DNA of 64,000 bases, from NCBI RefSeq assembly GCF_014180715.1, contig NZ_JACEFC010000001.1, positions 1-64,000 of the forward strand, read 5' to 3'. This DNA comes from Nocardioides stalactiti (lineage in GTDB: Bacteria > Actinomycetota > Actinomycetes > Propionibacteriales > Nocardioidaceae). Each line of letters opens with the position of its first letter. Within the stretch, counting starts at the first letter, position 1. The notes under the pieces are model-generated. The model ran no database searches. It had not been told where the DNA came from and saw nothing but the letters and a program-made list of their open reading frames with translations. The translations under genes were made by a program, and so were the position numbers. Positions 1-64,000 of this stretch are shown piece by piece.

Positions 1-2
1 CT

Positions 3-290
3 GCGGCGACCGCCCTCGGCGACTTCAGCCTCGCCGGTTGCACCCTCTACACGTCCTGCGAGCCGTGCCCGCTGTGCCTGTCGGCCGCGCTCTGGGCGCG
101 GCTCGACCGCGTGGTCTATGCCGCCGACCGCCACGACGCGGCGCGCGGCGGGTTCGACGACCGGGCGTTCTACGACCTCTTCGACACGCCCCGCTCGGAG
201 TGGAGCGTGCCGATCACCGCCCACGCGGTGCCTGAGGGGTTCACACCCTTCGCCGCGTGGCTCGCGAAGGAGGACCGGGTCCGCTACTGA
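3..290 (+). CDS. guaD: Guanine deaminase-like nucleoside deaminase, 3' part only
   Basis: The gene is cut by the window edge; about 95 C-terminal residues remain, in frame from base 3 to a TGA at 288-290. The fragment carries CEPCPLC, which fits the PCxxC zinc motif of the cytidine/guanine deaminase fold; the upstream HxE half of the metal site lies outside the window. This family hydrolyses amino groups of free bases or nucleosides. Guanine to xanthine is the likely reaction because xanthine dehydrogenase genes follow just beyond a convergent neighbour. Close relatives include CMP/dCMP deaminases and the tRNA adenosine deaminase, so the substrate is inferred from context. It ends 13 bases before the convergent thioesterase gene. 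Confidence 0.75.
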   Translation, partial: AATALGDFSLAGCTLYTSCEPCPLCLSAALWARLDRVVYAADRHDAARGGFDDRAFYDLFDTPRSEWSVPITAHAVPEGFTPFAAWLAKEDRVRY

Positions 291-303
291 GACGTCGGCC
301 CGC

Positions 304-1143
304 TCAGCGGGTCTGCGGCAGCAGCGCGAGCTGGCGGGACTGGGCGACCAGCCGGTCCTGGGAGTCCCAGACCTCGCAGTCCTCCTCGAACATGCCGCCG
401 GCGACGTTGCGGGTGCGGTGCCGCAGCCGCAACCAGCCCGGCGCGGGCTTGGCCCGCACGTGGGCGCTCAGCTCGACGGTCGGTGCCCAGCCGGGAAGCC
501 CGAGGTCGAAGGTGACGGGCGGCAGCGCGTCGACCGCCATCAGGAGCGAGAGCGGATCGGGCTCGCGGTCGTCGGCGAGCCGGAACCAGGCGCTGATCTG
601 GCCACGGCCGCTCGGCTGGCCGAGCGCCCATCCCACCTCGTCGGGGTGGAAGAGCATGGCGAACCGCTGGGTGAAGGGCGCCATCGCCTTCACCTCGTCG
701 GGTGCCATCGTGTTGGGCACGCACTGGTCACGCGGCGGGAGCACCACCGGCTCAGCCGTGGTCCGCACGTCGTCGGTCGGGAACGCGTCGAGGTCGCCGT
801 AGGTCGCCAGCACGGTGAGCCGCACGTCCTCGCCCTGGCGCAGATCGGCCGAGACGGTGGCCGTCCGGCCTCCGACCCGCTGCGGCCGGACGACAGCCCG
901 GACCGGACCGGCGACCGCCGGGCTGACGTAGTAGGCGCTGACGGCGATCGGGTCGGGGTGGCTCGGCAGCGACGCGCGGATCGCGTTGCCGATCAACGAG
1001 AGCTGGAAGCCGCCGTTGATCCCGCCGCCGACGCGCCAACCGTCCGACATCGTCCCGACGTGGTCGGCACCGTCCGGGGAGACGGTGATGTCGCGGTCGA
1101 ACTCGGAGGGCGCGCCGGGCGGCGCGGTGAGGTCCGTGGTCAC
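304..1143 (-). CDS. Thioesterase family protein (hotdog fold)
   Basis: A 279-residue protein resembling the double-hotdog acyl-CoA thioesterase family, with a GWRVGGGINGGF segment near residue 34 and a second, weaker hotdog half in the C-terminal part. Members hydrolyse acyl-CoA thioesters; the substrate here is unknown. The GTG start overlaps the xdhC stop by four bases (GTGA), so it is translationally coupled to the end of the xanthine dehydrogenase operon. Nothing in the sequence ties a thioesterase to purine breakdown, so it may simply ride on the operon. No signal peptide or membrane segment is visible. Confidence 0.75.
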   Translation of the reverse strand: MTTDLTAPPGAPSEFDRDITVSPDGADHVGTMSDGWRVGGGINGGFQLSLIGNAIRASLPSHPDPIAVSAYYVSPAVAGPVRAVVRPQRVGGRTATVSADLRQGEDVRLTVLATYGDLDAFPTDDVRTTAEPVVLPPRDQCVPNTMAPDEVKAMAPFTQRFAMLFHPDEVGWALGQPSGRGQISAWFRLADDREPDPLSLLMAVDALPPVTFDLGLPGWAPTVELSAHVRAKPAPGWLRLRHRTRNVAGGMFEEDCEVWDSQDRLVAQSRQLALLPQTR

Positions 1144-1994
1144 CGGTCGAGCGTACTGAGGCCCGACCCGGTCGTCGTACCGGCGACGAGCGCCAGCACC
1201 TCCACTGTGACGGAGACCGCAATGACGGCGGGTGCCTTGCCGGCGACCCCGGCGGCGGTCGGGTCACCGATCGGCGTACGGACCCGGCCGACCACCTCCG
1301 GGGAGTGCCCCAGTGTCGCGAGCTTGTCCTGGAACCGCACCCACTTCGCCGACGACCCGATCAGCCCGATCGTGGCCGGTCCCTCGGCGCGGAGGAGGGC
1401 GTCGAGGATCGCGAGGTCCTCGGCGTGGTCGTGGGTCAGGACGAGGACGTGGGTCCCGGGCGGCAGCTCGGCGACGACGAGCTCGGGCAGCACGGGCACC
1501 TGGTGGACGTGCAGGTCCGCCGGGCCCGACCGGAGCGGCGCCAGCCGTTGCTCGTCGAGCTGGTCGGCCCGCGAGTCGACCAGGTGGAGCTCGAGCTCGT
1601 GGCGGCTGAGCAGCAACCCGATCTCGAAGCCCACGTGCCCCATCCCGAAGACCGCGACTGCTGGCCGTACCGCGACCGGCTCGAGGAGCAGCGTCACCTC
1701 GCCCCCGCAGCACTGCACCCCGTGCTCGACGGGGACCTTGTCGGACAGGGAGTGGTGGTCGGTCATCGGCAGGACGGGTTGGCCGGACGCCATCGACGCC
1801 AGCAGCCCCCGCGCACGGCTGACGGCGGCCTCCTCGAGGTTGCCGCCGCCGACACTGCCCCAGGTCGCGTCCTCGGCGACGACGAGCTTGGCTCCGGCCT
1901 CCCGGGGTGCGTGCCCCCGCACCTCGGTCACCGTGACCAGGACGCACGGGACCCGGCGGTCCCGGCAGTCCTGCAGCGCGCGCAGCCAGTCCAC
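1140..1994 (-). CDS. xdhC: XdhC family protein, molybdenum cofactor insertion factor
   Basis: About 284 residues. The N-terminal XdhC domain has a segment reading RGHAPREAGAKLVV followed by GSVGGGNLEE and a QCCGGE motif near the middle. A C-terminal Rossmann-like domain begins at AVFGMGHVG. XdhC proteins bind the molybdenum cofactor, promote its sulfuration and insert it into xanthine dehydrogenase. The GTG at 1994, two bases after the xdhB stop, gives the usual family N-terminus (DWLRALQ). A GTG at 2027 with a GGAGG upstream is the alternative and would overlap xdhB by 31 bases. It is the third gene of xdhA-xdhB-xdhC. Confidence 0.9.
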   Translation of the reverse strand: MDWLRALQDCRDRRVPCVLVTVTEVRGHAPREAGAKLVVAEDATWGSVGGGNLEEAAVSRARGLLASMASGQPVLPMTDHHSLSDKVPVEHGVQCCGGEVTLLLEPVAVRPAVAVFGMGHVGFEIGLLLSRHELELHLVDSRADQLDEQRLAPLRSGPADLHVHQVPVLPELVVAELPPGTHVLVLTHDHAEDLAILDALLRAEGPATIGLIGSSAKWVRFQDKLATLGHSPEVVGRVRTPIGDPTAAGVAGKAPAVIAVSVTVEVLALVAGTTTGSGLSTLDR

Positions 1995-1996
1995 GG

Positions 1997-4257
<2,261 letters not shown>

Positions 4258-4261
<4 letters not shown>

Positions 4262-5628
4262 CGGGTCTCCTCGAAGAACTTCACCAGCGAGGTGCCGAGC
4301 ATCGCCCGGCGGTAGTCGGCACTGGCGCGGTGGTCGTCGATGGGGGTCCCGGCCCGGGCCAGGACGGCCGCGGCCGATGCGACGACATCGGCCGTCCACG
4401 GCAGCCCGACCAGGGCGGCCTCCGCCTCGGTCGCCCGGACCGGCGTCGCGGCGACGCCGCCCAGGCCGATCGCCGCCCGCGCGACCACGCCGTCGGTGAC
4501 GTCGACAGCGATCGCGATCGCGACGGAGGAGATGTCGTCGTAGCGCCGCTTGGCGATCTTGTGGAACGCCGTCATGGACGCCAGCGGCAGCGGCAGCCGG
4601 ACGGCGGCGATGAGCTCGCCGGGCTCGAGCACGGTGGCGCGGTAGCCGGTGAAGTAGTCGGCGAGCGGCACGGTGCGGCGCCCCCCGGCGGACACCAGGA
4701 CCAGCGTCGCGTCGAGAGCCAGCAGCGCGGGCGGCAGGTCGCCGATCGGCGAACCCGTCCCGAGGTTGCCCCCGATGGTGGCGCCGTTGCGGATGAGGCG
4801 CGACGCGAACTGCGGGAACACCGCGTCGAGCAGCGGGACGGCACCCTCGAGGCGGCGCTCGACCTCGGTGAGCGAGAGGGCGGCGCCGATCTCCACGTGG
4901 GTCGGTCCCTGCGTGACGCCACGCAGCTCCGCCAGGTGGTCGATCGCGACGAGCAGTCCGGGGCGGGCACCGCGCAGGTTGGCTTCGACGCCGAGGTCGG
5001 TCGACCCGGCCAGCGGTACGGCGCCGGGCTCGCCGAGCAGCGCGAGCGCCTCCGCGAGGGTGGCCGGGCGGGCGAAGCCCGGCAGCCGGCCAGGGGTCAC
5101 CACCGGGGGCGGCGAGGTCGTCCGGAGAGAGAGGTGGTCACCGGCGGCGGGGACCCCCAGCGCCTCCGCTGCCTCGAGGATCGGCCGGTAGCCGGTGCAG
5201 CGGCACAGGTTGCCCGACAGTGCGTGCTCGTCGAACTCCACACGGCGGGGGCGGTAGTACTCCGCGGCCATGCTGCACACGAAGCCGGGCGTGCAGTAGC
5301 CGCACTGCGAACCGCCCCGGACGGCCATCTCCTGCTGGACCGGGTGGAGCGCGTCCGGGGTCCCCAGCCCTTCGGCCGTGACGACCTCCTGACCCGCCAG
5401 CGCGGCCGCCGGCACGAGGCAGGCGTTGATCGCCGTCCACTCGGTCGGGGCCTCGAGGCCGGGCCGGGCGACGAGCACCGAGCAGGCGCCACACTCCCCC
5501 TCGGCGCAACCCTCCTTGGCGCCGGTCAGGCCGACCGACCTCAGCCAGTCGAGGGCGGTGGTCGGCGGTTGGACACCGGCCAGGCTGCGGGCCGCGCAAT
5601 TGACGATGACCTGCGGCTGCTCCTCCAT
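4258..5628 (-). CDS. xdhA: Xanthine dehydrogenase small subunit (2Fe-2S and FAD)
   Basis: 456 residues in the order 2Fe-2S ferredoxin domain, helical 2Fe-2S domain, FAD-binding domain, as in bacterial XdhA. The first cluster ligands are C41, C46, C49 and C70; the second are C109, C112, C142 and C144 (GYCTPGF and CRCTGY motifs). The FAD domain has an IGGNLGTGSPIGDLPP loop. It passes electrons from the molybdenum centre to NAD. It is the first of the three xdh genes and overlaps xdhB by four bases. No good ribosome-binding site precedes its ATG; a 14-bp GC palindrome sits 15 bases upstream, and a small ORF with a perfect Shine-Dalgarno lies 90 bases upstream. Confidence 0.95.
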
Positions 5629-5643
5629 GGGTGAACCGTACGT

Positions 5644-5657
5644 CGCGCCGCGGCGCG
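5644..5657. repeat. 14-bp perfect palindrome before xdhA
   Basis: CGCGCCGCGGCGCG reads the same on both strands and lies 15 bases upstream of the xdhA start. In RNA it could form a compact hairpin over the initiation region. No regulator is known to bind it, and in a GC-rich genome a chance origin is possible. Confidence 0.4.
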
Positions 5658-5686
5658 GGTCATCCGGATCGCGGGCCCGACCCGCC

Positions 5687-5704
5687 GTGTCGGACGTGTC
5701 GGAC
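5687..5704. repeat. Tandem 9-bp direct repeat, possible operator
   Basis: GTGTCGGAC occurs twice back to back without mismatch, between the small ORF and xdhA. A short tandem repeat just upstream of a substrate-induced catabolic operon could be a regulator-binding site. No PucR- or XdhR-type regulator gene is in the window, so this is only positional. Confidence 0.35.
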
Positions 5705-5718
5705 GAGGTCGAACAGGG

Positions 5719-5835
5719 TCAGACGCGGGCGAGGCGGCGGGTCACCCAGGCGAGCAGCACCTTGGTCTGCTGGACGTAGAGCAGGGCGAGCGACGGCGAC
5801 CCTGCGCGCGGCAGGTGGGACGAGGCGTGGTGCAT
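5719..5835 (-). CDS. Small ORF (38 aa) upstream of xdhA
   Basis: An ATG-to-TGA frame encoding 38 residues (starts MHHASSHLPRAG, ends VTRRLARV), with AGGAGG centred six bases before the ATG, the best Shine-Dalgarno in this region. The C-terminal half is amphipathic and basic. It ends 90 bases upstream of xdhA on the same strand, so it could be a leader peptide of the xdh operon or an independent small protein. I do not recognise a family. The hydrolase gene upstream on the same strand ends 101 bases before it. Confidence 0.5.
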   Translation of the reverse strand: MHHASSHLPRAGSPSLALLYVQQTKVLLAWVTRRLARV

Positions 5836-5936
5836 GAGGAACCTCCTACGACCGGACTGGCTCAGCGCCGGTACCCCGTATGACGTCCGAGCAGACCGGT
5901 TGGTTGCACGAGCGGCACGAACAGGGGGCCGCGACC

Positions 5937-7748
5937 TCAGCGGACGACGGGCAGGGTCAGCGTCTGGTCGTTGCCCGAGGTGATGGTGACGGGGGCCGGC
6001 TCGGTACCGCCCCGGTAGTTGATCGAGCCGCCGGCGACGATGAGGCGGATCCGGTGTCCCGGCTCGAAGCGGTGGACGATGCCCGGCAGGGTGACCGTGA
6101 ACGGCTTGGTCACGTCGGGGACGCGCACCGGAGCCTCGAGCGCGTTGATGAGCCGCGCTTTGCCGTCAGGACCGACGTCGGCGACCTTCACGTACAGCAC
6201 CAGCATCCCGATCTCCCCGAGCGCCTGGGTGACCGCCGCCGTCGGGGCACTCACCTTGAGCCGCACCTTCGGCGTACCGACCACGTCGACCGCGGCGGTC
6301 AGCGCGGGGGTCTGCCAGGCGGCGAAGGTGCCGGGCAGGTCGGTGACCTCGTTGACCGGCTGGCCGACGTAGCTGCCGAGCACGTCGAGGGTGTTGATGC
6401 CGGTCGGGAGACCGGCAGCCGTGGTGACGAAGGACTGCGCGCCGGGCTTGGTCGAGCCGGGGACCAGGTCGCCGGCGCCCGAGAGGCGATAGACCTTGCC
6501 GCTGCCGACGGGGAACGCCGCCGCCCAGCGATAGGCCGGCGCAGCGTTGCCGGTGTAGTCGACCCAGTCGCGGAAGTAGGCGAACTCCGGACCGGTGCTG
6601 ACGTTGGCACCCTTGAGGTAGTGGTCCAACCAGGCGACGATCCGACCGGTCTCGTACTGGGCCGCCGGGTCCGGGTCGCCGAGGTCGATCTCGCCCGGCG
6701 CCGCGCCACCCGAGTGGCCCCACGACTGCCAGATCATCTTGACCTCGGTGCCCTGCCTCTCCAGCGCCTGGTAGGTCGCGATCGCCTCGTTGAGGTTGAA
6801 GAGCGTGTCCTTCTGGCCCTGGATGAGCAGGACCGGAACCTTGATCCGCTTGACGTACGACGCCACCGAGGCGTGCCGCATCGACGCGACGTCGCCGGGC
6901 TGGAGATAGCCCGTGGCAGCGCCCGCGACGAGCGCGGGGCACACGAAGTCGGCGAAGTTCGGGCACGGCACCACGTCCGGCGGGACCTGCTGGTTCTGCA
7001 GGTCACCGGTCATGCCGAGGGCCGAGAAGCCGAGGGCCCACAGCTGCTTGGCCGACCCCGAGCGACGGGTCGAGACGCCGGTCGTCTGGTCGGTGCCGTT
7101 GGGCGCGAGGCTGTAGCTCAGGTCGTTCCACGTGATGAGGGGGACGATCGTGTCGAGCCGGGCGTCGACCGAAGCGATCGCGAACTGGTTGCCGCCGCCG
7201 TACGAGCCGCCGACGGTGCCGACCCGCGGGTCGATCGCCCGGGCGACGCCGTTGTGGTCGCGCGCGTCCTTGACGACGACGTCGAGCCGCGGCGCGGCCT
7301 GGGTGTGCGCGGCGTCGGTGTAGGCGATGCCGGTCGCGCCGCCGAGGTAGCTGACGAGCTGGCTGCCGGCCTTGCCGTCCCAGTCGGGGTCGTCGAGCGT
7401 GATCTTGCAGCTCGACCCGCCGAAGCCGAGGCCGGAGTAGGACAGCACGACGTAGCCCCGGCTGGCGAACGCCTTGCCGAGGGCGGACTGGTCGTCCTTG
7501 GAACCGCCGAAGCCGTTGGTCGTCAGGATCGCCGGCACCCGCCGCCTCGGCGACGCCCCGGCCGGCACGTAGAGGTCGCCGACGATGTCGCAGACCTGGT
7601 TGCCCTGCGGGCCGACGAGCACCTTGAAGTGCAGGGTCGTGACCGTGAACGGCTCGGCCGCGGCGGCCGAGGACCCACCACCTGCCGGCACCAGGGCCAG
7701 GAAGGCGAGCACGAACGCAAGGAGGGCGGGCAACCGCAGACGACGCAT
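5937..7748 (-). CDS. Secreted CocE/NonD-type alpha/beta hydrolase (X-Pro dipeptidyl-peptidase-like)
   Basis: About 603 residues. The N-terminus (MRRLRLPALL followed by a hydrophobic run and an Ala-rich cleavage region) is a signal peptide. The body is an alpha/beta hydrolase with nucleophile elbow GGSYGG, and the C-terminal third is the beta-rich jelly-roll typical of the CocE/X-Pro dipeptidyl-peptidase class, ending in a binding domain with EPGHRIRL. Family members cleave esters, amides or proline dipeptides outside the cytoplasm; the substrate cannot be read here. The ATG at 7748 is preferred to a TTG nine bases upstream. It lies between the two purine operons without overlapping either. 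Confidence 0.8.
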   Translation of the reverse strand: MRRLRLPALLAFVLAFLALVPAGGGSSAAAAEPFTVTTLHFKVLVGPQGNQVCDIVGDLYVPAGASPRRRVPAILTTNGFGGSKDDQSALGKAFASRGYVVLSYSGLGFGGSSCKITLDDPDWDGKAGSQLVSYLGGATGIAYTDAAHTQAAPRLDVVVKDARDHNGVARAIDPRVGTVGGSYGGGNQFAIASVDARLDTIVPLITWNDLSYSLAPNGTDQTTGVSTRRSGSAKQLWALGFSALGMTGDLQNQQVPPDVVPCPNFADFVCPALVAGAATGYLQPGDVASMRHASVASYVKRIKVPVLLIQGQKDTLFNLNEAIATYQALERQGTEVKMIWQSWGHSGGAAPGEIDLGDPDPAAQYETGRIVAWLDHYLKGANVSTGPEFAYFRDWVDYTGNAAPAYRWAAAFPVGSGKVYRLSGAGDLVPGSTKPGAQSFVTTAAGLPTGINTLDVLGSYVGQPVNEVTDLPGTFAAWQTPALTAAVDVVGTPKVRLKVSAPTAAVTQALGEIGMLVLYVKVADVGPDGKARLINALEAPVRVPDVTKPFTVTLPGIVHRFEPGHRIRLIVAGGSINYRGGTEPAPVTITSGNDQTLTLPVVR

Positions 7749-7810
7749 GCAGGTCAAACGACCCGTCTGTGACGGTGGTTACGCGCGGGTAACCGCGCGC
7801 CCGCCCCGCC

Positions 7811-8443
7811 TCACCGGCGGACGTGGGGCGTGATGAGGGCGGTGCGGACCGACATGCCGAGGTCCCGGTGCCGCAACGTCGTGATCCGGCGGCCGGGCTG
7901 GACCGCGTCCTTGGGGTGGCCGCCGGCCTCGCCGAGCGCCGCCGCCGCAGCGTCGACGTCGGCCACGACGTGGGTGAGGCCCCACAGGCTCGACGGACCC
8001 TCGTTCGCGACGTCCGGGGCCCCGACGACCTCGAGGATCACCTCGCCGAGCCGGTAGAAGACCTGCCGCATCGGAGCGCCCCCGAGACTGCCGTCGCGCT
8101 CCCGCCGCGGCTCGAGGCCCACCGCGGCGAGGGCGGTGATGGTCCGTGCCAGGTCGGGCGAGAGCAGGACGACGTGGTCGAGGAGGGTCACCCCGTTGGG
8201 GTGCTCCCCCGGTTCCTCGGGCGCGGCGGCGGCGACCGTGGTGGGGATCCCGTCGACCTCGCGCAGGCCGTCGTCCACCCCGCTCAGGGCCCAGCCGACG
8301 ACCCCGGTCCCGCGCTCGCGACCGACCAGACGGACGGCGACCGTGCCGACCCGGCAGGTCCCGTCCGCGTCCACCGCGAACCCGGCGGCCGTCCACGCCT
8401 CCGGCGGGTCGGCGACGACCAGCCCGGCGAGCGCGACGGTCAC
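7811..8443 (-). CDS. VOC (glyoxalase/bleomycin-resistance fold) family protein
   Basis: About 210 residues. The C-terminal two thirds form a vicinal-oxygen-chelate-like domain: a segment LLDHVVLLSPD, later FYRLGEVILEVVGAP and LWGLTHVVADVD, with H and E residues at positions VOC enzymes use for metal. The gene starts with a GTG that overlaps the allE stop as GTGA, so it is co-translated with the ureide enzymes and closes that operon. VOC proteins include glyoxalases, epimerases, isomerases and dioxygenases, and no function can be assigned from sequence alone. A role in ureide or glyoxylate chemistry is an inference from coupling. Confidence 0.8.
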   Translation of the reverse strand: MTVALAGLVVADPPEAWTAAGFAVDADGTCRVGTVAVRLVGRERGTGVVGWALSGVDDGLREVDGIPTTVAAAAPEEPGEHPNGVTLLDHVVLLSPDLARTITALAAVGLEPRRERDGSLGGAPMRQVFYRLGEVILEVVGAPDVANEGPSSLWGLTHVVADVDAAAAALGEAGGHPKDAVQPGRRITTLRHRDLGMSVRTALITPHVRR

Positions 8444-9258
8444 CGGAAGGAGAGCCCGACGTGCCGGTTGACGTCCTTGTAGAGCAGGTAGCGGAAGCGT
8501 CCCGGCCCGCCGGCGTAGCAGGCCTGCGGGCAGAACGCGCGCAGCCACATGAAGTCGCCGGCCTCCACCTCGACCCAGTCCTCGTTGAGGAGGTAGACCG
8601 CCTTGCCCTCCAGGACGTAGAGGCCGTGCTCCATCACGTGGGTCTCGGGGAACGGGATCGCGCCGCCGGGCTCGAAGGTGACGATGTTGACGTGCATGTC
8701 GTGACGCAGGTCGGCGATGTCGACGAACCGGGTCGTCGCCCAGGCGCCGTCGGTCCCCGGCATCGGGACCGGCGCGACGTCCTGCTCGCGGGTCACCAGC
8801 GGCTCCGGCACCTCGACCCCGTCGACGCGCTGGTAGGCCTTGCGGATCCAGTGGAACGTGGCCGCGTTGGCCCCCGGGTTGCGCAGGGCCCACGGCGTAC
8901 CCGGCGGCAGGTAGACGTAGGAGCCCTCCCCCAGCAGGTGCTCGGTCCCGGCGAGGTTCAGCGTCAGCGAACCGTCGACGACGAACAGGACGGCCTCGGC
9001 GTCAGGCTCGTCCTCGACCCCGTCCGAACCGCCGCCCGGCGAGACCTCCACGACGTACTGGCTGAACGTCTCGGCGAAGCCGGACAGCGGGCGGGCGAGG
9101 ACCCAGAGCCGGGTGGCCTCCCAGTGCGGGAGGAACGACGTCGTGATGTCGCTGAGGGTGCGCGCCGGGATGACGGCGTAGGCCTCGGTGAAGCGGGCGC
9201 GGTCGGTCGTCAGTGCGGTCTGGGGCGGCAGGCCGCCGCGCGGGACGTAGTAGGTCAC
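8440..9258 (-). CDS. allE: (S)-ureidoglycine aminohydrolase (bicupin)
   Basis: A 272-residue protein with two cupin halves, the length and layout of AllE/YlbA. The second half contains the EPGGAIPFPETHVMEHG stretch, whose E and H residues match the Mn site of the family, and ends with the conserved FRYLLYKDVNRH segment. AllE releases ammonia from (S)-ureidoglycine to give ureidoglycolate. The GTG start at 9258 follows GAGGAAAGG, a good ribosome-binding site. It sits between allantoinase (four-base overlap) and the VOC gene. Confidence 0.92.
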   Translation of the reverse strand: MTYYVPRGGLPPQTALTTDRARFTEAYAVIPARTLSDITTSFLPHWEATRLWVLARPLSGFAETFSQYVVEVSPGGGSDGVEDEPDAEAVLFVVDGSLTLNLAGTEHLLGEGSYVYLPPGTPWALRNPGANAATFHWIRKAYQRVDGVEVPEPLVTREQDVAPVPMPGTDGAWATTRFVDIADLRHDMHVNIVTFEPGGAIPFPETHVMEHGLYVLEGKAVYLLNEDWVEVEAGDFMWLRAFCPQACYAGGPGRFRYLLYKDVNRHVGLSFR

Positions 9259-10604
9259 CGGACACCTTTCCTCAGCAGCCGGCCCCGAGGAGAGTCACCG
9301 GCACCGAGAAGTATCGGCTCCCCACGCAACCACGTCTCGCGAACGACGCCACGGAGACGTCGACCGGCGTAGGGCGACACCGGGTTCTTGTGGTGGAGGG
9401 TCGCCGGGTCGACCGTGAACTCCTCGTCGGGAGCGAAGCGAACGAGGTCGGCATCGGCACCCACCGCGATCCGACCCTTGGCGGGCAGCCCGACCCGGTC
9501 GGCCGGTGCCGTCGCCATCCAGCCGACGACCTCGGCGAGCCCGTGACCGTGCTCCCTGGCCGCCGTCCAGACCGCCGGCAGCCCGAGCTGGACCGACGCG
9601 ATGCCGCCCCACGCGGCGCCGAAGTCGCCGCCGCCCTGCTGCTTCAGCTCGACCGTGCAGGGCGAGTGGTCGGAGACGACGAAGTCGATGTCGCCCGCGC
9701 CGAGCGCCCGCCACAACGCCTCCCGGTTGGCGGCCTCGCGGATCGGCGGGCAGCACTTCAGCTCGGTCGCTCCGTCGGGCACCTGCTCGGCGGCGAAGGT
9801 CAGGTAGTGCGGGCAGGTCTCGGCCGTGATGTCGACCCCCTCGGCGCGGGCCGCACGCAGCATCGGCACCGCGTCGGAGCTGCTGAGGTGGACGACGTGC
9901 GCCCGCCCGCCGGAGGCCCGCGCCCGGTCGATGACCAGGCCGATCGCGGCGTCCTCGGCGGCGTGCGGCCGCGACGCCAGGAAGCCGGCGTAGTGCGGAC
10001 CGTCGAGCGCCGCCTCGTCGAGGAGGTCGCCGTCCTCGGCGTGGACGATCATCAGCGCGCCGAGCCGTGCGGTCTCCGCCATCGCCTCCGCCAGCCCGTC
10101 CGGCGTGAGCGCGCCGAACTCCTCGACCCCCGAGTCGAGCAGGAAGCACTTGAAACCGAACACCCCGGCGCCGTCGAGCGCCTCCAGCTCGCCGACGTTG
10201 CCGGGCACCGCGCCGCCCCAGAAACCGACGTCCACGCGGACCTGGTCCCGCGCGACCGCCCGCTTCACGTCGAGGTGCTCGCGGGTGGTCGTCGGCGGGA
10301 TCGAGTTCAGCGGCATGTCGATGATCGTCGTGACCCCGCCCGCGGCGGCGGCCGCCGTCGCGCTGGCGAAGCCCTCCCACGCGGTCCGCCCCCGCTCGTT
10401 GACGTGGACGTGGGTGTCGACCAGCCCCGGCAGCAGCACCTCGTCGTCGGCGACCTCGACGGTCCGCGCCGCAGCCTGCGGTTCGTCGTACGGCGTCAGG
10501 GAGACGATGCGTTCGTCGCGGATGCCGACACACACGGCCACCTCCGCGTCGCCCACGACCGCCCGGCGTGCGCGGACCAGGACATCGAGCACCGGGTCGG
10601 GCAT
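9255..10604 (-). CDS. allB: Allantoinase
   Basis: 449 residues of the cyclic amidohydrolase superfamily. Metal ligands are visible: H65 and H67 in VDTHVHVNERG, the carbamylated lysine K152 in GFKCFLL, H188 in IVHAED, H239 in VVHLSSSD, and D312 in VVSDHSPC. It opens the allantoin ring to allantoate. The ATG at 10604 overlaps the uricase TGA by one base, and its own stop overlaps the allE start. No allantoate amidohydrolase gene follows in the window. Confidence 0.95.
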   Translation of the reverse strand: MPDPVLDVLVRARRAVVGDAEVAVCVGIRDERIVSLTPYDEPQAAARTVEVADDEVLLPGLVDTHVHVNERGRTAWEGFASATAAAAAGGVTTIIDMPLNSIPPTTTREHLDVKRAVARDQVRVDVGFWGGAVPGNVGELEALDGAGVFGFKCFLLDSGVEEFGALTPDGLAEAMAETARLGALMIVHAEDGDLLDEAALDGPHYAGFLASRPHAAEDAAIGLVIDRARASGGRAHVVHLSSSDAVPMLRAARAEGVDITAETCPHYLTFAAEQVPDGATELKCCPPIREAANREALWRALGAGDIDFVVSDHSPCTVELKQQGGGDFGAAWGGIASVQLGLPAVWTAAREHGHGLAEVVGWMATAPADRVGLPAKGRIAVGADADLVRFAPDEEFTVDPATLHHKNPVSPYAGRRLRGVVRETWLRGEPILLGAGDSPRGRLLRKGVR

Positions 10605-11500
10605 CAGCAGAAGCCGGGCAGGTGGAGCCAGGCGTCGGGCGCCGGCGGGAGGCCGTCGCGGAGCACCTGGGCCTCGATCAGGCCGTAGGGCCGGTCGGCC
10701 GCGATGAAGACCTCGCCGTCGTTGGTCAGGCCGGGCACGTCGAAGCCGCTGAAGTCGACGAGGAAGTGGTGCTTGTTGGGCGCGGAGAACCGGATCTCCG
10801 CGATGCCGGGCTGGCTGTCGAGCACCGCGCCGCCCATCGCGTGCAGGGTCTCCTGGAGGGCGCGCGAGTAGGTCCCGGCGAAGGTCTCGAGCAACGTCTG
10901 CAGAGCCGCGGCGTGCGAGGCGTTCCAGTCGACGCCGTCGCCCCCCTCCGACAGGGTGTGCCGCCATCGGGCCACCAGGGAGGTGGCGAGGATCCGGTCG
11001 TCGGTCTCGGGGAGGGTCGTGAACTCGTCCTTGAGGAACCCCCGGAACTCCGAGTCGGTGGAGTTGAGGACCACCAGGTCGGCGATCCCCGACAGCACGC
11101 TCGTGTGCTCACGGCCGACGGTGACCACCGCCGTCCGGACGGCACCGCCGCGACGCACGAACGAGTGGTCGCCGATCCGGTCCCAGGCATGCTCCTCGAT
11201 CCGGACCTGCGCGCTCGACGCGGCCGGGCACGCCTCGAGCAGCCGCCGGCCGAGCGCCAGCCCGTAGTCCTCGATCGAGTCGATCCCGTGGATCTTGGCG
11301 TAGGCGAAGGCGGTGTTCTTCTGGGTGTCGGTGGGCAGCACGTCGGCCTGGTCGCCGGTGATGTGCGCCGCCTCGAAGTCCCCGCGCAGCGACGTCGAGA
11401 CGTTGAGGTCACGGATCTCGTGCCGCGGGGTGTCACGCACGATGCGCACCACGCGGTTCTCGGCCTTGCCGTACTGGTTGGCTCCGAGCACGTGGGCCAT
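10604..11500 (-). CDS. pucL: Urate oxidase (uricase, cofactor-free)
   Basis: 298 residues, the normal length for a stand-alone tunnelling-fold uricase. The catalytic Lys-Thr pair is present as K12 (QYGKAENRV) and T57 (VLPTDTQKN), and the C-terminal FVDFSGFDVPGL/NKHHFLVD region is typical. It converts urate to 5-hydroxyisourate using O2. Unlike the B. subtilis PucL there is no fused decarboxylase domain, and neither OHCU decarboxylase nor hydroxyisourate hydrolase is encoded here. Its start overlaps the stop of the DUF6986 gene by one base (TGATG). Confidence 0.95.
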   Translation of the reverse strand: MAHVLGANQYGKAENRVVRIVRDTPRHEIRDLNVSTSLRGDFEAAHITGDQADVLPTDTQKNTAFAYAKIHGIDSIEDYGLALGRRLLEACPAASSAQVRIEEHAWDRIGDHSFVRRGGAVRTAVVTVGREHTSVLSGIADLVVLNSTDSEFRGFLKDEFTTLPETDDRILATSLVARWRHTLSEGGDGVDWNASHAAALQTLLETFAGTYSRALQETLHAMGGAVLDSQPGIAEIRFSAPNKHHFLVDFSGFDVPGLTNDGEVFIAADRPYGLIEAQVLRDGLPPAPDAWLHLPGFC

Positions 11501-12744
11501 CAGGCCTCCTTGAATCGAGGGTGGGTGAACCGGAAGAGGTCGTCCCCGGTGAGACCGACGGCAGCCTGGACCTCGGCCGCGTCGACGGCACCGCTCTGCA
11601 GGCCGCGCAGGAGATACGACGCCAGCGCCCGCGCCGTGGCCGGCTCGTCCGCGATGCCGCCCGTCTCCTGCGCGAGGTAGGCCGCGAGCCGTTCGAGCGC
11701 GGGGCCCAGCGCCGCGCGGTAGAACGCGAACGTCGCGGCGTAGCGGGTCGGCAGCTGCCCGGGGTGCAGGTCCCAGCCCTGGTAGTAGCCGCGCTCGAGG
11801 GAGCGCCGCACCAGCCGGTGGTGGAGGGCCCAGGCGGCGGCCACGGCGTCGGCGTCGCCGACCGGGAGGACGTTGGTCGAGCCGTCGCTCAGGTAGACGC
11901 CGGTGCCGGCTGCGGCGGCCTGCATCACGAGCTTGGCGTGGTCGGCTGCCGGGTGCTCGAGCGACTGGTGCGCGGCGACGATCCCGCAGGACGCCGAGTA
12001 GTCGTAGGTGCCGAAGTGCAGGCCGCGCAGCCGCTCACCACCGGCGTGCACCATCCGCGCCACCAGCGCCGAGCCGTCGGGCCCGAGCACCGACTGCGGC
12101 GTCTCGACCTGGATCTCGAACCGCAGGCCGCCGTGGGGCAGGCGGAGGCCGTCCTCGACCAGGGCGCACGCGTCGACCATCGCCTCGACCTGGTCGAGAC
12201 TGGTCACCTTGGGCAGCGTCACCGCCCAGCCGCCGAGCGTGCCGTCGGCCTCCTTCAGCGCGGCGAGGAACGAGGTCAGGGTCCGGATCGCCCGGCCGCG
12301 GGTCGCGGCCTCCAGGCACTTGATCCGGATGCCGCCGAACGGTGCGGACGTGTTGGCCGCGCGGCCCGCTGCCCACGCTTGTGCGGCGCGCACCACGTCG
12401 GCGTCCTCCTCGTCGTCCGCTCGGTCGCCGTACCCGTCCTCGAAGTCGATCCGGAGGTCCTCGACCGGCTCTCTCGCCAGCTTGGCGCGGACCCGGGCCA
12501 CGACGTCGTCGTCCGCGACGAGGTCGGCGAACCGGTCGGCGTGCGCGTCGATCAGCGCCAGTGCCGCCGCTCCGTAGGACGGCACGAGATCGGCGTGGTA
12601 GCGGTCAGCCGGCACATAGACGGTGTGGACCGGCTGGCGATCGGGCCGCTCCCCCGGGAAGTCGGCAGCGAGCGCGGCGTCGGCGTCGGCGAGCCGGACG
12701 TCGAGCCGGCTCAGCACGGCGCTGGCGAGGTCGTCGGGCGTCAT
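11500..12744 (-). CDS. DUF6986 protein, HpcH/HpaI-CitE aldolase-like
   Basis: A 414-residue protein related to the HpcH/HpaI/CitE TIM-barrel lyases. Visible features are a DFEDGYG motif around residue 99, a basic segment with IKCLEA, a [10 protein letters not shown] strand whose glutamate would bind Mg, and [13 protein letters not shown]. The usual CitE-type cleavage of CoA thioesters has not been shown for this subgroup, to my knowledge. Its ATG overlaps the malate synthase stop (ATGA) and its stop overlaps uricase, placing it inside the ureide operon. An aldol reaction involving glyoxylate would fit the location but is inference. Confidence 0.8.
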
Positions 12745-14930
12745 CCGCGCGGCTCCTGACCCTGCTCCTGGGCCTTCCGGGCGCGCCGACGGCGGTGCAG
12801 GATCGGCTCGGTGTAGCCGGACGGCTGACGCAGGCCCTCGAGGACCAGCTCGCGGGCAGCGGCGAACGCCTCGCCGTCGTACGACGGGCCCATCGGCTCG
12901 TAGTCCGGCCCGGCCTGCTGCTCGTCGACGACGTCGGCCATCCGGCGCAGGGCGGCCTCGACCTGGTCGACGGTGACGACGCCGTGGTGGAGCCAGTTGG
13001 CGACGTGCTGGCTGGAGATCCGGCACGTGGCCCGGTCCTCCATCAGCTCGGTGCCGTGGATGTCGGGCACCTTCGAGCAGCCCACGCCGTCGTCGACCCA
13101 GCGCTTCACGTAGCCGAGGATGCCCTGGAGGTTGTTCTCGATCTCCGCGAGCCGGTCGTCCTCCGACCACGACGTCGGGTCGCCGTACGGGACCGTGAGG
13201 AGGCGGGCGAGCCCCGAGCCTCCCGCGTCGTGGCGGACGGCCAGCTCCTGCTGCCGGGCGGCGACGTCGACCTGGTGGTAGTGGAGCGCGTGCAGCGTCG
13301 CAGCGGTCGGCGACGGCACCCAGGCGCACGACGCACCGGCTCGGGGGTGGCCGACCTTCTGCTCGAGCATCGCCGCCATCTCGTCGGGCATCGCCCACAT
13401 GCCCTTGCCGATCTGGGCCCGCCCGCCCAGGCCGCAGGCGAGGCCGATGTCGACCGAGCGTTCCTCGTAGGCCTGGATCCAGGGCTCGGCCTTCATCGCC
13501 GCCTTGCGGACCATCGGCCCGCCGAGGGTCGAGGTACGCATCTCGTCGCCGGTCCGGTCCAGGAAGCCGGTGTTGATGAACGCGACCCGGCCGCGGGCGG
13601 CGTGGATGCAGGCGGCGAGGTTGGCCGAGGTCCGCCGCTCCTCGTCCATGATCCCGAGCTTGACGGTGCCGCGCCCGAGCCCGAGCAGGTCCTCGACACG
13701 GGCGAACAGGTCGTCGGTGAACGCGACCTCCTCCGGCCCGTGCATCTTCGGCTTCACGGCATACATCGCGCCCGTGCGTGAGTTGCGCAGGGTGCCCCGG
13801 CCCTGGAGGTCGACCAGGCTGCAGAGCGCGGTGACGACGGCGTCGAGGATCCCCTCGGGGACCTCCGCACCGTGCTCGTCGAGGACGGCGTCGGTCGTCA
13901 TCAGGTGGCCGACCTGGCGGATGAAGAGGAGCGACCGGCCGGGGAGGACGACCGGGCCGTCCGGGCCGTCGTACTCCCGGTCGGGGGCGAGGGTCCGCGT
14001 GGAGGTCCGGCCGCCCTTGACCATCTCCACGCTCAGCGTGCCGCGGTTGAGCAGCAGCCAGTTGCGGTAGGCCGCGACCTTGTCGGCAGCGTCCACCGCG
14101 GCGATGGAGTCCTCGAGGTCCATGATCGTGGAGACGGCCGCCTCGAGGAGGAGGTCCTTCACGCCGGCCGCGTCGTCGCGGCCGATGACGTGGTCACGGT
14201 CGACCTGGATCTCGACGTGGAGGCCGTGGTGGACGAGCAGGACCCCCTCGGGCGCTGTCGGGTCGCCCCGGTGCCCGATGTACTGCGCGGGGTCGGCCAG
14301 GCCCGTGCCGCCACCCGCCAGCGCGACCCACAGCGCACCGTCGACGACGGCGTAGCCCTGCGCGTCGGCGTGGGAGCCGCCCGCCAGCGGGAAGTGCTCG
14401 TCGAGGAAGGCGCGGGCACGGGCGATGACCTCGCCGCCGCGGCGCGGGTTGTACGACGTCCCGCGCTCGCGGCCGTCGCCCTCCGGCACGACGTCGGTGC
14501 CGTAGAGCGCGTCGTACAGCGAGCCCCAGCGCGCGTTCGCGGCGTTGGCCGCGAACCGGGCGTTGAGGACCGGGACCACCAGCTGGGGGCCGGCCTGGGT
14601 CGCCACCTCGACGTCGACGCCCGCCGTCGCGATCGAGAACGTCTCCGGCTCGTCGACGAGGTAGCCGATGTCACGCAGCATCGCCTCGTAGACCGCCGGG
14701 TCGGTGACCGGGCCGGGGTGGTCGACGTGCCAGGCGTCGAGCTGCCCCTGGAGCTCCTCGCGGCGGGCCAGCAGCGCCCGGTTGCGCGGCGCGAGGTCGG
14801 CGAGGATCGCAGCGACGCCGTCCCAGAACGCCTGCTCCTCGAGGCCCGACCCCGGCAGTGCCTCGTCGCGCACGAACGCGTGCAGCTCCGCAGCGACCTG
14901 GAGCCCGCTGACCTCGACCCGATCCGGCAT
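12741..14930 (-). CDS. glcB: Malate synthase G
   Basis: 729 residues, the size of the monomeric G isoform. Recognisable segments are the [14 protein letters not shown] strand, [10 protein letters not shown], the [17 protein letters not shown] region and a late [11 protein letters not shown] segment. It condenses glyoxylate with acetyl-CoA to malate, draining the glyoxylate released from ureidoglycolate. The ATG at 14930 is chosen because a TAGTCT -10 element ends six bases before it, which suggests a leaderless transcript; a GTG six bases upstream is the alternative. It is the first gene of the coupled ureide operon. Confidence 0.95.
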
Positions 14931-14936
14931 TGGCAC

Positions 14937-14942
14937 AGACTA
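14937..14942 (-). promoter_or_regulatory. -10 element of glcB (leaderless)
   Basis: TAGTCT on the minus strand, with six bases to the glcB ATG, so transcription would begin at or next to the start codon. No convincing -35 box is seen. This would be the main promoter of the six-gene ureide operon. Confidence 0.5.
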
Positions 14943-14960
14943 GACCCGGGGGTGGTGCCC

Positions 14961-15893
14961 TCAGACGGGTTCGAGCGCGGGCTCCTCGTCGCGCGGCTGC
15001 ACCCGTTCGACCGAGATGACGATCGCGACCGCGGCGACGATGACGAGCCCGCCGACCAGCACCGCGCCGGTGATCGGCTCGGCGAGGATCAGCCAGCCCA
15101 GGAAGACCGCGACCACCGGGTTGACGTAGGCGTAGGTCGCGACCAGGCCGATCGGCGCGTTGCCCAGCAGCCAGACGTAGGCACTGAACGCGACCATCGA
15201 GCCGAGGACGACCAGGTAGGCCCACGCCCACCAGGTCTCGGCGCCGTACGACGCGGGGTCGGGCCGCTCGCCGCGGACCAGGCCGAGCCCGACCATCATC
15301 ACGCCGCCCGTCCACATCTCGTGGACAGCGAGGACGAACGGGTTCTCCGGCAGCGTGAGCCGCGGCTGGACCCACGAGCCGAACGCCCAGAAGGCGCTCG
15401 CCGCCACGACCAGCACGGCCCCGCCGAGGGGCACGTCGCCCTGCTCGCGGCCACCGAGCACCAGCCAGGCGAGGCCCACGAAGCCGACGAGCACGCCGAC
15501 CACGGACCAGGGGCGGGGACGGTCGCCCGACAGGACGCGGTAGGCGACGACGAACAGCGGGACAGCCGCGACGAGCAGCGCGGCGACGCCACTGGGCGTG
15601 CCCTTGCTCTCGCCGATGGCGACGAACCCGTTGCCGAGGAGCGGGAGGAGCAGCCCGAGGAGCGCCGCCCCGAGGAGCTGGGCGCGGGTGACGCGGAGGC
15701 TCGTGCCGCGCACCTTCAGCAGCGCGCCGAGCAGCAGCCCGGCGAGCACGAACCGGCTGCCCATCCCGGTCAGCGGCGGCATCTCCTCGACCACTACGCG
15801 GATCGCCAGGTAGGTCGAGCCCCAGACGACGTAGACGATGACGAGCGCGGCGACGACCAGCCCGACCCGTGCCCCTGATCGTCCTGTGTCCAT
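14961..15893 (-). CDS. EamA/DMT family transporter
   Basis: 310 residues with about ten hydrophobic segments in two EamA repeats, as in YedA/RhaT-like exporters (first helix near residues 10-28, WGSTYLAIR signature right after it). It sits in the cytoplasmic membrane and probably exports a small metabolite; the substrate is unknown. It lies 30 bases upstream of glcB on the same strand, but the leaderless glcB promoter in the gap makes a single operon unnecessary. A GCGGGAAG ribosome-binding site precedes the ATG. Confidence 0.85.
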   Translation of the reverse strand: MDTGRSGARVGLVVAALVIVYVVWGSTYLAIRVVVEEMPPLTGMGSRFVLAGLLLGALLKVRGTSLRVTRAQLLGAALLGLLLPLLGNGFVAIGESKGTPSGVAALLVAAVPLFVVAYRVLSGDRPRPWSVVGVLVGFVGLAWLVLGGREQGDVPLGGAVLVVAASAFWAFGSWVQPRLTLPENPFVLAVHEMWTGGVMMVGLGLVRGERPDPASYGAETWWAWAYLVVLGSMVAFSAYVWLLGNAPIGLVATYAYVNPVVAVFLGWLILAEPITGAVLVGGLVIVAAVAIVISVERVQPRDEEPALEPV

Positions 15894-16019
15894 GGTGCTT
15901 CCCGCCTGTCGTCTGCTCGGACCCTACGAGGGCACAACCCCCTGCTGCGAGCCGATATTGCGGTCCCCGGCGGCGATGGCAGGGAGTCGACGGAACCTGG
16001 CAGTCGAGCGTCGCTCGGC

Positions 16020-17120
16020 TCAGCGCACCTCGGCGAAGGCGACCCGGCCCCGGCCGGCTCGCTTGGCGTCGTAGAGAGCACGGTCCGCCGCTCGGTACAG
16101 GTCCTCGGGGGTGCCGTCGGTGTTCTGCGACGTGGCGACCCCGACGGACGCCCCCACGTCGATCGCGTGCCCGCCGACCACCATCTCCTCGCTCGTGAAC
16201 GAGTCCAGGATCCGCCCGGCGACGACGACGGCGTCGTCGGGATCGGCGAGCATCACCGCGAACTCGTCTCCCCCGAGCCGGGCGACCAGGTCGTCACTAC
16301 GCACGGCCGCCTTGAGGCGTGCAGCCACCTGCTGGAGGACGGCATCGCCGGCGAGGTGGCCGTAGGTGTCGTTGACGGGCTTGAACCGGTCGAGGTCGAT
16401 GAGGAGCAGGGTCACCGGCAGGTCGCCGGCGCCCAGCCTTGCCCCGAGGCCGGCCATCATGGCCGCACGGTTGCTGATCCCGGTCAGACCGTCGGTGAGC
16501 GCCGAACGACGGGCGGTCTCGGCCTCCCGCTGCAGTCGACGTTGGTCGAGGATCGACAGGCGCAGCGCCCAGGCGAGGACGCCGAAGGCGATGAGGAACG
16601 AGCCCGGAAGCAGGACCTGGAGCCTGTCGATGAGGCCCTGCTGGTCGGCGGTGGCCGCGGTGACGTCAGCCCGGCGTCGGTCGATCATCGAGTCGAGCAG
16701 CGTCCGCATGGCGTCGAGCGCCGGCCCAGCGACGCGGTCGTCCGTCGGGGTGCCCGGGTCGCTCCGATCGGCGCGAACCTGGGCGACGTAGCGAGCGTTG
16801 AGGAGCGCGAGGTTGGAGATGGAGATGGCGTCGCGGCGCTCCAGGAGCGGCTGCACCTGCTCGACCAGGGGCGGGACGTCGTTCATCGCCGCGTCGAGCT
16901 CACGCCAGGTGTCGGGACCCGGATCACGTCGGTAGGCAGCCTCGGCGAAGGCCTCGGCCGCGATGCCGTCCCGGAGGGCGGCGAGCTGGGCGAGGGTCGC
17001 GCGCGTGGTCGTCACGTTCTCGTTGGCGTTGCCGATCGCCACGACGGAGGCGCCCGAGGCAACGCCGAGCCCGATCAGCACGAAGGCGATCACCACAGCG
17101 GTGAGATGGGCCCTGGCCAC
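16020..17120 (-). CDS. Membrane-bound diguanylate cyclase (GGDEF)
   Basis: 366 residues: a membrane helix at about 7-30, an extracytoplasmic helical domain of roughly 135 residues, a second helix at 168-190, then a GGDEF domain with the intact active site GGDEF at 283-287. An RxxD inhibitory site (R274-D277) lies exactly five residues upstream, so product inhibition is likely. It makes cyclic di-GMP. The GTG at 17120 is preceded by GAAAGG; a GTG nine bases upstream is the alternative. No EAL domain is fused. It diverges from a solute-binding lipoprotein 53 bases away. Confidence 0.88.
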   Translation of the reverse strand: MARAHLTAVVIAFVLIGLGVASGASVVAIGNANENVTTTRATLAQLAALRDGIAAEAFAEAAYRRDPGPDTWRELDAAMNDVPPLVEQVQPLLERRDAISISNLALLNARYVAQVRADRSDPGTPTDDRVAGPALDAMRTLLDSMIDRRRADVTAATADQQGLIDRLQVLLPGSFLIAFGVLAWALRLSILDQRRLQREAETARRSALTDGLTGISNRAAMMAGLGARLGAGDLPVTLLLIDLDRFKPVNDTYGHLAGDAVLQQVAARLKAAVRSDDLVARLGGDEFAVMLADPDDAVVVAGRILDSFTSEEMVVGGHAIDVGASVGVATSQNTDGTPEDLYRAADRALYDAKRAGRGRVAFAEVR

Positions 17121-17173
17121 GGTCGGCACCTTTCGGTCGTTCGGGACATTACATCGGCATCGCAGCGCCTCAG

Positions 17174-18508
17174 GTGAACCAAGTGCTGACCGAACGTTCC
17201 TCCGTGAGGAATGTGACGCTGCCCGCCGCCCTGGTCGCGGTCCTCGTGCTCGCCGCCGGATGCGGAGGCTCCGAGGAGCCCGCGGACGGGGTGACCACGA
17301 TCCAGGTCTGGGCACACGACGGCACTCCTGCGGAGCGGGCGGTGCTGGAGAAGCAGGTGGCGGAGTTCGACGCCGGACGCGATGACGTCACGGTCGACCT
17401 CCAGTTCTGGCCGGAGGGCGACTACAACGACCGACTCCAGGCCGCTGTCGCCGCAGGCACCGAGCCCGACGTGTTCGAGGTCGACGGACCACTGATCGAC
17501 GGGTACCTGTACCAGGGCGTCGTGGCCCGGCTCGACGACCTGATCGAGCCTTCCACCCAGGCCGCGCAGCTCCCCTCCCTGGCCTCGCAAGGAACCCGCG
17601 ACGGCCACCTCTACTCGGTCGGCCTCTTCGACTCGGGCCTCGGGCTGTACGCCGATCGGAGGGCACTGCGTCGGGCCCGCGTCTCCTGGCCGACGTCGAT
17701 CGAGGAGGCGTGGACGGTCGAGGAGTTCGCCCGGGTGCTGCGCCGCCTCGCCGACGGGGACGAGGACGGGAAGGTTCTGGACGTCAAGCTCAACTACGGC
17801 GTCGGGGAGTGGCTGACCTACGGGTTCGCGCCCCTGGTCGCCTCGGCCGGTGGCCGGTTGATCGATCCGGAGACGTTGGACCCCCTCGGCGAGCTCGACG
17901 GGCCGGCGACCCGCCGCGCCCTCGAGGTCGCCCGGTCCTGGGCGTCGTACCTCGACCCGAACGGCGACGACGAGGCGTTCACGAGCCGACGAGTCGCGCT
18001 GTCCTGGGTCGGCCACTGGACGTACCGCGACTACGAGGCTGCGCTCGGCGACGACCTGCTCGTGCTTCCGCTTCCCGACCTGGGGAACGGCACGAAGTCG
18101 GGGCAGGGGTCGTGGTCGTGGAGCATCGCGACCGGGGACGAGCAGCGCCAGGAGTCCGGCGCGGCGCTCCTGGAGTACCTGCTCGCCGACGAGCAGGTGC
18201 TCGAGATGGCCGACGCCAACGGCGCGGTTCCCGGCACGACGAGCGCCCTGGCGTCCTCGGAGCTCTACACCGAGGACGGGCCGCTCCGCCTCTTCGCCGA
18301 GCAGCTGCTGCGCAGCTGTGGCAACCTCGCTCCGGGCCCGGTCTGCGTCACCGTGCCGCGGCCCAGCACGCCCGGATACGCCTTCTTGTCGGGACAGTTC
18401 GCTCTCGCGGTGTCCGCGGCCTTGGACGGTCGGGACGCGGGTCCCGCCCTGGAGGACGCCGCGCAGGCCGTTGCCGACGACGTGGCGGCGAACGCGGGCT
18501 ACCGCTAG
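17174..18508 (+). CDS. ABC transporter solute-binding lipoprotein (extracellular, family 1-like)
   Basis: 444 residues. A lipobox LAAGC with lipidated C30 follows a hydrophobic signal segment, and the mature part has the sugar-binding-protein pattern (TTIQVWAHDG near the start, later a GTKSGQGSWSWSI region). No permease or ATPase gene is beside it, so it either works with a distant transporter or has a sensory role with the divergent diguanylate cyclase. The start is uncertain: GTG at 17174 is the longest frame, while GTG at 17204 gives a more standard lipoprotein signal peptide. Confidence 0.8.
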   Translation: MNQVLTERSSVRNVTLPAALVAVLVLAAGCGGSEEPADGVTTIQVWAHDGTPAERAVLEKQVAEFDAGRDDVTVDLQFWPEGDYNDRLQAAVAAGTEPDVFEVDGPLIDGYLYQGVVARLDDLIEPSTQAAQLPSLASQGTRDGHLYSVGLFDSGLGLYADRRALRRARVSWPTSIEEAWTVEEFARVLRRLADGDEDGKVLDVKLNYGVGEWLTYGFAPLVASAGGRLIDPETLDPLGELDGPATRRALEVARSWASYLDPNGDDEAFTSRRVALSWVGHWTYRDYEAALGDDLLVLPLPDLGNGTKSGQGSWSWSIATGDEQRQESGAALLEYLLADEQVLEMADANGAVPGTTSALASSELYTEDGPLRLFAEQLLRSCGNLAPGPVCVTVPRPSTPGYAFLSGQFALAVSAALDGRDAGPALEDAAQAVADDVAANAGYR

Positions 18509-18617
18509 GCGCTGGCCTCGGCCAGGCTCTCTCGAGGTATGCCGCCGCGCCGACCGGGTACCGGAGCCGTGCGCTCGATGATCAGTCCTGCGCACCGCAA
18601 CCTCGAAGGAGCACACC

Positions 18618-18833
18618 ATGGCCATCGGTCTCGGCATCGTCCTCATCGTCGCTGGACTGATCCTCGTCCTCGACGTCGTCAACGTCGACACGACCGCCGT
18701 CGACACCGGGACCCTCGGCTGGATCCTCCTGGTCGCAGGCGCGCTCTCGATCGTCGTCTCCCTGATCGTCAACCAGCAGCGCTCCCGCACCACCGCTGTC
18801 GTCGAGGAGCGTCGAGTGCAGCCGCCCGCCTGA
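18618..18833 (+). CDS. Small two-helix membrane protein, DUF6458-like
   Basis: 71 residues: a hydrophobic segment at 3-21 beginning MAIGLGIVLIVAG, a short polar loop with paired VDT motifs, a second membrane segment at about 33-51, and a polar Arg-rich tail. This matches a small actinobacterial membrane family of unknown function (DUF6458-like by pattern). AAGGAG precedes the ATG at good spacing. It stands alone between the lipoprotein gene and a convergent small zinc-protein gene. Confidence 0.7.
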   Translation: MAIGLGIVLIVAGLILVLDVVNVDTTAVDTGTLGWILLVAGALSIVVSLIVNQQRSRTTAVVEERRVQPPA

Positions 18834-18867
18834 CGCGCGGTCTGCAGCCCCGGCCGGGCGCTCCGGG

Positions 18868-19026
18868 TCAGCGCCCCAGCACCCGGCGCAGCCAGGACCG
18901 TTCGTCCTCCGGGTGGCCCGGACACCACTGCTCCGGCGGCACGGTCGCACGGACCTCCGCTACGTGGGCGCCGCATCCGGCCCAGGTGGTCTTGTCACAG
19001 GTGCGGCAGCGTGCAGGTCGACACAT
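18868..19026 (-). CDS. Small Cys-rich zinc-binding protein (52 aa)
   Basis: A 52-residue frame with GGAGGAGG six bases before the ATG. It contains C7, C10, C18, H21, C35 and H38 in the arrangement CRTCDKTTWAGCGAH, which resembles a widespread family of very small proteins with a CxxCxKTTWxGCGxH signature, probably a one-zinc knuckle. Its function is unknown. It lies 15 bases downstream of the AhpD-like gene on the same strand, so it is likely the third gene of the MMPL operon. Confidence 0.75.
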   Translation of the reverse strand: MCRPARCRTCDKTTWAGCGAHVAEVRATVPPEQWCPGHPEDERSWLRRVLGR

Positions 19027-19041
19027 CGGAGACCTCCTCCC

Positions 19042-19440
19042 TCAGGACGCGGCGTCGCCGGCGTCGTGGGCGTCGGCGAACTCGCAGAACGCTGCGTAGG
19101 CGCGAGCGCCGTGGATCGTCGCGGGACCGCCGTGCATCAGGAAGGTCACGCCGATCGCCTCGGCTGCCTCCTGGCGCGTCGCGCCCGCACGCACCGCTGC
19201 CTGGGCGTGGGAGGCGATACAGCCGTCGCACCCTTCGACGACACCGATCGCGAGGGCGATCAGCTCCTTGGTCCGCTTGCTCATCTCGCCGTCGGCGAAC
19301 GCCGCCTGACTGAGCTCGCCGAAGCCCTTGTAGACGTCCGGGATGGCCCGGCGCAGGTCCCGATGGAGGGGCGAGAGGTCGCGGAGGACCGCCTTGCCGT
19401 GGCTCGTCGTGCCCTCGGAGGTGTTCGTGGTGGTGGTCAT
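19042..19440 (-). CDS. AhpD-like/carboxymuconolactone decarboxylase family protein
   Basis: 132 residues with the CMD/AhpD fingerprint: K-E-L-I-A in the helix before the active site, then EGCDGCIASH, giving the CxxC pair and the histidine four residues after the second cysteine. Such proteins are thiol-disulfide peroxidase partners rather than true decarboxylases. It lies 16 bases after the MMPL gene, same strand. With a thiol-type regulator divergent from the same promoter region, a redox-stress role is likely but inferred. Confidence 0.85.
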   Translation of the reverse strand: MTTTTNTSEGTTSHGKAVLRDLSPLHRDLRRAIPDVYKGFGELSQAAFADGEMSKRTKELIALAIGVVEGCDGCIASHAQAAVRAGATRQEAAEAIGVTFLMHGGPATIHGARAYAAFCEFADAHDAGDAAS

Positions 19441-19456
19441 GGTCGTTCCTTTCGTT

Positions 19457-21613
19457 TCAGCCGTGCGAGAAGGTGATGTCGGGGAGGATCCGCCGCAGCC
19501 ACCGCGGGGTGGCCCAGGCCGCGCGACCGGCGACGCGGAGCATCACCGGCAGCAGGACCAGGCGGACGAGGAAGGCGTCGAGCAGCACCGCGACGCCGAG
19601 GATCACGCCCATCTCCTTGGGCGGGAGCGGACCGGACAGGGCGAAGGTGAAGAACACCGCGACCATGACGCCGCCGGCGGCGAAGATCACTCGTCCGGAG
19701 TGGGCGACGGCGCCGACCATGGCCTCGCGCGGGTCGCCCGACTTCTCCCAGTGCTCCTTGGCCGACGCCAGCAGGAACACGGTGTAGTCCATCGCGATCG
19801 CAAAGATCATCGCGAAGAAGAACACCGGCGCCCAGGCGTCGAGGAAGCCCTGGTGCTCGAAGCCGAGCAGGTCCGAGCCGTGGCCTTCCTGGAAGACCAA
19901 CCTGGCCAGGCCGAAGGCTGCCGCCGTCGACAACAGGCTGGCCAGGGTGCCCAGCAGCGAGATCAGTGGCGCCTGCAGCGCGACGAGCAGCAACAGGAAT
20001 CCGAGCACCAGCACCACGCCGATCACCAGCGGCGTCGACCGGTCGAGCTGGTCCTTGAGGTCGATGTTCTCCACCGCCGCACCGCCGACCTGGGCCGAGC
20101 TCGGGAGATCGGCCCGGAGCCGAGCGACGGTGGTCACCAGCGCCGGGTCGGACGGGTCGACCGTCGGCATCGCTTGGATCATCACCAGCCCTGATCCGTC
20201 CTGCGCCGCGACGGACGGGAGCACCAGGGCGATCCCGGCGTCGGACCGCAGCTCGCGGGAGGCCGCACGTGCCTCGTCGTCGGCGACGACGACCTGGAGC
20301 ATGCCGGGCGCGCCCGGTCCGAAGGCGTCCTGGACCTGGTCGTACCCGATCCGCGCGTTCGCGTCCTCCGGGAGGACCTTGATCGAGGGCATGGCCGTCT
20401 GCACGCCGAAGATCGGTGCCGCCAGGGCGACCAGCACCACCAGCGCGCCGAGCCCCCAGGCGACCGGTCGGCGCCACAGCCGCTCACCCCAGGCCGCGAA
20501 CCTCGGCGACCGGTGCTCGCCGGTGTGCACCCAGGGCAGGGCGAACCTGTTGATCCGCTCGTCGAGCGTGAACAGCACGATCGGCAGCAGCGTCAGTGTC
20601 GCCGCGAGGATGAAGACGACCGCGATCATGATGCCGCCGGCCATCGACCGAAACGACGGCGACGGCACCAGCAGGACGGCGGAGAGCGAGACCAGCACGG
20701 TCGCGCCGGACAGCAGCACGGCCTTGCCGGCGGTGTCCATCATCTCGGCGATCGCGTGCCGTGGGTCCTCGTGCTGGCCCATCCGGGCGGCCCGGTAGCG
20801 GACGACCAGGAACAACGCGTAGTCGATCCCGAGCGCGAGCGCGAACATCATCGCGAAGTTCATCGCCCAGATGGAGACGGGCACGAGCTCGTTGATGAGC
20901 ACCAGGGATCCGGCGGAGGCGACGAGCCCGGCGACGGTCAGCAGCAGTGGCAGTCCGGCGGCGACGAGCGCCCCGAAGGCCAGGACCAGGATCCCGAGCG
21001 TGACCGGCCACGACACCATCTCCGAGGTCAGCATCGCCTCGAGGTTCGCCTCGTTGAAGTCCGACCAGAGCAGGGAGGAACCGGTCGGGTTCACCGCGAC
21101 GCTCTCCGTGGAGAGGTTCGCGACCTCTCCCTTCAGCTCGGTCGCGACCCGCACCATCTCGTTGGTGTCGACACCGGCGCCGGCGAGCACGATCGCCGTG
21201 CGACCGTCCGGCGAGATGCTCGCTCCGGGCACCGGTCCGACGACCTCGGCCAGGCGCGGCTCCGCCTCCAGGAGCGCGATGACGTCGGCGACCACCCTCG
21301 GGCCGTCGCCTTCGTCGAGCGGCGCATCCGTGCTGTGCACGACGACCTGGACCGCGTGGCTGGCGTTGCCACCGAAATGCTCCTGCGCGAGGTCACGCAC
21401 CGCAACCGACTCGGAGCCGTCGGCCTGCCAACCGGCGCCGGACAGGTTGCGCTCGACGGCCGGCGCGAAGATCCCGAGCCCTACGACGACCAGCGCCCAC
21501 ACGATCGCGACCGGGCGGCGGTGGTCGACCACCCACGTCCCGAGGCGTCCCAACGGACCGGGGCGCTGGTCGGTTGACTCGCTCTTGTCGACTTCCTCCG
21601 CTGAGGACTTCAT
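19457..21613 (-). CDS. MMPL family (RND superfamily) transporter
   Basis: 718 residues with the MMPL layout: one helix near the N-terminus, a large extracytoplasmic domain, five or six helices, then the whole pattern repeated. The GIDYALFLVVRYR motif in the first half and AMDYTVFLLASAKEH in the second carry the proton-relay Asp-Tyr pairs. Such exporters move lipids or hydrophobic compounds. The ATG at 21613 is chosen for its GGAAGG ribosome-binding site; the upstream ATG at 21640 directly abuts a palindromic operator. It is the first gene of an operon with the AhpD-like and small zinc proteins. Confidence 0.88.
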   Translation of the reverse strand: MKSSAEEVDKSESTDQRPGPLGRLGTWVVDHRRPVAIVWALVVVGLGIFAPAVERNLSGAGWQADGSESVAVRDLAQEHFGGNASHAVQVVVHSTDAPLDEGDGPRVVADVIALLEAEPRLAEVVGPVPGASISPDGRTAIVLAGAGVDTNEMVRVATELKGEVANLSTESVAVNPTGSSLLWSDFNEANLEAMLTSEMVSWPVTLGILVLAFGALVAAGLPLLLTVAGLVASAGSLVLINELVPVSIWAMNFAMMFALALGIDYALFLVVRYRAARMGQHEDPRHAIAEMMDTAGKAVLLSGATVLVSLSAVLLVPSPSFRSMAGGIMIAVVFILAATLTLLPIVLFTLDERINRFALPWVHTGEHRSPRFAAWGERLWRRPVAWGLGALVVLVALAAPIFGVQTAMPSIKVLPEDANARIGYDQVQDAFGPGAPGMLQVVVADDEARAASRELRSDAGIALVLPSVAAQDGSGLVMIQAMPTVDPSDPALVTTVARLRADLPSSAQVGGAAVENIDLKDQLDRSTPLVIGVVLVLGFLLLLVALQAPLISLLGTLASLLSTAAAFGLARLVFQEGHGSDLLGFEHQGFLDAWAPVFFFAMIFAIAMDYTVFLLASAKEHWEKSGDPREAMVGAVAHSGRVIFAAGGVMVAVFFTFALSGPLPPKEMGVILGVAVLLDAFLVRLVLLPVMLRVAGRAAWATPRWLRRILPDITFSHG

Positions 21614-21640
21614 GCCGTCGCCTTCCGATTCATCGTTCAT

Positions 21641-21655
21641 CCCCCCTGGGGGTTA
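21641..21655. promoter_or_regulatory. CsoR/CstR-type operator 1
   Basis: A run of C5-6, a central T and five G flanked by TTA (CCCCCCTGGGGGTTA), the pseudo-palindrome of G/C tracts with A/T flanks recognised by CsoR-family repressors. It lies between the divergent MMPL and DUF302 genes, next to the MMPL 5' end. Confidence 0.7.
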
Positions 21656-21672
21656 CGATCGAGAACGTAGCA

Positions 21673-21690
21673 TATCCCCCTGGGGGGATG
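21673..21690. promoter_or_regulatory. CsoR/CstR-type operator 2
   Basis: TATCCCCCTGGGGGGATG, a second copy of the G/C-tract palindrome, centred 34 bp from the first. It lies directly upstream of a TAAACT -10-like hexamer for the DUF302-regulator operon, so binding would block that promoter. Confidence 0.7.
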
Positions 21691-21721
21691 TAAACTCCAC
21701 CGCGAGAGCAAGGAGCTGGAG

Positions 21722-22138
21722 ATGAACGACTTCACGATGAGCGCCACGGTCGACCGGCCGTACGCCGAGACCGTCGACCGGGTCCGCGGCCTGCTGGGCG
21801 ACGCCGGTTTCGGCGTGCTCACCGAGATCGACGTGGCGGCGACCCTGCACACCAAGCTCGGCGTCGAGACCACGCCACGGGTGATCCTCGGCGCCTGCCG
21901 CCCCGAGCTCGCGCACCAGGCCATCGAGATCGACGACCGGGTCGCGACCCTGCTCCCCTGCAACGTCGTGGTCGCAGCGGAGGACTCCAGCCGGACCCGG
22001 GTCGACATCTTCGACCCCGGGATGATGGCGGCGTTCAGCGATGCACCCGGGCTGGCAGAGGTCGCCGGCGACGCGAGGAGCAGGCTCTCTGGGATGCTGG
22101 CGGCGCTGACCGCCACGACCGAAGGAGCGCAGGGATGA
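21722..22138 (+). CDS. DUF302 domain protein
   Basis: 138 residues, almost entirely a DUF302 domain: TLHTKLGVETTPRVILGAC in the centre, then LLPCNVVV, both typical, with two cysteines (in LGAC and LLPC). DUF302 proteins have a small alpha/beta fold of unknown biochemical role and are often found beside metal- or sulfur-responsive regulators. AAGGAG precedes the ATG. It overlaps the regulator gene by four bases (ATGA). Confidence 0.85.
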   Translation: MNDFTMSATVDRPYAETVDRVRGLLGDAGFGVLTEIDVAATLHTKLGVETTPRVILGACRPELAHQAIEIDDRVATLLPCNVVVAAEDSSRTRVDIFDPGMMAAFSDAPGLAEVAGDARSRLSGMLAALTATTEGAQG

Positions 22139-22395
22139 AGCTCGAACCCGAGGAGATCAAGGCGATCATCACCCGCCTCAAGCGCGCGAACGGGCACCTC
22201 GCCTCGGTGATCCGGATGCTCGAGGAAGGCTCCGAGTGCGAGGACTCCCTCACCCAGCTCGCCGCCGTCAACAAGGCGGTGAGCAGGGGCGGCTACGCGC
22301 TGGTCGCCGCCGGCCTCCAGAAGTGCCTGGAGGAGGGCGGTCCGGACAGCGTCGACACGAAGAAGATGGAGAAGCTCTTCCTGTCGCTGGCCTGA
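22135..22395 (+). CDS. CsoR-family regulator, CstR-like cysteine pair
   Basis: 86 residues, all-helical DUF156/CsoR family (LKRANGHLASVIRMLEEG pattern). The ligand positions read C35, G60 and C64: the histidine that copper-sensing CsoR uses is replaced by glycine, while both cysteines remain with the usual 29-residue spacing. This matches the persulfide-sensing CstR type better than a Cu(I) sensor. It is co-translated with the DUF302 gene, and the twin G/C-tract operators upstream suggest it controls itself and the MMPL operon. Confidence 0.88.
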   Translation: MKLEPEEIKAIITRLKRANGHLASVIRMLEEGSECEDSLTQLAAVNKAVSRGGYALVAAGLQKCLEEGGPDSVDTKKMEKLFLSLA

Positions 22396-22401
22396 CCTCG
22401 A

Positions 22402-23728
22402 TCAGATCTCGGTCGGCAGCCGGACCTGGAACACCGCTCCTCCGTCGTCATCACGCCGGTCGTGGACGACGTCCCCGCCGGCACTTCGCGCGACCCGCCG
22501 CGCCAACGCCAGCCCGAGACCGCTCCCTCCACTCCCACTCGCCCCGGGCTCGAAGAGATGCTCATGAAGGGCCGCAGGGACACCGGGGCCGTCGTCACGG
22601 ATCGCGATCATCACAAAGTGCCCGTCGACGACCGCGTCGACCAGCACGTGGGTGCCGTGGCGCACCGCGTTGGCAACGACCGGGACCAGTGCCCGCACGG
22701 CCGTGTCGGCGCTCATCGCGAGAGCCAGCTTGCCCCCGCTCCCCAACGTGACCGCCTCAGGCCTGTCGACCTGACGGAGCACCTCGGCGACGACGTCCTC
22801 GAGCCGACAGCGCGCACTGGCACGGGCGCCGGTCGAGGCGCGCGCGATGTCGAGCAGCCCGGTGATGGTGGTCGCCATCGACCGACAGTGACTGATGATC
22901 TCGCCGAGATCGGCGCGGAGCTCGTCATCCAGGTCGGGGCTCAGAGCGATGACCTCCGCGGTCGACAGGATCGCAGCCAGCGGGGTCCGCAGCTCGTGGG
23001 CGAGCTCGGAGGTCAGCCGTTGCTCGTCCCCGATCGCCCGGGCCACCCGCTCGAGCAACCCGTCCAACGTGTGCCCCAGAGCCTTGATCTCGTCGGTGGG
23101 CGGACCGAGGTCGAAACGCCGACCGAGGTCGTGCGCGCTCCACTCGTCAGCAGTCCTCGCCATCTCGGCGACCGGCGCCAGCGCCCGTCGACTCGCCCAC
23201 GCCGCAAGGCCAGTGGGAAGCACGACGATCACCAGGGCCGCGCCGAGGCCCGTCAACAGGCCGTTGCGCTCCTGCCCCTCGTAGGGCTCCAACGACTCCG
23301 ACACCACGACCACACCTGCGAACGCACCGTCTGCGCTCTGCACCGGCAACGCTCGCAGCCGGTAGTCGTCCTCGTCGGAGTGGAACGCCGGCGAAACCCG
23401 CCGGGACATCTCCTCGTACTCGTGCGCCTGCGCCGGAGGCACCGACCCCGCGACCAGCCTGCCCGCGCCGTCGTACACCGCCACCCCCGGCCCGAGGAGC
23501 GACGGGGGAATGACGGGGACGCGATCTCCGCCGGACTCGACCGCTTGCGCGACCGCGTCTGCCCTGTTCTCCAGCACCCGGTCGGCGGCCTCCGCCGCAG
23601 ACGTCTCGAGGACCAGCTGGATGATGAGGACGAGCAGCACCGCGACGCCGAGGCTCAGGCTCGCCGTCGCCACGACGACACGCCGTCTCAGACCTCCGTG
23701 GGGCCTGCCCGGCGCAGCGGCGTGGTCG

Positions 23729-23739
<11 letters not shown>
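22402..23739 (-). CDS. Sensor histidine kinase
   Basis: 445 residues: membrane helix at about 20-45, a 115-residue extracytoplasmic sensor region, second helix at 160-182, HAMP linker, then the dimerisation domain with H248 in SELAHELRTP and an ATPase domain with N (NAVRHG), DDGPGVP and GLGLALARR boxes. The GTG at 23739 overlaps the response-regulator stop by 11 bases. It phosphorylates the adjacent OmpR-type regulator. The gene is convergent with the CsoR-family regulator gene (six bases apart). The signal is unknown; the divergent redox genes are the obvious targets. Confidence 0.9.
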
Positions 23740-24394
<655 letters not shown>

Positions 24395-24511
24395 GCGACC
24401 TCCTCACGATCCCTGCGCTCGGATCGTAGTCAGGTTCCTGGCAGGAAGGCTCAGCCAAACTGCGAACGGGGCACGGGATCGGCCGTGCACTGCTCAGGAG
24501 GAGATCAACCG

Positions 24512-25930
24512 ATGACAGTGACGACCATGGGGCGGGCGACGGACCCACGGCTCGGTCGGACGGCGCGGGTCGACAGCTGGGTTCGCCTCCTCTCCTCGGG
24601 TGTGCTGGCATCCGCCATGTCGCTCGTGACCTGGTGGTGGATCGGTGGCGGGGGTCTCTCCGACCTCAGCGGCTGGGCGACCGCTCTGGTGTCGACGGGG
24701 CGGATCACCGGATTCCTGGCGTCGGTACTGCTCCTGGCGCAGGTCGCACTGATGGCCCGGATCCCGGTGCTGGAGCGTGCCTTCGGCCAGGACCGGCTCA
24801 CCGCGATCCACCGTGTCATCGGCTTCACCTCCTTCAGCCTGATGACCGCGCACATCGCTCTCATCACCTGGGGGTACGCCGGAGGCGCCGTGCCGCAGAT
24901 CCCGCACACGGCCTGGAGCTTCACGACCGAGTACCCCGGGATGCTCCTCGCCGTCGCGGGCACCGGATGCCTGGTCATGGTGGTCGGCACCAGTGTGCGC
25001 GCGGCGCGCCGACGACTGCGCTACGAGTCGTGGCACCTGCTCCACCTCTATGCCTACCTCGGTGCCGGCCTCGCCCTCCCTCACCAGCTGTGGACCGGCG
25101 CGGAGATGACGTCCTCAACGTCGCGGACCATCTTCTGGTGGGGGGCGTGGATCGCCGCGATCACGGCGGTCCTGGTCTACCGGGTCGCGCTGCCCATCGT
25201 CAGCAACCTGCGGTTCCGGCTCCGGGTGACCGAGGTCGTTCGCGAGAGTCGCGACCTGGTGTCGATCCACGTCGCCGGACGTCGCCTCGACCGGTTGAAC
25301 GTCAGGCCTGGTCAGTTCCTCAGCTGGCGGTTCGGGGGGCGGCCCGGTTGGACCCGGGCCAACCCGTTCTCCCTCTCGAGCGCACCGGACGGCTCCTCCC
25401 TCCGGATCACCGTCCAGGCCGTCGGCGACGGAAGCTCGTCGCTGGCAGCCCTGCGCCCGGGAACGCGCGTCTTCGTCGAGGGACCTTTCGGTCGTCTCAC
25501 CGACCGGGTGCGGACGCGACGCAAGGTCGCGCTGATCGGCGCCGGGGCCGGCCTGGCACCCCTCCGCGCTCTCGCCGAGGGCTTGCCGTACGCGCCGGGC
25601 GACGCGGTCCTCATCGAGCGCTACTCCGACGAGCCGCTCTTCCAGGACGAGCTCCTCGAGCTGTCCCGTACCCGTGGCCTCCAGATGCTGCGCAGCCGCG
25701 GCCGGCGGCGCAGCCACGACTCGTGGATCGGCGATGGGCTGGTGGGCGCGCGCGGCCACGTCGACGACGGGGCGGCGGACCGCGACCTCCTGCGCGAGTG
25801 CGTGCCTGACATCGCGGAGCGAGACGTCTACCTCTGCGGCCCGGCCGGATGGGTCGACCTCGTGGTGGCCGATCTCGACAGGCTCGGCGTACCTCGCCGC
25901 CACGTCCACGTCGAGTCGTTCGGTTGGTGA
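24512..25930 (+). CDS. Ferric reductase-like membrane flavoprotein (FAD/NAD(P)H)
   Basis: 472 residues: about six membrane helices in the first 230 residues with paired heme-binding histidines (DRLTAIHRVIGFTSF, SLMTAHIALITW, ESWHLLHLYAYLG, ALPHQLW), then a ferredoxin-reductase-like part with the FAD motif NPFSLSS, an IGAGAGLAPLRAL nucleotide-binding loop and the C-terminal LCGPAGW. It would move electrons from NAD(P)H across the membrane through FAD and heme. CAGGAGG precedes the ATG. It is followed four bases later by an FMN-binding protein, the likely electron acceptor. Confidence 0.88.
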   Translation: MTVTTMGRATDPRLGRTARVDSWVRLLSSGVLASAMSLVTWWWIGGGGLSDLSGWATALVSTGRITGFLASVLLLAQVALMARIPVLERAFGQDRLTAIHRVIGFTSFSLMTAHIALITWGYAGGAVPQIPHTAWSFTTEYPGMLLAVAGTGCLVMVVGTSVRAARRRLRYESWHLLHLYAYLGAGLALPHQLWTGAEMTSSTSRTIFWWGAWIAAITAVLVYRVALPIVSNLRFRLRVTEVVRESRDLVSIHVAGRRLDRLNVRPGQFLSWRFGGRPGWTRANPFSLSSAPDGSSLRITVQAVGDGSSSLAALRPGTRVFVEGPFGRLTDRVRTRRKVALIGAGAGLAPLRALAEGLPYAPGDAVLIERYSDEPLFQDELLELSRTRGLQMLRSRGRRRSHDSWIGDGLVGARGHVDDGAADRDLLRECVPDIAERDVYLCGPAGWVDLVVADLDRLGVPRRHVHVESFGW

Positions 25931-25934
25931 CCAC

Positions 25935-26357
25935 ATGAAGCGCATCCTGATCTGGCTCGTGAGCACCGTGGCCGCACTCGTCCTGCTCCTGAACTACAGG
26001 ACCTCGACGATGGGACCGGCGGCCCTCGCGCACCCCGGCGAGTACGTCGCCGGCACCACCGGCGCCGGCCCGGGAACCGGAACCGCTACCGGGTCCGTCA
26101 TCGACACCAAGTACGGACCGGTCCAGGTCGAGGTCACCGTGGAGCACGGTGTGATCGCAGGTGCCCGGGTCCTGAAGTACCCGACAGGCAGCTCGAAGGA
26201 CGAGGAGATCAACTCCTACGCCCTGCCGATCCTCCTGAACCGCACCGTCGGTGAGGACGCCGTCCAGCCGCAGGTCGACATGGTCAGCGGCGCCACCTAC
26301 ACCAGCGAGGCCTACCGGGACTCGCTCCAGAGCGCGCTCGACGAGGCGATGCGATGA
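25935..26357 (+). CDS. FMN-binding domain protein, covalent flavin carrier
   Basis: 140 residues: an N-terminal membrane anchor at about 4-20, a Gly/Thr-rich linker, and an FMN-bind domain ending with the flavinylation motif S118-G119-A120-T121. ApbE attaches FMN to that threonine. The encoded domain faces the outside of the membrane, so it can accept electrons from the reductase upstream. The gene overlaps apbE by four bases, tying substrate and modifying enzyme together. Confidence 0.9.
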   Translation: MKRILIWLVSTVAALVLLLNYRTSTMGPAALAHPGEYVAGTTGAGPGTGTATGSVIDTKYGPVQVEVTVEHGVIAGARVLKYPTGSSKDEEINSYALPILLNRTVGEDAVQPQVDMVSGATYTSEAYRDSLQSALDEAMR

Positions 26358-27172
26358 GGGCCCCGCAGGGCCAGGCCACTCCGTCCGGGGCTGCCGACAC
26401 CTGGCGCGCGGTCGAACAGCTGATGGGCATGCCCGTCAGCGTCGCCCTCCGCGGCCGCCACGCTGGTTCCCTGCAGGGGCGCCGCACCTGGCAGGAGGCC
26501 GTCGCCTTCCTTCGGACGGTCGACGCTGACTACAGCCCCTTCCGTCAGGACTCCTGGGTGACCCGGGTCGACCGAGGCGAGGAAGTGACAGCAGCACCGG
26601 CGACGCTCGCACTCGACCCGGCCGAGGTGCTCGGCCGCGCGGCTGCGGCGAAGTCCGCGACGGGCGGGGCCTTCGACGTGTGGCGTACCGGCGCGGACGG
26701 TCGGCGCCACTTCGATCCGTCCGGGGTGGTCAAGGGCCTGGCGGTGCAGCGCGCGGCCGTCATCCTCCAACAGCTCCCCGACACCGACGTGTGCCTCAAC
26801 GGCGGCGGCGACGTCAGCTGTTGGATGGCCCGACCGCACGGAGCGGGAGCCGAGGAGTGGCGGATCGGCGTGGAGGACCCGTTCTCGCCGAGCCGGCTGC
26901 TCGCCCACATCCCCGTACGACGGGGCGCCGTGGCGACGTCCGGGCTCGCGCACCGCGGTGCTCACGTCCGCGACGCGCGCACCGGTCTGCCGCCGCGGCA
27001 CCTTGCTGCGGTGACGGTCGTGGCGGACGACCTCGTCGACGCGGACGTGGCAGCGACCTGTGCCCTCGCCCTGGACTCCGACGGACCCCAGTGGCTGCGC
27101 GACCGGGACCTGACCGCCCTGGTGGTCCGGCGGGACGGCTCCGCCGAGCTGATCGGCGCACGACCGAGCTGA
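26354..27172 (+). CDS. apbE: ApbE-type FAD:protein FMN transferase
   Basis: 272 residues. Typical segments are MGMPVSVALRG near the start, DYSPFR, FDPSGVVKGLAVQRA, CLNGGGDV and ATSGLAHRGAHVRDARTG; the C-terminal domain has DADVAATCALAL with the metal-binding acid. It transfers FMN from FAD to a threonine of the co-encoded FMN-binding protein. No lipobox or signal peptide is apparent, so it may act in the cytoplasm or its start may be mis-set. It is the last gene of the three-gene electron-transfer operon. Confidence 0.9.
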   Translation: MRAPQGQATPSGAADTWRAVEQLMGMPVSVALRGRHAGSLQGRRTWQEAVAFLRTVDADYSPFRQDSWVTRVDRGEEVTAAPATLALDPAEVLGRAAAAKSATGGAFDVWRTGADGRRHFDPSGVVKGLAVQRAAVILQQLPDTDVCLNGGGDVSCWMARPHGAGAEEWRIGVEDPFSPSRLLAHIPVRRGAVATSGLAHRGAHVRDARTGLPPRHLAAVTVVADDLVDADVAATCALALDSDGPQWLRDRDLTALVVRRDGSAELIGARPS

Positions 27173-27238
27173 GGACGCCCCGCGACGCCTGACCTTCCCC
27201 TCCGCGGACGGCGACCCGCGATCCTCGACCGAGCCCGT

Positions 27239-27691
27239 TCAGGCCCGGCCGAGCGCTTCCTGCATCCCCCGCGTCGCGAGCTGGTCGGCGAGCTCGTTGT
27301 CGGGGACGCCGGCATGGCCCTTCACCCAGAACCACTCCACGTCGTGCTGGGCGCACGCGGCGTCGAGGCGCTGCCAGAGGTCGACGTTCTTGACCGGCTG
27401 CTTCGCCGACGTCTTCCAGCCGTTCTTCTTCCAGGAGCTCACCCACTGGGTGATGCCGTTGCGGACGTAGGTGCTGTCGGTGTGCAGCTCGACGACGCAC
27501 CGGCGGTTGAGGGTCTCCAGCGCCATGATCGGCGCGGTCAGCTCCATCCGGTTGTTGGTGGTCTCGGTCGGGTCGCCGCCGTAGAGCTCGCGGACGTGGT
27601 CGCCGTACCGGAGCACGGCGCCCCAGCCGCCGGGGCCCGGGTTGGGCGTGCAGCCGCCGTCGGTGTGGATCACTACGCGTTCGTCGCTCAT
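27239..27691 (-). CDS. rnhA: Ribonuclease HI
   Basis: 150 residues, the full length of the family. The DEDD active-site residues are D11 (HTDGGC), E50 (NNRMEL), D72 (HTDSTY) and D136 (NELADQL), with the catalytic histidine H126 in KGHAG. It degrades the RNA strand of RNA-DNA hybrids. It stands alone, convergent with apbE. Confidence 0.95.
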
Positions 27692-27794
27692 CGCACCGCA
27701 TCATCTCCCATGCACCCTGACGCGCTTCGCGGGACCGGGCGGACCGGGCCACCAGTCGGGTACGGGTACCACTGACGGCCCACTCGGCCGATAG

Positions 27795-27918
27795 TCAGTC
27801 CGGTACGAGGAGGGTGTGCTCCGGCCACCGCTCGGCGAGCCCCGCGTCCAGGGTCGCGAGGGTCTTGACACAGGTCCCCGCGACCGCGATCAGCCCATGG
27901 TCACGGCTGAGGCGGCCG
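27795..27918 (-). pseudogene. C-terminal remnant, possibly of a PIN-domain toxin
   Basis: A minus-strand frame of about 40 codons without a plausible start (an in-frame stop lies at 27933-27935). It encodes a coherent C-terminus with KTLATLDAGLAERWP and ends HTLLVPD, resembling the last strands of VapC-like PIN domains. No antitoxin partner is present. The coherence could be chance in GC-rich DNA, so this is a weak call. Confidence 0.3.
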
Positions 27919-27934
27919 TGTGATGCTGTGCCTC

Positions 27935-28627
27935 ATGATCGGAACCTCTCGCCGCACCACCCCCGTGCTGCCGCTCCTGCTCGCAGCGGTCGCGACCGCG
28001 ACCCTGACGTTCGGTTCGGCCCCTGGCGTCGCTGACGCGGCCGCCCAGGTGGCCCGTTGCGACCCGCGATTCTCCGGCGGGGACGGCAACGACACGATCG
28101 TCGGCACCGCCGCGGACAACGTGATCATGTGTGGCAGCGGAGGCAACGACACGCTGTCCGGTCGCGGTGGGGACGACTTCATGCGCGGCAACCAGGGCAA
28201 CGACCGACTGTTCGGCGGCGCGGGGACCGAGTTCATCCAAGGCGGCTCGGGCAGGGACAGGATCAACGGGGGCGACGACTACGACGTCCTGCACGGCGAC
28301 GGCGGCGACGACGTCATCGTCGGCGCCGGGGCTCCGGACTCGCTGAGCGGGCACGCCGGCGACGACCGGCTCGAGGGCAACGCGGGCGACGACGACCTCT
28401 TCGGGTCCGCGGGGCAGGACGTCCTCACCGGTGGGACCGGTGACGACCGCCTCGACGGCGGTGGCGGCGCGGACTACCTGGAGGGCGGGGACGGCGACGA
28501 CACGTTGAGCACCTTCGACGGGACGAACAACAACGACGAGGTCTCCTGCGGTGACGGCTTCGACGAGGTCACCATCGACCCGGAGGATGTCGTCGCCGAC
28601 GACTGCGAGAGCGTCACCACGGCCTGA
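27935..28627 (+). CDS. Secreted calcium-binding RTX-repeat protein
   Basis: About 230 residues: a signal peptide (MIGTSRRTT plus a hydrophobic run ending near ADAA), then about ten nonapeptide RTX repeats of the GGxGxDxL type (for example GGNDTLSGRGGDD, GGTGDDRLDGGGG), and a short C-terminal tail with paired cysteines. Such repeats form a calcium-stabilised beta roll. No enzyme domain is attached and no type I secretion genes are near, so export is presumably through Sec. The ATG at 27935 is taken as the start; GTG at 27920 is possible. Confidence 0.8.
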   Translation: MIGTSRRTTPVLPLLLAAVATATLTFGSAPGVADAAAQVARCDPRFSGGDGNDTIVGTAADNVIMCGSGGNDTLSGRGGDDFMRGNQGNDRLFGGAGTEFIQGGSGRDRINGGDDYDVLHGDGGDDVIVGAGAPDSLSGHAGDDRLEGNAGDDDLFGSAGQDVLTGGTGDDRLDGGGGADYLEGGDGDDTLSTFDGTNNNDEVSCGDGFDEVTIDPEDVVADDCESVTTA

Positions 28628-28665
28628 GTGTCCTCCCGGACGCCGACGCTCCACTCCGGCGACGA

Positions 28666-28968
28666 TCAGAGGTCGCGCGCCTCGTAGAGGTAGATCTCCG
28701 CGCCGAGCGACTCGACGGCGCCGGCGGTGGCCGCGAATTCCTGCGCCCCGATCGCGGCCAGCGCGTGGTCGAGCGTGTCGAGCTCGACGGTCACCACGAC
28801 ACTCGCGCCGTCGCCCCGGGCTGCCGGCCCCATCATCGGTCCGACGCTGATGCTCATCGATCCGAACCCGTCACACCCCCGGAGGAACGGCGCCATCTCG
28901 TCAACGGCGATCCGCTCGACCACCGCAGCCTCGACCGAGGCCGGGAAGATCAGCAGCATGCGATACAT
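28666..28968 (-). CDS. Hypothetical small protein, EthD-like alpha-beta barrel
   Basis: 100 residues with the pattern of a dimeric ferredoxin-like (EthD/antibiotic monooxygenase-type) domain: an N-terminal strand MYRMLLIFPAS, a central helix, a strand VVVTVELDTLDHAL and a C-terminal strand ending IYLYEARDL. There is no firm family assignment. It is divergent from the SDR gene 60 bases away and could share regulation with it. Confidence 0.55.
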   Translation of the reverse strand: MYRMLLIFPASVEAAVVERIAVDEMAPFLRGCDGFGSMSISVGPMMGPAARGDGASVVVTVELDTLDHALAAIGAQEFAATAGAVESLGAEIYLYEARDL

Positions 28969-29015
28969 GTGTCAACGCTAGCCCCGTCCGAGCGGTTCTG
29001 CCTCGGGGTCGCCCC

Positions 29016-29021
29016 TAGAGT
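29016..29021 (+). promoter_or_regulatory. -10 element of the SDR-P450 pair (leaderless)
   Basis: TAGAGT with six bases to the ATG of the SDR gene, which would make the transcript leaderless. No Shine-Dalgarno is seen between them. Confidence 0.45.
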
Positions 29022-29027
29022 GCGTCC

Positions 29028-29837
29028 ATGGCTCTCCCCGCCCCCGGACCCGACCGGACTGCACTCGTGACCGGGGCGTCCTCGGGCATCGGCGCCGAGA
29101 TCGCGCGGACGTTGTCCGAGCGCGGTCATCACGTCACGCTGGTGGCGCGGTCGGCTGATCGGCTCGAGGCCCTGGCTGCAGAGCTGCCCGGCGGAGCCGA
29201 GGTGGTCGCAGCCGACCTGAGCGACCGGGAGGCTCGGACCGCGTTGCCGAGCCGCGTCCACGCGTCGGGTCGGCAGGTGGCGGTGCTGGTCAACAACGCC
29301 GGGTCGTCGACCCTGGGACCGGTCAGCGCATCGGACCCCGATGCGGAGATGGCGATGATCGAGGTCGACGTGGTCGCCGTGGTGGACCTGTGCAGTCGGT
29401 TCCTGCCCGGCATGGTCGCCCGACGACGCGGCGCCGTGCTCAACGTCGCCTCGACCGCAGCGTTCCAGCCCCTGCCCGGACAAGCGGGGTACGGCGCCGC
29501 CAAGGCGTTCGTCCTCTCCTACACCCAGAGCCTAGCCGGGGAGCTGCGGGGATCCGGGGTGACGGCGACGACGCTGTGCCCCGGGCCCGTGGACACGGGC
29601 TTCGGTGCACGTGCCGGCTTCACCAAGGAGGACGCCGAGGCGGCGCTGCCCCAGGCGATGTGGGTCTCCGCGCAGGAGGTCGCGGACCGTGCCGTCGAAG
29701 GGATGGCGAAGGGCCGGCTCGTCGTCATCCCGGGCAGCGCCAACCGGATCGCGGCCGCGCTCGCGCACGTCACGCCGCGCAGCCTGCTGCTGCCGATGCT
29801 GGCGAAGAGCCACCCCGGCCTGCGGTCGGACAGGTAG
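29028..29837 (+). CDS. SDR family oxidoreductase
   Basis: 269 residues of the classical short-chain dehydrogenase type: TGASSGIG at 15-22, NNAG, then the catalytic Ser and YGAAK (Tyr-Lys). R residues after strand 2 suggest NADPH. It most resembles the DltE/YqjQ-type and fatty-acyl or steroid SDRs, but the substrate is not readable. It lies four bases upstream of a cytochrome P450 gene, so the two probably act on the same compound. Confidence 0.88.
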   Translation: MALPAPGPDRTALVTGASSGIGAEIARTLSERGHHVTLVARSADRLEALAAELPGGAEVVAADLSDREARTALPSRVHASGRQVAVLVNNAGSSTLGPVSASDPDAEMAMIEVDVVAVVDLCSRFLPGMVARRRGAVLNVASTAAFQPLPGQAGYGAAKAFVLSYTQSLAGELRGSGVTATTLCPGPVDTGFGARAGFTKEDAEAALPQAMWVSAQEVADRAVEGMAKGRLVVIPGSANRIAAALAHVTPRSLLLPMLAKSHPGLRSDR

Positions 29838-29841
29838 CCCC

Positions 29842-31134
29842 GTGTCCCGCGCCCAGATCTCACCGGAGCCGACGCTGGCCGTCGGCGTGGGCCTGCCCTG
29901 GGACGTGGCCGTCGACGACGCAGTCGACCTCCTGGCGCGCGCCCGCGAGGTCCACGGCGACACCTTCCTGGTCGAGAGCGGCCGGGACCGGGTCCTCTTC
30001 ACCTTCTCCCCCACGGGGGTCGAGTCCTTCTACGCCCTGCCCGAGGAGGTGGCGAGCAAGGGCGTCGCGGACTACCTGATGTTGCGCCGCAAGCTGCCGG
30101 ACGCCCTCTTCGAGGGACGACGCACGCTGCCGGGCTCGCTCTTCCGCAAGGAGGACGTCGCGTCGTACCTCGGCAACCTCGAGGAGGCGCTGGCCGCCAC
30201 CGTCGCCGAGCTCGGCGACTCAGGGAGCGTGGACGTCTTCGCACTGACCCGACGCCTGGGCCATCGGATGGGCCTGGCGTCGTGGGCGGGCCCCGGCGCC
30301 GCCTCAGGAGCGGCCTTCGACGACCTGGTGGTGGCGTTCGACGCGCTCGACGGCGCGGACGCCTTCGTCCACCCCGACGCCATGGCCGCGGTCGCCGCGT
30401 CCGGGAAGGCGGCCGAGCGGGCAGCCCTGGACCGGGTCGTCGAGATCGTGGGCGTCTCCATCGGATCGGTCGAGCTCCAGGCGCATCCGCTGTTCGCGAG
30501 GATCGCCGCCGAGTGGGCGGACGAGCCACCCGAGGTCGCCCGGCTCGGGGTGGCCTACGACGTCGCGCTGATCCACGTGGCGTCGCTGTCCAACCTGGGT
30601 GCCGCGCTGGCGTGGATGCTGATCGACCTGATCGAGCACCCCGCTGCTGCCGGGGCCGTCGCCGCCGGCGACAGGGAGCTGGCCGCGCGGTGCGCCCTCG
30701 AGTCCACGCGCCTCGCCCAGCGATCGATCATGGCCCGGACCGTGCTCGCGCCTGTCACCTTCGACACCGGCGACGCGACGTACGACGTCAGCCCGGGGGC
30801 GACCATCGCGACCCTCCTTCCGCTGACCAACCGGTCCCCCGAGCTCGGCCACGACACCTGGTCCCCGGACCGCTGGACGCGGCACCGTTTCACCGACACC
30901 GCGGGACTGGCCTCCCCCCAGCTGGTCACGGCCTTCGGCCACGGCAAGCACTCCTGCCCGGCGCAGCCCTTCTCGATCGCTGCGATGACGATGGCGGCCA
31001 CGCACCTGCTCACGCAGTTCGAGCTCGAACCACGATGGTCGAGCTATCCCCGACCGGTGCCGGCCCAGATCGGCGGCGTCGCCCGCGCCGCCGAGCCGTG
31101 CCTGATGACGTACCGGCGTCGCGACCCACGGTGA
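29842..31134 (+). CDS. Cytochrome P450, non-canonical I-helix
   Basis: 430 residues. The K-helix ExxR is E287-R290, the meander reads SPDRW (341-345), and the heme ligand is C372 in FGHGKHSCPAQ, where the usual glycine two residues after the cysteine is alanine. The I-helix reads HVASLSNLGAALAW (245-258): the usual acid-threonine pair for O2 activation is absent and an A-S-x-x-N pattern stands there, as in the CYP7/CYP8 group. It may be an isomerase, dehydratase or peroxygenase instead of a monooxygenase. The GTG start is four bases after the SDR stop. No ferredoxin gene is adjacent. Confidence 0.85.
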   Translation: MSRAQISPEPTLAVGVGLPWDVAVDDAVDLLARAREVHGDTFLVESGRDRVLFTFSPTGVESFYALPEEVASKGVADYLMLRRKLPDALFEGRRTLPGSLFRKEDVASYLGNLEEALAATVAELGDSGSVDVFALTRRLGHRMGLASWAGPGAASGAAFDDLVVAFDALDGADAFVHPDAMAAVAASGKAAERAALDRVVEIVGVSIGSVELQAHPLFARIAAEWADEPPEVARLGVAYDVALIHVASLSNLGAALAWMLIDLIEHPAAAGAVAAGDRELAARCALESTRLAQRSIMARTVLAPVTFDTGDATYDVSPGATIATLLPLTNRSPELGHDTWSPDRWTRHRFTDTAGLASPQLVTAFGHGKHSCPAQPFSIAAMTMAATHLLTQFELEPRWSSYPRPVPAQIGGVARAAEPCLMTYRRRDPR

Positions 31135-31176
31135 CGTGGACCTCCCCAACGCACGGACGGTGCGCAACTCCACCGC

Positions 31177-32169
31177 TCATGCAGGGCGCATAAGGGGCCG
31201 CATCGACTCCAGCATGAAGTCGAGCGTCTCCACGTCCCGCCCGGGCGGGAGGATGAGCGTCGGTTGCTCGGACCCGACCGAGTACCACCTCTCCAACGCA
31301 GCACGCCCGGCATCCGGATCGCCCCACACCGTGAGCTCGTCCAGCAGGCCCCTGGCGCCGGGAGGTATCTCGGACGTGCGCGGCGTGGGGTTCGCCGCGA
31401 GGACCTCCTCGACCGCGGCGCCGTGGCCGAGGCGTTGCAACGTTCCTCGGTACAGCGGGCCCATGCTGGTCAGGTAGAAGGCCACCCACCAGGACGCGAT
31501 CTCGAGCGACTGAGCCGGATCGGCGCAGACCGCCAACGGCACGCTGGGCGCGATGATCGGGCGGTGCCGTCCGGCTGCCGTCGCCCCCTCCTCCAGCAGG
31601 CCGATGCTCGTCCCGGCGCCCGAGACGGGGAGCAGGAACGGCACCCACCGATCGGCCAGCTCACCGGCCATCCGGGTGGACCTCGGGCCCAACGCGGCCA
31701 GGTCGATCTGGACCTCCGACCTCGGGAGCACAGCGAGCTTGAGCGGTCCGACCTCACCAGGCCGGGACTGCTGGATGCGCTCACCCGCAACGAGGCGACG
31801 CACCTGACGCGTCATGCCGGCCAGTCGTGCGACCGGCTCGTCGAAGGGAACGTCGTGGAAGCCCTCGGCAAGCCCCGGGCTGCCGACTCCGAGACCGAGG
31901 AAGAAGCGTCCGCCGGTCGCCTCGGACAGGCTCGTCGCCATCATGGCGATCGTGGCGGGCGACCGACCCCACACGTTGAGCACGCCGGTGCCGATGCGGA
32001 TGCGGCTCGTCCTCGATGCCACCTCTGCCAACAGGACGCCGGCATCGTGACCCCAGCCCTCCGCCACGGTGAACGAGCCGTATCCGAGCTGCTCTGCCCG
32101 CTGGGCGACATGGAGGACCACGTCGCGCCGGGTCTCCATCGGCGTCAGTCCGACAGCCAGCTCCCTCAT
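31177..32169 (-). CDS. LLM-class F420/FMN-dependent oxidoreductase
   Basis: 330 residues of the luciferase-like monooxygenase fold (N-terminal strand ELAVGLTPMETRRD, then GTGVLNVWGRSP and FFLGLGVGSPG). In actinomycetes most such proteins use coenzyme F420. The substrate is unknown. It is convergent with the P450 gene, 42 bases apart, and no partner enzyme is adjacent on its own strand. Confidence 0.85.
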   Translation of the reverse strand: MRELAVGLTPMETRRDVVLHVAQRAEQLGYGSFTVAEGWGHDAGVLLAEVASRTSRIRIGTGVLNVWGRSPATIAMMATSLSEATGGRFFLGLGVGSPGLAEGFHDVPFDEPVARLAGMTRQVRRLVAGERIQQSRPGEVGPLKLAVLPRSEVQIDLAALGPRSTRMAGELADRWVPFLLPVSGAGTSIGLLEEGATAAGRHRPIIAPSVPLAVCADPAQSLEIASWWVAFYLTSMGPLYRGTLQRLGHGAAVEEVLAANPTPRTSEIPPGARGLLDELTVWGDPDAGRAALERWYSVGSEQPTLILPPGRDVETLDFMLESMRPLMRPA

Positions 32170-32263
32170 CCCCGGAGGATGTCAGCCGCTGCGACGCCCT
32201 GTCGAGGCACGCATCGCGATCGGATCCGTCGCGACGAGCGGGGTTGCTGCGCGTACCGCGGGA

Positions 32264-33337
32264 TCAGACGTTGAAGCGGAACTCCACCACGTCGCCGTCG
32301 GCCATGACGTAGTCCTTGCCCTCCATGCGGACCTTGCCGGCCTCCTTGGCCTTGGCCATGGAGCCTGCGGCGGTGAGGTCGGCGAAGGACACGATCTCGG
32401 CCTTGATGAAGCCCTTCTCGAAGTCCGTGTGGATGACGCCGGCGGCCTGGGGCGCCGTGTCGCCCTTGCGGATCGTCCAGGCGCGCGACTCCTTGGGGCC
32501 CGCGGTGAGGTAGGTCTGGAGGCCGAGGGTGTCGAAGCCGACGCGCGCGAGGACCTCCAGGCCGGGCTCGGTGATGCCTGCCTCGGCGAGGAACTCGGCC
32601 GCCTCGTCGTCCTCGAGCTCGATCAGCTCGGACTCGAACTTCGCGTCGAGGAAGATCGCCTCGGCGGGGGCGACCAGCGCCCGCATCTGCGCCTTGAGGT
32701 CCTCGTCGTGCAGCTCGTCGGAGTCGCAGTTGAAGACGTAGATGAAGGGCTTCGCGGTGAGCAGCGAGAGCTCACGCAGCAGGGAGCGGTCGATGGAGGT
32801 CGCGATGATCGGCGTACCGGACTCCAGCGCCTCCTTGGCCTCCTTCGCGGCCTCCAGGTTGGCCACGAGCTCCTTGACCTTGCGCGACTCCTTCTCCAGC
32901 CGGGTGATCGACTTCTCGACCGTCTCGAGGTCGGCGAGGATCAGCTCGGTCTGGATGGTGGAGATGTCGTTGCCGGGGTTGACCTCGCCGTCGACGTGGG
33001 TGACGTCCTCGTCGCGGAAGACCCGCGTGACCTGGCAGATCGCCGCGGACTCGCGGATGTGCGCGAGGAATTTGTTGCCCAGGCCCTCCCCCTGCGAGGC
33101 GCCGCGCACGATGCCGGCGATGTCCACGAACTCGACGGTCGCCGGGAGGATCCGCTCGGAGGAGAAGATCTCCGCGAGCTGCGGGAGCCGCTCGTCCGGC
33201 ACCCCCACGACGCCCACGTTGGGCTCGATCGTCGCGAACGGATAGTTCGCCGCGAGGACGTCGTTCTTGGTCAGCGCGTTGAAGAGGGTCGACTTGCCCG
33301 CGTTGGGGAGACCGACGATGCCGATGGTGAGAGCCAC
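32264..33337 (-). CDS. ychF: Redox-responsive ATPase YchF
   Basis: 357 residues, the full length of the Obg-related YchF family. The G1 motif is GLPNAGKST (7-15), the G3 region reads [20 protein letters not shown], the G4 position has the ATP-type NxxE rather than NKxD, and a C-terminal TGS domain follows. It binds ribosomes and hydrolyses ATP. The GTG start has a TAGACT element eight bases upstream, suggesting a leaderless transcript. Confidence 0.95.
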
Positions 33338-33345
33338 GGGCGGGC

Positions 33346-33351
33346 AGTCTA
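33346..33351 (-). promoter_or_regulatory. -10 element of ychF (leaderless)
   Basis: TAGACT on the minus strand, eight bases before the GTG of ychF, with no Shine-Dalgarno between. It is identical to the ispH element. Confidence 0.5.
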
Positions 33352-33386
33352 CGAGGCCGGAGCGCCACCTCGTGAATCACAGCGAA

Positions 33387-33427
33387 GCGGGGTGCTCAGC
33401 GACCGCCTCGGCAGCTGAGCACCCCGC
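33387..33427 (-). terminator. 14-bp stem hairpin after the metalloprotease gene
   Basis: GCGGGGTGCTCAGC at 33387-33400 pairs perfectly with 33414-33427 around a 13-base loop. It lies between the protease stop and the ychF promoter, so it would end protease transcription. There is no strong U-run, as is common in actinomycetes. Confidence 0.65.
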
Positions 33428-33451
33428 CCGGTTCCTGCGGGAGAGGGAGGG

Positions 33452-34273
33452 TCAGGAACCGTAGAGCGCCCGGACCCCGGCCGCGTCGGACGCCTGGAAC
33501 TCCAGGTCGCTCGAGCCGCCGTTGCACTGCGGGTAGTGCATGATCGAGCTGCTGTCGTACGGCGTCAGCGGCCGCCAGTTGTTGTCCTCGAAGCAGGTGC
33601 CGGACTCGGGCCGCGTGTGCTCGTGCCGGAAGCCGAGGGCGTGGCCGAGCTCGTGGGCGATGATGTCGATCGGCTCCCAGTTGCCCGACGACCAGATCGA
33701 GTCGTCGATGAGGACGTTGCGCGAGCGCTTGGAGGTGCTCGGGAAGAACGCCCGGGCGATGTACTGCGTGGTGTTGACCGGCTCGACCGAGAACAGGACG
33801 TTGTTGTTGCGGGTGGTGCAGCTGCTGTTCTGCGCCGGCACGTAGACGAAGTTGACCTTGGTGGTCGCCGCCTCCCACAGCCCGGCGCCGCCCGCCATCG
33901 CCGCGATGACGTCGGCCTGCCTGCTGCCGAACTTGGTGCTCACGCAGTAGGTCAGGTTGGCCGCCTGGGATGCCGACCACTTGTCGTCCTGGCCGTTGAC
34001 CGTGTTGACGATGAGGCCGTCCTCGTGGACCTTCCTCTCGGTCGACCGCTTGCCGACCATCGAGGTGTAGAACTGCTTGAGAGCGCCGTCGCTGCTGACC
34101 GGCTCGTCACCGTTGACGATGTACTGCCCGTCGGTGTCGACATAGGTGGCGGCCTTGAACTCCTGGTACGACGGGACGTCGCCCCCCGAGGCCGACGCCA
34201 CCGGTCCGGCGACCGCGGCCGCCAAGCAGGCGCCGACCCCGACGGAGATCCTGCTGATACGCGAGAACTTCAT
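33452..34273 (-). CDS. Secreted zinc metalloprotease (matrixin/M57-like)
   Basis: 273 residues: a signal peptide (about 1-28, ending SASG), a propeptide-like region, and a catalytic domain with H207-E208-x2-H211-x5-H217 (AHELGHALGFRHEH) and the Met-turn M245 in SSIMHYP. This is the metzincin signature; the overall length and the HEH after the zinc motif fit the bacterial M57/HEIGH group. Four cysteines in the mature part could form disulfides. It is secreted and monocistronic, closed by a strong hairpin. Its target is unknown. Confidence 0.88.
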   Translation of the reverse strand: MKFSRISRISVGVGACLAAAVAGPVASASGGDVPSYQEFKAATYVDTDGQYIVNGDEPVSSDGALKQFYTSMVGKRSTERKVHEDGLIVNTVNGQDDKWSASQAANLTYCVSTKFGSRQADVIAAMAGGAGLWEAATTKVNFVYVPAQNSSCTTRNNNVLFSVEPVNTTQYIARAFFPSTSKRSRNVLIDDSIWSSGNWEPIDIIAHELGHALGFRHEHTRPESGTCFEDNNWRPLTPYDSSSIMHYPQCNGGSSDLEFQASDAAGVRALYGS

Positions 34274-34437
34274 GGGAAACCTTTCGTCGATAAGCCCGTT
34301 CTGACCTCATCGAAGTCGTCGACGGCCCTGTCGACAAGAGGTTCTCCGCCTCACAAACTGGCAGGGTTCGCTGCTGCAGCAATCAGCAAATGTCCACCGG
34401 GTGCCGGGGTCGCCCCGGCCCCGGCCCCGGACCTCGC

Positions 34438-35541
34438 TCAGCCGACGCGTGCGGCGTCGTACACGTCCATCGAGCCGATGTGCTGCTGAGACTCCTCGAG
34501 CCCGTCGTCGCTCGGCGCGGCGCCATCGACGAAGACCCGGTCGCGCTGCTTGGCACGGAGGTCCTGGTGCGCCTCGGCCGGGATGTCGAAGCCGAAGTGC
34601 GCCTGCGCCTCCCGCACGCCCCACACCTTGTCGCTCAGCGGCGGGATGCCGCCGATGGCGGGCGCCGCGATCGGGACAGCCGCCGGGGCGAGCAGGCTGA
34701 ACAGCATCAGCCGGGCGTTGAGCGACTTCGCGAAGAACCAGTGCAGGGCCTTGTTGGGCAGCAGCACCGCGGCGTCGAGCAGCCACCCCTGGCGGATGCC
34801 CGCCATCTGCCGCATGTAGCGCGGGTAGGTCGAGATGACGCCCTTGCTCATCACCCACATCGCCGGGCTCAGCAGCGCCTTCTGCCACGAGGGCATCGCG
34901 GGTGGCAGCGCGACCTTGAGCGGCAGGATGAAGTGGATCATGTCCTGCGCGGCCTCCGAGGCCGCCAGGTGCGGGCGCCAGTCCGCGAAGTACTGCCGCA
35001 CCTCCTCGCGTGAGCGCGGCACCGCGTCGGGGTCGATCGTCTGGAGCTTGGCGGCCTCACGGCACTCCGCCCAGAACTGCAGCTCCTCGGCCTCGGTCAG
35101 CCGGCCCGGGCCGAACTTCTCATAGCACAGCAGGATCGAGTGCCAGGCGGTGACGTGGATCCACAGCTGCGACGACGGCTTGTTGGCGTCGTACTCGCCG
35201 CCGGTGACGGGGTCGTGCCCGATCGCCTTCGAGTGCACCTTGACCAGGACGTCGGCGGCGCGAGCCGTCTGCTCGGCCCCGGCGAAGGAGACCATCCCGA
35301 AGTAGCGCAGTGTGCGCCCGTAGCGGGTCGACGGGCGGTACTTCACGCCACCGGACTGCACGACGGCCGCGGCGAGGTTGGGGTCGAAGTGCTCGATGGT
35401 GACCGCACGCGCGAATCCGAGGACGTAGGAGGTCGGGTGCGCCCAGACCTTCCAGGTCATCGACTCGGGGCCGAAGAAGCCGTAGTCGGGCATCGGCTCG
35501 TACGCGGCGAGCAGCTTCTTGCGGGACTTGATACCGAGCAC
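34438..35541 (-). CDS. MpaB-family oxygenase (DUF2236)
   Basis: 367 residues with the DUF2236/MpaB/latex-clearing-like pattern: PESMTWKVWAHPTSYVLGFARA near residue 24, a YGRTLRYFGMVSF segment and HVTAWHSILLCYEKFG around 128-143, including candidate heme histidines. Members bind heme b and are oxygenases or oxidative cleavage enzymes; the substrate is unknown. The GTG start has AGGAGG seven bases upstream. It is divergent from a TetR regulator whose twin operators lie between the two genes, so it is probably inducible. Confidence 0.85.
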   Translation of the reverse strand: MLGIKSRKKLLAAYEPMPDYGFFGPESMTWKVWAHPTSYVLGFARAVTIEHFDPNLAAAVVQSGGVKYRPSTRYGRTLRYFGMVSFAGAEQTARAADVLVKVHSKAIGHDPVTGGEYDANKPSSQLWIHVTAWHSILLCYEKFGPGRLTEAEELQFWAECREAAKLQTIDPDAVPRSREEVRQYFADWRPHLAASEAAQDMIHFILPLKVALPPAMPSWQKALLSPAMWVMSKGVISTYPRYMRQMAGIRQGWLLDAAVLLPNKALHWFFAKSLNARLMLFSLLAPAAVPIAAPAIGGIPPLSDKVWGVREAQAHFGFDIPAEAHQDLRAKQRDRVFVDGAAPSDDGLEESQQHIGSMDVYDAARVG

Positions 35542-35572
35542 CGTCGGTCCTCCTCGTGGGCGTCACTCATTG

Positions 35573-35586
35573 CTACACAACTGTAG
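35573..35586. promoter_or_regulatory. TetR operator half-array, site 1
   Basis: CTACACAACTGTAG is an inverted repeat (CTACA/TGTAG, 4-bp spacer) in the intergenic region. It shares the pattern TACAnnnnTGYA with site 2 and lies over the likely mpaB-side promoter (TACAGT on the minus strand). Confidence 0.6.
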
Positions 35587-35599
35587 GTTCAGCGAAATT

Positions 35600-35611
35600 T
35601 ACAGTACTGCA
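35600..35611. promoter_or_regulatory. TetR operator half-array, site 2
   Basis: TACAGTACTGCA, with a perfect CAGTACTG core, sits directly upstream of the TATCGT -10 element of the tetR gene (35613-35618, seven bases before its GTG), so binding would repress the regulator itself. Confidence 0.6.
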
Positions 35612-35625
35612 ATATCGTTGGCCAC

Positions 35626-36273
35626 GTGAGTCAGCGCACACCGGAGGGCGAGCCCCGCAAGCGGCGCTACGCCAAGCGGCTGCCCAAGGAGGAACGGCGC
35701 GAGCACCTCCTCGACGCAACGCTCCGAGTGCTCGTGCGCGAGGGCTACGGCAAGGTCTCCATCGACGCGATCGCCAAGGAGGCCGGCGTCACCCGCCCCG
35801 TCGTGTACGGCGCGTACGACGGCCTCGAGCCACTGCTGCACGCACTCCTCGACCGTACCCGCCAGCGCGCGCTCACCCAGGCGATGGCCCTGCTGCACGA
35901 CGCCGGCAACCCGACCGACGTGGACGCCTGGGTGCTCGAGGCGGTCTCCCTGCTCATCGACCAGGTCCGCGCCGATCCCGACGTGTGGCGCCCGGTCCTC
36001 GGCATCACCCAGAACGCCCCGGCGATCGTCCGGGACCGGATCGCCGAGACCCGCGAGGTGATCCGCCAGTACATCGCCTCCGGGCTCGCCGCCGGACTCC
36101 AGCTGCGCGGCGGACCGCAGCTCGACACCGAGGTGGTCGCCCACCTGGTTCTCGTCACCGCCGAGGAGTTCGGACGGATGATGCTCGAGGATCCCCCTCG
36201 CTACCAGAAGGACCGCCTGGTCGCGGCGCTCGCCGGACTGCTGTCGGCCGCTCCCCCGCCCGCGGCCCCCTGA
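35626..36273 (+). CDS. TetR/AcrR family transcriptional regulator
   Basis: 215 residues: a basic N-terminal arm, the helix-turn-helix (REHLLDATLRVLVREGYGKVS then IDAIAKEAGVTRPVVYGAYDG), and a C-terminal ligand-binding domain. The GTG start with a -10 element (TATCGT) seven bases upstream implies leaderless expression. Two TACAnnnnTGYA sites lie between it and the divergent MpaB-family gene, its likely target. The ligand is unknown. Confidence 0.92.
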   Translation: MSQRTPEGEPRKRRYAKRLPKEERREHLLDATLRVLVREGYGKVSIDAIAKEAGVTRPVVYGAYDGLEPLLHALLDRTRQRALTQAMALLHDAGNPTDVDAWVLEAVSLLIDQVRADPDVWRPVLGITQNAPAIVRDRIAETREVIRQYIASGLAAGLQLRGGPQLDTEVVAHLVLVTAEEFGRMMLEDPPRYQKDRLVAALAGLLSAAPPPAAP

Positions 36274-36283
36274 CCCGGCCGAC

Positions 36284-36289
36284 TAGCCT
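36284..36289 (+). promoter_or_regulatory. -10 element of xthA (leaderless)
   Basis: TAGCCT, eight bases before the GTG of xthA and no Shine-Dalgarno between. Confidence 0.45.
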
Positions 36290-36297
36290 CGTTCCTC

Positions 36298-37065
36298 GTG
36301 CGGATCGCCACCTGGAACGTCAACTCCCTGCGCTCGCGTATCGACCGCGTCGAGGCGCTGCTGGACCGGCACGAGATCGACGTGCTTGCCCTCCAGGAGA
36401 CCAAGGCCCGCGAGGACCAGCTGCCGCTGATGGGCCTCCAGGCGCGTGGGTACGACGTCGCGGCCGTCGGCTTCAACCAGTGGAACGGCGTCGCGCTCAT
36501 CAGCCGCGTCGGCCTCGACGACGTCGAGGTCGGGTTCCCGGGGATGCCGGGCTACGGTGACCCGGTCGAACCGGAGGCCCGCGCGATCGGCGCGACCTGC
36601 GGCGGAGTCCGGATCTGGAGCCTCTACGTCCCCAACGGGCGCAAGCCCGACGACCCGCACTACGTCTACAAGCTCGACTGGCTGGCGCGCCTGCGGGAGG
36701 CGGCGAGCGGGTGGCAGCACGTGCCGACCGCCCTGGTCGGCGACTGGAACATCTGCCCCACCGACGACGACGTCTTCGACGTGACCCAGTTCAAGACCTC
36801 CACCCACGTGACGCCGGCCGAGCGCGCGGCGTTCCAGGGCTTCCTCGACGACGGCTGGGCCGAGGTGACCCGCGCGCACGCTCCCGGCTACACCTACTGG
36901 GACTACTACCGGCAGCGGTTCGAGCGCGACCGCGGTCTCAAGATCGACTTCGTCCTCGGATCGCCGGAGCTCGCCGCCCGGGTCACCCACGCCTTCATCG
37001 ACCGGGAGGAGCGGGCCGGCCAGGGCGCTTCCGACCACGCGCCGGTCGTCGTCGACCTCGGCTGA
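36298..37065 (+). CDS. xthA: Exodeoxyribonuclease III
   Basis: 255 residues of the endonuclease/exonuclease/phosphatase fold. Motifs in order: ATWNVNSLRSR (metal Asn), LALQETK (metal Glu), YVPNGR, GDWNICP (catalytic Asp and Asn), KIDFVLGSPEL and SDHAPVVVDL (catalytic His). It cleaves at abasic sites and trims 3' ends in base-excision repair. It starts with a GTG 24 bases after the tetR stop. Confidence 0.95.
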   Translation: MRIATWNVNSLRSRIDRVEALLDRHEIDVLALQETKAREDQLPLMGLQARGYDVAAVGFNQWNGVALISRVGLDDVEVGFPGMPGYGDPVEPEARAIGATCGGVRIWSLYVPNGRKPDDPHYVYKLDWLARLREAASGWQHVPTALVGDWNICPTDDDVFDVTQFKTSTHVTPAERAAFQGFLDDGWAEVTRAHAPGYTYWDYYRQRFERDRGLKIDFVLGSPELAARVTHAFIDREERAGQGASDHAPVVVDLG

Positions 37066-37093
37066 CCGCGTCCCAAGGCGTTATCGAACCCGA

Positions 37094-37099
37094 TACCGT
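37094..37099 (+). promoter_or_regulatory. -10 element of the BcsB-like gene (leaderless)
   Basis: TACCGT, seven bases before the GTG, with only a C-rich spacer and no Shine-Dalgarno. Confidence 0.4.
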
Positions 37100-37106
37100 C
37101 TGCCCC

Positions 37107-39074
37107 GTGGGTCACCCTCGCCTCGCTGCTGCCGCCGTCGTCGCCCTGCTGACCGTGACCGGTGCCGTCGTCACCGCGCCCGCCGCGGCCGACACGACAC
37201 CCGTGCCGGGCACGCTGTCCAGCGGGGTGGGCGCGACCGTCGCGCTCGACGTACCCGTGCCCGCCGGGCTGGAGCCGACCCGGATCGACGCGCAGCTCAG
37301 CATCGAGTCGCCCGACGCGCGGGACCTCGCGGAGGTCCGGATCACGGCCGGCGGCCGGGTCGCCGCGACCGTGCCCGCCCGGCCGGGGCCGGTCTCGTTC
37401 CGGGTCCGACGCGCCGACGTCGACAACGGCGTCATCGCGCTGGAGATGACGCTCCTCGCCGAGGAGGGCGCCACCCAGGACGGCCGCTGTGGCGACTTCC
37501 CCCAGGGCCTCGCGACCCTCGAGGAGATCGAGCTCGAGACCGAGGGTCGGGAGAAGGCGCCCGACACGATCGCCGACTTCCTCCCCTCGACCGTGCGCGA
37601 GGTGGCGGTCGCCGTCGACCCCCTGGCCAGCGAGGACCTCCTCGGTGCAGCCCTCAGCACCATCGCAGCGGTGAGCAGCCGCTACCCCGCCGGCGTCGAG
37701 GTGACGCTGGTCCCGGACGGCGGACCGGTACGGCGACCCGCACCCGGCGACCGCCGGATCCGACTGGTCGAGGGCTCCGGCGCCGTCGCGACCGAGATCA
37801 GCCGCAGCGGCGGCGTGCCGACCCTCACGATCTCCGGGCCGGCCGAGGACCTGTCCAGTGCCGCAGCGGCGCTGACCTCACCCGCCCTCGGCCTCGCGGA
37901 CGGCGCGGAGACCACCGGCCTCGGCGCGACCGCCCCCGCCAGGGCGGTGGTGGACACCCTCAGCTTCACCGACCTCGGCGCTCCGTTCGCCCACCTGGCC
38001 GGCTACGGGCGCGTGGAGCAGTTCGTGCGGGTGCAGCAGGACGCCTTCGGCGGCCCGCTCGACGGCCTGCACGTCAGCGTCCGCGGCACCCACTCGGCCG
38101 TCCCCGACGACGTCGAGGCGCGCTTCGACACCTACGTCAACGGGACCCTCCTCGACTCGGTCGCCCTCGACGGGTCCGACGACCTGAGCATCGACGTCGA
38201 GGTCCCCACGTCGCTGCTGCGGGCCGACAACAGCGTCGTGCTGGTCCTGGAGTCCACACCCCCCAACGGCGGCTGTGACGCGGTCAACCCAGCGCCGGTG
38301 GAGGTCCACCTCGACTCGGCGGCGTCGTCGGTCACCGCGACCCACGGGGACGGCCCGGGCGGGTTCGTCGCCTACCCGCAGGCGTTCTCCGGGCACCTAC
38401 CGGTCGTCCTCGGCGGCGCCGCGGACCACTTCGAGGCAGCCCAGGACGGCGCGGCCCTGGTCGCCGCCCTCCAGCGCGAGGCGACCCGACCGCTGACCGT
38501 CGGGATCGAGACCCTCGACGCCGTGCTCGAGGACGAGCCCGGTGCCGCCCTGGTGCTCTACCCGACCGCGGACGAGACCGACGACCTCGGCCTTCCGCTC
38601 GATCTCGGCGCGGAGCGCGAGTTCGGCACCGACGCGTTCACCGTCGACGTGTCGTCGTCGTACGCCGCACTCCAGGCGAGCCGGACCGACGCCGGGGCGC
38701 GCGTGCTGACCCTGGCGTCCTGGAACGACGCCTCCGACCAGTCTCCCGGCGCCTCCTCGGCCCGCCTGGTCCGCTCGGTCGCGAAGGACGGCTGGACGGC
38801 GCTCTCCGGCGGCGACGTCCTCGTCGCGACGCCTCGGAGCACGCCCACGTCGTACAACTCCGGGGTGGTCGGCTATCCCCCCGAGCCGCCCGCGTCCGCG
38901 ACCGACGAGGGGGACGCGGCCGGCCCCGGGACGGGGGTCCCCGACGACTCCGACGACGAGGACACGACCCTCACCCGCCAGCTCGTGGGCGGCGGCATCG
39001 GGCTGGCGTTCATCATCGGGCTGTTCCTCATGATCGCGAAGGTGGCGAGCAACCGGCGTCGCGACGCTGCCTGA
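37107..39074 (+). CDS. Cellulose-synthase-subunit-B-like secreted, membrane-anchored protein
   Basis: 655 residues: a signal peptide (1-31), two repeated modules of a beta-sandwich plus flavodoxin-like type as in BcsB, a Pro/Asp/Glu-rich linker and one C-terminal membrane helix near 628-648 followed by a basic tail. The TDLGAP/VRVQQDAFGG and NGGCDAVNP segments fit the BcsB carbohydrate-binding regions. In cellulose or similar systems BcsB couples to the BcsA glycosyltransferase, but no glycosyltransferase is encoded in the window. It is therefore an orphan, perhaps paired with an enzyme elsewhere. Confidence 0.7.
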   Translation: MGHPRLAAAAVVALLTVTGAVVTAPAAADTTPVPGTLSSGVGATVALDVPVPAGLEPTRIDAQLSIESPDARDLAEVRITAGGRVAATVPARPGPVSFRVRRADVDNGVIALEMTLLAEEGATQDGRCGDFPQGLATLEEIELETEGREKAPDTIADFLPSTVREVAVAVDPLASEDLLGAALSTIAAVSSRYPAGVEVTLVPDGGPVRRPAPGDRRIRLVEGSGAVATEISRSGGVPTLTISGPAEDLSSAAAALTSPALGLADGAETTGLGATAPARAVVDTLSFTDLGAPFAHLAGYGRVEQFVRVQQDAFGGPLDGLHVSVRGTHSAVPDDVEARFDTYVNGTLLDSVALDGSDDLSIDVEVPTSLLRADNSVVLVLESTPPNGGCDAVNPAPVEVHLDSAASSVTATHGDGPGGFVAYPQAFSGHLPVVLGGAADHFEAAQDGAALVAALQREATRPLTVGIETLDAVLEDEPGAALVLYPTADETDDLGLPLDLGAEREFGTDAFTVDVSSSYAALQASRTDAGARVLTLASWNDASDQSPGASSARLVRSVAKDGWTALSGGDVLVATPRSTPTSYNSGVVGYPPEPPASATDEGDAAGPGTGVPDDSDDEDTTLTRQLVGGGIGLAFIIGLFLMIAKVASNRRRDAA

Positions 39075-39156
39075 GCGCTCGGCGAGGCCGATCCGCGCCC
39101 CGGCACGCCCCAGGGGTCGTACGGCGCGGCGCGCCGGTCCGGCGCGGACGCCGATC

Positions 39157-39162
39157 TAGCGT
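39157..39162 (+). promoter_or_regulatory. -10 element of the DUF6542-like gene
   Basis: TAGCGT, six bases before the GTG. The spacer GGAGGC could also act as a ribosome-binding site, so this gene may be read either as leaderless or from a very short leader. Confidence 0.4.
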
Positions 39163-39168
39163 GGAGGC

Positions 39169-39573
39169 GTGACGAGCGCAGCGCGCACCTTCTGGGAGGA
39201 GGGTGAGGAGCCCGGCCACGAGGTGGCCGCGCTCGCTGTCGCGCTGCTCCTGACCGCGCTGACGATCGACCTGGCGCTCTCCGCGCGCCTCGGCCTGCTC
39301 TTCGACCTGGCCTTCGTGACGATCTGCCTCCGGGCCGCGTTGATGGTGCGCCCCGCAAGCTTCTTCACCGTCGGCGTGCTGCCGCCGCTGGCGATGCTGG
39401 CCGCCGTGCTGCTGCTGGCGCTCACCGAGCCCGCGTCGATCGCGCACGCGCAGGACGGCGCCGTCCAGGCGACCGTGTCCGGGCTGTCCGGTCACGCGAT
39501 CGCGCTCGTGGTCGGCTACCTGCTGTGCCTCGGCGTGCTCGCCGTGCGCAACCAGTTCCAGCAGCGCGACTGA
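39169..39573 (+). CDS. Small membrane protein, DUF6542-like
   Basis: 134 residues with four hydrophobic segments (about 18-38, 43-62, 66-86, 106-126) and a short polar N-terminus rich in Glu. It resembles the actinobacterial DUF6542 membrane family, which is often located near the ispH/xse and ychF genes, as here. The function is unknown. It is convergent with the Sua5/YciO gene, four bases apart. Confidence 0.65.
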   Translation: MTSAARTFWEEGEEPGHEVAALAVALLLTALTIDLALSARLGLLFDLAFVTICLRAALMVRPASFFTVGVLPPLAMLAAVLLLALTEPASIAHAQDGAVQATVSGLSGHAIALVVGYLLCLGVLAVRNQFQQRD

Positions 39574-39577
39574 CCGC

Positions 39578-40195
39578 TCAGAACCGGTCCGGGTCTCCCG
39601 CGCCGCGCCGGATCAGCTCGGGGTAGCCCTCCGACCAGTCCACGACCGTCGTCGGCTGGGCCGGGGTCTCCCCCGCCTCGACGACGACGTCGACCTGGTG
39701 GTCGAGCTCTTCCTTGATCTCCCAGCCCATCGTGCGCGGCTCGGTCTCGCCGGGGAGGATGAGCGAGCTCGACAGCAGCGGCTCACCGAGCAGGTCGAGG
39801 ATCTCCCGGACCACGACGTGGTCGGGGATCCGCACGCCGACGGTGCGCTTCTTGGGGTGCATCAGGCGGCGCGGCACCTCCGGCATCGCCGGGAGGATGA
39901 ACGTGTAGGGCCCCGGCGTCGCGGACCGGATCGCCCGGAACGCCGCGTTGTCGACATGGACGAGCTGGCCGAGCTGCGAGAAGTCCCGGCACACCAGCGT
40001 GAAGTGGTGACGGTCGTCGAGACCGCGGATCCTGAGGATCCGGTCGCGTCCGTCGCGGTTGCCGATCCGGCACCCGAGCGCATAGCCGGAGTCGGTCGGA
40101 TAGGCGATCAACGCGTCCTCGTGGAGGGCGTCGACGACCTGCTGGAGGAGCCGCGGCTGCGGGTTGTCCGGGTGGACGTCGAGATATCTCGCCAT
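39578..40195 (-). CDS. Sua5/YciO/YrdC-family protein
   Basis: 205 residues of the YrdC-like fold: YPTDSGYALGCRI near residue 32, the KKRTVGVRIPDH strand and late SSSLILPGE. The YciO subgroup is the closest match; Sua5/TsaC proteins make threonylcarbamoyl-AMP for the t6A tRNA modification, while YciO's role is less certain. It lies nine bases downstream of ispH on the same strand and is probably co-transcribed. Confidence 0.85.
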   Translation of the reverse strand: MARYLDVHPDNPQPRLLQQVVDALHEDALIAYPTDSGYALGCRIGNRDGRDRILRIRGLDDRHHFTLVCRDFSQLGQLVHVDNAAFRAIRSATPGPYTFILPAMPEVPRRLMHPKKRTVGVRIPDHVVVREILDLLGEPLLSSSLILPGETEPRTMGWEIKEELDHQVDVVVEAGETPAQPTTVVDWSEGYPELIRRGAGDPDRF

Positions 40196-40204
40196 GGGCG
40201 GGTG

Positions 40205-41203
40205 TCAGCGCCCCGCGGCCTTGAGGTCCTTGTGGAGCTCCTTGGGCAGCGAGAAGGCGAGCGTCTCCTCCGCCGTCTGGACCGGACGCGCGTCCGGGTA
40301 GCCGCGCTCGGCGAGGTAGGCCAGCACCTCCTGGACGAGGTGGTCCGGCACCGACGCGCCCGAGGTGACGCTGACCGCGCGGACGCCGTCGAGCCACGAC
40401 TCGTCGAGCTCGGAGATGTCGTCGATCCGGTACGACGCCTTGGCGCCGGCCTCGAGGGCGACCTCGACGAGGCGCACCGAGTTGGAGGAGTTGGCCGAGC
40501 CGACCACGATCACCAGGTCCGCGGTCGCGCCGATCTCCTTCACCGCGACCTGGCGGTTCTGGGTCGCGTAGCAGATGTCGTCGCTCGGCGGGTCCTCCAG
40601 CTGCGGGAACTTGGCGCGCAGCCGGCGCACGGTCTCCATCGTCTCGTCGACGCTGAGGGTGGTCTGGGAGAGCCAGGCGAGCTTGGCGTCGGCCGGGAAG
40701 TCGAGCTTGTCGACGTCGTCGGGGTGCTCGACGAGGACGGTCTGGTCGGGCGCCTCGCCCGCCGTGCCCTCGACCTCCTCGTGGCCGGCGTGTCCGATGA
40801 GGAGGATCGTGTAGCCCTCGCGGGCGAACCGGACGGCCTCGCGGTGGACCTTGGTCACCAGCGGGCAGGTCGCGTCGATGGTCTTGAGGTCGCGCTCGGC
40901 GGCCTGGCGGTGGACCGCCGGCGAGACGCCGTGGGCGGAGAAGACGACGGTCGCGCCGAGCGGCACCTCGTCGAGCTCCTCGACGAAGATCGCGCCGCGC
41001 TCCTCGAGGTTGGAGACGACGTGCTTGTTGTGCACGATCTGCTTGCGGACGTACACGGGCGCGCCGTACAGGTCGAGCGCCTCCTCGACGGTGACGACGG
41101 CCCGGTCGACGCCGGCGCAGTAGCCGCGCGGGTCGGCCAGCAGGACCTGTCGTTCGGCGTCGTCGGGCGACAGGACGCGTGGGTTGCCCAGGTCGATGCT
41201 CAT
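40205..41203 (-). CDS. ispH: 4-hydroxy-3-methylbut-2-enyl diphosphate reductase
   Basis: 332 residues. The three cysteines that hold the iron-sulfur cluster are C29 ([11 protein letters not shown]), C113 ([11 protein letters not shown]) and C211 ([10 protein letters not shown]), with the active-site glutamate region [10 protein letters not shown]. It is the last step of the MEP isoprenoid pathway. The ATG has a TAGACT element seven bases upstream and no Shine-Dalgarno, so it is probably leaderless. It stands between the ribosomal operon terminator and a Sua5/YciO gene. Confidence 0.95.
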
Positions 41204-41210
41204 GGTGCCC

Positions 41211-41216
41211 AGTCTA
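41211..41216 (-). promoter_or_regulatory. -10 element of ispH (leaderless)
   Basis: TAGACT with seven bases to the ATG and no ribosome-binding site, the same hexamer as for ychF. Confidence 0.5.
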
Positions 41217-41245
41217 GGTGCGCGACGAGATACCCCGAAAACGCA

Positions 41246-41279
41246 CCGGCCCGGCTCACCTCGCGGTGAGCCGGGCCGG
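41246..41279 (-). terminator. Terminator of the rplQ operon
   Basis: A 15-bp perfect stem (CCGGCCCGGCTCACC and its complement) with a 4-base loop, 15 bases after the rplQ stop. On the minus strand it is followed by GCGTTTTCGG, a short U-tract. It separates the alpha operon from ispH. Confidence 0.9.
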
Positions 41280-41294
41280 CGGGAGTGCGGCAGA

Positions 41295-41849
41295 TCAGGC
41301 CTGCTCGTCGGTCTCCTCGGCGGTCTCCTCGGCGGGAGCCTCCTCGGTGGCCTCGTCAGCGACCTCGACCTCGGCCTCGGGGGCCTCGGTCTCCTCAGCC
41401 GGCTCCTCGACGACCGGAGCAGCCTCCTGCTTCGGAGCCTCCTCCTTCTTCTTCGGAGCGGACGGCTTGGGGTTGTAGGCCTCGGTCACCAGCTCGATCA
41501 CGGCCATGGGCGCGTTGTCGCCCTGGCGCGGACCGATCTTGGTGATCCGGGTGTAGCCACCCGGACGCTCGGCGAACGCCGGCGCGATCTCGGTGAAGAG
41601 GTGGTGCACGACGCCCTTGTCGGTGATGCTCTTGAGCACCTCGCGACGGTTGTGCAGCGGGTTCTCACCCAGGTGCGCGTTCTTGGCCTTGGTGATCAGC
41701 TTCTCGGCGTACGGCCGCAGGGTGCGGGCCTTGGCCTCCGTGGTGGTGATCCGGCCGTGCTCGAAGAGCTGGGTGGCCAGGTTGCGGAGGATGAGCCGCT
41801 GGTGGGCCGGGCTACCGCCGAGGCGGGGGCCCTTCTTGGGCTTGGGCAT
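41295..41849 (-). CDS. rplQ: 50S ribosomal protein L17 with acidic C-terminal tail
   Basis: 184 residues. The first about 120 are a normal L17 (starting [14 protein letters not shown]). After that comes an unusually long Glu/Ala-rich disordered tail of about 60 residues, starting near [10 protein letters not shown] and ending in TDEQA. L17 lines the peptide exit region. It is the last gene of the alpha operon, 175 bases after rpoA. The gap contains a hairpin-forming CCGACCG/CGGTCGG pair. Confidence 0.95.
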
Positions 41850-42024
41850 TTCCGATTCTCATTTCCCCCCGGCCGTACCAGGTACCGGGGATCCAGGCCC
41901 CGACCGCGTTTCGGTCGGAAAGCCGCCAATCATCTCAACGTGTGTTTCGGTCCGCAGCCTGGGGCCGAGCTTGCGAGGGCCCTGGGCGGCGCGCACCGTT
42001 GGCGACACGCTCGCGCCATTCAGC

Positions 42025-43041
42025 TCAGTACTGCTCGTCCTCGACGAAGGTGTCGTCGTCGTCGTCTCCGTAGGAGGCGAGGGCGATCGACGGGTCGAAG
42101 CCCGGGGCGCTGTCCTTGAGGGACAGACCCATCTCGTGCAGCTTGGCCTTGACCTCGTCGATCGACTTCGCACCGAAGTTGCGGATGTCGAGCAGGTCCT
42201 GCTCCGAGCGGCTGATGAGCTCACCCACGGTGTGGATGCCCTCGCGCTTGAGGCAGTTGTAGGACCGGACCGTCAGCTGCAGGTCCTCGACCGGCAGCGC
42301 CAGGTCGGCGGCAAGCTGCTCGTCGACGGGCGACGGGCCGATGTCGATGCCCTCGGCCTCGACGTTGAGCTCACGGGCCAGGCCGAAGAGCTCGACCAGC
42401 GTCTTGCCGGCCGACGCGATGGCGTCGCGGGGCAGGATCGACGGCTTGGTCTCGACGTCGATGACGAGCTTGTCGAAGTCGGTGCGCTGCTCGACACGGG
42501 TGGCCTCGACCTTGTAGGTCACCTTGAGGACGGGGCTGTAGATCGAGTCGACCGGCATCCGGCCGATCTCGTTGTCAGCACCCTTGTTCTGGACGGCCGA
42601 GACGTAGCCGCGGCCACGCTCGACGACGAGCTCCATCTCGAGCTTGCCGTTGTCGCCCAGGGTGGCGATCTTGAGGTCGGGGTTGTGCACCTCGACACCG
42701 GCCGGCGGCGCGATGTCGGCAGCGGTGACGTCACCGGCACCGGACTTGCGCAGGTACATGGTGACCGGCTCGTCGTGCTCCGAGGAGACGACGATGCCCT
42801 TGAGGTTCAGGATGATCTCGGTGAGGTCTTCCTTCACACCGTCGATCGTCGAGAACTCGTGGAGCACGCCGTCGACCTTGATGCTGGTGACCGACGCGCC
42901 CGGGATGGACGACAGGAGGGTACGGCGGAGCGAGTTGCCGAGCGTGTAGCCGAAGCCGGGCTCGAGGGGCTCGATGACGAACCGCGACCGGAACTGGTCG
43001 ACAGTCTCCTCCGAGAGGGTGGGGCGCTGTGCGATGAGCAC
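42025..43041 (-). CDS. rpoA: RNA polymerase alpha subunit
   Basis: 338 residues: N-terminal assembly domain ([17 protein letters not shown]-like segment near 33-50 reads [12 protein letters not shown]), and C-terminal domain with the UP-element and activator-contact helix-hairpin region ([22 protein letters not shown]). Starts with GTG. It lies in the usual place between rpsD and rplQ. Confidence 0.97.
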
Positions 43042-43165
43042 TTGTTTCTTTCCTTTCCGGACCGACCGCTATATGAGGGTCCAGATGTGGTGCGGGACGG
43101 CTGAAGCTGGGGGTGTGCGGCGGGAGGCCACGTCCGAACGAGTCGGTCGAAGCCTCCCACGCGCG

Positions 43166-43774
43166 TCACTTCTTGGAGTAGTACTCCACGATGAGCTGCT
43201 CCTGGATCGGGAGGTCGATCTGCTCCCGGACCGGGACCTGGTGCACCAGGATGCGCATCCGCGTCGGGAGGGCCTCGAGCCAGGCCGGCACGATGCGCTC
43301 GCCGTGGGTCTCACGGGCGACGATGAACGGCGTCATCTCCAGCGACTTCTCGCGGACGTCGATGATGTCGTACTGCGTCACCTGGAAGGACGGGATGTCG
43401 ACCTTCTTGCCGTTGACCAGGAAGTGGCCGTGGGCAACGAGCTGGCGGGCGTGGCGACGCGTGCGGGCGAAGCCGGCACGGTAGACCACGTTGTCCAGGC
43501 GGCACTCGAGGAGCTGCAGCAGGTTGTCGCCGGTCTTGCCCTGGCGACGAGCAGCCTCGACGTAGTACTTGTGGAACTGACGCTCGAGCACGCCGTAGGT
43601 GAAGCGGGCCTTCTGCTTCTCCTGCAGCTGGTTGCGGTACTCGCTCTCCTTGATCCGCGCGCGGCCGTGCTGGCCCGGCGGGTAGGGGCGCTTCTCGAAG
43701 GCAGCGTCGCCGCCGATGAGGTCGACACCGAGACGGCGCGACTTCTTGGTGATGGGACCGGTGTAACGGGCCAT
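43166..43774 (-). CDS. rpsD: 30S ribosomal protein S4
   Basis: 202 residues, with an S4 RNA-binding domain around residues 90-155. The N-terminus (MARYTGPITKKSRRLG) lacks the CxxC zinc motif found in many S4 proteins, so it is the zinc-free type. It initiates small-subunit assembly. It lies between rpsK and rpoA. Confidence 0.97.
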   Translation of the reverse strand: MARYTGPITKKSRRLGVDLIGGDAAFEKRPYPPGQHGRARIKESEYRNQLQEKQKARFTYGVLERQFHKYYVEAARRQGKTGDNLLQLLECRLDNVVYRAGFARTRRHARQLVAHGHFLVNGKKVDIPSFQVTQYDIIDVREKSLEMTPFIVARETHGERIVPAWLEALPTRMRILVHQVPVREQIDLPIQEQLIVEYYSKK

Positions 43775-43804
43775 GTCCTTACGCTCTCTTTCTCAGTCTC
43801 GGGG

Positions 43805-44206
43805 TCAGACGCGCCGGCGCTTGGGCGGGCGGCAACCGTTGTGGGGGGCGGGGGTCACGTCCTGGATGGTGCCGACCTCGAGGCCGATCGCACCCAGCGA
43901 ACGGATCGCCGTCTCGCGGCCCGAGCCCGGGCCCTTCACGAAGACGTCGATCTTCTTCATGCCGTGCTCCATCGCCCGACGACCCGCGGCCTCAGCGGCC
44001 ATCTGAGCGGCGTACGGGGTGGACTTGCGGGAGCCCTTGAAGCCGACGGTGCCGGCGGACGCCCACGAGATCACCGCACCGGTCGGGTCGGTGATCGTCA
44101 CGATCGTGTTGTTGAACGTGCTCTTGATGTGGGCCTCGCCCTGAGCGACGTTCTTCTTCTCCTTGCGGCGGATCTTCTTCGCGCCTGCACGAACCTTGGG
44201 AGGCAT
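43805..44206 (-). CDS. rpsK: 30S ribosomal protein S11
   Basis: 133 residues: a lysine-rich start ([19 protein letters not shown]), the [15 protein letters not shown] core and the [13 protein letters not shown] tail typical of S11. It binds the platform of 16S rRNA. Five bases separate it from rpsM upstream. Confidence 0.97.
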
Positions 44207-44211
44207 CTAAA

Positions 44212-44586
44212 TCACTTCGCCTTCTTCTTGCCGGCAACGGTGCGCTTCGGGCCCTTGCGGGTACGAGCGTTGGTCTTGGTGCGCTGGCCGCGGACCGGGA
44301 GGCCCATGCGGTGGCGGCGACCCTGGTAGCTGCCGATCTCGATCTTGCGGCGGATGTCGGCCTGGACCTCGCGACGGAGGTCACCCTCGATCTTGAAGTT
44401 GGCTTCGATCTCGTCACGGAGCTTGACCAGCTCCTCGTCGCCCAGCTCGTGGACGCGGAGGTCCGGGGAGACCCCGGTGGCGGCCAGCAGCTGCTGGGCG
44501 CGGGTACGGCCGATGCCGTAGATGTAGGTGAGAGCGACCTCGATGCGCTTGTCGCGCGGCAGGTCGACTCCAACAAGGCGTGCCAT
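44212..44586 (-). CDS. rpsM: 30S ribosomal protein S13
   Basis: 124 residues beginning [16 protein letters not shown], with the helix-two-turn-helix YGIGRTRA and a basic tail. Upstream codons remain open in frame but the ATG at 44586 gives the conserved N-terminus, so the longer frame is rejected. It bridges the ribosomal subunits. The gap of 174 bases to rpmJ holds no gene. Confidence 0.97.
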
Positions 44587-44760
44587 GAATGGCTGTCCCT
44601 TCGGATGCACGGTGGTGTGGTCGTGATGCGTTCCGCGCTGTCTGAGTGCGGCTCCGGCCATCCGCTCCGGAGGTGGTCACCGTCAGCTCCGGGGAGCCGT
44701 CGGCTGAGCGATCACGTTGTTGTCGTATTCAGTTGTGGTGCAGCAGGGGTGGAGCGGTGC

Positions 44761-44874
44761 TCAGCCCTGGCGCTGCTTGTGGCGCGGGTTCTCGCAGATC
44801 ACCATGACCCGGCCGTGGCGACGGATCACCTTGCACTTGTCACAGATCGGCTTCACGCTCGGGTTGACCTTCAT
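44761..44874 (-). CDS. rpmJ: 50S ribosomal protein L36
   Basis: 37 residues, short and basic, with zinc ligands C11, C14, C27 and H32 (zinc-type L36). It starts 40 bases after infA, the usual neighbour. Confidence 0.96.
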
Positions 44875-44914
44875 GTCAGCCCTTTCTTTGATCAGTACCG
44901 CTAGCGGCTATCGG

Positions 44915-45136
44915 TTACTTGTAGCGGTAGACGATCCGGCCCCGCGAGAGGTCGTACGGCGAGAGCTCGACCACGACCCGGTCCTCGGGGAGGATCCGGA
45001 TGTAGTGCTGGCGCATCTTCCCGCTGATGTGAGCGAGGACCTTGTGGCCGTTGCTCAGCTCGACGCGGAACATCGCGTTGGGAAGGGCCTCCACGACGGA
45101 GCCCTCCATCTCGATGACGCCTTCTTTCTTCGCCAT
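44915..45136 (-). CDS. infA: Translation initiation factor IF-1
   Basis: 73 residues, a single S1-like OB fold ([17 protein letters not shown] to RGRIVYRYK), full length for IF-1. The ATG at 45136 is chosen because it matches the family N-terminus; the open frame upstream is not coding. It is the first gene of the infA-rpmJ-rpsM-rpsK-rpsD-rpoA-rplQ operon, with a leader of about 180 bases. Confidence 0.97.
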
Positions 45137-45317
45137 GCCGTCCTTCTGGTTGGGGATTCGTCTTCCGGTGGCCCGGGAACCTCCGCTCCCCCTCGACGGA
45201 TCGGGGCGGAGCGGTGGACCTCGTGCAGCCGTGTCGCCGCGCTCAACCCCACCGAGATGGATCCCGTCAGGGCAGCCGCGAGCATGACGACACAGACCCA
45301 CGTTGGGCCGACACGCC

Positions 45318-45323
45318 AGTTTA
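45318..45323 (-). promoter_or_regulatory. Candidate -10 of the infA operon
   Basis: TAAACT on the minus strand, with TTGGGA 19 bases upstream as a weak -35. It gives infA a leader of about 180 bases without any coding frame. Confidence 0.4.
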
Positions 45324-45329
45324 GGGGAA

Positions 45330-45345
45330 GGAGTTCACAAACTCC
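45330..45345 (-). terminator. Small hairpin at the stop of the LLM gene
   Basis: GGAGTT and AACTCC pair around a 4-base loop, overlapping the LLM stop codon. On the minus strand it is followed by TTCCCCT. It may be a weak terminator before the infA promoter. Confidence 0.35.
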
Positions 45346-46399
45346 CAATTGAGGAAGCGAGGAGCTCGAGCGTGCGGACCCGGGCGGGAGCCGTGCCCGG
45401 CTCGGTCCCGGCGAGGGCGCCGGCGACCGGGTTGATCATCACCTCGTCGACGCCGTACGACGAGGCGAGCTGCTCGATCTCGGCACCGGCCCCGGCGGGA
45501 TCGCCGATGACCCACCGGCGCCGCATCGCCGCGAGCAGCCCCGCGTGCCCCTCGGGGAGACCGGCGGCCACGACCTGCTCGGCCTCCTCGACCAGCCGCT
45601 GCGCGGTGAGTGGCTGCCCGGTGCGCAGCGCGACCATCTGCAGCAGCTGGGGCACGGCCAGCAGCTGTGCCTGCTCCTCGGTCTCGGCGACCGCCGCGTT
45701 GACGGTCAGGAAGGTGCGGGGCTCGGCCAGCTCCGGCGAGGGCTGGAACGTGCTGCGGTAGAGGTCGAGAGCCTCGGCGGTGCCGGAACCGGAGAAGTGG
45801 TGCGCGAAGACGTAGGGCATGCCCTTCTCGGCCGCCAGCCGGGCGGAGTAGTCCGAGGAGCCGAGCAGCCAGATCGCCGGGACCGAGCGCGCTGCCGGCG
45901 TCGCCTTGAGCACGTGGGTCGCGCCGCGCACGGCGAGCCCGACACCGTCGGGTTCCATCATGGCGAGCACGTTGTCGACGTACTCGCTGAACCGTTCGAC
46001 CGCGTTGTCGTCGACTCCCCCTGCGCCGTGGCGCAGTGCCCACCGCGTGACCGGGTCGGTCCCGGGCGCGCGGCCGATACCGAGATCGATCCGGCCCGGG
46101 AACGCCGCCTCGAGGAGCGCGAACTGCTCGGCCACGACCAGGGGCGCGTGGTTGGGCAGCATCACGCCACCGGAGCCGACGCGGATCCGCTCCGTCCGGC
46201 CGGCCAGCAGGCCGATGAGCACCGGCGGGTTCGTCGCGGCCACGGCCGGCATGTTGTGGTGCTCGGCGACCCAGTAGCGGCGGTAGCCGAGCCGATCGGC
46301 GGCGCGCGCCAGGTCGACCGAGGCGGCGACCGCGTCGGCGGAGGTCTGGTCGGAGCGCACCGGCACCAGGTCGAGCACGGAGAGAGCAGGGGAGGACAT
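45335..46399 (-). CDS. LLM-class flavin-dependent oxidoreductase
   Basis: 354 residues of the luciferase-like family, of the MsnO8-type (SVLDLVPVRSDQTSADAV near the N-terminus, YWVAEHHNMP, GSGGVMLPNHAPLVVAEQF, DLGIGRAPGTD). This subgroup normally binds FMN or F420; the substrate is unknown. The ATG at 46399 matches the family N-terminus, so the extra open frame upstream is left out. It is in the block between map and infA, 44 bases after the FHA-ABC gene. Confidence 0.9.
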   Translation of the reverse strand: MSSPALSVLDLVPVRSDQTSADAVAASVDLARAADRLGYRRYWVAEHHNMPAVAATNPPVLIGLLAGRTERIRVGSGGVMLPNHAPLVVAEQFALLEAAFPGRIDLGIGRAPGTDPVTRWALRHGAGGVDDNAVERFSEYVDNVLAMMEPDGVGLAVRGATHVLKATPAARSVPAIWLLGSSDYSARLAAEKGMPYVFAHHFSGSGTAEALDLYRSTFQPSPELAEPRTFLTVNAAVAETEEQAQLLAVPQLLQMVALRTGQPLTAQRLVEEAEQVVAAGLPEGHAGLLAAMRRRWVIGDPAGAGAEIEQLASSYGVDEVMINPVAGALAGTEPGTAPARVRTLELLASSIGSL

Positions 46400-46443
46400 C
46401 TCTGGTTCCAAGGCGCGGGAGGCTCCGCGCATTCCCGCGCCGG

Positions 46444-48999
46444 TCAGTCGCCGGTCGCCGAGCGGCGGGTGAGCCACATCCCGACGGCGAACGTCGCCAT
46501 GCACAGCACCCCGAGCATTCCCAGCCCCATGAGGTAGTGGCCGGCGCCGGCCAGAGCGATCCAGTCCTCGTCCTCGGGCGCCTGCCCGCGGACCAGCCCC
46601 ATCGTCGACGCCGTCGCCGCGTAGGCCCATCGCGACGGCGCGAGCCACGCGATCTGCTCGAGCCCGATCCGGCCGGCGATGCCGAACAGCGAGCCGGAGA
46701 GCACCAGCTGGATCATGATGACGCCGACCAGGGTCGGCATCGTCTGCTCGTTGCTCTTGACCAACGCCGACAGGGTGAGCCCGACGATCGCCATCGTGAA
46801 GGCGAGCAGGGCGACGGCGGCCGCCATCCGGAGGAACCCGAGCCTGCCGTCGGGCCCCGGCAGGCCGACCATCGCGATGAACGTGACCAGGACCCCCTGG
46901 ACGAACGCCGCGGTACCGAGCACGAGGACCTTGCTCAGGAAGTAGATGCCCGGGGACAGGCCGACGGCGTACTCCCGCCGGAAGATCGCCCGCTCCCCCA
47001 CCAGCTCACGGATCGCGATGGCGGTGCCCATGAGGCAGGCGGCGACGAGGAGCACGATGAGGCGCTGTCGCGCCTCGCCCTGGTCGAAGAGCATCCTGAC
47101 CACGTCCCCGACGGGGACGCCGTCCTGCATCGCCTGACAGCGGTTGCCGCGGATCTCCTCGGTCTTGCCGGGACAGAACAGCGACGCGTCGAGGGAGAAC
47201 CCGTTGGTCCCCGGGACCAGCCGACTCAGTCCGCCGAGGACGAGCGGCAGCAGGAGCAGCATGCCGAGGAGCAGCCGGTCGGACACGACGACCGCCGCGT
47301 TGCGTCGTACCAACGTCGAGAGCTGCCGACCGGGCGACTGCCGGGGCGGTGCCGGTACGGCGGACGCCGCCGCGGGCATCGAGCCGGTGGTCGGGGCGAG
47401 CTGCGGCTGCTCGGGGATCTGCTGCCACAGCCCGGGGTCGTCGAGGAGGTCGAACACCTCCGGATAGCTGGCCCGGCGGAAGTGCGCCAGCACGCCGGAC
47501 GGCGGGCCGAAGTAGGCGATCCGGCCCCCGGGCGCCAGCACCATCACGTTGTCGCAGACGTCGAGCGCCAGCACCGAGTGGGTGACGACCATGACCACGC
47601 GACCGCCGTCGGCCAGCGAGCGCAGCTGCTTCATCACCTCGAGGTCGAGCCCGGGGTCGAGTCCCGAGGTCGGCTCGTCGAGGAACAGCAGCGGCGGCGC
47701 GGTGAGGAGCTCGGTCGCGATCGACACGCGCTTCTTCTGGCCGCCCGAGAGCTGGGTGCCGATCCGGTTGTCGAGCCGCGCCGTCAGCTGGAGCTGCTCG
47801 GCGACCTGCTGCACCCGGGCGTCCTGCTCGGCCCGGGTCGTGTCGGGAGGCAGCCGCAGCTGCGCGGCGAAGCGCAGCGCCTGGCGCACCTTGAGCTGGG
47901 GGTGCTGGATGTCCTGCTGCGGGACCAGACCGATCTGGAACCGCAGCTGGTCGTAGTGGGCGTAGAGGTCGTGGCCCTGCCAGATGACCCGCCCGTGGGT
48001 GGCCGGCCGGAGCCCGGTCAGCGCCCCGAGGAGGGTCGACTTGCCCGCGCCGGACGGGCCGATGACCGCGGTCAGGCTCGAGGGCTTGAGCTGGAACGAG
48101 ACGTTCTGGAGCAGCTGCTTGCCGCCGGCGACGACGGTGGTGAGGCCATCGGCGTACAGCGTGAACTCGTGGGTCGTCGCCGACGCGAGCAGCTGGGTGC
48201 CGTCCCAGCGGAAGGTCTGGTTGCCGACGATGACCTCGGCGCCGACCGCGAGCTGCACCGAGCCCTGGACCCGGTGCCCGTTGACGAACGTGCCGTTGAA
48301 GCTGCCGAGGTCGGTGAGGACCGCGAGCCGCCCCGGTCCGCCCGGGTCGAGGGTCGCATGGCGCCGGCTGACCAGTGCGTCCTCCAGGACGACGTCGTTG
48401 CCGACCTCACGGCCGATGGTGAGGACCCGCCCGGACGCCACGTGCTGCGGCAGCACGACGGAGTGCCCGTGCGCCAGCTGACCGGGCGGGACGACCGACT
48501 GAGGCACCCAGGCGTCGGCCGGGGCGGCGCCCGCAGGGAGCTGCGGCGGGGGCAGGTTGCGCCACCAGTCCTCGGCCGGCGCCGGCGGATCGGGCTGCGG
48601 CTGCTGGTACGGCGGGGGCGCCGGCACGCCGACGGGCCCGACCGAAGCGGGCTCGACGGCGACGACGACCGCTTCCGAGGCCGGGCCGCCGAGGTGGAGG
48701 CTCAACGGTGTCATCGGCACCGCCAGCCGGCTGATCCGCTGACCGGCGACGAAGGTGCCGTTGCTGCTGGTGTCGACGACGACCCAGGTCGCGCCCTCGC
48801 GCTGCAGCACCGCGTGGTGCCGCGAGGCCCCCGGCTCGGAGACGACCACGTCGCAGTCGGCCTCGCGTCCGATGACCACCCGGTCGCCGTCGAACGTGCG
48901 CGTCGCCGCAGCCCACTCCACCCGGAGACGGTCGCGACCACCAGCAGGGTGGGGGGCGTGGGACATGGGCCTCTTCGGGAGCTCAGGCGGGGCGGGCAC
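46444..48999 (-). CDS. FHA-domain ABC transporter (ATPase and permease fused)
   Basis: 851 residues: FHA domain 1 at about 25-115 (VVIGREADCD, GASRHHAVL), a Pro-rich linker, FHA domain 2 at about 188-275 (TIGREVGNDVV, VSRRHATLD), an ABC ATPase with Walker A GPSGAGKST at 314-322, signature LSGGQ at 417-421 and Walker B LLFLDEP at 437-443, then an ABC2 permease of about six helices after 585. It is like the mycobacterial Rv1747 group, in which phosphothreonine binding by FHA is controlled by Ser/Thr kinases. The exported substrate is unknown. The GTG start has a TAGGAT element five bases upstream. Confidence 0.92.
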   Translation of the reverse strand: MPAPPELPKRPMSHAPHPAGGRDRLRVEWAAATRTFDGDRVVIGREADCDVVVSEPGASRHHAVLQREGATWVVVDTSSNGTFVAGQRISRLAVPMTPLSLHLGGPASEAVVVAVEPASVGPVGVPAPPPYQQPQPDPPAPAEDWWRNLPPPQLPAGAAPADAWVPQSVVPPGQLAHGHSVVLPQHVASGRVLTIGREVGNDVVLEDALVSRRHATLDPGGPGRLAVLTDLGSFNGTFVNGHRVQGSVQLAVGAEVIVGNQTFRWDGTQLLASATTHEFTLYADGLTTVVAGGKQLLQNVSFQLKPSSLTAVIGPSGAGKSTLLGALTGLRPATHGRVIWQGHDLYAHYDQLRFQIGLVPQQDIQHPQLKVRQALRFAAQLRLPPDTTRAEQDARVQQVAEQLQLTARLDNRIGTQLSGGQKKRVSIATELLTAPPLLFLDEPTSGLDPGLDLEVMKQLRSLADGGRVVMVVTHSVLALDVCDNVMVLAPGGRIAYFGPPSGVLAHFRRASYPEVFDLLDDPGLWQQIPEQPQLAPTTGSMPAAASAVPAPPRQSPGRQLSTLVRRNAAVVVSDRLLLGMLLLLPLVLGGLSRLVPGTNGFSLDASLFCPGKTEEIRGNRCQAMQDGVPVGDVVRMLFDQGEARQRLIVLLVAACLMGTAIAIRELVGERAIFRREYAVGLSPGIYFLSKVLVLGTAAFVQGVLVTFIAMVGLPGPDGRLGFLRMAAAVALLAFTMAIVGLTLSALVKSNEQTMPTLVGVIMIQLVLSGSLFGIAGRIGLEQIAWLAPSRWAYAATASTMGLVRGQAPEDEDWIALAGAGHYLMGLGMLGVLCMATFAVGMWLTRRSATGD

Positions 49000-49004
49000 G
49001 AGAA

Positions 49005-49010
49005 ATCCTA
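49005..49010 (-). promoter_or_regulatory. -10 element of the FHA-ABC gene (leaderless)
   Basis: TAGGAT with five bases to the GTG start. This is the reason for choosing 48999 over the internal ATG at 48966. Confidence 0.45.
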
Positions 49011-49033
49011 GTCGTGCCCTGCCTCGCCCGCGG

Positions 49034-50065
49034 TCACTCCTTCCAGTCCGCCCCTGGAGTGTCGTCGAGGTCGGCGGGGACCGGCACGGCCGCGACCTCG
49101 TCCTTGCTCGTCTTGGCGAGGCTCGCGACCGCGGTGAGCACCAGCGTCGCGATGATCACCCCGAGGCTGAGCAGCGAGGAGATCTCGGGCACGCTGACGT
49201 GCTCGCCACCGTTGATGAAGCCGAGCTCGTTCTCGTGCAGGGCGTGGAGGACGAGCTTGACGCCGATGAAGGCGAGGATGAAGGCCAGGCCCAGCGAGAG
49301 GTAGACCAGACGCTGGAGCAGCCCGCCGAGCAGGAAGTAGAGCTGGCGCAGGCCCATCAGCGCGAACACGTTCGCCGTGAACACCAGGTACGGCTCCTGG
49401 GTGATGCCGAAGATCGCCGGGATCGAGTCGAGCGCGAAGAGGATGTCGGTCATCCCGAGCGCGATGATGACGATGAGGATCGGCGAGACCACGCGGGCGC
49501 CGTTCTCGACGTACCAGAGCTTGAGGCCGTGGTACGACGTACCGACGTTGAGGTGGCGCTGCGCGAACTTCACGATCGCGTTGTCCTCGGGGTGCTCCTC
49601 CTCGTGCGCGGCATAGCTCTTGACGAGCTTGACGGCCGTGTAGACCAGGAACGCGCCGAACAGGTAGAAGACCCAGCTGAAGTTCTCGATCAGGGTGTAG
49701 CCGAGCGCGATGAAGATGCCGCGGAACACCAGCGCCAGGATGATGCCGACGAGCAGCGCCTCCTGCTGGTACTTCCTCGGCACCTTGAGCGCGGCCATCA
49801 GGATGATGAAGACGAAGAGGTTGTCGATCGAGAGGCTGTACTCGGTCAGCCAGCCGGCGAAGAACTCGATGCCGTAGTCCTTGCCGTGGAACGACAGCGT
49901 CCAGATCCCGAAGGCCACAGCGGCGCCGATGTAGAAGCAGAGCGCGATCGCGCACTCCTTCATCGACGGTTCGTGCGGGTCACGGGCGATGACGACGATG
50001 TCGAACAGGAGCACGCCGATGGTGGCGGCGATGGTGATGGTCCATTCCAGGGTGCTGACGTCCAC
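49034..50065 (-). CDS. TerC family membrane protein (probable Mn exporter)
   Basis: 343 residues with about nine membrane helices. The two halves carry the acidic metal-site motifs: ...LSIDNLFVF in the first and ...FALDSIPAIF in the second. TerC/Alx/MeeF proteins export manganese and help metalate exported enzymes. The TTG/GTG-like start at 50065 reads MDVSTLEWT. A yybP-ykoY-type leader lies directly upstream, in agreement with manganese control. Confidence 0.9.
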   Translation of the reverse strand: MDVSTLEWTITIAATIGVLLFDIVVIARDPHEPSMKECAIALCFYIGAAVAFGIWTLSFHGKDYGIEFFAGWLTEYSLSIDNLFVFIILMAALKVPRKYQQEALLVGIILALVFRGIFIALGYTLIENFSWVFYLFGAFLVYTAVKLVKSYAAHEEEHPEDNAIVKFAQRHLNVGTSYHGLKLWYVENGARVVSPILIVIIALGMTDILFALDSIPAIFGITQEPYLVFTANVFALMGLRQLYFLLGGLLQRLVYLSLGLAFILAFIGVKLVLHALHENELGFINGGEHVSVPEISSLLSLGVIIATLVLTAVASLAKTSKDEVAAVPVPADLDDTPGADWKE

Positions 50066-50094
50066 AGAGAGCCTCTCGATGATCAGGGGTCGGG

Positions 50095-50215
50095 CAACGG
50101 GCCCGAGGTCTCTTCCGCCGCCGATGGCGACCCACGTTCCCGGACCGGCCCGCGAGGACTGATCGTGATGACGAGAACGCAGCGGGAGGAATACTCCCCT
50201 CTGGTGCGCTCATCG
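50095..50215 (-). ncRNA. yybP-ykoY-type manganese riboswitch
   Basis: On the minus strand the leader reads GAGGGGAGTATTCCTCCC, then CTCGTCATCACG, a long GC stem, and near the 3' end GAAGAGACCTCGGGCC. GGGGAGTA and the GAGACCTC closing strand are the two conserved arms of the yybP-ykoY (Mn2+) aptamer, and the CGTCA element lies between as in actinobacterial examples. The gene behind it is terC, a regular partner. The mechanism (termination or ribosome-site control) lies in bases 50066-50095 and cannot be settled here. Confidence 0.75.
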
Positions 50216-50249
50216 TTCCACACGCGCCGCTCAACGCCACATCGCGAGA

Positions 50250-50332
50250 CGAACCCGCACGGTTCGGCCGACGAACCCGCACGGTTCGGCCTACGAACCC
50301 GCACGGTTCGGCCTACGAACCCGCACGGTTCG
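50250..50332. repeat. Four tandem 22-bp palindromic repeats
   Basis: Four perfect copies of CGAACCCGCACGGTTCG start at 50250, 50272, 50294 and 50316, exactly 22 bases apart, separated by GCCTA or close variants. Each copy is an inverted repeat (CGAACC/GGTTCG, 5-base loop). The array ends at the base before the isochorismate synthase stop codon. It is not CRISPR (no spacers). It could be a protein-binding array, or a hairpin array that protects or ends the transcript. Confidence 0.9.
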
Positions 50333-51433
50333 TCAGTGCAGGCCGGCGACCTTGGTCATGGTCGCGAGCTTGGCGCCCGTCTCGCGGACCTCGGAGTCGG
50401 GGTCGGAACCGGCGACGATGCCGGCGCCGGCGAAGAGCCTCATCGTGGGACCGTCGATCACCGCCGCCCGGATGGTGATCGCGAAGACGCCGTCGCCGTT
50501 GGCCTCGACCCAGCCGACGCAGCCGGCGAAGTAGTCGCGCAGGTCTCCCTCGAGGTCCGCGATCGCCTCCGCCGCGGCTGCGGCAGGCACGCCCCCGACC
50601 GCTGGGGTCGGGTGCAGCATCTGGGCCAGTCGGAGCGCGCTCGGGCCGGTCGCCGGGTCCTCCAGGCGCGCGGTGATCGGCGACGCCAGGTGCCAGACCG
50701 TGTCCGTCGCCAGGAGCGTCGGGCCGGTCGGCGGCTCGACGTCGACGCAGACCTCCTTGAGCGCGTGGACGATCGCGTCGACGACGAAGGCGTGCTCCGC
50801 GAGGTCCTTGGCGGAGTCCCGGAGCGCGTCGGCCCGGCGGGCGTCCTCGCCGGGGTCGTCCGAGCGCGGGACGGACCCGGCCAGCGGCGTGCAGGCGATC
50901 CGGTCGCCCTGGCGGCTGACGAGCAGCTCCGGGCTCGCACCGACGAGAAGCGGACCCGCATCGAGGGACTCGGTGAGCGGCACGGAGAAGACATAACGAC
51001 CCGGTCGGGTCACCAGCAGCCGGTCGATGATCTCCGCGGGCTCGAGGGGCGGGTCGCTGGTGACGTCGAGGCAGCGCCCGATGACGACCTTGCGCACGAC
51101 GCCGTCGGCGATCTTGTCGAGGACGGCCCGCACCATGTCGGCGTACGCCTCGGCGGTCGGGAACTCGCGGACCTCGTAGGCGCGCTCGCGAGGGGTGCGC
51201 ACCGGGCCGGTGAGCGGCCGCTCGGACCCGACGACCTGGTGCAGGATCCCCGGGGCGCCGGCCGCGAAGGACAGCGCACCGAGGGCCCGCTCCCCCGGCT
51301 GCAGGGCGCCGACGACCTCGTCGGCCCAGGTCGGGTCGGCCCCGTCGGGCGTGGTCCAGCTGCGCAGCACCCGGTCGGCGACGTAGGCATCCTCGCCAGA
51401 GGCGAAGAGCAGCGGTCGCGACGGGAGCGTCAT
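50333..51433 (-). CDS. Isochorismate synthase
   Basis: 366 residues of the chorismate-binding enzyme family, MenF/EntC/DhbC type. Seen are VVIGRCLDVTSD (with the active lysine in KVVIGR), GASPELLVSRQGDRI, the TPLAGSVPRSDDP loop, HPTPAVGGVP, and the late GAGIVAGSDPDSE Mg-binding segment. It turns chorismate into isochorismate, for menaquinone or for a salicylate/catechol siderophore. No menaquinone or siderophore gene is adjacent, so its pathway is unknown. The ATG has TACCAT six bases upstream (leaderless). Confidence 0.92.
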   Translation of the reverse strand: MTLPSRPLLFASGEDAYVADRVLRSWTTPDGADPTWADEVVGALQPGERALGALSFAAGAPGILHQVVGSERPLTGPVRTPRERAYEVREFPTAEAYADMVRAVLDKIADGVVRKVVIGRCLDVTSDPPLEPAEIIDRLLVTRPGRYVFSVPLTESLDAGPLLVGASPELLVSRQGDRIACTPLAGSVPRSDDPGEDARRADALRDSAKDLAEHAFVVDAIVHALKEVCVDVEPPTGPTLLATDTVWHLASPITARLEDPATGPSALRLAQMLHPTPAVGGVPAAAAAEAIADLEGDLRDYFAGCVGWVEANGDGVFAITIRAAVIDGPTMRLFAGAGIVAGSDPDSEVRETGAKLATMTKVAGLH

Positions 51434-51439
51434 GTCTCG

Positions 51440-51445
51440 ATGGTA
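51440..51445 (-). promoter_or_regulatory. -10 element of isochorismate synthase (leaderless)
   Basis: TACCAT on the minus strand, six bases before the ATG, no ribosome-binding site between. It shows that this gene has its own promoter and need not depend on map. Confidence 0.45.
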
Positions 51446-51463
51446 CGTCGGAGGCAGTCGGCC

Positions 51464-52294
51464 TCAGACGGCTCCGTCAGGGGCACCGAACGGGACGCCG
51501 AGGCGCTCGAGGGCTGCCCGACCACCGTCGTGGGCGGTGAGGACCCACACGCCCTTCTCGGTGAGCGCGAAGGTGTGCTCGAAGTGCGCGGCGAGCGAGC
51601 CGTCGGTCGTGACGACCGTCCACTCGTCCCGGGCGATACGGGTCTGGTGGGTGCCGAGGGTGACCATCGGCTCGACCGCGAGCGCCAGGCCCTGCTTGAG
51701 GCGCGGGCCACGACCGGGGCGGCCGTAGTTGGGCACGTCCGGCGGCAGGTGCATGGCCGTGCCGATGCCGTGGCCTGTGTAGTCCTCGACGATCCCGTAG
51801 TCCCCTTGGTCACGCACGTAGTGCTCGATCGCGTGGGAGATGTCACCGACCCGGCCGCCCACCCGGGCCGCGGCCAGGCCGCGCCACAGGGACTCCTCGG
51901 TGACCGCCATCAGCGTCCGGACGTCGTCGGGGACCTCCCCCACCGCCACAGTGATGGCCGCGTCGCCGTGCCAGCCGTCGACGATGGCTCCGCAGTCGAT
52001 CGAGACGACGTCGCCCTCGGCGAGCACCCGCGGGCCGGGGATCCCGTGGACGACGGCCTCGTTGACCGAGGCGCAGATCGTCGCGGGGAACGGCGGCTCG
52101 CCGTAGCCGAGGAACGACGGCACGGCTCCGCGGGAGCGGATCAGGTCCTCAGCGACCTTGTCGAGCTGGGCAGTGCTGATGCCCGGCCGGACGGCGTCGC
52201 GGACCGCCGCGAGGGCGTCCGCGACCACCAGACCGGCCCGGCGCATCACCTCGACCTGTTCCGGAGACTTGATCTCCAGACTGCTCCCGAACAC
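51464..52294 (-). CDS. map: Methionine aminopeptidase, type I
   Basis: 276 residues. Metal ligands are in DCGAIVDGWHGDAA (two Asp), the TGHGIG histidine, AVEPMV (Glu) and FEHTFAL (Glu). It removes the start methionine. It is the third gene of secY-adk-map, 11 bases after adk. Confidence 0.95.
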   Translation of the reverse strand: MFGSSLEIKSPEQVEVMRRAGLVVADALAAVRDAVRPGISTAQLDKVAEDLIRSRGAVPSFLGYGEPPFPATICASVNEAVVHGIPGPRVLAEGDVVSIDCGAIVDGWHGDAAITVAVGEVPDDVRTLMAVTEESLWRGLAAARVGGRVGDISHAIEHYVRDQGDYGIVEDYTGHGIGTAMHLPPDVPNYGRPGRGPRLKQGLALAVEPMVTLGTHQTRIARDEWTVVTTDGSLAAHFEHTFALTEKGVWVLTAHDGGRAALERLGVPFGAPDGAV

Positions 52295-52305
52295 CGTGGA
52301 GCGGG

Positions 52306-52884
52306 TCAGGCCTGCGGAACGGCGGCGTCGAGCGCCGCAAAGATCCGCCCCTGCACCTCGTCGATCGTGCCGACGCCGTCGACCTCGACGAGCAGGCCGC
52401 GCTCGCGATAGATCGGCAGCAGCACTGCCGTCTCGGAGGCGTAGACGTCCTGGCGGTGCCGGATGACGTCCTCGGTGTCGTCGGCCCGGCCGCTGGTCTC
52501 GGCGCGCTTGAGCATCCGCTGGATGAGCTCCTCGCGGTCCGCGACCACGAGCTCGAGCACGACGTCGAGGCTCGCGCCGAGGCCGGCCAGGATGTCGTCG
52601 AGCACGGTGACCTGCTCGGCCGTGCGCGGGTAGCCGTCGAGGACGAAGGCAGCGGCGTCCGGCTCCGCGAGCCGGTCACGCACCATCGCGTTGGTGACCT
52701 CGTCGGGGACGTACTGACCGGCGTCCATGTACTTCTTGGCGGTCTTGCCGAGCTCGGTCTCGTTCGCGACGTTGGCGCGGAAGATGTCGCCGGTCGAGAT
52801 GTGGGCGCCGCCGATGTGCTCGGACAGGGCCACCGCCTGGGTGCCCTTGCCAGCACCAGGGGGGCCCATGATGAGAAGCCTCAA
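52306..52884 (-). CDS. adk: Adenylate kinase (short-LID form)
   Basis: 192 residues with P-loop [10 protein letters not shown] (7-16), DGYPRT near residue 92, and a short LID in place of the long zinc-type LID, as in other actinobacteria. It interconverts AMP, ADP and ATP. Its start overlaps the secY stop by four bases. Confidence 0.96.
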
Positions 52885-54176
52885 CGCAGGAATCCTTCGT
52901 AGTTGCGCTGCTGGAGCTGGCTCTCGATCTGCTTCACCGTGTCGAGGGCGACGCCAACCATGATCAGGATGGACGTGCCGCCGAAGGGGAAGTTCTGGTT
53001 GGCGTCGATCAGGACCAGCGCGATCAGCGGGACGAGGGAGATCAGACCCAGGTAGAGAGCACCCGGCAGCGTGATGCGGGAGAGGACGTAGGACAGGTAG
53101 TCCTGGGTCGGCTTGCCCGCCCGGATCCCGGGGATGAAGCCGCCGTACTTCTTCATGTTGTCGGCCACCTCTTGCGGGTTGAAGGTGATCGAGACGTAGA
53201 AGTAGGTGAAGAAGATGATGAGGAAGAAGTACGTCGCCATGTAGAGCGGGTGGTCGCCGGTGACGAAGTTGTCAGCGATGAAGGACACCCACGCGGCGTC
53301 GCTCGTCTGGTTGAACTGCACCGCCATCGCCGGCAGGTAGAGCAGCGAGGAGGCGAAGATGACCGGGATGATGCCGGCCTGGTTGACCTTGAGCGGGATG
53401 TAGGTCGAGCTGCCGCCGAACATCTTGCGACCGACCATCCGACGGGCGTACTGGACCGGGATCCGGCGCTGCGCCTGCTCGATGAAGATGACGCCGCCGA
53501 CGATCGCGAGACCGATCGCGATGACGACCCCGAAGGTCCACCAGCCCTGCGTCTTCTGGACCTCCCAGAGCGAGGCGGGGAAGGTCGCGACGACCTGGCA
53601 GAAGATGAGGATCGACATGCCGTTGCCGATGCCGCGCTCGGTGATGAGCTCGCCGAGCCACATGATCACGGCCGTGCCGGCGGTCATGGTGGTGACCATG
53701 ATGAGGAACGTCGCGGTGGAGTCCTCGTGGAGCAGTGGCTTCTCGCACTGCAGCAGGCTGCCGGTGCGCGCGAGCGCGACGATGCCGGTGGCCTGGAGCA
53801 CGGCGAGGCCCAGGGTCAGGTAGCGCGTGTACTGCGTGATCTTGGTCTGACCCGCCTGGCCCTCCTTCTTGAGGGCCTCGAGGCGCGGGATCACCACGAC
53901 CAGCAGCTGCAGGATGATGCTCGCCGTGATGTACGGCATGATCCCGAGCGCGAAGACGGTGAGCTGGAGCAGCGCGCCGCCGGAGAACAGGTTGATCAGG
54001 TTGTAGATGCCGGTGTTGTTCGCCTCGTCACCGAGGCAGGACTGCACGTTCGCGACGTGCACGCCCGGGGCCGGGATCTGCGAACCCATCCGGAAGATGA
54101 AGATGATGAAAAGGACGAACAGCAGCTTCCGCCGAAGGTCCGGGGTCCGGAATGCGTTCAGGAACGCGCTGAGCAC
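52881..54176 (-). CDS. secY: Preprotein translocase subunit SecY
   Basis: 431 residues with ten membrane helices; [29 protein letters not shown] and [10 protein letters not shown] are typical. It is the channel of the Sec pathway. It follows a strong hairpin downstream of rplO, so a separate promoter or read-through is needed. TTAGGCT about 50 bases upstream of the start could be a -10. Confidence 0.96.
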
Positions 54177-54241
54177 TGAGGGTCCTCTTTCTCACCAGGG
54201 GCCTCGTTCACCAGAGGGCCGTCGGGAAGCCTAACAGGATG

Positions 54242-54302
54242 CGAGAAAGGCGCGGCCTGCCCTGCCCAATGCTGCTGGCAGGGCCCGACCGCGCCTTTCT
54301 CG
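54242..54302 (-). terminator. 14-bp stem hairpin between rplO and secY
   Basis: CGAGAAAGGCGCGG pairs perfectly with 54289-54302, with an inner CCTGCC/GGCAGG pair in the 33-base loop. It begins six bases after the rplO stop on the minus strand. It may be a terminator or attenuator, uncoupling ribosomal protein genes from secY-adk-map. It lacks a clear U-run after the stem. Confidence 0.65.
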
Positions 54303-54307
54303 ATGCG

Positions 54308-54751
54308 TCACAGAACGGTGACAGAACCGCCGGCGCTCTCGATCTTCTCCTTGGCGGAGGCCGAGAAGGCGTTGGCGCTCACCGCGACCTTGACGGTCAG
54401 CTCGCCCTGGCCGAGGACCTTGACGAGCTCGCCCTTGCGGACGGCGCCCCGGGCCACCAGGTTCTCGGGGGTGACGTCGCCACCATCCGGGTACAGGGCG
54501 CTGATCCGGTCGAGGTTGACGACCTGGTAGGTCACCTTGAACGGGTTCTTGAAGCCCTTGAGCTTCGGGAGCCGCATGTGGATCGGCATCTGGCCACCCT
54601 CGAAGGCAACCGGCACCTGGTAGCGCGCCTTGGTTCCCTTGGTACCGCGACCAGCGGTCTTGCCCTTGGACCCCTCACCACGGCCCACGCGGGTCTTGGC
54701 CTTCTTGGCCCCCGGTGCCGGACGAAGGTGGTGCAGCTTGAGAGCACCCAT
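54308..54751 (-). CDS. rplO: 50S ribosomal protein L15
   Basis: 147 residues: Gly/Lys-rich N-terminus ([31 protein letters not shown]) and a globular C-terminal part. It is the last ribosomal gene of the spc segment and overlaps nothing; the rpmD stop is one base upstream. Confidence 0.97.
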
Positions 54752-54752
54752 G

Positions 54753-54935
54753 TCAGTCGACCTCCTCGACCGTCACGAGGTGACGGACGGTCTGGACCAT
54801 GCCGCGGATCTCCGGGCGGTCCTCCTTGACGACCACGTCGCCGATGCGCTTCAGACCGAGCGAACGCAGCGTGTCGCGCTGGTTCTGCTTGCAGCCGATG
54901 CCCGACTTCTTCTGCTGGACCTTGAGCTGACCCAT
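54753..54935 (-). CDS. rpmD: 50S ribosomal protein L30
   Basis: 60 residues, typical of the short bacterial L30 ([30 protein letters not shown] pattern: split by its conserved GCKQ and LGL). Its start overlaps the rpsE stop by one base. Confidence 0.96.
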
Positions 54936-55579
54936 CAGGAGCTCACCCCCACAGCGTCAGGCTTGGCGGCGGCCGCGGCAGCGGCCTCCCCCTCGGCCTT
55001 GGCCTTGAGGAGCGCCGCCGGGGCGACGTGCTCGACGGGCAGACCACGGCGCGCAGCAACCGACTCGGGCTGCTCCAGCATCTGGAGCGCCGCGACGGTC
55101 GCGTGGACGATGTTGATCTGGTTGGACGACCCCAGCGACTTGCTGAGGACGTCGTGGATGCCGGCGCACTCGAGAACGGCGCGCACCGGGCCACCGGCGA
55201 TCACACCGGTACCGGGCGCGGCCGGACGCAGGAAGACCACACCAGCGGCCTTCTCGCCCTGCACCGGGTGCGGGATGGTGCCCTGGATACGGGGGACGCG
55301 GAAGAAGTTCTTCTTCGCCTCCTCGACGCCCTTGGCGATCGCCGCGGGCACCTCCTTGGCCTTGCCGTAGCCGACGCCGACCAGACCGTCACCGTCACCG
55401 ACGATCACGAGGGCGGTGAAGCTGAAGCGACGACCACCCTTCACGACCTTGGCAACTCGGTTGATCGCGACGACCCGCTCGACGTACTGGCTCTTCTCCG
55501 CGCCGCCACGACGGTCGTCACGACCGCCGCGTCCGCCGCGGTCGCCACCAGAACGCTGTCCGCGCTGGGGTCCGCTCAT
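54935..55579 (-). CDS. rpsE: 30S ribosomal protein S5
   Basis: 214 residues. An Arg/Gly-rich N-terminal extension ([13 protein letters not shown]) of about 25 residues precedes the double-stranded RNA-binding domain ([18 protein letters not shown]), and there is an Ala-rich tail. It acts in translational accuracy. Confidence 0.97.
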
Positions 55580-55607
55580 GATTTCTCCTCAGTCCTTGCT
55601 ATCGCGA

Positions 55608-55991
55608 TCAGAAGGTCAGGCCAGCGTCGCGGGCGCCGTCGGCCAGGGCCGCGATGCGACCGTGGTACTTGTTGCCGGCCCGGTCGAAGACGACCGAGTC
55701 GACACCGGCGTCCTTGGCACGGGCAGCGACGAGCTCGCCGACCTTCTTCGCCTTGGCGGTCTTGTCGCCGTCGAACGACCGGAGGTCGCCCTCCATGGTG
55801 GAGGCCGACGCGAGGGTCTTGCCGACCAGGTCGTCGACGACCTGGACGGTGATGTGCTTGGTCGACCGGGTGACCACCATGCGCGGACGCTCGGCGGTAC
55901 CGGCGATCGTCTTGCGGCCCCGGATCTGACGGCGCAGGCGCGACTTCGCGCGTGCCGAGAGGTGCCGCTGGTGCTTGAGGGTGATAGCCAT
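55608..55991 (-). CDS. rplR: 50S ribosomal protein L18
   Basis: 127 residues, binds 5S rRNA. The start is the ATG at 55991 ([11 protein letters not shown]), two bases after the rplF stop; a GTG two codons upstream overlaps rplF and is less likely. Confidence 0.96.
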
Positions 55992-55993
55992 GG

Positions 55994-56545
55994 TCACTTA
56001 CCAGCCTTTCCGACCTTGCGACGGACGTGCTCGCCGGAGTACCGGACGCCCTTGCCCTTGTACGGCTCGGGCTTACGGAGCTTGCGAATGTTGGCGGCGA
56101 CCTCGCCGACCTGCTGCTTGTCGATACCGATGACACCGAGCTTGGTCGGGCCCTCGACGTTGAAGGTGATGCCCTCCGGCGCGTCGAAGATGATCGGGTG
56201 GGAGTAGCCGAGCTGGAACTCCAGCTGGGTCGGGCCCTTGGACAGGACGCGGTAACCGACGCCCACGATCTCGAGCTTCTTCTCGTAGCCCTCGGTCACG
56301 CCCACGACCATGTTGTTGATCAGGGTGCGGGTGAGCCCGTGGAGCGACTTGCTGATGCGCTCGTCGTCGGGGCGCTTGACGTCCAGGACGGGGGTGCCGT
56401 CCTCGTCGTTCTTCTCCACCACGATCGGGGCGGCCACCACGTGCGACAGGGTGCCCTTGGGACCCTGGACCGTCACGCTCGGACCGTCGAGCGTCACGTT
56501 GACGCCGGCCGGGACCGGGACGGGGAGCTTGCCAATGCGGGACAT
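55994..56545 (-). CDS. rplF: 50S ribosomal protein L6
   Basis: 183 residues starting [17 protein letters not shown], two repeated domains, with the conserved [15 protein letters not shown] segment near the C-terminus. It sits near the GTPase-associated centre. Confidence 0.97.
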
Positions 56546-56571
56546 TTGCTGTGCCTCTCTTCCTGGTCTCG

Positions 56572-56976
56572 TTACCAGACGTAGGCGAGGACTTCCCCAC
56601 CCACGCCCTTCTGGTTGGCCTGACGGTCGGTCAGCAGGCCCTGGCTCGTCGAGATGATCGCGACGCCGAGGCCACCGAGCACCTTCGGGAGGCCGGTGTG
56701 CTTGGCGTACACGCGCAGGCCCGGCTTGCTGATGCGGCGCACCCCGGCGAGCGACCGCTCGCGGTTGCGGCCGTACTTGAGCGTGATCGTCAGGACCTGG
56801 CCGACGCCGTTCTCGTTGTCGGTCACGTCGAAGGAGGAGATGTAGCCCTCCTGCTTGAGGATCTCCGCGACGCCCTGCTTGAGCTTGCTGTACGGCATCG
56901 ACACCGCGTCGTGGTACGCCTGGTTGGCGTTGCGCAGACGAGTCAACATGTCTGCGATCGGGTCAGTCATCGTCAT
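56572..56976 (-). CDS. rpsH: 30S ribosomal protein S8
   Basis: 134 residues with [18 protein letters not shown] and the conserved C-terminal [12 protein letters not shown]. In E. coli S8 is the translational repressor of the spc operon; whether this holds here is unknown. Confidence 0.97.
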
Positions 56977-57046
56977 GATGTGTGTTTCCTTCTGCTGCGG
57001 TTTCCGCCCGCGCTCGGCGGGTCGGACCTTCAGCTGTTAGTGGTGA

Positions 57047-57232
57047 TTACCAGCTCGACTTGGTGACGCCGGGCAGCTCGCCCCGGTGGGCCATCTCCCG
57101 CAGGCAGATCCGGCACAGGCCGAACTTGCGGTAGACGGACTTCGGGCGACCGCAGCGCTGGCAGCGGGTGTAGCCGCGGACCGCGAACTTGGGCTTGCGC
57201 GCGGCCTTGACCTTGAGCGAAGTCTTCGCCAT
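57047..57232 (-). CDS. rpsZ: 30S ribosomal protein S14, zinc type
   Basis: 61 residues with zinc ligands C24, C27, C40 and C43 (TRCQRCGRP and GLCRICLRE). This is the short zinc-containing type, one base after rplE. A zinc-free paralogue, often found in actinobacteria, is not in the window. Confidence 0.96.
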
Positions 57233-57233
57233 G

Positions 57234-57815
57234 TCAGTTCTCCTTGAAGGGGAAGCCGAGCTGCTTCAGCAGCGCGCGACCCTGCTCGTCGTTGGTGGCC
57301 GTGGTGACGATCGTGATGTCCATGCCCCGCTGGCGGTCGACCTTGTCCTGGTCGATCTCGTGGAACATGACCTGCTCGGTCAGGCCGAAGGTGTAGTTGC
57401 CCCGGCCGTCGAACTGCTTCGGGTTGAGACCACGGAAGTCACGGATACGCGGCAGCGCGAGCGCCAGCAGGCGGTCGAGGAACTCCCACATCCGGTCGCC
57501 GCGCAGCGTGACGTGCGCGCCGATCGGCATGCCCTCACGCAGCTTGAACTGGGCGATGGACTTGCGGGCCTTGGTCACGGCCGGCTTCTGACCGGTGATC
57601 GCGGTCAGGTCCTTGATCGCGCCCTCGATGAGCTTCGAGTCGCGAGCAGCCTCGCCGACACCCATGTTGACGACGATCTTCACGACGCCGGGCACCTGCA
57701 TGACGTTGGCGATCTCGAACTCCGACCGCAGGGCCGGGAGGATCTCCTCGCGGTACTTGGTCTTGAGGCGCGGGGTGACCTTCTCGGCCACGGGAGCGTC
57801 AGTCGTCTCGGTCAT
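57234..57815 (-). CDS. rplE: 50S ribosomal protein L5
   Basis: 193 residues, with the 5S rRNA-binding N-terminal half ([15 protein letters not shown]) and [28 protein letters not shown] segments of L5. Its start shares one base with the rplX stop. Confidence 0.97.
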
Positions 57816-58201
57816 CAGATTTCCTTCCCGGTCTTGCGGGAGATGCGGACGCTGCGCGTCGCGGGGTACTCCGAGCCGTCGGGGCGACGCTTGGTGACCT
57901 CGACACGCTTGTAGGCGATCCGGGTCACGCCGCTGCCCTCGACGAGCATCACGTTGGAGACGTGGATCGGGGCCTCGGTCGTGATGATCCCGCCGGTGTT
58001 GCCGGCGCGACCACCCTGGTTGACGACCTTGGTGTGCTTCTTGATCCGGTTGACGCCCTCGACGATCACCCGCTGCTCCTCACGGAGCACCTTGATGATC
58101 TTGCCCTCGGCGCCCTTGTCCTTGCCCGCGATGACCTTGACCGTGTCGCCCTTCTTGAGGGCGATCTTGGGGGCCTTCTGGGCCTTCTTCTGGGCGGTCA
58201 T
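57815..58201 (-). CDS. rplX: 50S ribosomal protein L24
   Basis: 128 residues with a KOW motif ([20 protein letters not shown]) and typical HVSNVMLV. The ATG at 58201 overlaps the rplN TGA by one base (TGATG); a GTG one codon upstream is possible. Confidence 0.97.
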
Positions 58202-58569
58202 CACAGCACCTCCGGTGCGAGCGAGATGATCTTCATGAACTTCTTCTCGCGCAGCTCGCGGCCCACGGGGCCGAAGATGCGCGTGCCTCGGGGCTCACCG
58301 TCGTTCTTGAGGATCACCGCGGCGTTCTCGTCGAACTTGATGTACGAGCCGTCGGACCGGCGGCGCTCCTTGACGGTGCGCACGATGACGGCCTTGACGA
58401 CGTCGCCCTTCTTGACGTTGCCGCCGGGGATCGCGTCCTTCACGGTGGCGACGATGACGTCGCCGATCCCGGCGTAGCGACGACCCGAGCCGCCGAGAAC
58501 CCGGATGCAAAGGATCTCCTTGGCACCGGTGTTGTCGGCGATCTTGAGTCGCGACTCCTGCTGAATCAT
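58201..58569 (-). CDS. rplN: 50S ribosomal protein L14
   Basis: 122 residues, [18 protein letters not shown] start and conserved C-terminal ISLAPEVL. It starts the second segment of the cluster, 67 bases after rpsQ, where a separate promoter could lie. Confidence 0.97.
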
Positions 58570-58636
58570 TTCTTCTCCTGGTTGTCGTGCCGGTTCTCAA
58601 CGCCACTGAGGGGCGGTGAGCCTGGCCGAACTGGAT

Positions 58637-58921
58637 TTACTTGGCGCGCTCGAGGATCTCGACGACGCGCCAGCGCTTCGTGGCGGACAGCGGGCGGGTC
58701 TCCATGATCAGGACCCGGTCGCCGACGCCGCAGTCGTTCTGCTCGTCGTGAGCCTTGAGGCGCGTGTTGCGCCGCATGACCTTGCCGTACAGGGCGTGCT
58801 TGACGCGGTCCTCGACGGACACGACAACGGTCTTGTCCATCTTGTCGCTGACGACGAGGCCCTCACGGGTCTTGCGCGAGTTGCGCTCCACAGACCCCTC
58901 CTGGTTCGACTGAGTGCTCAT
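58637..58921 (-). CDS. rpsQ: 30S ribosomal protein S17
   Basis: 94 residues: a polar N-terminal arm ([17 protein letters not shown]) and an OB fold ([20 protein letters not shown]). The ATG overlaps the rpmC stop as ATGA. Confidence 0.97.
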
Positions 58922-59157
58922 GCGCTCTCCTCCTCCGAGCCCGGAGCGGTGCGGATCCCGAGCTCGCGCTCGCGCACCACGGTGTAGATCCGGGCGATGT
59001 CCTTCTTGACCGTGCGAAGCCGACCGTGCGACTCCAGCTGGCCGGTGGCCGCCTGGAACCGGAGGTTGAACAGCTCCTCCTTGGCCTCGCGCAACTTGGC
59101 CTCGAGGTCGATGTTGTTGAGCTCGTCGAGCTCGTGGGCCTTCACGTCCTGGCTCAT
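58918..59157 (-). CDS. rpmC: 50S ribosomal protein L29
   Basis: 79 residues, coiled two-helix protein with the [15 protein letters not shown] signature. It overlaps both neighbours (rplP by one base, rpsQ by four), indicating coupled translation. Confidence 0.97.
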
Positions 59158-59576
59158 CAGAACTCACCAGCCTCTCGGGTGACGAAGCGGCACTTCATGG
59201 GCAGCTTGTGGATGGCACGGCGCATGGCCTCACGGGCGACGTCCTCCGGAACACCGGAGAGCTCGAACATGACGCGGCCGGGCTTGACGTTGGCGACCCA
59301 CCACTCGGGCGAGCCCTTACCGGAACCCATCCGGGTCTCAGCGGGCTTCTTGGTCAGCGGACGGTCCGGGTAGATGTTGATCCAGACCTTGCCGCCACGC
59401 TTGATGTGACGGGTCATCGCGATACGAGCGGACTCGATCTGACGGTTGGTCACGTAGTGACCCTCGATCGCCTGGATCCCGTAGTCACCGAACGCGAGCG
59501 AGGTGCCACCCTTGGCCGCACCCCGACGCTTCGGGTGGTGCTGCTTGCGGTGCTTGACGCGACGCGGCATCAACAT
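59157..59576 (-). CDS. rplP: 50S ribosomal protein L16
   Basis: 139 residues starting [15 protein letters not shown], which matches the usual family start, so the first ATG is used. It occupies the A-site side of the large subunit. Confidence 0.97.
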
Positions 59577-59579
59577 GGC

Positions 59580-60413
59580 TCAGGCCCCGCTCTCGTTGGT
59601 CGACGTTCCGGTGCTGGCCTCGGCCGGCGCGGTCTCCGTGGCGGGAGCCTCGCGGTCCGAGCGAGTGGGACGGTCGCCGCGCGACCCGCGGGTCGGACGG
59701 TCACCGCCGCGGCTGGGACGACCGCTGTTGCCACCGCGGCCGGGGACACCGGCGCGGGCAGCGGCCTGGGCCTGGCGCTCGGCACGGGTGCCGGCGACCT
59801 CGCCCTTGTAGATCCAGACCTTCACGCCGATGCGGCCGAAGGTGGTCTTGGCCTCGTAGAAGCCGTAGTCGATGTCGGCACGCAGCGTGTGCAGCGGGAC
59901 GCGGCCCTCGCGGTAGAACTCCGTACGCGACATCTCGGCGCCGTTGAGACGGCCCGAGCACTGGATCCGGATGCCCTTGGCACCGGAGCGCATCGAGGTC
60001 TGCATGGCCTTCTTCATCGCACGACGGAACTGCACGCGGCCCGAGAGCTGCTCAGCAACACCCTGGGCGACGAGCTGAGCGTCGATCTCGGGGTTCTTGA
60101 CCTCGAGGATGTTCAGCTGGACCTGCTTGCCCGTGAGCTTCTCGAGCTCGGTGCGGATGCGGTCGGCCTCCGCGCCGCGGCGGCCGATGACGATGCCCGG
60201 CCGGGCGGTGTGGATGTCGACGCGGACCCGGTCACGGGTGCGCTCGATCTCGACCTTGGCGATGCCGGCCCGCTCCATGCCCTTGGAGAGCAGCTTGCGG
60301 ATCGCGACGTCCTCGCCGACGTACGCCTTGTACAGCTTGTCGGCGTACCAACGCGACTTGTGGTCGGTGGAGATGCCGAGGCGGAAGCCGTTCGGGTTGA
60401 TCTTCTGGCCCAT
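59580..60413 (-). CDS. rpsC: 30S ribosomal protein S3 with charged tail
   Basis: 277 residues. The KH domain ([17 protein letters not shown]) and S3 C-terminal domain are complete by about residue 215; an Arg/Gly-rich then Ala/Glu/Thr-rich tail of about 60 residues follows ([17 protein letters not shown] and onward). The ATG at 60413 gives [13 protein letters not shown] and shares a base with the rplV stop; the longer open frame is not used. It forms part of the mRNA entry channel. Confidence 0.97.
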
Positions 60414-60832
60414 TACTTCTTGCCCTTCTTCGCAACAGCGTCGGCCGGCTGGACCGCGATGGTGATGTGGCTCGTGCGCTTGTTGATCCGGGTAGCCCGG
60501 CCCTGCGCACGCGGACGCCACCGCTTCATCGTGGGTCCCTCGTCGACCTGGCAGACGGAGACGACCAGGTCACCAGTGGGCAGGCCCTCGGTGGTCCCGG
60601 CGTTCGCGACGGCACTGTCGAGCACCTTGGCGACGGTCTTGGCGGCCGCCTGCGGCGTGAACGCGAGGATCGCCTGCGCCTCGGCCACGGGCAGGCCGCG
60701 GACGAGGTCGACGACCCGGCGGGCCTTCATCGGGGTGATCCGGACGTAGCGGGCGCTCGCGAAGGCACCGGGCTGGTCGCCGAGGAGCGACTCGCGACGG
60801 GCGCTGGTGCGCCGACGGTCAGTGGTAGTCAT
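60413..60832 (-). CDS. rplV: 50S ribosomal protein L22
   Basis: 139 residues starting [15 protein letters not shown] with the [17 protein letters not shown] helix and the tip loop of the exit tunnel. The ATG at 60832 overlaps the rpsS stop (ATGA). Confidence 0.97.
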
Positions 60833-61110
60833 CGACGGCGTCCCTTCCGGTCTTCCTTGACGTGGCCGCGGTAGGTGCGGGTGGGCGCGAACTCGCCCAG
60901 CTTGTGGCCGACCATGGAGTCGGACACGAAGACCGGGACGTGCTTGCGACCGTCGTGCACCGCGATCGTGTGGCCGATCATCGACGGGATGATCATGGAG
61001 CGGCGCGACCACGTCTTGATGACGTTGTGCGTGCCCTTCTCGTTCTCCGCGTCCACCTTCTTGAGGAGGTGGCCGTCGATGAAGGGGCCCTTCTTCAGGC
61101 TACGAGGCAT
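60829..61110 (-). CDS. rpsS: 30S ribosomal protein S19
   Basis: 93 residues, [16 protein letters not shown] start, [23 protein letters not shown] core. It lies in the 30S head, next to S13. Confidence 0.97.
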
Positions 61111-61115
61111 GTCAG

Positions 61116-61951
<836 letters not shown>

Positions 61952-61952
<1 letters not shown>

Positions 61953-62254
61953 CAGTTCGGTCCTCCGAAGATGTCGATGCGGTGACCCTCGGCAAGGCTG
62001 ACGATGGCGCGCTTGGTGTCCTTGCGCTTGCCCGTACCGAACTTGGTACGACGCGTCTTGCCCTGGCGGTTCAGGGTGTTCACCGAGGTGACCTTCACGT
62101 TGAAGATCTTCTCGACCGCGATCTTGATCTCGGTCTTGTTGGCGTCCGGGTGCACCAGGAAGGTGTACTTGTTGGCGTCGAGGAGGCTGTAGCTCTTCTC
62201 CGACACCACCGGCGCGAGCAGGATGTCGCGGTGGTCCTTGTGCAGGGTGCTCAC
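61952..62254 (-). CDS. rplW: 50S ribosomal protein L23
   Basis: 100 residues with [11 protein letters not shown] and [15 protein letters not shown] segments. It sits at the tunnel exit, where SRP and trigger factor dock. Confidence 0.97.
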
Positions 62255-62886
62255 TTGTCGCCCTCCGTCTTCTTGCCGTAAGCGGCGCCGGAGACGAACG
62301 CGTCGTACGCGCCCTTGCTGAACACGACGTCGTCGGCCGCGAGGATGTCGTAGGTGTTCAGCTGGTCGACGGCGACCAGGTGCACCTCGGGTGCGTTGCG
62401 CAGCGACAGCCAGGTGATGGAGTCGGCGCGCTCGAGCACGACGAGGAAGTTGTTGCGGTCGGTGAGACCGGCCAGCGAGGCGAGAGCCGCCTTGGTCGAC
62501 GGCTTCTCACCGGCGACCAGGCCCTCGACGACGTGGATCCGGTCGTTGCGGGCCCGGTCGGTGAGGGCGCCCTTGAGAGCGGCGGCCTTCATCTTCTTGG
62601 GGGTCCGCTGGCTGTAGTCACGCGGCTGCGGGCCGTGGACGACGCCACCGCCGGCGAACTGCGGCGCCCGGGTCGAACCCTGGCGGGCGCGGCCGGTGCC
62701 CTTCTGCTTGTAGGGCTTCTTGCCACCGCCGCGGACCTCGCCGCGACGCTTGGTGGCGTGGGTGCCCTGACGAGCAGCAGCCTGCTGCGCGACGACGACC
62801 TGGTGGATCAGCGGGATGCTGACCTCGACGTCGAAGATCTCGTTGGGAAGCTCGACCTTCACGGTCTTGGCAGTGCTCTTGGCCAT
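62251..62886 (-). CDS. rplD: 50S ribosomal protein L4
   Basis: 211 residues, with the long tunnel loop [21 protein letters not shown] (one extended basic segment near residues 57-77) and the [14 protein letters not shown] helix. In E. coli L4 represses the S10 operon; not tested here. It overlaps rplW by four bases. Confidence 0.97.
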
Positions 62887-62891
62887 GTCGA

Positions 62892-63542
62892 TCAGCCCTT
62901 CTTCGCAGAGGTCCGGAGGACGACGACCCCACCCTTGGGGCCGGGGACGGCACCCTTGAGCAGGATCAGGCCCTTCTCGACGTCGACGGCGTGCACGGTG
63001 ACGTTCTGGGTGGTGACGGTGTCGCTACCCATCCGGCCAGCCATCCGCATGCCCTTGAAGACGCGGCCCGGGGTGGCGCACGCGCCGATCGAGCCCGGCT
63101 TGCGGTGGTTGCGGTGGGCACCGTGCGAGGCGCTCACACCGGCGAAGCCGTGACGCTTCATGACACCGGCGAAGCCCTTGCCCTTGCTCGTGCCGGTCAC
63201 GTCGATGACGGTGCCCGGCTCGAAGGTGTCGACCGCGAGCTCCTGGCCCACGGTGTAGGTCGACGCGTCCGCGGTGCGGATCTCGACCAGGTGGCGGCGC
63301 GGGGTCGTACCCGCCTTGGCGAAGTGACCCGCCTGCGGCTGGTTGACCTTGCGGCCCTCGATCTCGCCGTAGCCGATCTGGATGGCGTTGTAGCCGTCCG
63401 GCTCGGGCTGGCGGACCTGGGTGATCACGTTGGTCGTGGCAGCCACGACGGTCACGGGGACGACGCGGTTGTTCTCGTCCCAGAGCTGAGTCATGCCGAG
63501 CTTGGTGCCCAGCAGACCCTTCACGTTGCGCTCAACAGTCAT
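62892..63542 (-). CDS. rplC: 50S ribosomal protein L3
   Basis: 216 residues starting [19 protein letters not shown], with the [17 protein letters not shown] tip and [24 protein letters not shown] near the C-terminus. It is the second gene of the S10 operon. Confidence 0.97.
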
Positions 63543-63552
63543 TTCAACAACC

Positions 63553-63861
63553 TCAGAGCTTGATCTCGATGTCGACGCCGGCCGGCAGATCGAGCCGCAT
63601 CAGGCTGTCGACGGTCTTCGGGGTGGGGTCGATGATGTCGATGAGGCGCTTGTGGGTGCGCATCTCGAAGTGCTCGCGGGAGTCCTTGTACTTGTGCGGC
63701 GAGCGGATGACACAGAAGACGTTCTTCTCGGTCGGCAGCGGCACGGGGCCGGCGACCTTCGCACCCGTACGGGTAACGGTGTCCACGATCTTGCGCGCCG
63801 AGGTGTCGATCACCTCGTGGTCATAGGCCTTGAGCCTGATGCGGATCTTCTGTCCCGCCAT
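63553..63861 (-). CDS. rpsJ: 30S ribosomal protein S10
   Basis: 102 residues, [19 protein letters not shown] start, [18 protein letters not shown] core. It is the first ribosomal gene of the cluster in this window, so the operon's promoter lies to the right. In many bacteria it is also NusE. Confidence 0.97.
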
Positions 63862-64000
63862 AGGTCTCTCTCGTCCTTACTCGTCTGAACTCAACCGGTA
63901 TGTGTCCGCTCCGACCCCCGAGGTCGGGCGTGTCGCGCCTTGTTGGGGCACACACGTCTCCCTCGGGGAAGTCGAGCCTTGTTGTCCTGAACGGTCCTCA
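63862..64000 (-). promoter_or_regulatory. Leader of the S10 operon (partial)
   Basis: Non-coding to the window edge. It contains the inverted repeat CCGACC-CCCGA-GGTCGG at 63911-63927, perhaps a terminator for an upstream gene (usually tuf, outside the window) or part of the S10 leader. No clear -10 or -35 pair can be assigned. Confidence 0.4.

Follow-up and report, generated by a model that had tools for sequence, protein, structure and literature searches.

Which signal does the CsoR-family regulator encoded at this locus respond to, and what do the genes placed under its control do? The window, meaning the whole 64,000-nt stretch of DNA that was analysed, comes from a Nocardioides draft genome of 4.55 Mb in 263 contigs. 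The original prediction had read the locus as a reactive-sulfur or electrophile response, and this reading was followed from the gene calls to the operators, the regulator, its relatives and its targets.

Gene organization of the locus

The ORF calls bore out the predicted layout of two operons diverging from a shared 109-bp region, with 108-109 bp between the start codons at 21613 (MMPL) and 21722 (DUF302). On the minus strand, the genes of an MMPL/RND transporter of 718 aa (19457..21613; PF03176), an AhpD-like carboxymuconolactone decarboxylase (CMD) (19042..19440; PF02627, E 7.8e-22; TIGR00778) and, as the terminal gene, a small Cys/His protein of 52 aa (18868..19026; called as an ORF) were separated by 15-16 bp. 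On the plus strand, the gene of a DUF302 protein (21722..22138; PF03625, E 4.7e-18) overlapped by 4 bp with that of a CsoR/RcnR-family repressor (22135..22395; PF02583, E 1.5e-18, with alignment and tree). Judged by these gaps and this overlap, each gene set very likely forms one transcript. A second in-frame ATG of the MMPL gene lies upstream, at 21640; the start at 21613 was favoured because of its ribosome-binding site. A sigma-70 consensus scan found no promoter in the intergenic region. Four of the predicted gene family identities were confirmed by Pfam, while the fifth, a "zinc knuckle", matched no Pfam family.

Twin operators and their conservation

The intergenic region contained two palindromes of the ATCCCCC/GGGGGAT type, located by motif match: operator A on the MMPL side (21639..21654, ATCCCCCCTGGGGGTT) and operator B on the DUF302 side (21674..21689, ATCCCCCTGGGGGGAT). 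Their C5-T-G5 centres, at 21647 and 21681, were 34 bp apart (35 bp in the 16-mer register). Exact matches to AWCCCCCNNGGGGGWT in the 64,000-nt window were operators A and B only, and across the whole 4.55-Mb genome AWNCCCCNNGGGGNWT had two exact matches, again A and B; by the exact-match criterion, the regulon consists of these two operons.

The predicted twin operators proved to be conserved as well as real. With a site threshold of at least 10 of 12, site pairs were present upstream of the regulator in 52 of 55 clade loci, at a spacing of 31-36 bp, mostly 33-35. The 110 sites in the 700-bp upstream stretches compare with 11 across 661 kb of flanking sequence. These counts, together with the pairing, argue that the twin operators were kept by selection and not by chance. 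Both would be occupied by the repressor.

Regulators with His21 went with ATC..GAT-type sites (82 sites, one exception), and those with Gln21 went with ATA..TAT-type sites (7, one other). Covariation of residue 21 with the third operator base as a possible specificity determinant is a lead and not a result, because the sample is kin by descent and was partly collected with a His21-containing peptide pattern.

Sequence features of the regulator

The regulator matched CsoR/CstR structures in the PDB and carried C35, C64, H21 and an xGLxxC signature. As predicted, both cysteines were kept and glycine (Gly60) occupied the position of the copper-ligand His of copper CsoR. The presumed sensing cysteines C35/C64, 29 residues apart, were conserved across the clade in the alignment, and nearly every member had C35, C64 and xGLxxC with Gly60; the L091 regulator was an exception, with LAMQQC in place of xGLxxC. 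The frameshifted L094 was excluded from this alignment, and L079 was a remnant with an altered C-terminus. Seventeen proteobacterial regulators (L095-L111) were rejected as members, being DHxxxC and RcnR/FrmR-like. The glycine had been likened to that of CstR; the absence of the metal-ligand His stood, but the CstR-type structure 7mq1 has Asn, not Gly, at the equivalent position. From the alignment, Gly at position 60 is apparently a signature of the actinobacterial group.

A sensor of copper or another metal, whose targets would export or buffer that metal, is suggested by membership of the CsoR family, by a GC-tract operator resembling those of copper sensors and by a small Cys/His protein that could bind metal. 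However, Gly60 leaves the regulator without the Cys-His-Cys ligands with which copper CsoR binds Cu(I), and without the His60 that, with an amino-terminal metal ligand, makes up the RcnR/InrS set (PMC5016687). The source genome also has a second family member, EHMNHC, adjoining the gene of a CopZ-like heavy-metal-associated protein; this paralogue is an ordinary copper CsoR. In 8 of 8 other genomes checked, a His-bearing CsoR was likewise present alongside the Gly60 regulator, and no P-type ATPase or metallochaperone gene was seen in the module at the loci examined. Metal sensing is therefore very unlikely, and the ligand set supports a regulator that would not sense copper.

FrmR was the top NCBIfam match by score, although at 36 bits it was far under the cut-off of 133, and the two share Cys35. 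Formaldehyde sensing by FrmR requires Pro2 beside Cys35 (PMC5016687), whereas residue 2 of this regulator is Lys, and the module has no formaldehyde dehydrogenase. A FrmR-like formaldehyde sensor is thus scarcely credible.

The regulator agreed with CstR and ScCsoR in its DUF156/CsoR fold, its cysteine pair, the lack of a metal-ligand His in the second helix and the G-tract palindromic operators at its own operon. Control of rhodanese, PDO, TauE or SQR genes, which also marks that type, was seen in sister loci and not in the window's module.

Phylogenetic relationships and the link to sulfur

Regulators 75-80% identical to that of the window faced rhodanese (PF00581), MBL-rhodanese CstB-like and TauE (PF01925) genes. 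In the divergent operons of these sister loci such genes came first, the same genes for MMPL and the small protein often came next, and the regulators shared the same kind of operator with the window's regulator. In a tree of 87 columns with many unresolved forks, the window's regulator fell in a subclade supported at 98/92, which held AhpD loci and MMPL-only loci; the CstB-linked regulators formed the neighbouring group. RcnR/FrmR-like long-branch rows also nested within the group, a placement that is untrustworthy.

Deeper relatives with the same signature (L093, L164, L165 and L166) lay beside persulfide-dioxygenase-like MBL, rhodanese or TauE genes. In Rhodococcus L167, an early Gly60 branch, the regulator lay beside genes of an MMPL transporter, an SQR-like oxidoreductase and an MBL protein. 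With such neighbours on the early Gly60 branches, sulfur control would be the simplest ancestral state. Among the signal classes, reactive sulfur has the best support, since rhodanese, CstB-like and TauE genes lie opposite close relatives of the regulator that have the same operator type. The sulfur half of the original prediction is supported by these relatives, while electrophile or formaldehyde sensing found no support, the FrmR-specific Pro2 being replaced by Lys2.

No rhodanese, PDO, SQR or TauE gene was found in the window's own module. A CstB-like MBL enzyme was not found in the source genome, whose best match to an SQR-like oxidoreductase (27% identity) was not convincing as an SQR; the sulfur link of this module therefore rests on kinship.

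Features of the target proteins

The AhpD-like protein carried a CxxC-x3-H motif (CDGCIASH), retained in all intact copies, and it matched the AhpD of PDB 5dik (E 3e-23). Reactive sulfur stress in S. aureus raises a set of genes that includes ahpD (PMC5480029). The MMPL protein matched MmpL3 structures (E 2e-36); both transmembrane Asp-Tyr pairs were kept, so proton-driven transport is expected. Cysteines C59 and C80 of the DUF302 protein were invariant in 19 homologues and kept in PDB 1j3m and 1q9u.

The small protein showed the motif C2, C7-x2-C10, W15-x2-C18-G-x-H21, C35-x-G-H38, and its gene closed the AhpD/MMPL or CstB operon at most related loci. Its predicted structure was middling (pLDDT 77, pTM 0.44) and the fold had no PDB match better than E 1.8. 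The name "zinc knuckle" agrees with Cys/His residues that were invariant in an alignment of 35 homologues; against it stand the Pfam result and an NCBIfam match that was zinc-finger-like but weak (E 0.0046) and below the cut-off.

Co-conservation and exchange of targets

The five-gene set was sought elsewhere in a genome scan with the regulator as query, which gave 80 loci. The set of regulator, DUF302, MMPL, AhpD and small protein recurred in many Nocardioides, Pimelobacter and related MAGs, and reduced gene sets were present in other actinobacteria, namely Streptomyces (without an AhpD match), Nocardia, Amycolatopsis and Tsukamurella. The predicted co-conservation was thus found. Remnants of the module were an internally deleted AhpD (L037), a fragmented MMPL match (L043) and an AhpD with stop codons (L091).

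Among 95 family genomes holding the regulator, AhpD was present in 28 and a close CstB-like enzyme in 52. Both were present together in 3 of the 95, where the margins would give about 15 (Fisher p 1.6e-8, without correction for ancestry); CstB was found in 3 of the 28 AhpD genomes and in 49 of the 67 AhpD-less ones. Close homologues of AhpD lay within 4.5 kb of a listed regulator at 25 of 31 places, and close CstB-like genes at 56 of 68; across these places no regulator had both nearby. Under the same repressor, AhpD and the CstB-type dioxygenase almost exclude each other. Many soil actinobacteria appear to use the MMPL/AhpD/DUF302/small-protein set in place of the usual sulfur-oxidising genes.

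Of the remaining AhpD places, L172 had a full module with a partial regulator match near the end of the stretch. The AhpD gene of L168 had no adjacent regulator, yet it was accompanied by twin ATACCCC..GGGTAT sites 35 bp apart. L173 had one weaker GC palindrome about 400 bp upstream and L170 a single poor site match; at L169 and L171 no operator sites were found.

This exchange bears on whether the signal itself has changed. Both AhpD and MMPL proteins are also well known from other contexts (peroxides, lipids, drugs), and peroxide reduction is a known activity of AhpD-family enzymes. The repressor could have shifted to another thiol-reactive signal, such as an organic hydroperoxide, hypochlorite, a quinone or another electrophile, which AhpD and MMPL would answer, the sulfur genes of the relatives reflecting only the ancestral effector. 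The near-exclusive replacement of CstB-type genes fits a changed function; genome MAG-46, where both kinds of module are present, also speaks for this reading. However, the AhpD and CstB groups do not differ in kind of regulator, operator type or twin spacing, and they also have DUF302, MMPL and the small protein in common; the Rhodococcus MMPL gene lies within an SQR/MBL/CsoR cluster, and common ancestry confounds the AhpD/CstB presence test. Such a shift is unlikely.

Proposed function of the module

Taken together, the regulator is probably a CstR/ScCsoR-type repressor of both divergent operons that responds to reactive sulfur. The parts, the operators, their co-conservation, the kinship to sulfur-gene-linked regulators and the target swap were read from sequence; the effector, the occupancy of the operators and all downstream reactions are inferred and would run as follows. 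Reduced repressor tetramers would bind both palindromes and keep both operons off, the regulator's own gene included. When persulfides or polysulfides accumulate, Cys35 (with Cys64) would be persulfidated or cross-linked, and the modified repressor would leave the DNA, so that both operons are induced. Sulfane sulfur or accompanying peroxides would then be reduced by the AhpD-like CxxC/His enzyme. The DUF302 protein, with its two cysteines, would act as a sulfur carrier and the MMPL pump as an exporter of some product, and the handling of sulfur or zinc would fall to the small Cys/His protein. The module would serve in the source genome where relatives use rhodanese, persulfide dioxygenase and sulfite exporter.

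A reductive and export response to sulfane sulfur is plausible because of the AhpD motif, the DUF302 cysteines, the MMPL features and the induction of ahpD in S. aureus. More tentatively, the module may be a dioxygenase-free route of persulfide detoxification under the same repressor and twin operators, a doubtful but possible reading. AhpD would reduce persulfides or polysulfides, DUF302 would be the sulfur carrier and MMPL would export a sulfur-carrying product; this would take the place of oxidation to sulfite followed by sulfite export.

That AhpD and a CstB-type dioxygenase alternate under a single repressor suggests two interchangeable ways of handling reactive sulfur. Four proteins that are poorly understood, namely DUF302, stand-alone AhpD, small MMPL and the short Cys/His protein, gain a shared regulatory setting and a stress that can be tested, and more members can be sought by their twin operators, as the regulator-less AhpD locus L168 shows.

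Comparison with known systems

In the open-access literature searched for DUF302, MMPL or AhpD/CMD with CsoR/CstR, this combination was not found described. The new part is the target set: a CstR/ScCsoR-like regulator with unusual targets.

S. coelicolor ScCsoR represses a four-gene pdo-rhodanese-tauE circuit, is autoregulated and acts through ATACCn6GGTAT sites, two of which, at -48 and -9, lie in the pdo promoter; it senses sulfane sulfur, and persulfidation of Cys37 frees it from DNA (PMC7533328). The window's regulator likewise belongs to the CsoR family, has its two cysteines 29 residues apart and goes with a pair of 16-bp palindromes (the ScCsoR pair lies in one promoter, about 39 bp apart). 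Its third operator base is C and not A, and it faces MMPL, AhpD, the small Cys/His protein and DUF302 instead of PDO, rhodanese and TauE. The S. clavuligerus L166 regulator, 48% identical to that of the window, has a TGLQHC Gly signature, paired sites and a surrounding gene set that matches the ScCsoR circuit; from this gene content, L166 is probably orthologous with ScCsoR.

CstR of S. aureus and its relatives shares the CsoR fold, two cysteines, G-tract operators and a metal position without His; the CstR type differs in the Asn of 7mq1. CstR-like YrkD of Bacillus licheniformis is responsive to sulfane sulfur (PMC9918477). CstR operons carry rhodaneses, sulfite exporters and/or SQR (PMC10318464), unlike the window's module, which has no rhodanese, sulfite exporter or SQR.

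The L167 cluster, found on Rhodococcus plasmids, has an xGLxxC regulator, G-tract operators and an MMPL 60% identical to that of the window; it differs in its SQR-like oxidoreductase and MBL protein and has no AhpD, DUF302 or small protein. The nearest described system is the SUL module of Arthrobacter plasmids (PMC6305408), which differs in having a sulfur dioxygenase, two rhodaneses, TauE and an MFS transporter and in lacking AhpD and MMPL. It shares with the window a CsoR regulator, DUF302 and twin operators, and a relative of the small Cys/His protein lies within an unannotated gap of that module.

Gene neighbourhood and related loci

In the window, the region adjoining the module (22402-27172) began with a histidine kinase/response regulator pair, followed by a flavocytochrome-like oxidoreductase, an FMN-binding-like protein that carries the motif SGATYTS, and an ApbE-like protein. 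This gene set looks like a flavinylated electron-transfer system.

On the linear plasmid pRhX5 of Rhodococcus erythropolis (L167), a single cluster comprised MMPL, a CsoR with the Gly signature, an SQR-like oxidoreductase and an MBL protein, and the MMPL, regulator and MBL genes had G-tract palindromes in their upstream regions. At locus L168 (G136:C1, 4148-4616), a close homologue of AhpD lacked a neighbouring regulator. It had twin ATACCCC..GGGTAT operators spaced 35 bp apart, and an MBL-fold-like gene was divergent from it. The small Cys/His protein appeared to be fused in frame with an MMPL remnant at two other loci (L029, 334-549; L068, 5834-6049).

Regulator variants

Two regulator paralogues in Nocardioides genomes (L146 and L147) lacked both sensing cysteines (NELRRA and AELRQT, respectively), and they cannot use a two-cysteine sensing mechanism. 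Across the window regulator (22135-22395, forward strand) and the compared loci, His or Gln at residue 21 covaried with C or A at operator base 3, the third base of the palindrome; this pairing may be a DNA-specificity switch in the CsoR family.
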